From: Pseudomonadota bacterium
GTDB taxonomy: Bacteria > Pseudomonadota > Gammaproteobacteria > Acidiferrobacterales > UBA6901
DNA: 34,948 nt
Direction: 5' to 3'
Assembly: GCA_021790335.1 (NCBI GenBank)
Contig: JAJYEE010000024.1
Location: 1 to 34,948, forward strand
Numbering within the stretch: position 1 is the first letter of the stretch; every line of letters begins with the position of its first letter. The position numbers and the translations under genes are program-made. The notes beneath the pieces are model-generated. The model did not search any database. It had not been told where the DNA came from and worked only from the letters and a program-made list of their open reading frames with translations. Positions 1 through 34,948 of this stretch are shown piece by piece.

Positions 1-284
1 TCAGGGTTAATGGATTCGCCGGTAAAGGTCCCATGGTGGGATGATCACATCTTGCGTATGAACACGTAGGACCGACTAATGCCGGTCCGTGTTAGGGGAA
101 TTCTGTCGCGTGGAAATCCAGGCTAGGATGCTATGGTATTCAAGTCTGACAACTTGCCCGCCGCAGGCGCTTTGACGTCAATCAAGTTTCTTCGTTGGCC
201 ACCAGGTGGCAATCCGGCTTGGTCGCCGATTTCGGGCTTTGCGCCCGAACGCGTTGACGTCCATCCCTCCTTACCGCCTTTCTC
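1..284. other. Left-edge stretch without a recognisable gene (island remnant)
   Basis: No reading frame on either strand gives a protein I recognise. The long leftward open frame that crosses this area is antisense to the radC relic next to it. The only clear structure is an inverted repeat at 61-93. A 14-base sequence at 2-15 recurs with one mismatch at 1932-1945, on the other side of the integrase. The stretch belongs to the same decayed island as radC and the integrase; the rest of the island lies outside the window. Confidence 0.5.
61..93. repeat. Imperfect inverted repeat (hairpin)
   Basis: AACAC (61-65) and GGACCG (69-74) pair with CGGTCC (83-88) and GTGTT (89-93). This gives an 11-bp stem with a 3-nt bulge (GTA) and an 8-nt loop. 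No T-run follows, so it is not a standard intrinsic terminator. It could be a protein-binding site or the end of a lost mobile element. Confidence 0.45.
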
Positions 285-746
285 GTGATGATGCGCGTCG
301 ATGGATATGCTTTCGCAGCGTGTATTTTTTGGCCACTGTCCTCCGAACTCCCCGGCAGCCGCATCCTCGGTGTGACGCTTACGAATCCCGAGCTTGTGCG
401 CGACTTCCTGCGCACACGGCTTGCCGGTCTGGAGCACGAAGTGTCCGGCGTCCTCTTCCTCGGCAACCGCCACCGCGTGATCGCATTCGAGGAGATGTTC
501 CGGGATGCGATGAACGGCACGGCCGTCTACCCGCGCGAGGTCGCGCAGCGTTCCTTGCACCAGAACGCAGGCGCGCTGATCCTCGCCCAGCCACTCGGGC
601 GGCGACCCGCAAGCCCAGCCCGGCTGATGAACTTCTGACGGCACGGCGCAAGGAGTCGCTTGCGACTATCGAGTGTGCGCGTGCTCGATCACATCGTCGT
701 CGCACGGGAGGGGACCGCGTCGTTCCCGGACCGGGGGTTGCCGTAG
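285..746 (+). pseudogene. radC: radC relic: JAMM/MPN-domain protein broken by two frameshifts
   Basis: The first part (about 370-590) reads as a good RadC domain, including LAGLEHEV, GVLFLGNRHRVIAFEEMF, YPREVAQR and NAGALILA. After that, the metal-binding HxHPSGD motif of the family cannot be read in any frame. The family signature SPADELLT then appears in another frame from 617. One extra T near 674 restores the original frame, which ends with VRVLDHIVVAREG and SFPDRGLP and stops at 744-746. The net changes are about -1 near 588-616 and +1 at 674. RadC-like proteins of this family are common on genomic islands beside integrases, as here. Because the catalytic motif itself is altered, decay is likelier than a sequencing error. 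The start is uncertain; 285 is the first ATG of the open frame. Confidence 0.8.
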
Positions 747-790
747 GCGGGTCATCGACGGACGCCGCCCCAACCGGGAGCACGAAAGCG

Positions 791-1843
791 CTATCCCAGC
801 TGCCCCGCCAGGTCTTCCGCCCGCAGGTGCGTATACCGCTTCAACATCTGCAGCGTCTTGTGGCCGGTGATGGCCGCCACTTCCATCGGATTGAGCCCCT
901 TCGCGAAGAGGCGTGAGGTCGCCTCGTGGCGCAGATCGTGGAACCGAAGATCCCGGAGCAAATCCTCGTCAGGCTTCCGGAGCACTTTCACGCATTCATC
1001 TTCATAGTCCTGGCGGGCGCGGCTGACCGCCCGCTCGAAGGACCGCGTCATGCTTTCCGCGCGGACGCTCCACACCCGCCCGTCCATGCGGCGGGGCAGG
1101 CTATCCAGGACTGCCAGGGCCCTGGATGACAGCGGCACCCGCCGGGGTGCGCCGGTCCTGGTCTCGGGGATCAAGAGCACGCGCGCCTTCCGGTCCACGT
1201 GCTCCCAGCGCATCGCGGCGATCTCGCCGCGGCGCATGGCGGTTTCGAGCGCGAGGACGATGATTTCATGGATGTGGTCGCCCTGGCCGCGCCGCGCCGC
1301 GTCCAGCAGGCGCGGCTCTTCATCGCCGGTGAGCCGCCGCTCGCGCCTGTCGTCCACGCGCGGCCGGCGCAGCATCCGCACCGGATTTCCCCAGGGCAAG
1401 TGGATGTGCCAATCCCGGGCGGCCACCGTGAAGACATGAGAGAGGATGTTGATCTCACGGTTCAGGGTCGAAGCCGACACGGACTCAAGCCGCCGGTCGC
1501 GGTACTGCGTGAGTGTCTTGCCGGTGATGGCCGGGATGCAGCACCGGGCGAGGCAGTCCTGCCGGATCATCCGGATGTGCGAGCGCTCCCCGGCTGCTCC
1601 CCGTTTCTGCGGGGTGATCTCGCGTTCGTAACGGTCAAGGAGTGCTGCAAGCGTCGTGCTCTCGGTGTCGGCGCGTGAGATGAATGTGCCACGGGAAATC
1701 TCGTGCTCGATGCCCGCGGCCCATTCCTGGGCAGCGGTCTTGGTATCGAATGTGCGGACCTGCGCGGGGTAGCCCCGACGGCGGATGTGCGCCTGCCAGA
1801 CGCGCCTGCCGTTAGGCCCTTTGCGTGGAATGAACGATGCCAT
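791..1843 (-). CDS. Tyrosine-recombinase integrase of a tRNA-targeted island
   Basis: This 350-aa protein is a full-length phage-type integrase. The N-terminal arm-binding and core-binding regions occupy about residues 1-160 and the catalytic domain about 170-345. Visible catalytic residues are R204 (TAMRRGEI), H302 and R305 (HDLRHEATSR), H328 (ITGHK) and the nucleophile Y337 (KRYTHL). The conserved beta-hairpin lysine normally found in a TKTG-like motif seems to be arginine (R229 in PETRTG), a conservative change that may affect activity. The gene points away from the 3' end of tRNA-Glu 124 bp upstream, the usual arrangement for integration into a tRNA gene. The TTACAGCA direct repeats in between could be arm-type binding sites. 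Next to it lies the radC relic, so the element is probably decayed even though the integrase is intact. Its start is the ATG at 1841-1843; no strong ribosome binding site is visible. Confidence 0.92.
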   Translation of the reverse strand: MASFIPRKGPNGRRVWQAHIRRRGYPAQVRTFDTKTAAQEWAAGIEHEISRGTFISRADTESTTLAALLDRYEREITPQKRGAAGERSHIRMIRQDCLARCCIPAITGKTLTQYRDRRLESVSASTLNREINILSHVFTVAARDWHIHLPWGNPVRMLRRPRVDDRRERRLTGDEEPRLLDAARRGQGDHIHEIIVLALETAMRRGEIAAMRWEHVDRKARVLLIPETRTGAPRRVPLSSRALAVLDSLPRRMDGRVWSVRAESMTRSFERAVSRARQDYEDECVKVLRKPDEDLLRDLRFHDLRHEATSRLFAKGLNPMEVAAITGHKTLQMLKRYTHLRAEDLAGQLG

Positions 1844-1900
1844 GACGCGGCCCCGTCGGTGGGGTGCCTGTGAAGCACTCTATCCGGTTTCGGGGCTGGA

Positions 1901-1919
1901 TTACAGCAGGGTTACAGCA
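1901..1919. repeat. Paired direct repeat TTACAGCA between integrase and tRNA-Glu
   Basis: TTACAGCA occurs at 1901-1908 and again at 1912-1919, separated by GGG, so the two copies are 11 bp apart, about one helical turn. This fits two protein monomers on the same DNA face. It lies between the integrase start and the tRNA. Arm-type integrase sites or an operator for the integrase gene are the natural guesses; neither is proven. Confidence 0.45.
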
Positions 1920-1966
1920 TAATGAGCGGGGCAGGGTTGATGGATATCATAAGGTGTTGATTTTAA

Positions 1967-2042
1967 TGGCGCTCCCTAGGGGACTCGAACCCCTGTTTTC
2001 GCCGTGAGAGGGCGACGTCCTAGGCCACTAGACGAAGGGAGC
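1967..2042 (-). tRNA. tRNA-Glu (anticodon CUC)
   Basis: The complement folds as a 76-nt tRNA with encoded CCA. The acceptor stem is GCTCCCT/AGGGAGC, the anticodon stem TCGCC/GGCGA with loop CTCTCAC, and the T loop region contains GGTTCGAGTCC. The anticodon read from the loop is CUC, decoding GAG. It closely resembles E. coli tRNA-Glu, which has UUC. The gene is intact despite the neighbouring integrase, as expected when the element restores the 3' end on insertion. Confidence 0.97.
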
Positions 2043-2080
2043 AGCAGCGGACCTTTTTCAGGCACTTGGAAAGCGGTGGT

Positions 2081-2108
2081 ATTATACGCAGCCAGACTCA
2101 TTTAACAA
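2081..2108 (-). promoter_or_regulatory. Promoter of tRNA-Glu
   Basis: On the minus strand TTGTTA (2103-2108) is followed after 16 bp by a perfect TATAAT (2081-2086). Transcription would start near 2075, about 33 nt before the mature tRNA. The region is shared with the rightward pcnB gene, so the two are divergent. Confidence 0.65.
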
Positions 2109-2148
2109 CGAACAATAAATATCCGTCGTCGGGCTGACCCATGCCGGA

Positions 2149-2162
2149 AAGGTGACACGATT
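2149..2162 (+). promoter_or_regulatory. Shine-Dalgarno and probable AUU start codon of pcnB
   Basis: AAGGTG (2149-2154) lies five bases before an in-frame ATT at 2160-2162. The next possible start, TTG at 2172, is 17 bases from this site and has no ribosome binding site of its own. No in-frame ATG, GTG or CTG lies just upstream. Initiation at AUU has been reported for E. coli pcnB, which makes the same choice here credible. A four-codon frame, ATG (2141) to TGA (2155), ends just before the ATT. Confidence 0.6.
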
Positions 2163-3503
2163 AACGCTCCTTTGATCATTCCGCGTGCCGAGCATCCCAT
2201 CTCGCGCACGCTCATCAGCGACAATGCTCTGAAAGTGCTTTATCGGCTGCGCGATGCGGGCTACGCCAGTTTTCTGGTGGGCGGTTGCGTGCGTGACCTG
2301 ATGCTCGGGCATGAACCGAAGGATTTCGACGTGGTGACCGATGCCAGTCCTGAGCAGATTCAGGAAGTTTTCCGCAATGCGCGTCTGATTGGCAGACGAT
2401 TTCGTCTCGCCCACATCCATTTTGGTCGGGAAATCATCGAAGTCGCGACGTTTCGCGGCATTCCGACCGATCATGACGAGGACGAGCCGCTGCGCGCCGA
2501 CGGCAACGCGGAGGGTGCGCGGCCATCGGTGCGCGAATCCCGGCACGCCGCGCTTGCGGACTATAATATCTTTGGAACCCAGGAGGAGGATGCGTTGCGG
2601 CGGGATTTCACCGTAAACGCACTTTATTACAACATCCGGGATTTCGCCGTCATGGATTATGTCGGCGGAGTGCGCGACCTCAAGGAAGGCGTCCTGCGCA
2701 TGATCGGCGATCCTCGGGCCCGTTACCGCGAGGATCCGGTACGGATGCTGCGTGTCGTGCGATTCGCGGCGAAACTCGGTTTTCTGATCGAGGCGGCTAC
2801 CGCCGCGCCGATCCGCGAGCTAGGACATCTGCTGCTCGAGGTGTCCCCGGCGCGCATGTTCGAGGAAGTCCTCAAGCTCTTTCATGGCGGCTATTCGGCC
2901 GAAACCTACGAATTGCTGCGCAGCTACGACCTGTTCCGCTACCTGTTTCCGTCCACCGATGAAAGTCTGGCGTCGGAAAGCGACGGTTTCCCGCGTGTGC
3001 TGCTGCCCAAGGCGCTGGAAAGCACGGATGCGCGACTGACCGCGGGCAAGCCGGTGAACCCGGCATTCCTGTTCGCCGCCTTTCTGTGGGAACCAGTGCG
3101 CCTGAGGATGGATCAATTGGTCAGCGAGGGCATGAAAGACCAGGATGCCCTGCGTCATGCCGCGGATTCGGTGCTAAGAGACCAGCAGCGGCACGTCTCC
3201 GTCCCGAAGAGACTCAGTTTTCCCATGCGCGAAATCTGGGAGATGCAGTTGCGCCTTCCGCGCCGCCACGGCAAGAACGCCGCGCGTCTGCTTGAGCACA
3301 AGCGCTTCCGTGCTGCCTACGATTTCCTGCTTCTGCGCGCTCAGGCCGGTGCGGCCGATCCGGAGCTCGCCGACTGGTGGACCCGCTTTCAGGAAGTTGG
3401 ACCCGAGCAGCGCACCGCCATGGTGCGCGCGCTTGTGCCCGCCGCCGCGGGGCGCCCGAAGCGGCGCCGCCGCCGCCGTACGGCTGGCCGTGAGCCCGGC
3501 TGA
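2160..3503 (+). CDS. pcnB: Poly(A) polymerase I
   Basis: This cytoplasmic nucleotidyltransferase adds poly(A) to RNA 3' ends and so speeds RNA decay. Numbered from the TTG at 2172, the class II head motif LVGGCVRD is at about 35-42, followed by the catalytic DFD (D51, D53). Further along are RRFRLAHIHFG, the segment RRDFTVNALYYN, RYREDPVRMLRVVRFAAKLGF and a very basic Arg-rich tail near the stop. These follow E. coli PcnB closely, including RNARLIGRRFRLAH, so this is the polymerase rather than the related CCA-adding enzyme. The start is unusual: ATT at 2160, with a well placed Shine-Dalgarno, fits better than TTG 2172. The protein is 447 aa from ATT or 443 aa from TTG. folK begins inside the last codons, overlapping by 14 nt, so the genes are co-transcribed. 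A tRNA-Glu and island end sit directly upstream. Confidence 0.95.
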   Translation: MNAPLIIPRAEHPISRTLISDNALKVLYRLRDAGYASFLVGGCVRDLMLGHEPKDFDVVTDASPEQIQEVFRNARLIGRRFRLAHIHFGREIIEVATFRGIPTDHDEDEPLRADGNAEGARPSVRESRHAALADYNIFGTQEEDALRRDFTVNALYYNIRDFAVMDYVGGVRDLKEGVLRMIGDPRARYREDPVRMLRVVRFAAKLGFLIEAATAAPIRELGHLLLEVSPARMFEEVLKLFHGGYSAETYELLRSYDLFRYLFPSTDESLASESDGFPRVLLPKALESTDARLTAGKPVNPAFLFAAFLWEPVRLRMDQLVSEGMKDQDALRHAADSVLRDQQRHVSVPKRLSFPMREIWEMQLRLPRRHGKNAARLLEHKRFRAAYDFLLLRAQAGAADPELADWWTRFQEVGPEQRTAMVRALVPAAAGRPKRRRRRRTAGREPG

Positions 3504-4047
3504 CCTGGCCTGTGCCTATGTGGGGCTGGGTAGCAACCTGCACGGTCCTGCCGCCCAGGTGCGCACAGCCATTGGCCTGCTTGGCGAACTGCCCGAAACC
3601 CGTGTCGAGCGGTGTTCGGGGCTTTATCGCAGCTCCCCCGTGGGGATGACAAACCAGCCGGATTTCATCAATGCGGTATGCCAGCTGTCCACCCGGCTGG
3701 AAGCGCTGGTGCTCATGCGTCATCTGCTTGCGCTCGAGGCCGGCCGGGGGCGGGTGCGTGCCGAAGCCGGTGGCCCGCGCATCCTCGACCTGGATTTGCT
3801 TCTCTACATCGGTGCGGATGGCGTACAGCAGGCCAGCAGGTCGGCCGACGTGGTATTGCCGCACCCGAGGCTCCACGAGCGCGCCTTCGTCCTGTATCCT
3901 TTGCATGAAATAGCGCCCGCATTGGAAATCGCGGGGCAGGGGGGCGTAGGCGATCTCATGGCGAATTGCAGCGGACAGACGATTGAAAGGCTGGCGGACG
4001 CTGCTGCCGGCCGGGAAGACGCAGGATCGTTCGAAAGCCCACCATGA
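3490..4047 (+). CDS. folK: HPPK, 6-hydroxymethyl-dihydropterin pyrophosphokinase
   Basis: This enzyme transfers pyrophosphate from ATP to 6-hydroxymethyl-7,8-dihydropterin in folate synthesis. The 185-aa product starts at GTG 3490, inside the end of pcnB; the family is usually about 160 aa. YVGLGSNL is at residues 10-17, LYRSSPVG at 46-52, and the metal-binding aspartates are D100 and D102 in GPRILDLDLLLY. The pterin-side motif LPHPRLHERAFVLYPL is at about 123-138. The frame is open further upstream, but that part lies within pcnB and shows no folK homology. The stop overlaps the next start as ATGA, so translation is probably coupled. pcnB-folK is a conserved gammaproteobacterial pair. Confidence 0.95.
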   Translation: MSPADLACAYVGLGSNLHGPAAQVRTAIGLLGELPETRVERCSGLYRSSPVGMTNQPDFINAVCQLSTRLEALVLMRHLLALEAGRGRVRAEAGGPRILDLDLLLYIGADGVQQASRSADVVLPHPRLHERAFVLYPLHEIAPALEIAGQGGVGDLMANCSGQTIERLADAAAGREDAGSFESPP

Positions 4048-4730
4048 ATTCCGGAACCCAGCAAGTTTCCGCGACCGTGGGTCAGGCGCGAAATCCCGGA
4101 TACGTGGTGGTCGAAGGCCCGATCGGGGTCGGCAAGACCAGCCTCGCCCAGAAATTGTCGCAGGCGTTTGGCAGTGACCTGCTTCTCGAGCGTCCCGAGG
4201 AGAATCCGTTCCTCGAGCGCTTTTACCAGTCGCGCAAGCAATTCGCGCTGCCCACCCAGCTGTTCTTCCTGTTTCAGCGTGTGCGCCAGTTGCAGGAACT
4301 GAGGCAGGGCGATATGTTCAAGCCGGTTCGGGTTGCCGATTTTCTCCTCGAAAAAGACAGCCTGTTCGCGCGTCTGAATCTCGACGATGACGAATGGCGT
4401 CTGTATGAGCAGGTGTACGCGCAGATGAGTCTGGATCTGCCGGCACCGGACCTGGTGATCTATCTGCAGGCACCCGCGGATGTACTGATGGAGCGTGTGC
4501 GCCGGCGGCGCGCCCCGCACGAGCGCCTGATCGAGCGGGATTACATGGAATCCATCGTCGAGGGGTACACGCGGTTTTTCCATCACTATACGGCGGCGCC
4601 GTTGCTCGTCGTCAATGCGGCGGAGGTGAATTTCGTGGACAACGAGGCCGATTTCAAGGCGTTGCTGGACCACCTGCGCGGTGTGCGCAGCGGCAGGCAT
4701 TTCTTCAACCCGCTCCCGGCCGGTTCATGA
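4044..4730 (+). CDS. Deoxynucleoside kinase (dNK/dGK family)
   Basis: This 228-aa P-loop kinase probably phosphorylates deoxynucleosides for nucleotide salvage; the preferred base cannot be read from sequence. VVVEGPIGVGKTS gives a Walker A at 25-32 (K31, T32). LLERPEENPFLERFY at about 47-61 is typical of the family and carries the general-base glutamate region. DLVIYLQA is at 136-143, and a basic LID segment, RVRRRRAPHER, lies at 151-161. The first 20 residues are a non-conserved leader, so the true start could be slightly downstream, but ATG 4044 overlaps folK by ATGA and panB starts inside its own stop in the same way. It sits within the folK-panB block without an obvious pathway link. Assignment as adenylate or thymidylate kinase is less likely because of the ERPEENPF segment. 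Confidence 0.88.
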   Translation: MNSGTQQVSATVGQARNPGYVVVEGPIGVGKTSLAQKLSQAFGSDLLLERPEENPFLERFYQSRKQFALPTQLFFLFQRVRQLQELRQGDMFKPVRVADFLLEKDSLFARLNLDDDEWRLYEQVYAQMSLDLPAPDLVIYLQAPADVLMERVRRRRAPHERLIERDYMESIVEGYTRFFHHYTAAPLLVVNAAEVNFVDNEADFKALLDHLRGVRSGRHFFNPLPAGS

Positions 4731-5527
4731 AATCCGTCACCGTCGCAGCGATCCAGGCGATGAAGCGGGCGCACGAGAAGATCGCCTGCCTGACTGCGTA
4801 CGACTACAGCTTCGCAAGCCTGCTCGATCGTGCCGGTGTCGACATGGTCATGGTGGGCGATTCGCTGGGTATGGTCATGCAGGGGCACGATTCCACGCTG
4901 CCCGTCAGCATGGATGACATGGTCTATCATGCGGCCTGCGTGGCGCGCGGAGTCAGCCGTGCGCTGCTGATCGTGGATCTGCCGTTCCTGAGCTACCAGG
5001 TGAGTCCGGCCCAGGCGCTGGAGAATGCCGGACGCCTGATGAAGGACGGCGGCGCCCAGGTGGTCAAGCTCGAGGGGGGCGCAGTGATGGCTGATACCGT
5101 GCGCTTCCTGGTGGAGCGCGGAATTCCGGTCTGCGGTCACATCGGGCTCACGCCGCAGTCCGTGCACCAGCTTGGCGGTTACCACGTCCAGGGGCGGGAT
5201 GGCGTTGCCGCCCACCGTATCCGCGAGGATGCGCGCCTGCTGCAGGAAGCGGGGGCGAGTCTGCTCGTGCTCGAGGCGGTGCCTGCGGCGCTGGGCGAAG
5301 CGGTCAGCGCCGCGCTAGAGATACCGGTCATCGGCATCGGTGCCGGTGCCGGCTGCGACGGCCAGGTGCTGGTATTGCAGGACATGCTCGGGCTGTATCC
5401 GCGCCCGAGCCCGAAGTTTTCGAAGAACTTCATGTCGGGAAGCGCCAGCATCGAGGCAGCAGTGCGCGCCTTCGTCGAAGCAGTGCGCGCCGGGACGTTT
5501 CCCGGTCCCGAACAGTCCTTCACCTGA
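4727..5527 (+). CDS. panB: Ketopantoate hydroxymethyltransferase
   Basis: PanB makes ketopantoate from 2-oxoisovalerate and methylene-tetrahydrofolate, the first committed step to pantothenate. The 266-aa protein has the expected size. Metal ligands D45 (MVGDSLGM), D84 (IVDLPF) and E116 (KLEGG) are visible, as are GHIGLTPQSVHQLGG at about 137-151 and the catalytic E183 in LEAVP. GIGAGAGCDGQVLVLQDMLG follows near 203-222. The start overlaps the deoxynucleoside kinase stop as ATGA, and panC starts 4 nt after its stop. All signature residues are present, so it should be active. Confidence 0.97.
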   Translation: MKSVTVAAIQAMKRAHEKIACLTAYDYSFASLLDRAGVDMVMVGDSLGMVMQGHDSTLPVSMDDMVYHAACVARGVSRALLIVDLPFLSYQVSPAQALENAGRLMKDGGAQVVKLEGGAVMADTVRFLVERGIPVCGHIGLTPQSVHQLGGYHVQGRDGVAAHRIREDARLLQEAGASLLVLEAVPAALGEAVSAALEIPVIGIGAGAGCDGQVLVLQDMLGLYPRPSPKFSKNFMSGSASIEAAVRAFVEAVRAGTFPGPEQSFT

Positions 5528-5531
5528 AGCC

Positions 5532-6392
5532 ATGGAAGTTTCCGCAACCGCGGCTGACCTGAAGCATCGGATTTCGGGTCTGCGTTCGCGCGGCCGGCGC
5601 ATTGCCTTCGTGCCGACCATGGGCAATCTGCACGCCGGGCACCTGCGCCTGATGGAGCGTGCGCGCGAACACGCCGATGCCGTCGTCGCCAGCATCTACG
5701 TCAATCCGCTGCAGTTCGGCGCCGGCGAGGATTTTGCGGCGTATCCGCGCACGCTCGAGGCCGATCTTGCGCAGTTGCGTCGCGCCGGCGTGGAGCTGCT
5801 GTTCCTGCCGTCGGATGCGGAGGTTTATCCGCGCGGGCAGGCGGCCCAGACGTTCGTGGAAGTTCCGGTGCTGGGTGACATCCTGTGCGGGGCGTCGCGG
5901 CCAGGGCATTTCCGTGGCGTGACCACCGTGGTCAACCGCCTGTTCAATCTGGTCACGCCTGACGTGGCACTTTTCGGCAAGAAGGACTATCAGCAGTGGC
6001 TGCTGATACGCATGATGGTGGGCGATCTGGGGATGCCCGTGCAGATCGTGGGTGTCGAGACGGAACGTGCCGCGGACGGCCTTGCGCTGAGCTCGCGCAA
6101 CGGCTACCTGAGCGAGGCGGAGCGGCGTGTCGCGCCGCAGCTGTTTGCAACATTGGGCGCATTGAAGGATCAAATAGAACAGCAGAGGGCTGTGCCGGCG
6201 GAAGCGGAGGCACGGGCGAACGCCGCGCTGACGAGGCACGGATTCCGCCCGGATTACGTCAGCATACGCCGGCGCACGGACTTGGCGTTACCCGGCCCCC
6301 GGGACGCCGAACTGGTCGTGCTGGCCGCGGCGTGGCTCGGGTGCGCCCGGTTGCTCGACAACGTCGAACTGAACCGGCCCGCATCGGGCTGA
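5532..6392 (+). CDS. panC: Pantothenate synthetase
   Basis: PanC condenses pantoate and beta-alanine using ATP. The 286-aa product starts at ATG 5532, directly after panB. The nucleotidylyltransferase motif PTMGNLHAGH lies at 28-37 (H34, H37), YVNPLQFG at 56-63, FGKKDYQQ at 148-155 and the second ATP motif ALSSRNGYL at 185-193. The frame is open further upstream within panB, but homology begins at this ATG. The gene ends the tight operon; panD follows after 213 nt containing its own promoter. Confidence 0.97.
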   Translation: MEVSATAADLKHRISGLRSRGRRIAFVPTMGNLHAGHLRLMERAREHADAVVASIYVNPLQFGAGEDFAAYPRTLEADLAQLRRAGVELLFLPSDAEVYPRGQAAQTFVEVPVLGDILCGASRPGHFRGVTTVVNRLFNLVTPDVALFGKKDYQQWLLIRMMVGDLGMPVQIVGVETERAADGLALSSRNGYLSEAERRVAPQLFATLGALKDQIEQQRAVPAEAEARANAALTRHGFRPDYVSIRRRTDLALPGPRDAELVVLAAAWLGCARLLDNVELNRPASG

Positions 6393-6435
6393 ACCCCGGG
6401 GTTCAGGTGCATCCCTAGATGACGGGTCCCGGCAG

Positions 6436-6453
6436 TCCGGACGGCCGTCCGGA
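6436..6453. repeat. 18-bp perfect palindrome between panC and panD
   Basis: TCCGGACGGCCGTCCGGA is a perfect palindrome, 43 nt after the panC stop. As RNA it could form a GC-rich hairpin, but no U-run follows. It may help end panBC transcripts or be a binding site for a dimeric regulator. Confidence 0.5.
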
Positions 6454-6519
6454 ATGGCGCGCGCTGGCCCCGCTGCCCGGATTCCAGCTGCGGTTCGGGC
6501 GAGCCCCAGCCGGTGGAAT

Positions 6520-6548
6520 TTGAACGAGGCGGTGTAAAACCGGATAAT
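6520..6548 (+). promoter_or_regulatory. Likely sigma-70 promoter for panD
   Basis: TTGAAC (6520-6525) and GATAAT (6543-6548) are separated by exactly 17 bp. Transcription would start near 6555, about 50 nt ahead of the panD ATG. The Shine-Dalgarno AGAGGTG is at 6594-6600. This separates panD from the upstream operon. Confidence 0.65.
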
Positions 6549-6605
6549 GGAACACTATGCTGGAGAGCAATCCCGTGCTTAGTACGAATTTCTAGAGGTG
6601 ATCCC

Positions 6606-6986
6606 ATGCACAGAACCCTGCTGCGGGCCAAGCTGCACCGGGTCCATGTGACCCATTCGGAGCTCGATTACGAAGGCTCGGTGGCCATCGACGGGCGTCT
6701 GCTGGATGCCGCCGACATCCACGAGTACGAGCGCATCGAGGTCTACAACGTGCGCAATGGCGAACGGTTCAGCACCTATGCCATTCGCGCCCAGGACGGA
6801 TCCGGGATCATTTCAGTGAACGGAGCCGCCGCCCACAAGGCCAAGCCGGCGGATATCCTGATCGTGTGCGCCTATGGCAGCATCGATGAAAAGGAGCTGG
6901 CGGCATTCAAGCCGCGCCTCGTGTACGTCGACGAGCACAACCGCATCACCCACACGCGCAACGCGATACCGGTACAGGTGGCCTGA
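6606..6986 (+). CDS. panD: Aspartate 1-decarboxylase
   Basis: PanD decarboxylates aspartate to beta-alanine for PanC. It is a pyruvoyl enzyme made by self-cleavage between G24 and S25, visible in the motif YEGSVAID. The 126-aa length is normal. Other family features are [33 protein letters not shown] and [10 protein letters not shown], with the conserved K9 and Y22 of the family and the C-terminal [12 protein letters not shown] 6606 has a good ribosome binding site, AGAGGTG, five bases upstream. The frame is open upstream of this ATG, but that portion is the promoter region. Confidence 0.97.
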
Positions 6987-6992
6987 CCCCTT

Positions 6993-7013
6993 GGCGGCGG
7001 CCCGCCCGTCGCC
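6993..7013 (+). terminator. panD: GC-rich hairpin after panD
   Basis: GGCGGCGG (6993-7000) pairs with CCGTCGCC (7006-7013), an 8-bp stem with one G-U pair and a 5-nt loop. It starts 6 nt after the panD stop. There is no T-run, so termination efficiency is uncertain. Confidence 0.4.
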
Positions 7014-7469
7014 GGTTACCATTTCCCGGACGCCAGCGCCCTGTCGGGACTGATGCCCGGATCGTCGAAGAACTTTCTGTGGGCATCCAGCGACCACTCG
7101 CGTATCGCGGAGTTCATGCCGAACGCGCCCGCCCGGCACCTCTTTACGCCCTGTCCGATCCCCGGTCCGGTATCGGTCTTGTCGATGACGTCCGGGCCGA
7201 AGTGATCAAGTGCTTCCGGCGAACGCTGGCCAACCCCGCTTGACTGCGCTCGGCACCAGGCTCCCTGTTTTCGCACCGAATCCGGGCCGGAACCGGATTT
7301 GTCTCCACGGGAATACGGCGACAGGCGGTGGCAGCGAGGCGGGAAACCTGCAATATCCGCGGCCGGGAAGCGTGCGTCCCGGGCCGGCGCTTCCGCTGGC
7401 GAAACACCGCGCAGCTTCGCGCGCGGCGGCGCACTGGCCGTTGTGCGGATCCGGGAGCGGCGGATGCCG
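7014..7469. other. 456-nt stretch with no recognisable gene
   Basis: Several open frames cross this stretch, but none is convincing. The longest (leftward, 7016-7549) would overlap the end of acr3 by about 80 nt. Only its last 60 or so residues, ending in HRKFFDDPGISPDRALASGKW-like sequence, look faintly protein-like, and I do not recognise the family. It may be the relic of a gene once following acr3, or plain intergenic DNA. Confidence 0.4.
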
Positions 7470-8564
7470 TCAGATCTTGCTGCGTGCCGATGAGCCGTCG
7501 CCGGCTTCATACCAGCGGCGGGTGCGGGTGACCACCCACACCACTGCAAGCATGATGGGCACTTCGATCAGCACTCCGACCACGGTGGCCAGCGCTGCGC
7601 CGGAGTTCAGGCCGAACAGTCCGATGGCAGTGGCCACCGCGAGCTCGAAAAAGTTGGATGCGCCGATCAATGCCGAAGGACACGCGATCGCATGGGATTC
7701 GCCCAGGGCGCGATTGGCCAGGTAGGCGAGCGAGGCGTTGAGCACCACCTGTGCCAGGATCGGCGCGGCCAGCAGGACGATCACCAGCGGCTGCGCGAGG
7801 ATCTGGGTGCCCTGGAACGCGAACAGCAGTGCCAGCGTGGCGAGCAGCGCAACCATCGATGGCCGGGCGAGCGCATGCATCGCGGCGTCGAAGCGGGCGG
7901 GACCGCGTGCCAGCAGAATGCGGCGCGCGCCCTGGCCGATGGCCAGCGGAACCAGCAGATAGACCAGCACCGAGGTCGTCAGCGTTGCCCACGGCACGGA
8001 GATCGACGACAGCCCCAGCAGCAAAGCGACGATGGGCGTGAAGGCGAACACCATGATCGTGTCGTTGAGCGCGACCTGGCTCAGGGTGAACAGCGCATCG
8101 CCGCCCGACAGGCGGCTCCAGACGAACACCATCGCGGTGCAGGGCGCGGCAGCCAGCAGGATCAGACCGGCGATATAGCTGTCGATCTGCCCCGCCGGCA
8201 GCAACGGGGCGAAAAGGTGGCGGATGAACAGCCAGGCGAACAGCGCCATCGAGAAGGGTTTGATCAGCCAGTTGACGACGAGAGTCACGGCGATACCGCG
8301 GCCGTGACGCCGCACCTCGTGCAGGGTACTGAAGTCGACCTTGGCAAGCATCGGCACGATCATCACCCAGATCAGCGCCGCCACCGGCAGGTTGATCTGG
8401 GCGATCTCGAGCCCCGCGAGCGCGGCGAAGGCCCGCGGAGCGAGCTTTCCGAGAACGATCCCGGTGGCAATGGACAGGATCACCCACAGGCTGAGGTAGC
8501 GCTCGAACCGTGACAGGATCCCGCCGGCAACGGCGCGGTCGGCAGTTTCGCATGGCACGCTCAC
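7470..8564 (-). CDS. acr3: ACR3-family arsenite efflux permease
   Basis: This 364-aa inner-membrane protein exports arsenite. It has about ten hydrophobic segments; the first starts near residue 24 (LSLWVILSIATGIVLGKL). The conserved cysteine of the family is C142 in LAAAPCTAMVFVWS, and SNFFELAVATAIGLFG near residue 317 is another ACR3 signature. This is ACR3 rather than the unrelated ArsB family. The start is GTG 8564, overlapping the arsC stop as GTGA, so translation is probably coupled. The reading frame stays open far upstream through arsC, but that part is not ACR3-like. It is the last gene of the arsR-arsC-acr3 operon. Confidence 0.95.
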   Translation of the reverse strand: MSVPCETADRAVAGGILSRFERYLSLWVILSIATGIVLGKLAPRAFAALAGLEIAQINLPVAALIWVMIVPMLAKVDFSTLHEVRRHGRGIAVTLVVNWLIKPFSMALFAWLFIRHLFAPLLPAGQIDSYIAGLILLAAAPCTAMVFVWSRLSGGDALFTLSQVALNDTIMVFAFTPIVALLLGLSSISVPWATLTTSVLVYLLVPLAIGQGARRILLARGPARFDAAMHALARPSMVALLATLALLFAFQGTQILAQPLVIVLLAAPILAQVVLNASLAYLANRALGESHAIACPSALIGASNFFELAVATAIGLFGLNSGAALATVVGVLIEVPIMLAVVWVVTRTRRWYEAGDGSSARSKI

Positions 8565-9100
8565 GCCCAGTCCTCCGTTCCTCCGGGCGCAGTCCGGTCC
8601 CCGTCGAGGCGTGCCGGAATCGCCCGCAGCGCCTGCGCCAGTGAAGCCGAATCCAGCTCCGCGAGCGGCAGCGCGAGCAACATTTCGATACGCCGGCGCA
8701 GCAGCGTATGAGCTTCCCGGAAAGCGCGGCGCTTTTGCTGCACGCTGCCTGGCACGGCCGCCGGATCCGGCATGCCCCAGTGGGCAGTCGCCGGCCGTCC
8801 CGGCCAGACCGGGCAGGTTTCCGCCGCGGCCGAGTCGCAGACCGTGATGATCAGGTCCATCGGCGGTGCGCCCGCCTGGGCGTACTCGTCCCAGGACTTG
8901 CTGCGCAATCCTTCGGTGGGCCAGCCCATGCGCTGGACGATCTCCAGGGCGAACGGATTGATCTGGCCGGCCGGCCGGCTGCCAGCCGAGTAGGCACGCA
9001 GGCGTCCATCGCTCAGCGCATTCAGGGTGGTTTCGGCCAGGATGCTGCGCGCCGAGTTGCCCGTGCACAGGAACAGCACGTTGCGGATTTTCGGGATCAC
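8561..9100 (-). CDS. arsC: Arsenate reductase, low-molecular-weight phosphatase type
   Basis: ArsC reduces arsenate to arsenite for export by ACR3. The active-site loop is C12-TGNSA-R18 (VLFLCTGNSARSILAE), followed by YSAGSRPAG and the aspartate of HWGMPDPA (D112). Cysteines C88 and C96 (VCDSAAAETCPVWPG) could serve the thiol relay, as in phosphatase-type ArsC proteins. The frame is open upstream to 9256, but homology begins with the GTG at 9098-9100, giving 179 aa. Some family members are about 140 aa; the extra C-terminal 35 residues are helical-looking and charged. The stop overlaps acr3. A strong hairpin lies between arsR and this gene. Confidence 0.93.
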   Translation of the reverse strand: MIPKIRNVLFLCTGNSARSILAETTLNALSDGRLRAYSAGSRPAGQINPFALEIVQRMGWPTEGLRSKSWDEYAQAGAPPMDLIITVCDSAAAETCPVWPGRPATAHWGMPDPAAVPGSVQQKRRAFREAHTLLRRRIEMLLALPLAELDSASLAQALRAIPARLDGDRTAPGGTEDWA

Positions 9101-9155
9101 CGGACGATCTTTCTTGGTCCGAAGAAGGCCTGCGCAATGCAGGTCGGCATGCCCC

Positions 9156-9183
9156 GGTCCCGGTTGCCAGCCGCAACCGGACC
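9156..9183 (-). promoter_or_regulatory. Intercistronic hairpin between arsR and arsC
   Basis: CGGTTGC (9161-9167) pairs with GCAACCG (9173-9179) around a 5-nt loop. The stem extends outward with GGTCC against GACC, with one bulged base. It lies in the 109-nt gap after arsR. It could be a partial terminator or a processing and stability element that sets arsR mRNA apart from arsC-acr3. Confidence 0.45.
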
Positions 9184-9209
9184 GCAGCGTACGGAACTGT
9201 CCCGGGCCA

Positions 9210-9569
9210 TCATTCCGAACCCTTCCCGGTTGTGGCGGGAGACGACACCCCACCACAAACCGGGTCGGACATGGGCAGGCAGGGGTTCCCGCCGCAACAG
9301 TTCTCGGTGAGGTAGGCCAGCAGCTCGTTCATGGCTTCGAACCGCGCGGCGTAGATCACGTAACGCCCTTCCTGTCGGGCGCTGACGAGTCCGGCATGTG
9401 CCAACTCCTTGAAATGGAAAGACAGAGATGAGGGCGCAATGCCGGTGACCTCGCCGACTTTACCGGCTGCCAGCCCGGCAGGCCCGGCCTGTACGAGGGC
9501 GCGGAATACCGCCAGGCGCGAGGCATGGCCCAAGGCGGAGAGTGCGGTTGCTGCCGTTTTTATTTCCAT
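9210..9569 (-). CDS. arsR: ArsR/SmtB-family arsenic-sensing repressor
   Basis: This 119-aa winged-helix repressor probably controls its own operon, arsR-arsC-acr3. The N-terminal SALGHASRLAVFRAL and the recognition helix region IAPSSLSFHFKELAHAGLV (about 44-62) are typical, followed by the wing RQEGRYVIYAA. The recognition helix region lacks the CxC pair used by E. coli ArsR. Instead, cysteines cluster at the C-terminus: C91 and C92 in ENCCGG, C97, and C105. This pattern resembles the Acidithiobacillus-type ArsR, which senses As(III) through C-terminal cysteines. The start ATG is at 9567-9569, directly beside an AT-rich palindrome. Confidence 0.95.
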   Translation of the reverse strand: MEIKTAATALSALGHASRLAVFRALVQAGPAGLAAGKVGEVTGIAPSSLSFHFKELAHAGLVSARQEGRYVIYAARFEAMNELLAYLTENCCGGNPCLPMSDPVCGGVSSPATTGKGSE

Positions 9570-9578
9570 ATTTCAAAT

Positions 9579-9592
9579 AATATTTAAATATT
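9579..9592. promoter_or_regulatory. Probable ArsR operator
   Basis: AATATTTAAATATT is a perfect 14-bp palindrome centred 16 bp upstream of the arsR start. It is flanked by TTCAAAT on one side and GAATGAA on the other, so the dyad extends imperfectly to about 28 bp. The AT-richness stands out from the GC-rich surroundings. The position fits a repressor site overlapping the arsR promoter. Confidence 0.6.
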
Positions 9593-9933
9593 GAATGAAG
9601 TCAATAGCTGGGCGGCGTCCATGCCCAGCGATGAAGTGCACCATTATTTGTGCACCCGCAGCGCGGCGCAGGGCCGGTGCGGAACGGATGTGTTGGACTG
9701 GATCGTGCGTGGTTTTCGGCCGGTATCATTTACGAAACAATGGGATGCAATGCCCGCGATGATGCGCGATAATGAAGGCGCTCACCGGCTCTGCGAAAGT
9801 CTGGGTAAGGTGATCCGTTTTTTTGATGGTGCTTCGGGGACTTTGGCCATCCGGCGGGGGAGTCCGTCCCGCCTCGATCAGGATCATGGCCGCGCGTCGG
9901 TGCGAAATACGCATAAGTCGAAGAGGTGTGGGC
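9593..9933. other. Divergent intergenic region between arsR and glk
   Basis: A rightward frame (9591-9980) is open here, but it runs into glk in another frame and resembles nothing I know. GTGCACC is repeated at 9636-9642 and 9650-9656, 14 bp apart, and each copy contains the palindrome GTGCAC. A possible -10 box, GATAAT, lies near 9769 without a clear -35. The Shine-Dalgarno of glk is AGAGGTG at 9922-9928. Confidence 0.4.
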
Positions 9934-10929
9934 ATGCGAGTGTTGGCGGGCGACATCGGGGGCACCAAGACACTGCTTGAGATTGCCGATGTCGGCGTGA
10001 GCGCTTGCCGTGTCCTCGCGCAGGGACACTATCCAAGCGGCGAGTACGACGGCCTGCTGCCCATGATCCGGGAGTTTCTCGGCACGGCCGGTGCCGCGGC
10101 GGGGGCTTCCCTGCATAGCGCGTGTTTCGGAGTCGCCGGGCCGATCGTCGATGTCAGTACCGGCCAGTGCGCAAGACTGACGAATCTGCCGTGGGACGTC
10201 GATACCGCGGTCCTGGCGCACGGGCTTGGCATCACGCGGGTGCGCCTGATCAACGACTTCCAGGCTGTGGGTTATGGTATCGAGGCGCTGGAGTCCGGCG
10301 ACCTTGCGGTGCTTCAGGAAGGCAGCGAGATCGCGCAGGCGCCGCGGGCGGTAATCGGCGCCGGGACCGGTCTTGGAGTTGGCATCCTCGTTTGGCAGCA
10401 CGACCACTACGAAGCGATTCCGACCGAAGGGGGGCATGCAGACTTCGCACCGACGAATGGGCCGCAGCTGGATCTGTTGCGCAGCCTGATGGACCGCTTC
10501 GGCCGTGTTTCCTACGAGCGCCTGCTCTCCGGACCGGGGCTTGTGAACATCTACTCCTTTCTATGTGCCGGCGCCGGGGAAGCCGCGCGGTTGCAGGCGG
10601 CGATTGAAGCGCAGGACCCGGCAGCCGCCATTGCGCTTGCCGCGCAGGAACAGCGCGACGCGCTTGCGGTCCGCGCCCTCGACATGTTTGCCGAAATCTA
10701 CGGCGCGCAGGCCGGCAACCTGGCACTGACCTGTCTTGCGCGCGGCGGGGTGTACATAGCCGGCGGGATCGCCCCCAAGATCATCGGCATGCTGAAAACG
10801 TCGGGATTCCTCCGCGCCTTCAACGACAAGGGCCGCATGTCGGTAGTGACGGCGGCCATGCCGGTGCGCGTGGTGATGAACCCCGCGGTTGGAATCATCG
10901 GCGCCGCGCTTGCGGCCGGCCGGCTGTAA
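9934..10929 (+). CDS. glk: Glucokinase
   Basis: This 331-aa cytoplasmic enzyme phosphorylates glucose to glucose-6-phosphate with ATP. AGDIGGTKTLLEI at 5-17 is the phosphate-binding loop. Sugar-binding LTNLPWDVD, the catalytic-aspartate region LINDFQAVGYG, GAGTGLGVGIL and TEGGHADFAP all match the Glk family, and GGVYIAGGIAPKI is present near the C-terminus. ATG 9934 has a good Shine-Dalgarno, AGAGGTG, five bases upstream. The frame is open further upstream but without homology. It opens the polyglucose cluster and faces the GH57 branching enzyme tail to tail, so it probably feeds glucose released from polymer back into metabolism. Confidence 0.95.
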   Translation: MRVLAGDIGGTKTLLEIADVGVSACRVLAQGHYPSGEYDGLLPMIREFLGTAGAAAGASLHSACFGVAGPIVDVSTGQCARLTNLPWDVDTAVLAHGLGITRVRLINDFQAVGYGIEALESGDLAVLQEGSEIAQAPRAVIGAGTGLGVGILVWQHDHYEAIPTEGGHADFAPTNGPQLDLLRSLMDRFGRVSYERLLSGPGLVNIYSFLCAGAGEAARLQAAIEAQDPAAAIALAAQEQRDALAVRALDMFAEIYGAQAGNLALTCLARGGVYIAGGIAPKIIGMLKTSGFLRAFNDKGRMSVVTAAMPVRVVMNPAVGIIGAALAAGRL

Positions 10930-10950
10930 GAAACGGTTTCCGTCGATGGA

Positions 10951-11012
10951 TGCGGCCCGGGGCCGCACACCGTGCAAAGGCAGGGCGGCACGGTGCCGGT
11001 TGAGCCCGTGCC
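10951..11012. terminator. Cluster of hairpins between convergent glk and GH57 gene
   Basis: TGCGGCC (10951-10957) pairs perfectly with GGCCGCA (10961-10967) around a CGG loop. Next, CACCGTGC (10968-10975) can pair with GCACGGTG (10988-10995). Alternatively GGCACGG (10987-10993) can pair with CCGTGCC (11006-11012). The last two are mutually exclusive. As the site separates two convergent genes, a two-way terminator is the likely role, though no T-runs are present. Confidence 0.55.
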
Positions 11013-11017
11013 GATGT

Positions 11018-12610
11018 TCAGGGCGGATGCCCTTCCTGGAATATCCGGTAGTCGATGTCGGGGAACAGGTTGTCGCGCGCGGCGATTTCGCGCAGGTAGC
11101 ACCCGTCGAAGCGGGTCTGCTCGGCCATGTCCGCGCAGCGGTGAAACCGGTGGATGTGCGTCTTGAAGCGGCGGACCGCGTAGTCCACGGCGGTGCCGGT
11201 TTTCATGATGAAGGACCAGTCGCTTGCCTGCGCAAGGAGCAGTTCGCGTGCCGCCTGATCGAGAGTCTGGCGCGTCAGATCGGCGGACTGCGGGAAGCGT
11301 CGTTGCAGGGCGCCCATGCGGTCGACGGCGGCGTGCAGATGCGGATAGGTCCAGTCGTTCGAACCGTTCAGCCATACCTCGTGAAAACCGCCGGCTCCCC
11401 AGCTGGATTCGGCGGGCGCGGCGATCTGCAGCCGATCGCAGTGGCGATCGAGGTACTCGGCGGGCGTGATGGTCTCGATCTCGTTCTGATCGCACGCGAT
11501 CCTGCGCAGCAGGAAATCGATCCACTGCGGCCCTTCGAACCACCAGTGGCCGAACAGCTCGGCGTCGTAAGGCGCAACCACGATCGGCGGCGCGTCGCAG
11601 GAGGGTGCCAGCCACTCCACCTGCCGCTGGCGGTTGAACATGAAGTTGCCCGCGTGCTGCGCCGCGCGGGCGCGTGCCCAACCGGGATGATAGGGCTCCT
11701 TCCATTGCCCCTTTCCGGTGATGCGGTGGTATTTCAGGCCGGTAAAGCCTTGCACACCGGCGTGCCGCAACGGCAGCATGTGCGGCGCATCGACGTCGAA
11801 GCCCGCGTCGCGGTAGAAATCGCGATACAGGAAATCTCCCGGGTAGCCCTCGTCGGCTGACCATACCTGTCTGGACGATTCGAAGTCGCGGCCAAAGACT
11901 ACCGGTCCGGCGGGCGTGCGCAGCGGCCGGTGCACGCCGTGGCGCGGCCGCGGATCGGCGTTCAGTACTCCGTGGGAGTCCAGGAAGAAATGATCGAATC
12001 CGAATTCGCCCAGAACGCGTTCGAATCCGGGCAGATAGCCGCATTCCGGCAGCCAGATGCCGCGCGGCCGGCGTCCCAGGATGCGCTCGTGGGTGCACAC
12101 CGCCATGGCCAACTGGGCATGGAGACTGTGCGGCAGGGCTGCGAGCAGCGGCAGGTAGCCGTGGGTCGCGCCGCTGGTAAGGATCTCGAGATGACCCGAT
12201 TCCATCAGCCGCCGGAAGGCCAGGGTTACGTCCTTCTGCTCGACGAAGCGCTGGCGCAGCCGCTCGTAGCGTTGCGTGTAGAAGATCGCCAGCGGATGGA
12301 AGCACCGATCCCGTCGCGTCCGGGCGCGTTCGCCTGTGAGCGCGCGTAGACGTTCATCGAGATAGCGCAGGTACCGGTTCTGCAGCAGCACATCGGTCAT
12401 CATCGCGAGCAGGGTGGGCGTCAGCGAGAGTGTGATGCGAAACGGCACGCCGTCGTGCTCCAGACGGTCGAATACCTCGAGCAGCGGCAAATAGGTCTCG
12501 GTGAGCGCCTCGAAAAACCAGTCTTCTTCGAGGAAGCGCTCGTGCTCCGGATGCCGCACGAACGGCAGATGCGCGTGCAGTATGAGGGCGAGGTAGCCTT
12601 TCGGGCTCAA
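11018..12610 (-). CDS. GH57 1,4-alpha-glucan branching enzyme
   Basis: This 530-aa protein matches the GH57 branching enzymes, which cut alpha-1,4 chains and rejoin them as alpha-1,6 branches. The GH57 conserved regions are visible: LHAHLPFVRH at 11-20, GATHGYLP at 147-154, the nucleophile E189 in GIWLPECGYLPG, and the acid/base D349 in VVAPYDAELFGHWWFEG. The C-terminal helical domain contains SDWSFIMKTGTAVDYA and RFKTHIHRF, typical of the branching-enzyme subgroup. It replaces the usual GH13 GlgB, which is absent from the window. The start is TTG at 12608-12610, 10 nt after the stop of the DUF4912 gene, with no strong ribosome binding site, so coupling to that gene is likely. Confidence 0.92.
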   Translation of the reverse strand: MSPKGYLALILHAHLPFVRHPEHERFLEEDWFFEALTETYLPLLEVFDRLEHDGVPFRITLSLTPTLLAMMTDVLLQNRYLRYLDERLRALTGERARTRRDRCFHPLAIFYTQRYERLRQRFVEQKDVTLAFRRLMESGHLEILTSGATHGYLPLLAALPHSLHAQLAMAVCTHERILGRRPRGIWLPECGYLPGFERVLGEFGFDHFFLDSHGVLNADPRPRHGVHRPLRTPAGPVVFGRDFESSRQVWSADEGYPGDFLYRDFYRDAGFDVDAPHMLPLRHAGVQGFTGLKYHRITGKGQWKEPYHPGWARARAAQHAGNFMFNRQRQVEWLAPSCDAPPIVVAPYDAELFGHWWFEGPQWIDFLLRRIACDQNEIETITPAEYLDRHCDRLQIAAPAESSWGAGGFHEVWLNGSNDWTYPHLHAAVDRMGALQRRFPQSADLTRQTLDQAARELLLAQASDWSFIMKTGTAVDYAVRRFKTHIHRFHRCADMAEQTRFDGCYLREIAARDNLFPDIDYRIFQEGHPP

Positions 12611-12620
12611 GAGCTGCGGA

Positions 12621-13487
12621 TCAGCGGCTGCTCACGGAAGCCGACCATACCAGGCGGTGGCCGTCGAGACGGCCGCCGGTGCGGACGTACATCCGCCCGA
12701 ATTCCTCCTCGCTGATCCACCAGTCCGCATCGGTGTGCGCCGAGGCATGCGACGAGGGAAGGCGCGCAATGCCGCGATCTATGGCGGTGATGAATGCCTT
12801 GCCCTCGCCGTAGTAACCGAGCTGGGCGTAGAGCTGCGTCTCCGCCGCCAGGTCGCCGACGTGAAAGTACCACCGGCCGCTGTCGCTTGGCAGGGGTATC
12901 TCATCGAGCACGTCCAGGATGCGGTCCCGGATGCGGCACAGCCGGATGCGCAGATCCGGCCGGCGCCGCAGTGTGCCGGGTTCGAGCGCCCAGTAACCGT
13001 GCAGGATGCCGGGTTTCTGTGGCAGCAGGCCCAGCAGGGCGTCGGGGAGCGGCGGCAGGGATTCGATGTCTTCGCCAAGGTCAGCTGCAACGAAGGGCAC
13101 CGGCAGATCCAGACCGGCCGGCATGATCGCGGGACTTGCCTGCCCGTCACGCTTGGTGTCGGTCCGGTCCGCCGCTTTGCGGGCGCGTGCCGCAGCGGCG
13201 CCCGGTGCGGCACGGCGCGGCTTGCGGGCGGTGGCGCCCGCGGTACGAGGGCGTGCGGCGGCCGTGGCGCGTTTGCGGGGTGCCGCACGCCGCTTTGCCG
13301 ACCTGCTGACAACCGGCTTGGTGCGGGCAGGTTTGGCCGCAGGCTTCGGCTTTGCTCCCTTTTTGGCCGATTTCGGCCTCTTGCGTGTCAGCAGACGCAG
13401 CAGCTCGTCCTTGCGAAGCCCCGAATAGCCGCTGCGTCCCTGCTTGCGGGCGATAGTGCGCAGTTCCTTCAGCGTTTTGTCACGCAT
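12621..13487 (-). CDS. DUF4912 protein with Rho-N/SAP-like head and H1-like linker
   Basis: The 288-aa protein has three parts. Residues 1-36 (LKELRTIARKQG, GLRKDELLRLL) resemble a Rho N-terminal or SAP-type helix-extended-helix domain, which often binds nucleic acid. Residues about 37-112 are an Ala/Lys/Arg/Pro-rich low-complexity stretch like the tail of histone H1. Residues about 125-285 match my recollection of DUF4912, with GYWALEPGTLRRRPDLRIRL, RWYFHVGDL, LYAQLGYY and SEEEFGRMYVRTGG. DUF4912 genes are often found next to GH57 branching enzymes, as here, where the two genes form one transcription unit. The function is unknown. A scaffold at polyglucose granules or a nucleic-acid-binding regulator are both guesses. 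The start is the ATG at 13485-13487. Confidence 0.8.
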   Translation of the reverse strand: MRDKTLKELRTIARKQGRSGYSGLRKDELLRLLTRKRPKSAKKGAKPKPAAKPARTKPVVSRSAKRRAAPRKRATAAARPRTAGATARKPRRAAPGAAAARARKAADRTDTKRDGQASPAIMPAGLDLPVPFVAADLGEDIESLPPLPDALLGLLPQKPGILHGYWALEPGTLRRRPDLRIRLCRIRDRILDVLDEIPLPSDSGRWYFHVGDLAAETQLYAQLGYYGEGKAFITAIDRGIARLPSSHASAHTDADWWISEEEFGRMYVRTGGRLDGHRLVWSASVSSR

Positions 13488-13578
13488 CGCGAAGTCTTCG
13501 TGCTGTCATGCTGCAGGCATCCTCCCCGTTTCCGCGGCCGAGCACCCGGGCGGTGTCTCGGAACCCGCGAATCAATTT

Positions 13579-13608
13579 TTGCATCCCGCACAATTGAAAT
13601 TGTATAGG
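13579..13608 (+). promoter_or_regulatory. Candidate promoter containing an inverted repeat
   Basis: TTGCAT (13579-13584) and TATAGG (13603-13608) are 18 bp apart. The spacer carries the perfect inverted repeat ACAATT-GA-AATTGT (13590-13603), which reaches the first base of the -10 box. A bound regulator there would block polymerase. The AT-richness stands out locally. Confidence 0.4.
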
Positions 13609-13725
13609 ACGATGGCTGTTCTGTCGCCGCCCCGGACGGGAAAAACTTTTTGCCGGCGGCGGACGCATGCCGGGTTGATCGGCGTCAATGTCGCATCTGT
13701 GCGGTATCGGCATCATGGCATCCCA

Positions 13726-13763
13726 GAGACCAAGATCGGGTCCAGAGACCAGGATCGGGACCA
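13726..13763. repeat. Two tandem copies of a 19-bp repeat
   Basis: The 19-mer GAGACCAAGATCGGGTCCA (13726-13744) is followed directly by GAGACCAGGATCGGGACCA (13745-13763), with 17 of 19 bases identical. It sits 67 bp upstream of the 73-aa gene. It may be a recent local duplication or two regulator sites. Confidence 0.6.
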
Positions 13764-13829
13764 GATTGACGGTCATGACAACGAATAGCCGGGTTGCGGT
13801 GCGGCTCTGGCAGCAGGAGGAGGAGTTTC

Positions 13830-14051
13830 ATGTTTCTGAGACACAAGACCAATCACGATATCGTCGAGATCCTGGATGTCGACGCGCTGTTCGACCCGTT
13901 CAAGAGCCGGGTTGCCGGGCGCTACCACGCCGGCGAGGAAATGCAGGAGCCGGCAATGTTCAAAAAGCCCGACCTGGTTTTCCTGTCAGGGGAGCCGCTG
14001 CCACGTTGCTGGGTGGATATGCACTATCGCGATACCACTGCCGGGTCCTGA
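13830..14051 (+). CDS. Small conserved protein of glycogen clusters (73 aa)
   Basis: The 73-aa product has a very strong Shine-Dalgarno (AGGAGGAGGAG, 13815-13825) four bases before ATG 13830, good evidence that it is translated. Readable segments are FLRHKTNHDIVEILDVDALFDPF, VAGRYHAGEEMQEPAMF and SGEPLPRCWVDMHYRD. I recall similar short proteins beside glgA in other gammaproteobacteria, sometimes labelled acetyltransferase, but 73 residues are too few for a whole acetyltransferase fold and I see no catalytic motif. No membrane segment or signal peptide is visible. It is acidic and probably cytoplasmic. It lies tail to tail with glgA. The function is unknown; a role linked to glycogen synthesis is inferred from position only. 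Confidence 0.75.
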   Translation: MFLRHKTNHDIVEILDVDALFDPFKSRVAGRYHAGEEMQEPAMFKKPDLVFLSGEPLPRCWVDMHYRDTTAGS

Positions 14052-14057
14052 GGTCCG

Positions 14058-14074
14058 GCGCCGCTCAGGGGCGC
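14058..14074. terminator. Short hairpin between the 73-aa gene and glgA
   Basis: GCGCC (14058-14062) pairs with GGCGC (14070-14074) around a 7-nt loop at the convergent junction, overlapping the end of glgA. The stem is short and has no proper T-run, so this is a weak candidate. Confidence 0.3.
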
Positions 14075-15522
14075 AGTTTCCGGGCGGATTCATACAGATC
14101 GATATAGGATCGCGCGCTTGCGCGCCAGCTGAAGTCCTGTCGCATGCCGCGGACCATGAGGCGGCGCCAGCCGTGCGGGTCGCCGTAAAGCGTCAGGGCA
14201 CGCGCCAGGGCCGCAGCCAGGGCTTCCCGGCTGTCGCCATCGAATACGATCCCGGTGGCCACGGCGGCGCGCAGGTTCTCTGGGCTGGCATCCACAACCG
14301 TGTCCGCAAGACCCCCGACCCGCCGCACGATCGGCACCGTACCGTAGCGCAAGCTGTACAGCTGATTGAGGCCGCAGGGCTCGAAACGAGACGGCATGAG
14401 GAACATATCGGCACCGCTTTCGATGCGATGGGCCGCCGTTTCGTCATAGCCGAGGCGCACCGCCATCCGGCCGGGATGGCGGGCGGCGCTCGCCGCCAGC
14501 GCATGCTCGTAGTCGTGTTCCCCGCTCCCGAGAAATATGATCTGTGCCCCCTCCTGCATCAGATAGGGTACCGCATCCAGAGCCAGGTCGATGCCTTTCT
14601 GACGCACCAGGCGGCTGACCATGCCGATCAGGGGCGCCTTCGGATCCGGCACAAGGCCGTTTTCGATCTGCAGGGCGCGTTTGTTGTCACGCTTGTCGCC
14701 GATCCGGCCGATGTCATAGTTGCGGGTGATGTGCGGATCGCATGCCGGATCCCATTCGCGGTCGTCGATGCCGTTGAGGATGCCGACCAGGCGTTCCGTC
14801 CGGTGCCTCAGCAAGCCGTCGAGCCCGAACCCCAGAGCCGGAGTCTGGATTTCGCGCGCGTACGTCGGACTTACCGTGCTCAGCATGTCGCCATAGACCA
14901 GCCCTCCCTTGATGAAGGAGACCTGGCCATGGAACTCGAGCGAATGCAGGGTCCACAAGGACGCGGGCAGCCCCAGTCTCGCGAGCATGGTCCTGTCGAA
15001 CAGCCCCTGATAGGCGAGGTTATGGATCGTGAAGACGGTCGCGGGCCGTCGCGGAGCATCCATCATGAACACCGGCGTGAGACCCGTCTGCCAGTCGTTG
15101 GCATGGACCACGTCCGGGCGCCAGGAGAGGCCGGCCTCGCCGAGTGCGATGGCGGCAGCGACCCGCGCAAGCAGGGCGAAGCGTTCGGCATTGTCTGCCC
15201 ACGGATGGCCGAGCGGATCGAGGTAGGGGCCTCCGGCCCGGTCAAAAGCCGGGGGGTAGTCGGCCAGCCAGGTTTTGACCCCGGTACCGGGCAGGCGGCT
15301 TTCGAGCAGACGGACGTCTGCGGCAATCTGCGGCAGGGCGATCTGCGCCACGGATTCCACGCTGCCGGCGCGCTCCAGGGCTGAGCGGTATCCCGGCAGC
15401 AGCAGGCATACATCGCAACCCTGCGCCTGCAGAGCGGCGGGGAGACTGCCGGCGACGTCGCCGAGGCCCCCTGTTTTGATCAGCGGGTGCGCCTCACTGG
15501 CGACGAACAGGACTTTCAGCAT
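14065..15522 (-). CDS. glgA: Glycogen synthase, ADP-glucose dependent
   Basis: GlgA adds glucose from ADP-glucose to growing alpha-1,4 chains. The 485-aa length is normal for bacterial GT5. The ADP-glucose motif KTGGLGDV starts at K16. HANDWQTGLTPVF, FTIHNLAYQGLF, the linker GILNGIDDREWDPACD, GMVSRLVRQKG, and the C-terminal SRFEPCGLNQLYSLRYGT with its catalytic glutamates are all visible. It is transcribed leftward, opposite to glgC, and the two starts face each other across 304 nt. No strong ribosome binding site is seen before the ATG at 15520-15522. Confidence 0.97.
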   Translation of the reverse strand: MLKVLFVASEAHPLIKTGGLGDVAGSLPAALQAQGCDVCLLLPGYRSALERAGSVESVAQIALPQIAADVRLLESRLPGTGVKTWLADYPPAFDRAGGPYLDPLGHPWADNAERFALLARVAAAIALGEAGLSWRPDVVHANDWQTGLTPVFMMDAPRRPATVFTIHNLAYQGLFDRTMLARLGLPASLWTLHSLEFHGQVSFIKGGLVYGDMLSTVSPTYAREIQTPALGFGLDGLLRHRTERLVGILNGIDDREWDPACDPHITRNYDIGRIGDKRDNKRALQIENGLVPDPKAPLIGMVSRLVRQKGIDLALDAVPYLMQEGAQIIFLGSGEHDYEHALAASAARHPGRMAVRLGYDETAAHRIESGADMFLMPSRFEPCGLNQLYSLRYGTVPIVRRVGGLADTVVDASPENLRAAVATGIVFDGDSREALAAALARALTLYGDPHGWRRLMVRGMRQDFSWRASARSYIDLYESARKLRP

Positions 15523-15826
15523 CGGCTGTTTCTGGATGACTTTGGGAAGGCAGCGTGCAGTTTACCCGAGGCGCTGTCCGGTAATCCACGCCGCACAGTG
15601 TGGTCCGTGTGTGCCCTGCGGGCCGGACGGTGGTGCCCTGCGCCCGGGGGTATGGTGACCTGTCCCTTGATAGGCACGCAGGACGCCCCGATTTGTGTTT
15701 CAATACGACTTGGCATGAATGTGCCCGCCGCGCGGAAAGCGGACAGGGTAACCACCGTGGCCGGGACGCCGGAATTGCCGGTGTGATGCCTGCGGGCATC
15801 AGGCTCCGAAATAGGGAACTGAACGG
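15523..15826. other. Divergent glgA-glgC intergenic region with leader hairpin
   Basis: No convincing gene lies in these 304 nt; a 23-codon frame starting at ATG 15715 has no ribosome binding site. A hairpin, GATGCC-TGCG-GGCATC (15785-15800), ends 26 nt before the glgC ATG and could influence translation or mRNA stability. The glgC Shine-Dalgarno is AGGGA at 15813-15817. Both promoters must lie here, but I see no strong -35/-10 pair. Confidence 0.45.
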
Positions 15827-17095
15827 ATGATCAAAGAGAGCAGCGCGCGGTTTGTCAGCCGGCTCACACGCGACACGCTGGCGCTGATCCTGGCCGGTGG
15901 GCGCGGCAGCCGTCTCCAGCAGTTGACGGAATGGCGGGTGAAGCCCGCCGTGCCGTTCGGTGGCAAGTTCCGCATCATTGACTTCCCGCTGTCCAACTGT
16001 ATCAATTCGGGCGTCCGCCGCATCGGTGTGCTTACCCAGTACAAATCCCACTCGCTGATCCAGCATATCCAGAAAGGCTGGGGGTTCCTGCGCGGCGAAT
16101 TCGGCGAGTTTGTCGAACTGCTGCCGGCGCAGCAACGAATCGAGACCTCCTGGTATCTTGGCACCGCCAACGCGGTGTACCAGAACCTGGACATCATCCG
16201 CAACCACGATCCGAGCTACGTGCTGATCCTGGCCGGCGATCACATCTACAAGATGGATTACGGCCCGATGGTTGCCTATCACCTCGAGCATGCCGCCGAT
16301 CTGACGGTCGGTTGCATCGAAGTGCCGCTGGAGCGCGCCAGCGCCTTCGGGGTGATGGACGTCGACCGCGATGGCCGGGTAACGCGCTTCGTGGAGAAGC
16401 CTGCGGATCCGCAGCCGATGCCCGGGCGTGCGGACGTGGCCCTGGTGTCCATGGGAATCTACGTGTTCAACACCGATTTCCTCTACGAGCAGCTCATCCG
16501 CGATGCCGACACCCGGGATTCGAGCCATGATTTTGCCAAGGACATCATCCCGCCGGCCATCGGGCGCTATCGCGTCATTGCCTATCCGTTCCGCGATGTC
16601 CAGAACGGACGGCAGGCCTATTGGCGCGACGTCGGGACCGTAGACGCGTTCTGGCAGGCCAACATGGAGCTGATCGGGCTGACGCCGGAACTCAACCTTT
16701 ATGATGAGGAATGGCCGATCTGGACCTACCAGGAGCAGCTGCCGCCGGCGAAGTTCGTGTTCGACTTCGATGACCGCCGCGGCATGGCTGTGGATTCGAT
16801 GGTGTCGGGCGGGTGCATCATCTCCGGCGCCACGGTCCGGCATTCGCTTCTGTTTTCCAACGTGCATGTCGAGTCCGGAGCCGTGCTTCAGGACTCGGTG
16901 GTGCTCCCGGACGTGCACGTCGGGGAAGGTTGCCGTCTGCGCCGCGTAGTGGTGGACCGGGGTTGCAACATCGAGCCAGGCATGGTTGTCGGCGAGAACC
17001 TGGAGCAGGACAAGCTGCGCTTTAACGTGACGCCTAGCGGAATAACGCTGGTTACGGCGGAGATGCTGGGTCAGGGACAGCACCATGTCCGCTGA
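15827..17095 (+). CDS. glgC: Glucose-1-phosphate adenylyltransferase (ADP-glucose pyrophosphorylase)
   Basis: GlgC makes ADP-glucose from glucose-1-phosphate and ATP, the controlled step of bacterial glycogen synthesis. The 422-aa protein has the nucleotide loop [15 protein letters not shown] at 20-34, [24 protein letters not shown] at about 39-62, [11 protein letters not shown], the sugar-phosphate motif RFVEKPAD and [15 protein letters not shown]. The C-terminal part is a left-handed beta-helix, seen as hexapeptide-like repeats ([34 protein letters not shown]). The N-terminal arm carries basic residues as in allosterically regulated enzymes, so control by glycolytic intermediates is plausible. 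It overlaps the next GH57 gene by 11 nt, so the two are co-expressed. Confidence 0.97.
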
Positions 17096-18809
17096 GGCGC
17101 GCTTACGGGTTGTGCTGTGCTGGCACATGCATCAGCCCCAGTATCGCGACCTGATCAGCGGCGAGTACCGGCTGCCCTGGACCTATCTGCACGCCATCAA
17201 GGACTATGTGGACATGGCCGCCCACCTGGAAGCCATACCCCAGGCGCGTGCGGTCGTGAACTTCACGCCCGTCGTTCTCGAGCAGATCGACGACTACGTG
17301 CGTCAGGTGGACGGGTTCTTGAACGACGGTCTGGCGATTCGTGACCCGGTACTGGCAGCGCTTGGGGCTGCGGCCCTGCCTTCGGACGGCGACTCGCGCC
17401 TGCATCTGGTCAAGGCGGCGCTGCGTGCCAACCGGCTGCGCATCATCGAGCGCTTTCCCGCGTTCCGCCGGCTGGCGGAAATGGGCGAATGGCTGGTCGC
17501 CCACCCCGGTTCGATCAGCTATGTGAGCGATCAGTTCATCGCGGACATCGTCACCTGGTACCACCTCGGCTGGCTGGCGGAGCACGTACGGCGCAAGGAC
17601 GTGCGCGTACAGCACCTGATGGCGAAGTCCGAGGGCTTTACGCTGCACGAGCGGCGCCAGCTGCTGGAGGTCATCTCCGGGCTGCTGGCCGGGGTCATCG
17701 AACGCTACCGGCGCCTGGCGGAAGCGGGGCGCATCGAGCTCTCGGTGACGCCCTATGCGCATCCGATCGTTCCGCTGCTGCTGGATTTCGGGGCGGCGCG
17801 CGAGGCGATTCCCGACGTGCGCCTGCCGCTGCTCGAGCGCTACCCCGGCGGCGCCGAACGGGCGCGATGGCATGTCGATCAGGCGGTCGCTGCGTTTCAG
17901 CAGCGCTTCGGATTCCGGCCGGCCGGCTGCTGGCCGGCCGAAGGCGGTGTGAGCGCGGCTACCCTGGAGCGGCTCGCGGCCGCCGGCTTTCGCTGGACGG
18001 CGAGCGGAGAAGGGGTGTTGCGCAACAGTCTGGCAAAGTCCCGGCCGGATGCGCAGACGAATAATTCCGCACAGGTCCCGTCGCCGTGCCTGCATCGCAG
18101 CTATCAAGTCGAAGCCATTCCGATCCGCTGCTTTTTCCGCGACGACGGTCTGTCAGACCTCATCGGGTTTACCTATTCCGACTGGGCTGCGGATGATGCG
18201 GTCGCCAACCTCGTGAGCCATCTGGAAAATATCGCCACCGCCTGCCGCGCCGAATCGGGCGCTGTAGTGTCCATCATCATGGATGGCGAGAACGCCTGGG
18301 AGCACTATCCGGAAAATGGATACTATTTCCTGAGCGCACTGTATGAGCGCCTGTCCACGCATCCGCAGCTCGAGCTGACCACCTTTTCCGCGTGCCTGGA
18401 CGATCCCGCCGCACCGGCTATGCTGCCCGGCCTCACGGCCGGCAGCTGGGTCTACGGCACTTTCTCGACCTGGATCGGACATGCCGAGAAGAACCGGGGC
18501 TGGGACATGCTCGGCGATGCCAAACGCGCCTTCGACACAGCAGTCGCGGCGCGGAGGCTGGGCGGCGAGCAGCTGCAGACTGCCGAGCGGCAGCTGGCGG
18601 TATGCGAGGGGTCGGACTGGTTCTGGTGGTTCGGCGACGACAATCCGACCGAGACCGTGACCGATTTCGACTGCATGTACCGGATGCATCTTGCCAACCT
18701 GTACCAGTTGATTGGCGAGGAACCGCCGCAGTACCTGTCGCAGTCCTTTACCCGCGGCGGCGGCGAACCCCGGCACGGCGGCGCGATGCGGCCGGGCAAG
18801 CAGGGTTAG
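17085..18809 (+). CDS. GH57 glycoside hydrolase, amylase or amylopullulanase type
   Basis: The 574-aa protein is a GH57 member of a different subgroup from the branching enzyme at 11018-12610. The conserved regions are HMHQPQYRD at 14-22, [14 protein letters not shown] at 222-235, the nucleophile E286 in [10 protein letters not shown], and the acid/base D400 in [38 protein letters not shown] and [13 protein letters not shown] follow in the C-terminal part. No signal peptide is seen, so it acts in the cytoplasm. Likely roles are hydrolysis of alpha-1,4 links or debranching during polyglucose turnover. It starts inside the end of glgC, with malQ following, which supports a role in the same polymer. 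Substrate and linkage cannot be told from sequence alone. Confidence 0.88.
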
Positions 18810-18887
18810 CGTTCAGCCTTGCACCCCGTCGCCTGCGTGCGCTGAAACATGATGCCGGCTGCAGCGAACCGGGGGACCTTGCGTACG

Positions 18888-20375
18888 ATGAATCCGCCAC
18901 CCGATACCCGACCTGCGAATCCGCTGCTCGACCGGCGACGTGCCGGCGTGCTGCTGCATCCGACTTCGCTGCCCGGCGAGGGTGCCTGCGGCGACCTGGG
19001 TGCCGACGCCCATCGTTTCCTCGATATGCTGGCCGAGTGCGGCGTGTCCGTTTGGCAGATGCTGCCGCTCGGCCCCACGCATGCCGATCTTTCGCCCTAT
19101 CAGTGCCTGTCGGTGCATGCCGGGGACCCGCGCCTCATCAGCCGCAGGCGCGTGGAGAAATGGGGGTGGCTGAGCCCCGGCGTTTCCGCTGCCGGTGACA
19201 ACTGGCTCGCGCTGGCGCATGCGCAGTTCGCGCGGATGGCGGACGCATCCGGGCGGCTTGCCCTGGAGGGGTTCGTCGGTGTCCACGGTTACTGGCTCGA
19301 GGACTACGCGCTGTATCAGGCGCTGCGTCAGGAGCAGGGTGGGCGGCCGTGGTGGCTGTGGCCGGAAGCGTTGCGCGACCGGCAGCCGGCGGCGCTGGCG
19401 CAGGCACGCGACCGGCTCGCCGCGGCCGTGGGGCTGGTGCGTTTTGAGCAGTTCGTGTTTTTCCGGCAGTGGCAGGAATTGCGGGAGCATGCCGCGCAGC
19501 GCGACATACTGCTGTTCGGCGACGTGCCGATATTCGTTGCGCACGACAGCGCGGACGTCTGGGTACACAGGCAGTACTTCGCGCTCGACGACGACGGGCA
19601 GCCGCGCACCGTGGCGGGTGTGCCGCCGGACTATTTTTCCAAGACCGGACAGCGCTGGGGCAATCCGCTCTACCAGTGGGAGAGGATGCAGGCCGACGGA
19701 TTCCGCTGGTGGCGCGATCGGTTGCGCACCCAGCTCGCATTGTTCGACCTGCTGCGCCTGGATCATTTTCGCGGCTTCGAGGCGTACTGGGAGATCCCGG
19801 CGCACGACTCCACGGCCGTCAACGGACGCTGGGTGGTGGCGCCGGGCGAGGCGCTGTTTCGGGCTTTCGAGGAGGAATTCGGCAGGCTGCCGCTGGTGGC
19901 CGAAGATCTGGGATTGATCACCGAGGAAGTCCGTGCGCTGCGCGAAAAATTCTCCCTGCCGGGAATGCGCGTGCTGCAATTCGCCTTCGACGGCGGAGCC
20001 GACAATCCTTACCTTCCGCATCGCCACGAGGCCAATTCCGTCGCCTATACCGGGACGCATGACAACGATACCACGCTCGCGTGGTACGAGGCCCTGCCTG
20101 CCGACAGACAGGCGTATGTCCTCGACTACCTCGGCGCACCCGGCGATGCCATGCCCTGGCCGCTGCTGCGCGCGGCGCTCGGGTCGGTGGCCGTCCTCGC
20201 GGTGCTGCCGATGCAGGACGTGCTAGCGCTGGGTGCCGGCTACCGCATGAACACTCCCGGCACCACCACCGGCAACTGGCGATGGCGCTTGGCCTGGGAT
20301 CAGCTCACCCCGCAGTCGCTCGCCAAGCTGCAGCACATGGTGCAGCTGTACGGCAGGCTGGCGGTGGGCCGCTAG
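18888..20375 (+). CDS. malQ: 4-alpha-glucanotransferase (amylomaltase)
   Basis: MalQ transfers alpha-1,4-glucan segments between chains and recycles short maltodextrins left by phosphorylase. From ATG 18888 the protein is 495 aa. Family motifs are RRAGVLLHPTSLPG at 18-30, DVPIFVAHDSADVW at 212-225, GVPPDYFSKTGQRWGNPLY at 244-262, the nucleophile D292 in LRLDHFRGFEAYWEIP, the acid/base E339 in LVAEDLG, and GTHDNDTT at 389-396. An earlier in-frame ATG at 18849 would add 13 residues without homology or a ribosome binding site, so 18888 is preferred. It follows the GH57 gene after 78 nt and is probably co-transcribed with it. Confidence 0.95.
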   Translation: MNPPPDTRPANPLLDRRRAGVLLHPTSLPGEGACGDLGADAHRFLDMLAECGVSVWQMLPLGPTHADLSPYQCLSVHAGDPRLISRRRVEKWGWLSPGVSAAGDNWLALAHAQFARMADASGRLALEGFVGVHGYWLEDYALYQALRQEQGGRPWWLWPEALRDRQPAALAQARDRLAAAVGLVRFEQFVFFRQWQELREHAAQRDILLFGDVPIFVAHDSADVWVHRQYFALDDDGQPRTVAGVPPDYFSKTGQRWGNPLYQWERMQADGFRWWRDRLRTQLALFDLLRLDHFRGFEAYWEIPAHDSTAVNGRWVVAPGEALFRAFEEEFGRLPLVAEDLGLITEEVRALREKFSLPGMRVLQFAFDGGADNPYLPHRHEANSVAYTGTHDNDTTLAWYEALPADRQAYVLDYLGAPGDAMPWPLLRAALGSVAVLAVLPMQDVLALGAGYRMNTPGTTTGNWRWRLAWDQLTPQSLAKLQHMVQLYGRLAVGR

Positions 20376-20413
20376 TGCGGGCGCGTTGCCGGGGCCAGGG
20401 TTGATGTGTCCGG

Positions 20414-20428
20414 GTCGGCGAAGCCGGC
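20414..20428. terminator. Small hairpin between convergent malQ and glgP
   Basis: GTCGGC (20414-20419) pairs with GCCGGC (20423-20428), one G-U pair included, around a GAA loop. It sits midway between the two stops. There is no T-run, so it is at best a weak two-way terminator. Confidence 0.35.
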
Positions 20429-20441
20429 GCTCCGCAGGCAT

Positions 20442-23036
20442 TTACAGCCAGATCATGCAGCCGGTTTCGAAGCGGTGCGCCAGTGCCGGATGAAACGGGA
20501 ATATGCGTATCTTGTAGGACTGCAGGCCGGCCAGTGTCGGCCGCAGGTCGAGCCGGAACAGCGTTTCGCCCGCAGCGCCCAGCTCGCCGGGGGTGAAGAT
20601 GTAGCCATGACGGGTGACGAATGCGCCTTCCTCGGACTCGGTTCCTACCAGGCATTCCACGAGCACGTCATCGGCCTTGAGCTCGTGCAGTTCCACCGCG
20701 ATGCGGATGTTGATCGCGGTTCCCGACTTTATTTCGGAACGCGCGGTATCGAGTCGCCGCATTTTCACGAGCGGCCAGGAGCGCGCGACACGCTTTTTCC
20801 ACTCGGCCACGTCCTTGGCACGCGCGAATCCGTTCGCCGCCAGCACCAGCGCCTGTTTGCGCGCGCGGCCGTAGTACTTGCGCATGTAGTCCATCACCAT
20901 GCGCTCGGCGTTGAAGCGCGGCAGCAGGGATTTCATGGATGCCTTGGACTTGCGGACCCAGCCCTCCGGGTAACCGTTGCCGTTGCGGTTGTAGTAGAGG
21001 GGGATGACCTGTTTCTCGAGTATGTCGAGCAGCTCCTGGCCTTCCTCGTGGTCGCGATAGGCGGGTTCGAATTCCGGTCCGTGCGGTGTGATCGCCCAGC
21101 CGTTCGATCCGTTGTAGCCTTCGCCCCACCAGCCGTCGAGCACGCTCAGGTTGATTACGCCGTTGATGCCGGCCTTCTGGCCCGAGGTTCCGCTCGCCTC
21201 CAGGGGGTACTCCGGAGTATTGACCCATACGTCCACTCCGGTCACGAGTTTGCGGGCGAGCGCCAGATCGTAGTTCTCGAGCAGGATGATCTTGCCTTCG
21301 AATTCCGGCCGCCGTGAAAACTCGTGAATCACCTTGATGAACTGCTGCCCCGGCCGGTCGTTCGGATGGGCCTTGCCGGCAAAAAGCAGCAGCACCGGGT
21401 GGTCAGGGTCGTTGAGCAGGCGTGCCAGGCGCTGCGAATCCGAGAACAGCAGGGTGGCACGCTTGTAGGTCGCGAAACGTCGCGCGAAGCCGACGACCAG
21501 CATGTCGGTCTGGTGCGGTGTCAGGTGCTGCGTAAGCCGCTCGATCAGGGTCTTGCTGCATCCGCTGCGCCGCAGCTGCGCAGTGGTGCGGCGTTTCGTT
21601 TCCATCAGCAGTTCCGCACGCAGCGACTGCAGGGTGCTCCAGTAGCTGTGATCGGGAATGTTGTCGATGCACTGCCAGTAGTCCTCGTCGAGCAGCTCGT
21701 TGCGCCAGCCGCTGCCGAAGCGCATGTCGAACAGGTTGATCCACTCACGCGCCAGGAACGTCGGCACGTGCACGCCATTGGTCACGTAACCCACCGGGTT
21801 TTCCGAGGGCGGGATCTGCGGCCAGATGTAACCCTCCATGCGCGACGCCACCTGGCCATGGATGCGGCTCACGCCGTTGTGGTAGCGCGAGCCGCGCAGC
21901 GCAAGGGCGGTCTGGTTGAAGCCGTCGGGGTTGGCCGGGCTGTTTCCGAGTCCAAGGAACCGCTCCATGCCGATCCCGAGCTCATTCACGAAATCTCCAA
22001 AATAGCTGCTCATCAGGCTGTGCTCGAAGATATCGTGTCCGGCCGGAACCGGCGTGTGCGTGGTGAAGACGGTGCCGGCGGCAACCAGTTCGAGCGTGCT
22101 GTCGAAATCGAGCCCCTGGCTGGTATGCACCCGGCAGCGCTCCAGGATCTGGAACGCGGCATGCCCCTCATTGATGTGCCATACGGTCGGCGAGTGGCCG
22201 AGCGCGGAAAGCGCCCGCACACCGCCGATGCCTAGCGCGATTTCCTGCTGGATGCGGGTGTGCACGTCGCCGCCGTAGAGCTGATAGGTGATGGAACGGT
22301 CGGCTTCGGCATTGTCGGGCAGGTCGCTGTCGAGGAGATACAGGTTGATGTGGCCGGCTTTCGCCTTCCACACCTTCAGCACCACGCGCCGTCCCGGCAG
22401 GTCTACGTGTACGTGGGTTTCCGCCCCGTCCGTCCCGAGTGCCGGGACGATCGGCAAGTCGTCGAAGTTGGTGGGTACGTAGTGCGCAACCTGGTTGCCG
22501 TGAGCGTCGATGGTCTGGGTGAAATAGCCCTGGCGGTACAGCAGGCCGACGGCAACGAACGGAATGCCAAGATCGCTCGCCGCCTTGCAGTAATCGCCGG
22601 CAAGGATGCCGAGACCGCCGGAATAGATATTGAAGCTCTCATGGAATCCGAACTCGGCGCAGAAATACGCCACCAGATCCTGCTTGGGATCGAGGTAGCG
22701 TTCGATGCCCGGGGCGACGCGCTGCTGGCTGTAGGTATCGTAGGCAGAGAGCACCCGGTTGTATTCTTCGATGAAGACCCGGTCTTCGGCCGCCTCGTCC
22801 AGTCGGCCCTGCGACACTCTGCGCAGGAATACCTTGGGGTTGTGGCCGCTGCGGTCCCACAGTTCGGAGTCGAGGCGGTAGAATAGTCCGCGCACTGTCC
22901 GGTCCCAGCTGAACAGCAGGTCGTTGGCCAGTTCGGCTAGCCGTGCCAGGCGCAGAGGAATCGACGGCTGGACCTCGATCGTAAAGCGCGTGCCAGGCAC
23001 TGGCTCGTCCCTTGAAGGCTGCGGAGGTTGGTTCAT
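20442..23036 (-). CDS. glgP: Alpha-glucan (glycogen) phosphorylase
   Basis: This enzyme releases glucose-1-phosphate from alpha-1,4-glucan chain ends, using pyridoxal phosphate. The 864-aa protein belongs to the branch of the family with an N-terminal DUF3417 region (about 15-130; LAELANDLLFSWDRTVRGLFYRLD split over this area). YFCAEFGFHESFNIYSGGLGILAGD, HINEGHAAF and TTHTPVPAGHD follow. The phosphorylase core contains VTNGVHVPTF, GFARRFATYKRATLLFSD and the PLP lysine K621 in TSGQKAGINGVINLSVLDGWW. The start is the ATG at 23034-23036. tRNA-Leu lies upstream on the same strand, 115 nt away, so read-through from the tRNA promoter is possible. It completes the polyglucose cluster by feeding glucose-1-phosphate back. 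Confidence 0.96.
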   Translation of the reverse strand: MNQPPQPSRDEPVPGTRFTIEVQPSIPLRLARLAELANDLLFSWDRTVRGLFYRLDSELWDRSGHNPKVFLRRVSQGRLDEAAEDRVFIEEYNRVLSAYDTYSQQRVAPGIERYLDPKQDLVAYFCAEFGFHESFNIYSGGLGILAGDYCKAASDLGIPFVAVGLLYRQGYFTQTIDAHGNQVAHYVPTNFDDLPIVPALGTDGAETHVHVDLPGRRVVLKVWKAKAGHINLYLLDSDLPDNAEADRSITYQLYGGDVHTRIQQEIALGIGGVRALSALGHSPTVWHINEGHAAFQILERCRVHTSQGLDFDSTLELVAAGTVFTTHTPVPAGHDIFEHSLMSSYFGDFVNELGIGMERFLGLGNSPANPDGFNQTALALRGSRYHNGVSRIHGQVASRMEGYIWPQIPPSENPVGYVTNGVHVPTFLAREWINLFDMRFGSGWRNELLDEDYWQCIDNIPDHSYWSTLQSLRAELLMETKRRTTAQLRRSGCSKTLIERLTQHLTPHQTDMLVVGFARRFATYKRATLLFSDSQRLARLLNDPDHPVLLLFAGKAHPNDRPGQQFIKVIHEFSRRPEFEGKIILLENYDLALARKLVTGVDVWVNTPEYPLEASGTSGQKAGINGVINLSVLDGWWGEGYNGSNGWAITPHGPEFEPAYRDHEEGQELLDILEKQVIPLYYNRNGNGYPEGWVRKSKASMKSLLPRFNAERMVMDYMRKYYGRARKQALVLAANGFARAKDVAEWKKRVARSWPLVKMRRLDTARSEIKSGTAINIRIAVELHELKADDVLVECLVGTESEEGAFVTRHGYIFTPGELGAAGETLFRLDLRPTLAGLQSYKIRIFPFHPALAHRFETGCMIWL

Positions 23037-23151
23037 TGAGCTACGTCGTCGGGGCGGCCGGATCTGGGATCAGCCGGCAAGGGTGGCATCAGACGGTTCG
23101 CCGTGCGTTTGATCCATGACCGGACATTACAGTGTGTCGTGCAAATTGGAT

Positions 23152-23238
23152 TGGTACCGAGGGTCGGAATCGAACCGACACGGTGTCACCACCACCGGAT
23201 TTTGAGTCCGGCGCGTCTACCAGTTCCGCCACCCCGGC
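23152..23238 (-). tRNA. tRNA-Leu (anticodon CAA)
   Basis: The complement gives an 87-nt class II tRNA with encoded CCA. The acceptor stem is GCCGGGG/CCTCGGT with wobble pairs, the D arm contains AACTGGTAGACGC, and the anticodon stem-loop CCGGA-CTCAAAA-TCCGG gives anticodon CAA (reads UUG). The long variable arm is GGTGGTGACACC, followed by GGTTCGATTCC in the T arm. On the minus strand TATACT (23250-23255) lies just upstream as a likely -10 box. Confidence 0.97.
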
Positions 23239-23338
23239 CCGCTGCAGGCAGTATAGCCATTCCTGCCGCCCGATCATAGGGCCGGCGGTCGACCGGCGGG
23301 CGCCGGCCGGACGGTTTACTAGGGCGTCACAGGAGAAC

Positions 23339-24427
23339 ATGCGCAAATCGGATTTTCATTTTGATCTGCCCGCGGCGCTCATTGCCCAGGAGCCGCCCGC
23401 GCAGCGCGGCGCGAGCCGCCTGCTGGTTCTCGATCGTGGCACCGGAGCCGTACGCGATCGTGTGTTCGTCGATCTGCCGCAGCTGTTGCGACCCGGCGAC
23501 CTGCTCGTGGTCAACGATACGCGTGTCATTCCGGCACGCCTTTACGGCGTCAAGGACAGCGGCGGCCGTATCGAGCTGCTGGTCGAGCGCATACTCGATG
23601 ATCGCCGGTTCCTGGCGCAGTGTCGTTCGAGCAAGCCGCCGCGGCTCCAGCAGTTGCTGCACCTGGATGGAGGTGTTGCGGTACGCATCACCGGGCGCCG
23701 CGGCGAGTTCTGCGAACTCGAGATCGGCAACGACACCGGCAGCACGGTCCTTGAAGTTCTGGAACGGATCGGACACATACCCTTGCCGCCTTACATCATC
23801 CGTAGTGACCGGCCGAGCGACCGCGAGCGCTACCAGACGGTGTATGCGAGCCGTCCCGGCGCGGTCGCCGCTCCGACCGCCGGCCTGCATTTCGATGCAG
23901 CGATGATCGAGCATCTGGGTGCGCTCGGGGTGCAGACCGTGGCCGTGACGCTGCACGTGGGGGCCGGCACGTTCCAGCCGATGCGCGTCGAAGATCTGCG
24001 CGCGCACCGCATGCACCGGGAGCGCTTCGAGATCAGTGCGCAGGCGGCCGGGCTCATTAATGCCGCCCGATCGGAGCGCCGGCGTGTGATCGCGGTCGGT
24101 ACCACGGTGGTGCGCGTGCTCGAAAGCGTGGCGCAGTTGCGCGAGCAGCATGCCGGAGCGCCGGCCGCGGGGCAGCCGCAGGACAGCGCGGCCGCGACGG
24201 TCGGGCCGTGTAGCGGCGAGACCGATATCTTTATCTACCCGGGCCATCGCTTCCGGGTCGTCGACGGGCTGATCACGAATTTTCACCTGCCTGAGTCGAC
24301 CCTGCTCATGCTGGTCTGTGCGTTCGCCGGGACCGACCGGGTTCTCGCCGCCTACCGCCACGCGATCGGGCGGGGCTACCGGTTCTTCAGCTATGGCGAC
24401 GCCATGTTCATTGCCTGCGGTTCATGA
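23339..24427 (+). CDS. queA: S-adenosylmethionine:tRNA ribosyltransferase-isomerase
   Basis: QueA builds epoxyqueuosine on tRNA carrying preQ1, using the ribosyl group of S-adenosylmethionine. The 362-aa product begins at ATG 23339 after CAGGAG. Family features are DFHFDLPAALIAQEPPAQRGASRLLVLDR at the N-terminus, VVNDTRVIPARLYG, IPLPPYI, RYQTVYA, GAVAAPTAGLHFD, VTLHVGAGTFQP, ETDIFIYPGHRF, LITNFHLPESTLLMLVCAFAG and YRFFSYGDAMFI at the end. A variable insert rich in Ala and Gln lies near residues 270-290. The frame is open back through the tRNA-Leu, but that part is not coding. It sits directly before tgt, its partner in the same pathway. Confidence 0.97.
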   Translation: MRKSDFHFDLPAALIAQEPPAQRGASRLLVLDRGTGAVRDRVFVDLPQLLRPGDLLVVNDTRVIPARLYGVKDSGGRIELLVERILDDRRFLAQCRSSKPPRLQQLLHLDGGVAVRITGRRGEFCELEIGNDTGSTVLEVLERIGHIPLPPYIIRSDRPSDRERYQTVYASRPGAVAAPTAGLHFDAAMIEHLGALGVQTVAVTLHVGAGTFQPMRVEDLRAHRMHRERFEISAQAAGLINAARSERRRVIAVGTTVVRVLESVAQLREQHAGAPAAGQPQDSAAATVGPCSGETDIFIYPGHRFRVVDGLITNFHLPESTLLMLVCAFAGTDRVLAAYRHAIGRGYRFFSYGDAMFIACGS

Positions 24428-24471
24428 AGCCGCGGTTCTGTCGGTGGCCGGTCCCGGCCGGACTTTTGCGG

Positions 24472-24500
24472 TTGTCGGCCGTCGCGCATGCCGGTATAAC
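24472..24500 (+). promoter_or_regulatory. Candidate promoter upstream of tgt
   Basis: TTGTCG (24472-24477) and TATAAC (24495-24500) are 17 bp apart. It lies 45 nt after queA and would give tgt a leader of about 170 nt. The -35 is only a moderate match. Confidence 0.4.
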
Positions 24501-24642
24501 GACGCCCATGTACACTGCTGCCATCCATTCGTCTTTCGGCATGCCGCCGGGCGGACGTGCCCCGGCGCGCGAGACGCATCGTGCGGCCACAGCTCTTACC
24601 CTGCAAGATAACGTGGGTGTCGGCTCCCGTGGGCAGGTCTGA

Positions 24643-25782
<1,140 letters not shown>

Positions 25783-25788
25783 GGCGGT

Positions 25789-25802
25789 AATGCGGCCGCA
25801 TT
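25789..25802. repeat. 14-bp perfect palindrome after tgt
   Basis: AATGCGGCCGCATT is a perfect palindrome starting 7 nt after the tgt stop. As RNA it gives only a 5-bp stem with a GGCC loop, so it is a poor terminator. A binding site or chance are both possible. Confidence 0.35.
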
Positions 25803-25910
25803 TGCGATTCCAGGGACGGGACGCGGCCGTTGCGGCCGGGCGGCGATAATGCGACAGAAGAACGGGCCGCAACCGATGAATCCACTACTGACCGGTAACC
25901 TGATCGACCC

Positions 25911-26249
25911 ATGATGAATCCATTCATCCCCAATGCCTATGCTGCCGGGCCGGCGCAGACCGGAATTGCCGGCGGCGGTCTGCTGGGGTTTCTCCCGCTT
26001 ATCGCCATTTTTATCGTCTTTTATTTCCTGCTGATCCGGCCGCAGAGCAAGCGCGCAAAGGAGCACCGGGCCATGGTCGCCGCCCTGGCCAAGGGCGACG
26101 AGGTGGTCACGAACGGTGGAGTTCTCGGGCGCATCACCGAGGTCGGCGACGTGTTCGTGACAGTGGAAATCGCCGAGGGCGTATCCATCAAGGTACAGCG
26201 GCAGGCGGTTGCATCGCTGATGCCCAAAGGTACCGTCAAGTCGACGTAA
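25911..26249 (+). CDS. yajC: Preprotein translocase accessory subunit YajC
   Basis: YajC is a small inner-membrane protein that joins SecDF at the SecYEG translocon. The 112-aa product has one membrane segment at about 22-43 (GGLLGFLPLIAIFIVFYFLLIRP) followed by the family motif RPQSKRAKEH and a cytoplasmic domain with VVTNGGVLGRITEVGDVFVTVEIAEGV. Two ATG codons in tandem (25911, 25914) are both possible starts. A 12-codon frame starting at ATG 25876 ends in a TGA that overlaps the first yajC ATG. The order tgt-yajC-secD-secF is conserved in gammaproteobacteria. Confidence 0.97.
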   Translation: MMNPFIPNAYAAGPAQTGIAGGGLLGFLPLIAIFIVFYFLLIRPQSKRAKEHRAMVAALAKGDEVVTNGGVLGRITEVGDVFVTVEIAEGVSIKVQRQAVASLMPKGTVKST

Positions 26250-26338
26250 CCATGGTGATCCCGGATTCTCACTGCTGGCGCGCGCAAGCAGCCCCGCAAC
26301 GCCGGGCATGGTGCGAGCCGTCCCTAAGATAGCGTGTC

Positions 26339-28246
26339 ATGAACAGGTATCCGCTGTGGAAGTATCTGCTGATCCTCGCGATCGTCGTTTTCGGGGTGAT
26401 CTACGCGCTTCCCAACCTGTACGGGGAGGACCCGGCGGTAGAGATCTCGGCAAGCCACGCCACCGGCAAAGTTGACGCACAGACCCTCACGCAGGTGGAG
26501 CAGACGCTCGCCCGCGCAAGCTTTCCCTACAAATCCGCCACGCTGGGTGTACATGGCATCATCGTGCGTTTCGCCAACACGACCGTACAGCTGCGCGCGC
26601 GCGATCTCGTGCAGCAGGTGCTGGGCGACAATTACACGGTAGCTCTGGATCTGCTTCCGGCTACACCGGTATGGTTGCGCTGGATCCATGCCAATCCGAT
26701 GTACCTCGGGCTGGACCTGCGCGGCGGCGTGCATTTTCTGCTGCAGGTGGACATGGCCACGGCGGTGAAGAAGGCCGAGCAGGCCTATGTCGACGACGTG
26801 GCCGACGCCCTGCGCAGGAAGGACGTACACTACCTGTCGGTGTCGCGCCCGGACAGCGGCGGCGTGCTGATCCGGTTCCGGACCGCGCAGCAGCGCGACG
26901 CAGGCAGTAGCGTGATCGACCGGAAGTTTCCGGAGCTCGTGCTGACCGACGAGCAGCAGAAAGGCGAGTACGACATCCTCGCCAAGCTCGGACCGCAGGC
27001 CCTGGAGGAGAAGCGCAAATTCGCCCTCGACCAGAACATCACCTCGCTGCGCAACCGGGTGAACGAACTGGGCGTTGCCGAGCCGATCATCCAGCAGCAG
27101 GGCAGCGATCGCATCGTCGTCGAGCTTCCGGGTGTCCAGGACATCGCGAAGGCCAAGGAAATCCTCGGGCGTACGGCAACGCTCGAAGTCATGATGGTCG
27201 ACGAGAGTCACAGCCTCGCGGCAGCGGTCGCCGGGCAGGTTCCGCCCGGCGACAAGATCTACTACAACCGCAGGGGTCAGCCGATCCTGCTCAAGAACCG
27301 GGTGATCTACTCGGGCAACGATATCGTGGATGCATCCGCCGGCATCGACCAGCAGCAGGGCGGCGCCGTGGTCAACATCACGCTGGATTCGCGCGCCGCG
27401 GCGGTGAACGAGCGCGTCACCGGCGCGAATGTCGGCAAGCGCATGGCGGTGGTGTATATCGAGATCCGGCACGAAACCAAGCTTGATGCTGCCGGCAAGC
27501 CGGTGCTGGACAAGCGCGGTCGGCCGGTGAAGCAGGCGGTGCGCATCGAGCGGGTGATTACGGCGCCCGTGATCCGCGAGCAGCTTGGCGCACGCTTCGA
27601 GATTAGCGGCATGGAGAACATCGAGCAGGCGCGCAACCTCGCACTGCTGCTGCGCGCCGGAGCTCTGGCGGCGCCGGTCGAGATCATCGAGGAACGCACG
27701 GTCGGTCCAAGCCTTGGTGCCGACAACATCCGGCGCGGCTTCCACTCGACCTGGATCGGATTTGCCGCGATCGCGGTTTTCATGATCGCCTACTATCTCA
27801 TCTTCGGGATCGTTTCCGTTGCCGCGCTCGCGATCAACGTGGTGCTGCTTGTGGCATTGCTGTCGGTACTGCAGGCCACCCTGACGCTTCCCGGCATGGC
27901 CGGCATCGCGCTCACCGTGGGCATGGCGATCGATGCCAATGTGCTCATCAATGAGCGCATCCGCGAGGAACTGCGCAACGGCAACACCCCGCAGGCAAGC
28001 ATCAAGACCGGCTATGATCGTGCGTTCGGCACCATCCTGGACTCCAACGTCACCGCTTTTATCGCTGGCCTGGCGCTGTTCATCTTCGGCTCCGGTCCGG
28101 TCCGTGGATTCGCCGTGGTTCTGTGCCTGGGGATCCTTACCTCCATGTTCAGCTCGGTGATGGTGTCACGCAGTCTGGTCAACTTGCTGTACGGCAGCCG
28201 ACGCCGGCTGGAACGCATTTCCATCGGCAATACCGCCTGGAAATAG
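26339..28246 (+). CDS. secD: Protein translocase subunit SecD
   Basis: SecD works with SecF to pull proteins across the inner membrane, using the proton gradient. The 635-aa protein has an N-terminal membrane segment at about 7-26, then a large periplasmic part with the family motif YLGLDLRGGVHFLLQV near 122-137 and LRNRVNELGVAEPIIQQQG. Towards the C-terminus GALAAPVEIIEERTVGPSLG precedes a bundle of five membrane segments that includes GIALTVGMAIDANVLINERIREE, the conserved RND-type motif. Length is close to E. coli SecD. The start ATG 26339 follows yajC after 89 nt; no strong ribosome binding site is visible. Confidence 0.97.
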   Translation: MNRYPLWKYLLILAIVVFGVIYALPNLYGEDPAVEISASHATGKVDAQTLTQVEQTLARASFPYKSATLGVHGIIVRFANTTVQLRARDLVQQVLGDNYTVALDLLPATPVWLRWIHANPMYLGLDLRGGVHFLLQVDMATAVKKAEQAYVDDVADALRRKDVHYLSVSRPDSGGVLIRFRTAQQRDAGSSVIDRKFPELVLTDEQQKGEYDILAKLGPQALEEKRKFALDQNITSLRNRVNELGVAEPIIQQQGSDRIVVELPGVQDIAKAKEILGRTATLEVMMVDESHSLAAAVAGQVPPGDKIYYNRRGQPILLKNRVIYSGNDIVDASAGIDQQQGGAVVNITLDSRAAAVNERVTGANVGKRMAVVYIEIRHETKLDAAGKPVLDKRGRPVKQAVRIERVITAPVIREQLGARFEISGMENIEQARNLALLLRAGALAAPVEIIEERTVGPSLGADNIRRGFHSTWIGFAAIAVFMIAYYLIFGIVSVAALAINVVLLVALLSVLQATLTLPGMAGIALTVGMAIDANVLINERIREELRNGNTPQASIKTGYDRAFGTILDSNVTAFIAGLALFIFGSGPVRGFAVVLCLGILTSMFSSVMVSRSLVNLLYGSRRRLERISIGNTAWK

Positions 28247-28272
28247 GCCCCTTGCCACGGTAGCGACGCGCC

Positions 28273-29208
28273 ATGGAATTTTTCAAGATACGAAAAGACA
28301 TACCGTTCATGCGCCACGCGCTGGTGTTCAACGTGATTTCCGCGATCACGTTCGCACTGGCGGTATTCTTTCTGGTCACGCGCGGGCTCAACCTCGGGGT
28401 GGACTTCACCGGGGGCACGGTGCTGGAAGTCCGCTACGAGCATCCGGCCGACATCCCGAAAATCCGCGAGGCGCTCGCTACGCTCGATTTCCGTAACGCC
28501 GGCGTCGAGAATTTCGGCACCTCGAGCGAAGTGCTGATCCGGCTGCCGCCCGCCAGGGGCAAGGCGGCCAACCTGCTGTCCGACCGGGTGATGGCGGCGC
28601 TGCATGCCGATGACCCAACGGCGCAGCTGCGCAGCGTGCAATTCGTGGGGCCTGAGGTCGGCAGCGAGATGCTGAGCAACGGTGCGCTGGCGCTGCTCGT
28701 GGTCGGGCTTGGCATCGTGGTCTATCTATGGTTCCGGTTCGAATGGAAATTCGGTGTTGCCACGCTCATCGCCAATCTGCACGATGTCGTCATCATTCTC
28801 GGATTCTTCGCCTTCTTCCGCTGGCAGTTCTCGCTCACCGTGCTGGCGGCGGTGCTTGCGATATTCGGTTATTCAGTGAACGAGTCGGTCGTCGTGTTCG
28901 ACCGTGTGCGGGAGAATTTCCGCAAGATGCGCCAGGCTTCCGTGCCGCAGATCATCGACAACGCCATTACCCGCACGCTGTCGCGGACCATCATTACCCA
29001 CGGCTGCACCCAGATGGCGGTGCTCTCGATGCTGTTCTTTGGTGGCGAGACGCTGCATTACTTCGCGCTTGCCCTGACCATCGGAATCCTGTTCGGAATC
29101 TATTCCTCGGCGCTTGTGGCAAGCCCGGTCGTCATGTGGCTCGGCATCTCGCGCGAGGACATGATCCCGTCCAAGAAGGACAGCGCCCAGCTCGACAGCC
29201 GGCCCTAG
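28273..29208 (+). CDS. secF: Protein translocase subunit SecF
   Basis: SecF is the partner of SecD in the inner membrane. The 311-aa protein starts with a cytoplasmic stretch, then a membrane segment at about 16-36 and the family motif GLNLGVDFTGGT at 38-49. A periplasmic domain follows, with the membrane bundle from about residue 134. The conserved region GYSVNESVVVFDRVRENFR (about 198-216) and SRTIITHGCTQMAVL are visible. It lies 26 nt after secD in the same operon. Confidence 0.97.
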   Translation: MEFFKIRKDIPFMRHALVFNVISAITFALAVFFLVTRGLNLGVDFTGGTVLEVRYEHPADIPKIREALATLDFRNAGVENFGTSSEVLIRLPPARGKAANLLSDRVMAALHADDPTAQLRSVQFVGPEVGSEMLSNGALALLVVGLGIVVYLWFRFEWKFGVATLIANLHDVVIILGFFAFFRWQFSLTVLAAVLAIFGYSVNESVVVFDRVRENFRKMRQASVPQIIDNAITRTLSRTIITHGCTQMAVLSMLFFGGETLHYFALALTIGILFGIYSSALVASPVVMWLGISREDMIPSKKDSAQLDSRP

Positions 29209-29339
29209 CATTCCGCGCGCGAATCAACGCCATTCGCCGTTGTGTCCGTTTCCGCCGCAGCCACGGGCGGGTGCCCCGGCGTCCGAAATCCGGCCCGCAT
29301 TCTGCGGCGCCAGCGTCTCCAAATAGGCAGCGCGCACCG

Positions 29340-29361
29340 AATCGGCTATCCTTAACCGATT
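29340..29361. repeat. Inverted repeat in the secF-glyA gap
   Basis: AATCGG (29340-29345) pairs with CCGATT (29356-29361) around a 10-nt loop, and TT follows. It lies in the 227-nt gap between secF and glyA. It may help end the secDF transcript or be a regulator site for glyA. I see no PurR-type box there and no clear promoter. Confidence 0.35.
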
Positions 29362-29435
29362 TTCCACCCCGGAAACCGCCCTCTGTCATCGGGGGCGCTC
29401 ACCGGATACCAGTGCCAGGAGATCGGTGAATCGAT

Positions 29436-30701
29436 ATGTTTACGAAAGACATGACAATCGCCGGGTTTGATGCGGATCTGTGGCAGGCCATGCAGGGCGA
29501 ACTGCGCCGGCAGGAGGATCATATCGAACTCATCGCCTCAGAGAACTACGCGAGTCCGCGAGTCCTGGCGGCGCAGGGCTCAGTGCTCACCAACAAGTAT
29601 GCGGAAGGCTACCCGGGGAAGCGTTACTACGGCGGATGCGAGTACGTCGATGTCGCCGAACGCCTCGCCATCGAGCGCGTCAAGGAGCTTTTCGGGGCGG
29701 CCTACGCAAACGTGCAGCCGCATTCGGGATCGCAGGCGAATGCCGCGGTCTACATGGCGCTGCTGCAGCCGGGCGACACGATACTCGGCATGAGCCTTGC
29801 CCACGGCGGCCATCTCACGCACGGCGCCAAAGTGAATTTTTCCGGCAAGATCTATAACGCAGTGCAGTACGGACTGAACACCGGCACCGGCGAGATCGAT
29901 TATGATGAGGTGGAGCGGCTGGCGCGGGAACACCGGCCGAAGATGGTGGTGGCCGGCTTCAGCGCCTATTCCCGCGTGGTCGATTGGCAGCGCTTCCGCG
30001 CCATCGCCGACGCAGTCGGCGCGTATCTGTTTGTCGACATGGCGCATCCCGCCGGCCTGATCGCCGCAGGCCTGTACCCCAACCCGGTGCCGATCGCCGA
30101 CGTGACCACCTCGACCACCCACAAGACGCTGCGCGGGCCGCGCGGCGGTCTGATCCTGGCCAAGGCCAATCCGGATATCGAGAAGAAGCTCAACTCGGTG
30201 GTGTTCCCGGGGACCCAGGGCGGACCGCTGATGCACGTGATTGCGGCCAAGGCGGTGGCCTTCAAGGAAGCGCTGACGCCCGAGTTCAAGCTCTACCAGA
30301 AGCAGGTTCTGGACAATGCACGCACCATGGCGCGCGTCATGATGGGGCGCGGCTACCGGATCGTCTCCGGAGGCACCGACGATCACCTGTTCCTCGTTGA
30401 TCTCGTCGACAAGGGCATTACCGGGAAGGACGCCGAGGCGGCGCTGGGGGAGGCGCACATCACCGTGAACAAGAACGCGGTGCCGAATGATCCCCAGTCG
30501 CCGTTCGTCACCAGCGGCATCCGCATCGGCACCCCGGCGGCGAGCACCCGCGGGTTCCAGGGTTCCGAGGTGGCGGCGGTGGCCGGCTGGATATGTGATA
30601 TCCTCGACGATCTTCCGAATCCGGAAGTGCGTGCACGGGTGCGCGCCGAGGCCGAAAAATTGTGCGCGCGGTTTCCGGTGTATGAATCCGTCTGCTGCTA
30701 G
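29436..30701 (+). CDS. glyA: Serine hydroxymethyltransferase
   Basis: GlyA converts serine and tetrahydrofolate to glycine and methylene-tetrahydrofolate, the main one-carbon source, which PanB also uses. The 421-aa length is normal. [14 protein letters not shown] at about 29-42, the motif [14 protein letters not shown] at about 55-68, HGGHLTHG, and the PLP lysine K230 in [13 protein letters not shown] are present. Near the end come [16 protein letters not shown] and [22 protein letters not shown] 29436 is preceded by GGTGA and AGGAG elements. A long hairpin follows the stop, before nrdR. Confidence 0.98.
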
Positions 30702-30719
30702 CCGGGCGTGCGCTGCCAC

Positions 30720-30745
30720 CGCCCGCGGCGATTCCGCTGCGGGCG
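30720..30745 (+). terminator. Strong 11-bp hairpin between glyA and nrdR
   Basis: CGCCCGCGGCG (30720-30730) pairs over its whole length with CGCTGCGGGCG (30735-30745), one G-U pair included, around an ATTC loop. It begins 19 nt after the glyA stop and ends 30 nt before nrdR. No T-run follows, so it may be a partial terminator or protect the 3' end of glyA mRNA. Confidence 0.5.
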
Positions 30746-30775
30746 CGTCCGGTAGCGCGCGGCGCTGATTTCGAC

Positions 30776-31339
30776 ATGCGCTGCCCCTTCTGCTTCGCCG
30801 ACGAGACCCGCGTGATCGATTCGCGTCTCGCGGATGACGGGGACTCGGTGCGTCGACGGCGCGAATGCGAGGTCTGCTCTGAGCGTTTCACGACTTTCGA
30901 GCGCGCGGAGCTGCGCCTGCCGCAGGTGATCAAGTCCGACAACCGGCGCGAGTCCTTCAGCGAGACCAAACTGCGTGGCGGCATGACGCGCGCGCTGGAA
31001 AAGCGCCCCGTGGACGCCGAGGTCGTGGAAAAGGCGATCGGGCGGATACGGCACAAGCTGCTCGCGGGCGGCGATCGGGAAGTCCGGTCGCGTGATATCG
31101 GCGAGTGGGTGATGGAGGAACTCAAGGATCTCGACGCGGTTGCCTATGTGCGGTTTGCATCGGTGTACCGCAGCTTCCAGGATCTGGATGCTTTTCGCGA
31201 CGAAGTGCAGCGGCTGCAGAGCGAGCCGACGGCGGAGGACCGCCGCAAGCAGCTGAAGCTCATTCCCGATGGTGACGTCCCGGAAGGGAGCGCCGGGGGC
31301 GAACGCAAGCGAGACGGCGCGGGCGGTGCCAAGACATGA
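30776..31339 (+). CDS. nrdR: Ribonucleotide reductase repressor NrdR
   Basis: NrdR binds NrdR boxes and represses ribonucleotide reductase genes in response to ATP/dATP. The zinc ribbon is formed by C3, C6, C31 and C34 ([26 protein letters not shown]). The ATP-cone spans about 49-139 ([38 protein letters not shown] just after). The family is usually 150-160 aa; here a 30-residue charged, Gly-rich tail (about 157-187) is added and overlaps the start of ribD by ATGA. The position before ribD is conserved in gammaproteobacteria. No NrdR box was seen in the window. Confidence 0.96.
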
Positions 31340-32460
31340 CCGGTGCGGTGGACGACGCGCGCGCGATGGCGCTCGCGCTGCAGCTGGCCGAGCGCGGAAT
31401 GTATAGCACGGATCCGAATCCGCGTGTCGGCTGTGTGATCGTGAAAGATGGCCAGTACGTCGGCACGGGCTGGCATGAACGGGCGGGAGAAGCGCATGCC
31501 GAGGTGCACGCGCTGCGCGCGGCGGGAGCCGCCGCGCGGGGCGCGACGGCATACATCACGCTCGAGCCCTGCTGCCACTACGGACGGACACCGCCCTGCA
31601 CGGATGCCCTGATCGGCGCCGGGATAGCGCGTGTGGTTGCCGCCATGCCGGACCCCAACCCGTTGGTTTCGGGGCAAGGCCTGGAAGTCCTGCGGCGTGC
31701 CGGGATCGTGGCTGAAGCCGGGCTGATGCGTAAACAGGCAGAGGCGCTCAATCCCGGCTTCATAATGCGAATGCGCGACGGCCGGCCCTTCGTGCGGATG
31801 AAGCTCGCCGCCAGCCTGGACGGGCGTACCGCCATGGCGTCCGGAGAGAGCAAGTGGATCACGGGCGACCCGGCGCGTGCCGATGTGCAGCGGCTGCGGG
31901 CGCGAAGCTCCGCGATCCTGACAGGCATCGGCACCGTCCAGGCCGATGATCCGGCTTTGACGGTGCGCGCGATCGACACCTGGCGCCAGCCGCTGCGGGT
32001 GGTGGTCGACTCCCGGTTGCGTCTGTCGCCCGTGGCGCGGGTGCTCGCCCCGCCCGGTTCGGTGCTGATCGCCACCGCAAGCGAAGACGCCGGGCGGACA
32101 CGGCCGTTGCGTCAGGCGGGGGCGGAGATCCTGTGGCTTCCACATGCCCGCGGGCAGGTGGATCTGGCGGAACTCATGCGTCGGCTGGCAGCGCGTGGAA
32201 TGAACGAGATCCTCGTGGAGGCCGGGGCGACTCTTTGCGGTGCCATGCTGGCTGCCGGTCTGGTGGACGAACTGGTGATCTATCTCGCGCCGCATCTGAT
32301 GGGGGCGCAGGCGCGCGGCATGTTTGCCATCCCGGGCCTCGAACGGATGCAGGAACGTGTGGCGCTCGAGGTACGCGACATGCGCGCCGTTGGTGACGAC
32401 TGGCGGGTGGTGGCAAGCGTGCGCCCCGTCAGTGCGGCGGTGGCGGATGGGGGTGGCTGA
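31336..32460 (+). CDS. ribD: Bifunctional riboflavin deaminase-reductase
   Basis: RibD performs two successive steps of riboflavin synthesis: deamination of the pyrimidine ring, then reduction of the ribose. The 374-aa protein has an N-terminal deaminase domain with zinc ligands H54 (HAEVHAL), C79 ([13 protein letters not shown]) and C88, and proton-shuttle E56. The reductase domain starts at about 150 ([28 protein letters not shown]) and holds DDPALTVR and the C-terminal [12 protein letters not shown]. The start overlaps the nrdR stop as ATGA. ribE follows after 16 nt. Confidence 0.97.
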
Positions 32461-32476
32461 AGGAGGGCTTGGGGAA

Positions 32477-33142
32477 ATGTTTACGGGCATAGTGGAAGCG
32501 GTAGGCGGCATCGGGCGCGTGGAAACAAGGGGCGCGGACCTGCGGTTGCGAATCGATGCCGGCGCGCTCGACATGTCCGACGTGCGCCCCGGCGACAGCA
32601 TTGCCGTCAGCGGTGTATGTCTGACGGCCGTGGACTGCGCTGCGGACGGATTCTGGGCGGACGTATCGCGCGAGACGCTGGAGCATACGACATTGCGCAC
32701 GGCGCGCGTCGGAACGCGCGTTAATCTGGAGAAGGCGCTGGCCGCCGGTTCACGCCTCGGCGGCCATCTGGTGAGCGGCCATGTGGACGGTGTCGGTGTG
32801 GTGCGGGAGCGTCAACCCGACGGGCAGTCGGTGCGCCTACGCATCGAGGCGCCGGCGGCGCTGGCGTGCTATATCGCGCAGAAGGGGTCGATATGCGTCG
32901 ATGGTGTGAGCCTCACCGTCAACGCCGTCGATGGGGCACGTTTCGACCTCAATATCGTGCCGCACACGGCGCATCAGACGACGCTGGCGGCGCTGAGTGC
33001 GGGACAGCGGGTAAACCTCGAGGTGGATCTGATCGCCCGCTATCTGGAAAGACTGCTGAATGCACGCGGACCGGATACGAACGCAGGGCTGGATGAGGAT
33101 TTCCTTGCGGCACACGGTTTCCGGTCAGAACCCGGATCGTGA
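32477..33142 (+). CDS. ribE: Riboflavin synthase, alpha subunit
   Basis: This enzyme dismutates two 6,7-dimethyl-8-ribityllumazines into riboflavin. The 221-aa product starts at ATG 32477 with MFTGIVEAVG, the universal start of the family, after AGGAGG at 32461-32466. It consists of two similar lumazine-binding barrels: GDSIAVSGVCLTAV and KGSICVDGVSLTVNAV are the matching segments, and GGHLVSGHVDGVG marks the junction. The frame is open upstream inside ribD but without homology. The later riboflavin genes ribBA and ribH are not in the window: a convergent kinase gene follows instead. Confidence 0.97.
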   Translation: MFTGIVEAVGGIGRVETRGADLRLRIDAGALDMSDVRPGDSIAVSGVCLTAVDCAADGFWADVSRETLEHTTLRTARVGTRVNLEKALAAGSRLGGHLVSGHVDGVGVVRERQPDGQSVRLRIEAPAALACYIAQKGSICVDGVSLTVNAVDGARFDLNIVPHTAHQTTLAALSAGQRVNLEVDLIARYLERLLNARGPDTNAGLDEDFLAAHGFRSEPGS

Positions 33143-33151
33143 ATCGCAATG

Positions 33152-33167
33152 CCGCCGGGCCGGGCGG
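33152..33167. terminator. Hairpin between convergent ribE and kinase genes
   Basis: CCGCC (33152-33156) pairs with GGCGG (33163-33167) around a GGGCCG loop, filling most of the 25-nt gap between the two stops. It can serve both directions, though no clear T-run follows. Confidence 0.4.
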
Positions 33168-34676
33168 TTACTGCCCCCACGCCCGCGTCAGCACTTCGTA
33201 CTTCCTGACATCGGGTTTGACCGGGGACGCAACCGCCGGGCGTCGCGCTGCTCTTGCCAGCGGGTGCCCCGGTCTGCGCGCGGTTGCGCGTCGCACGCGG
33301 TTGCGCGCTTGCGGGATGCCCCGCAGGGCCACCACCGATGGGCTGGCGGCCGGCGGCGAAGGTCGCGACCGTGTCTGCAGCGCCGGCGCGGTGGCCGGGT
33401 AGGGTATCGGGGCCGCAGCCGGTACCAGGTGCGTGGGCGCCAGGCGCGGCGGCGCCACGCCCTGAGCGCGGCTGCCCGGTCTGACCACGTAGTAGAAGCC
33501 GACAACCAGTGCGATCGCCGTGACCGGCAGCACGCTCGCCATCATCAGCGTGCCGAGGCGTCGCAGATGCGAGGAAATCCGCGCACGCAGCGATGGTGCA
33601 GCGAAGGGTCCGGAACTGTCCGACGGGCGCTTCTCGGACGAACGGCGGCTCGATTCCACGTAGTGCGCCAGCACGGCGCGGTCCTTGTCCTTTCTGATCG
33701 CCTTGAGGCGCCGGTATGCACGCACGTGAATCATGCCGAGCTTGATCAGCGCGCTACGGAATTCGTGTGCGCTCTGAAAGCGCCTGTCAGGATCCTTGGC
33801 GATCGCCTTGAGGATGACGGACTCGAGTTCCTGGGGGATGTCAGGCTGTAGCGTCGACGGACGCGGCGGCTGTTCGTGCAGATGCGCATCCATGTACTCG
33901 TAGTCGCTCTGCTTGACGAAAGGCAGCCGTCCGGTGACCGCCTCGAACAGCGTGATCCCCAGGGTATATATGTCCGACCGGAAATCCGCATCCTTGCCCG
34001 TGATCTGCTCGGGCGATATGTACATCAGCGTTCCGATCATGGAGCCGCCCTGCGTCATCTCCTTGTTGTCGAGTATCTTGGCGACGCCGAAGTCCATGAG
34101 CTTGATCTCGTGGCTTCCGGTGATGAAGATGTTGCTGGGCTTCAGGTCGCGATGCACGATGCCCAGACGGTGGGCGCGTTCGACGCCGAGCAGTGCCTGC
34201 TCGAATACCCATACCGTGGTTGCAACCGATAGGCGGCCTTCGTTGTGCAGGCGCTGGGCGAGCGTCTGGCCCTCGATGTACTCCATGACGAGCACGAGGC
34301 TGCCGGACAGATCGAACAGCGAGTGGAGCGTAACGATGTTGGGTCCGTTCAGGCGCGCCTGCGCCTGCGCCTCGATGCGGAATCTCTGCAGGAATTCCTT
34401 GTTGCGGAACAGGTGCGGTGACAGCACCTTGAGGGCGACCGTGCGATCCAGCGTGGTGTCGTGGGCTTTGTATACGACGCCCATGCCACCCTCGCCGAGC
34501 TTGCTGATGATGAGATAGTTGCCCAGCGTCGCGCCAGGCTCGATGCCGTCGAGCAGGGTCTCTCCGAGACGGGTGCGCACGGATTCTCCGCCGAGAACCG
34601 CGGTCTTTGCGAAACCCACGGCACTTTGCGGCGTCTTGGCTCCCTGCCGGCCACGAACCAAGCGCAAATCGGACAT
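33168..34676 (-). CDS. Membrane-anchored Ser/Thr protein kinase (PknB-like, no PASTA)
   Basis: The 502-aa protein has a complete Hanks-type kinase domain at about 54-315. The Gly-rich loop is GEGGMGVVYK (61-70), the ATP lysine K83 in VALKVL and the helix-C glutamate E102. The catalytic loop is HRDLKPSN (175-182, D177), the metal site DFG is at 195-197 and SPE is at 221-223. A proposed membrane segment lies at 376-397 (GTLMMASVLPVTAIALVVGFYYVV partly). The outer part is rich in Pro, Ala and Arg, without PASTA or other sensor repeats. Substrates are unknown. No phosphatase or FHA gene is visible in the window. Upstream AAGGGGTG fits as a ribosome binding site for ATG 34674-34676. Confidence 0.93.
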   Translation of the reverse strand: MSDLRLVRGRQGAKTPQSAVGFAKTAVLGGESVRTRLGETLLDGIEPGATLGNYLIISKLGEGGMGVVYKAHDTTLDRTVALKVLSPHLFRNKEFLQRFRIEAQAQARLNGPNIVTLHSLFDLSGSLVLVMEYIEGQTLAQRLHNEGRLSVATTVWVFEQALLGVERAHRLGIVHRDLKPSNIFITGSHEIKLMDFGVAKILDNKEMTQGGSMIGTLMYISPEQITGKDADFRSDIYTLGITLFEAVTGRLPFVKQSDYEYMDAHLHEQPPRPSTLQPDIPQELESVILKAIAKDPDRRFQSAHEFRSALIKLGMIHVRAYRRLKAIRKDKDRAVLAHYVESSRRSSEKRPSDSSGPFAAPSLRARISSHLRRLGTLMMASVLPVTAIALVVGFYYVVRPGSRAQGVAPPRLAPTHLVPAAAPIPYPATAPALQTRSRPSPPAASPSVVALRGIPQARNRVRRATARRPGHPLARAARRPAVASPVKPDVRKYEVLTRAWGQ

Positions 34677-34822
34677 ACCTGACGCACCCCTTGATCAGCT
34701 ACGCATTTACTTCTTATATGGCCTGATCTTACTCCAGATCCGGTGTACCGGCCGGTGCGGGCTAGACGGAAGGGCAGGCCGAGCGGACAAACGGATATAT
34801 TGCGCGATCAAAGACTTGGCGC

Positions 34823-34948
34823 TTACCGCTGGAACTTCGTCGACGTCGTGGCCGGCTGGCGCGGCACGATGGTGAAGCTCACCTCGGCGCGGGCGAGCGG
34901 GACGCTGAAGCGTTCACCGCGGCGGCGGAAAGCGAGCTTGCTCACGAT
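34823..34948 (-). CDS. Possible C-terminal end of a leftward gene cut by the window edge
   Basis: A leftward frame is open from the window edge to a TAA at 34823-34825, giving 41 residues ending in SFTIVPRQPATTSTKFQR. I do not recognise the family. In GC-rich DNA a 42-codon open stretch is weak evidence, so this is a tentative call. If real, it lies upstream of the kinase on the same strand, 146 nt away, and could be its operon partner. Confidence 0.3.
   Translation of the reverse strand: MVSKLAFRRRGERFSVPLARAEVSFTIVPRQPATTSTKFQR

Follow-up and report, generated by a model that had tools for sequence, protein, structure and literature searches.

Introduction

At which codon does translation of pcnB, the gene for poly(A) polymerase I (PAP I), begin in a gammaproteobacterium of the order Acidiferrobacterales in which the only well-placed ribosome-binding sequence precedes an AUU? 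The locus lies in a contig stretch of 34,948 nucleotides, referred to in full as the window, and a first-pass annotation of its sequence had proposed that the AUU start, reported before for E. coli, is a selected means of keeping poly(A) polymerase low. The gene for initiation factor IF3, infC, is the classic AUU gene; Binns and Masters are said to have described the AUU start of E. coli pcnB in 2002, and an arXiv paper by Gvozdjak and Samanta (2020) reportedly deals with genes that prefer non-AUG starts. AUU initiation of pcnB outside E. coli was not found in the excerpts of the literature that we searched, which did not extend to the 2002 paper. For E. coli itself, the AUU start of pcnB is given in the available text of two papers (PMC9764084; PMC9410913), the second of which names infC and pcnB as the only two AUU genes of that organism, and the start codon annotated in NC_000913.3 is indeed ATT. 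The pcnB gene of the window is one more case of a known phenomenon, of which the breadth beyond E. coli is the interesting part.

The start codon of pcnB in the window

The product was identified as PcnB by a profile search, in which it scores 506.5 bits against TIGR01942 (cut-off 305.65); the equivalog model NF008634/PRK11623 gives 498.9, below its cut-off of 702, and the models of CCA-adding enzymes stay below their own cut-offs. The pcnB frame is closed upstream by an in-frame TAA (2103-2105, + strand), and from this stop to codon 7 its NTG or ATH codons (H being A, C or T) are ATA 2115, ATC 2121, ATT 2160, TTG 2172, ATC 2175 and ATT 2178; no ATG, GTG, TTG or CTG lies in frame between the TAA and ATT 2160. 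A Shine-Dalgarno (SD) sequence, AAGGTG (2149-2154, + strand), is separated from the ATT (2160-2162, + strand) by a gap of five bases (2155-2159) and pairs with the anti-SD with -5.4 kcal/mol, whereas every other in-frame NTG or ATH codon before codon 7 scores 0. In all of this the first-pass annotation read the bases correctly: the AAGGTG does stand five bases before an in-frame ATT, it is well placed for no other codon, and the lack of an in-frame ATG, GTG or CTG just upstream holds back to the TAA. Read from the ATT, pcnB would extend over 447 codons (2160-3503, + strand), with its stop at 3501-3503. ATA 2115 and ATC 2121 were ruled out as starts because they have no SD match. A sigma-70-like site on the + strand (2152-2179) overlaps the start codon and was taken as a chance occurrence, and folding of the RNA around the start (2090-2200) gives no greater stability than folding of shuffled sequences (z 0.54).

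The window is an unforced case in that TTG 2172 (2172-2174, + strand), in frame and 17 bases after the SD, is available as a standard start; it is the codon at which the open reading frame (ORF) listing begins the gene, as had been anticipated of gene finders. Moreover, the SD before the ATT, taken alone, is within chance: among 2195 ATH codons that lie in frame inside pcnB genes, 12% reach an SD energy of -5 (this and the other SD energy cut-offs were chosen by us). The AUU start of the window is lifted above chance because it is conserved among relatives.

Conservation of the start among relatives

The sequence AAAGGTGACAMGATTAAC is kept in the other four species of the genus that were compared and in a second pcnB 5′ end present in the same assembly (contig C77). 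Aligning the 5′ ends of relatives was the test that the first-pass annotation had set in advance, and it returned an ATT with an SD in all five species of the genus that were compared and in C77. GATTA is invariant in 10 aligned sequences (the window, C77, four further members of the genus and four sequences of family f7), across which the leader from the TATTATAC block to the SD varies in both length and sequence. In the order, 57 genomes were searched, 54 had a match and 45 loci were read; the nine unread loci all belong to family f4, and among the f4 loci that we did read, those of g6 use TTG. At the codon homologous to ATT 2160 (hereafter column 1), ATT is found in 24 of the 45 loci, ATC in two, GTG and TTG in one each, and other codons in 17. 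An SD energy of -3.5 or lower precedes 25 of these 26 ATT or ATC codons, as compared to 120 of 563 internal ATH codons. The Ile codons in the body of the pcnB genes of the order are ATT in 105 cases, ATC in 308 and ATA in 15, so that the ratio of 24 ATT to 2 ATC at column 1 departs from that of 105 ATT to 323 others in the body (Fisher p 3e-12), and the preference for ATT also holds against the two Ile columns that follow at a distance of five and six codons (p 4e-5), although both p-values are optimistic, the loci being related and the counts not phylogenetically independent.

The conservation of AUU together with an SD is thus found among relatives, though not universally. Among the 17 loci with other codons at column 1 are those of family f4, most of which use TTG after AGGAGG or GGGAGG, and G006, from the family to which the window belongs, where an ATG lies upstream. 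A clear ATG elsewhere in relatives, combined with the lack of a conserved ATT, had been named beforehand as what would speak against the AUU start: the former is seen in G006, Halomonas and Marinobacter, but both the genus and most of the genera close to it keep the ATT. The weak start of pcnB, as predicted here, is recurrent and not universal, many relatives using ATG, GTG or TTG elsewhere. A candidate AUU start in Halomonas was ruled out by an in-frame ATG just before it. The order includes a MAG titled Sulfuricaulis: L120, from the named contigs described below, is identical around the pcnB start to L210, which was read in the order.

The same comparison bears on the possibility that translation starts at TTG 2172, the ATT being part of the leader. 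Apart from being the choice of the ORF listing, this codon is TTG in three species of the genus, GTG in two and in C77, and again GTG in L016, outside the genus. Its SD pairing, however, is only 0 to -0.7 kcal/mol, at 17 bases from the SD; ATG, GTG and TTG are absent from the equivalent codon in 20 of the 21 ATT or ATC loci of the order outside the genus, L016 being the exception, and in several such loci standard starts appear only from codon 24 onwards. A start at TTG 2172, without an SD and not conserved outside the genus, was rejected and appears to us very improbable. Judging from these alignments, pcnB of the window almost certainly begins at AUU 2160, and not at AUG.

Loci without a standard start

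We then considered 204 distinct loci, drawn from a sample of the class, the order, 80 named contigs and E. coli K-12, after exclusion of L002, a CCA-adding paralogue, and of 22 duplicate loci. The class sample covered 370 genomes, 339 of them with a match, from which 80 loci were read (the 26 best by score and 54 taken, at roughly one for each family, from those top-ranked matches that were listed), and the named contigs are the best 80 of at least 583 matches; neither set is random, and both lean to genes resembling that of the window. In 35 of 203 loci (one locus has no visible upstream stop), or a sixth, ATG, GTG and TTG are all absent between the in-frame stop and codon 7, and CTG is absent too in 30 of these 35 "forced" loci. 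For folK, which is the gene next to pcnB in these stretches, the test yields 0 of 135 (Fisher p 5e-9), folK having been assessed in the 135 of the 204 loci in which it was present in the stretch and matched, 27 of the forced loci among them. The difference between pcnB and folK is not due to open length, because with 15 or fewer open codons ATG, GTG and TTG are missing in 26 of 38 pcnB loci and in 0 of 29 folK loci. In 32 of the 35 forced loci no ATG, GTG or TTG occurs before codon 24, where the frame is already within the conserved core, and 27 carry, at columns 0-2, an ATH codon whose SD energy is -3.4 or lower. In L023 the stop codon TAG immediately precedes the ATT, which has an SD of -10.0. 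The putative start is ATC in L034, L122 and L132, and ATA in both L124 (Sedimenticola selenatireducens) and L135 (Solemya velesiana symbiont). Among the forced loci, 22 carry family codes, of which there are 11 in all, the f126 locus having a weak SD. Against an AUU reading counts that 168 of the 203 loci do contain some in-frame ATG, GTG or TTG; also, eight of the 35 forced loci have no good ATH with an SD at columns 0-2, and among these L110, L136, L152 and L168 offer neither a convincing start nor a convincing ATH with an SD.

Over the 204 loci column 1 is occupied by ATT in 38, ATC in 13, ATA in 5, ATG, GTG and CTG in two each, TTG in one and other codons in the rest. The two loci with ATG (L082 and L143) have a near-zero SD match there and other ATGs upstream. 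What is avoided at column 1 is not ATG alone, since GTG, CTG and TTG are equally rare.

Also counting against an AUU reading, an automatic label assigned 53 of the 204 loci to "NTG with SD" and 52 to "ATG available", G006 and the f4 genus being among the loci so labelled; but it is crude, as it puts E. coli, whose pcnB is known to start at AUU, into the "NTG with SD" class, and it may misplace other loci with a long N-terminus, so that its counts and the changes it implies on a tree are rough; it counts 36 forced loci, as only 45 codons upstream were scanned, the strict count being 35. On a PcnB tree of 141 loci (43 ATH, 69 NTG and 29 unlabelled) the label, which misses ATH starts at a long N-terminus, that of E. 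coli included, requires at least 20 changes, of which well-supported branches force 13, as compared to 34.6 in shuffles. Start class is clustered on the tree, yet has been gained or lost repeatedly. In L047, L056 and L070 an in-frame ATG with no SD match lies four bases after TATTATAC, and the pcnB genes of these loci are possibly leaderless, another solution in other families.

A second N-terminal position

E. coli pcnB is the same gene and has an SD, GAGGTG, close upstream, four bases before the ATT. Relative to the core, however, its ATT is displaced upstream by 25 codons (column -24, as opposed to column 1 in the window), and because of this distance the two starts are not homologous in position or in leader; moreover, gluQ and dksA are found upstream of pcnB in E. 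coli, and a divergent tRNA-Glu in the window. In 13 methanotroph-type loci (10 titled as methanotrophs, one as an uncultured proteobacterium) a short hydrophobic-basic motif begins with ATT in 11 cases, with ATA in one (L146) and with ATC in one (L072), with an SD energy of -3.3 or lower in 10 of the 13; in a few of these loci (for example, L147 and L072) an ATG is present as well, in frame and further upstream. In Aliidiomarina indica (L181) an ATT-ATC is preceded by AGAAGGAG, and the two class loci nearest to E. coli, which come from an E. coli-like search of 30 loci, seven of them read and outside the 204, show ATC-ATC-ATT (L258) and ATT (L259), both with SDs. Since the E. coli, methanotroph and Aliidiomarina loci, as well as L258 and L259, have their ATH codons further upstream, the weak start of pcnB would occupy two N-terminal positions. 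Putative AUU, AUC or AUA starts of pcnB recur in many families of the Gammaproteobacteria, beyond E. coli.

infC and other genes with ATH starts

As a positive control we used infC, and the method recovers this known ATH gene. In the genome of the window, infC reads GGAGGGTTAGACCT-ATC, with an SD of -10.0, and no ATG, GTG or TTG is in frame between the upstream stop and this ATC. In the order, 37 of 41 genomes had a match; 30 loci were fetched, L243 could not be placed, and an ATH with an SD stands at the start in all 29 readable loci (ATC alone in 22, ATT in one, ATA in one and two consecutive ATH codons in five), of which four have an in-frame ATG, GTG or TTG within 25 codons upstream. The infC genes of the order (L228-L257) mostly have AUC where infC of E. 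coli, according to published papers, has AUU. Like pcnB of the window, infC of the order combines a weak ATH start with an SD, but it has mostly AUC, with a strong SD in most loci, whereas pcnB of the order has mostly AUU and a weaker SD. This difference between two genes of one order, infC mostly with ATC and pcnB mostly with ATT, argues against a mere bias in Ile codons.

In E. coli, IF3 discriminates against the AUU of its own gene, infC, which serves autocontrol, according to the available text of PMC9410913. Conserved non-AUG ATH starts are also described, in what is available of PMC13009471, for Staphylococcus aureus cvfC1 (AUU) and ccpN (AUA), which differ from the present case in being other genes, of another phylum, with extended SD motifs; the non-canonical sites gave about 10% of the expression of an AUG reporter in RPMI, and ccpN up to 30% in rich medium. 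It is possible, though on balance doubtful, that pcnB and infC form an ancient IF3-sensitive pair in the Gammaproteobacteria, the two retaining ATH starts across distant families, with pcnB re-evolving them whenever its N-terminus is remodelled. If so, polyadenylation-dependent RNA decay would track translation initiation, a shortage of IF3 leading to more PAP I.

Proposed consequences of a weak start for PAP I

We regard it as highly likely that the start at AUU 2160 is placed by the AAGGTG; it would cap PAP I as in E. coli, and it is probably held by selection. The SD, five bases upstream, would place initiation of pcnB at the AUU, to which the initiator tRNA would bring fMet; IF3 would discriminate against so poor a start, capping the synthesis of poly(A) polymerase as for E. 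coli pcnB; and selection would probably hold the start, which at this codon is AUU in most cases, AUC or AUA in some and AUG in few. Whereas the position of the start and its conservation can be read from the alignments, we infer its low efficiency, its dependence on IF3 and the benefit of low PAP I, and that the AUU keeps poly(A) polymerase low is suggested by the work on E. coli, to the extent that its text is available. Deregulated PAP I has been linked to slow growth or lethality (PMC3997798, in its available part).

A real AUU start could also be selectively neutral, the remnant of a weakly expressed gene and no regulatory device. The many relatives that use GTG, TTG or ATG imply that the AUU is dispensable, and the crude start label changes at least 20 times on the PcnB tree. 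Selection for low poly(A) polymerase, as the first-pass annotation suggested, is plausible and has indirect support from column 1, where ATG, one mutation away from ATT, ATC or ATA, is found in two of 204 loci as compared to 56 with ATH; GTG, TTG and CTG are equally rare there, which suits neutrality as well. Neutrality is also at odds with the recurrence of the weak start class in distant families and at a second N-terminal position, and we consider it rather unlikely. The occurrence of this same class in distant families, at two positions, suggests that the dosage of poly(A) polymerase has been selected repeatedly, and the recurrent weak starts are natural replicates for asking whether IF3 controls pcnB.

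Automated gene callers are often limited to ATG, GTG and TTG (PMC5601948, in its available part), and as a consequence many gammaproteobacterial annotations probably give pcnB a wrong start or a truncated form; the sole annotation that we examined, that of E. coli K-12, is right.

The region upstream of pcnB

A possible minimal upstream ORF (uORF), ATG CCG GAA AGG TGA (2141-2155, + strand), to which the first-pass annotation did not refer, overlaps the SD and ends four bases before the ATT. The pattern NTG-CCN-RAA-AGG-TGA overlaps the SD in all six sequences of the genus, beginning with ATG in three, TTG in one and GTG in one of the five species and with GTG in C77. The uORF may feed ribosomes to the AUU, few sequences (five species and C77) bearing on this. 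A stronger version would have AUU 2160 used mainly by ribosomes that re-initiate after the four-codon uORF, which would then set the expression of pcnB. The NTG is kept in the six sequences despite its changing first base, with the stop four bases before the ATT, and L021, outside the genus, has TTG CGG AGG TGA in a similar place. Nonetheless, apart from one partial copy the uORF is known from just five species; it has a weak SD match of its own (-1.7 to -2.5) and occupies bases that pcnB requires for its SD. Of the 21 ATT or ATC loci of the order outside the genus, 16 lack any short NTG ORF that is out of frame and terminates close to the start; the other five have one, in no case with the sequence of the uORF. 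Control of pcnB by re-initiation seems unlikely to us, and direct initiation at AUU 2160 from the AAGGTG is the reading that we retain.

The tRNA-Glu (CTC) divergent from pcnB lies at 1967-2042 (- strand, ARAGORN). The near-symmetric block TATTATAC (2080-2087, assigned to neither strand) contains the -10-like TATAAT of this tRNA gene (- strand, 10 of 12) and is possibly shared as a promoter with pcnB. TATKATAC occurs within 200 nt upstream of pcnB in 101 of 199 loci and the tRNA-Glu 5′-end string within 260 nt of pcnB in 85 of 199, which argues that the divergence of tRNA-Glu and pcnB is an old arrangement. A tyrosine-recombinase-like integrase (791-1843, - strand), for which Xer-type models stay below their cut-offs, lies by the 3′ end of the tRNA-Glu. 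Its location suggests an integrated element running off the start of the contig; a direct repeat of at least 18 bases marking the integration site was not found within 1-2200. In C77 (L003, same assembly), positions 210-1589 hold a second tRNA-Glu and the pcnB 5′ end, about 1.2 kb apart, with the promoter block on both sides of the 1.2-kb stretch, and the contig ends inside pcnB. This pcnB 5′ end is very similar to the G001 version, and the C77 copy perhaps comes from a related strain or species.
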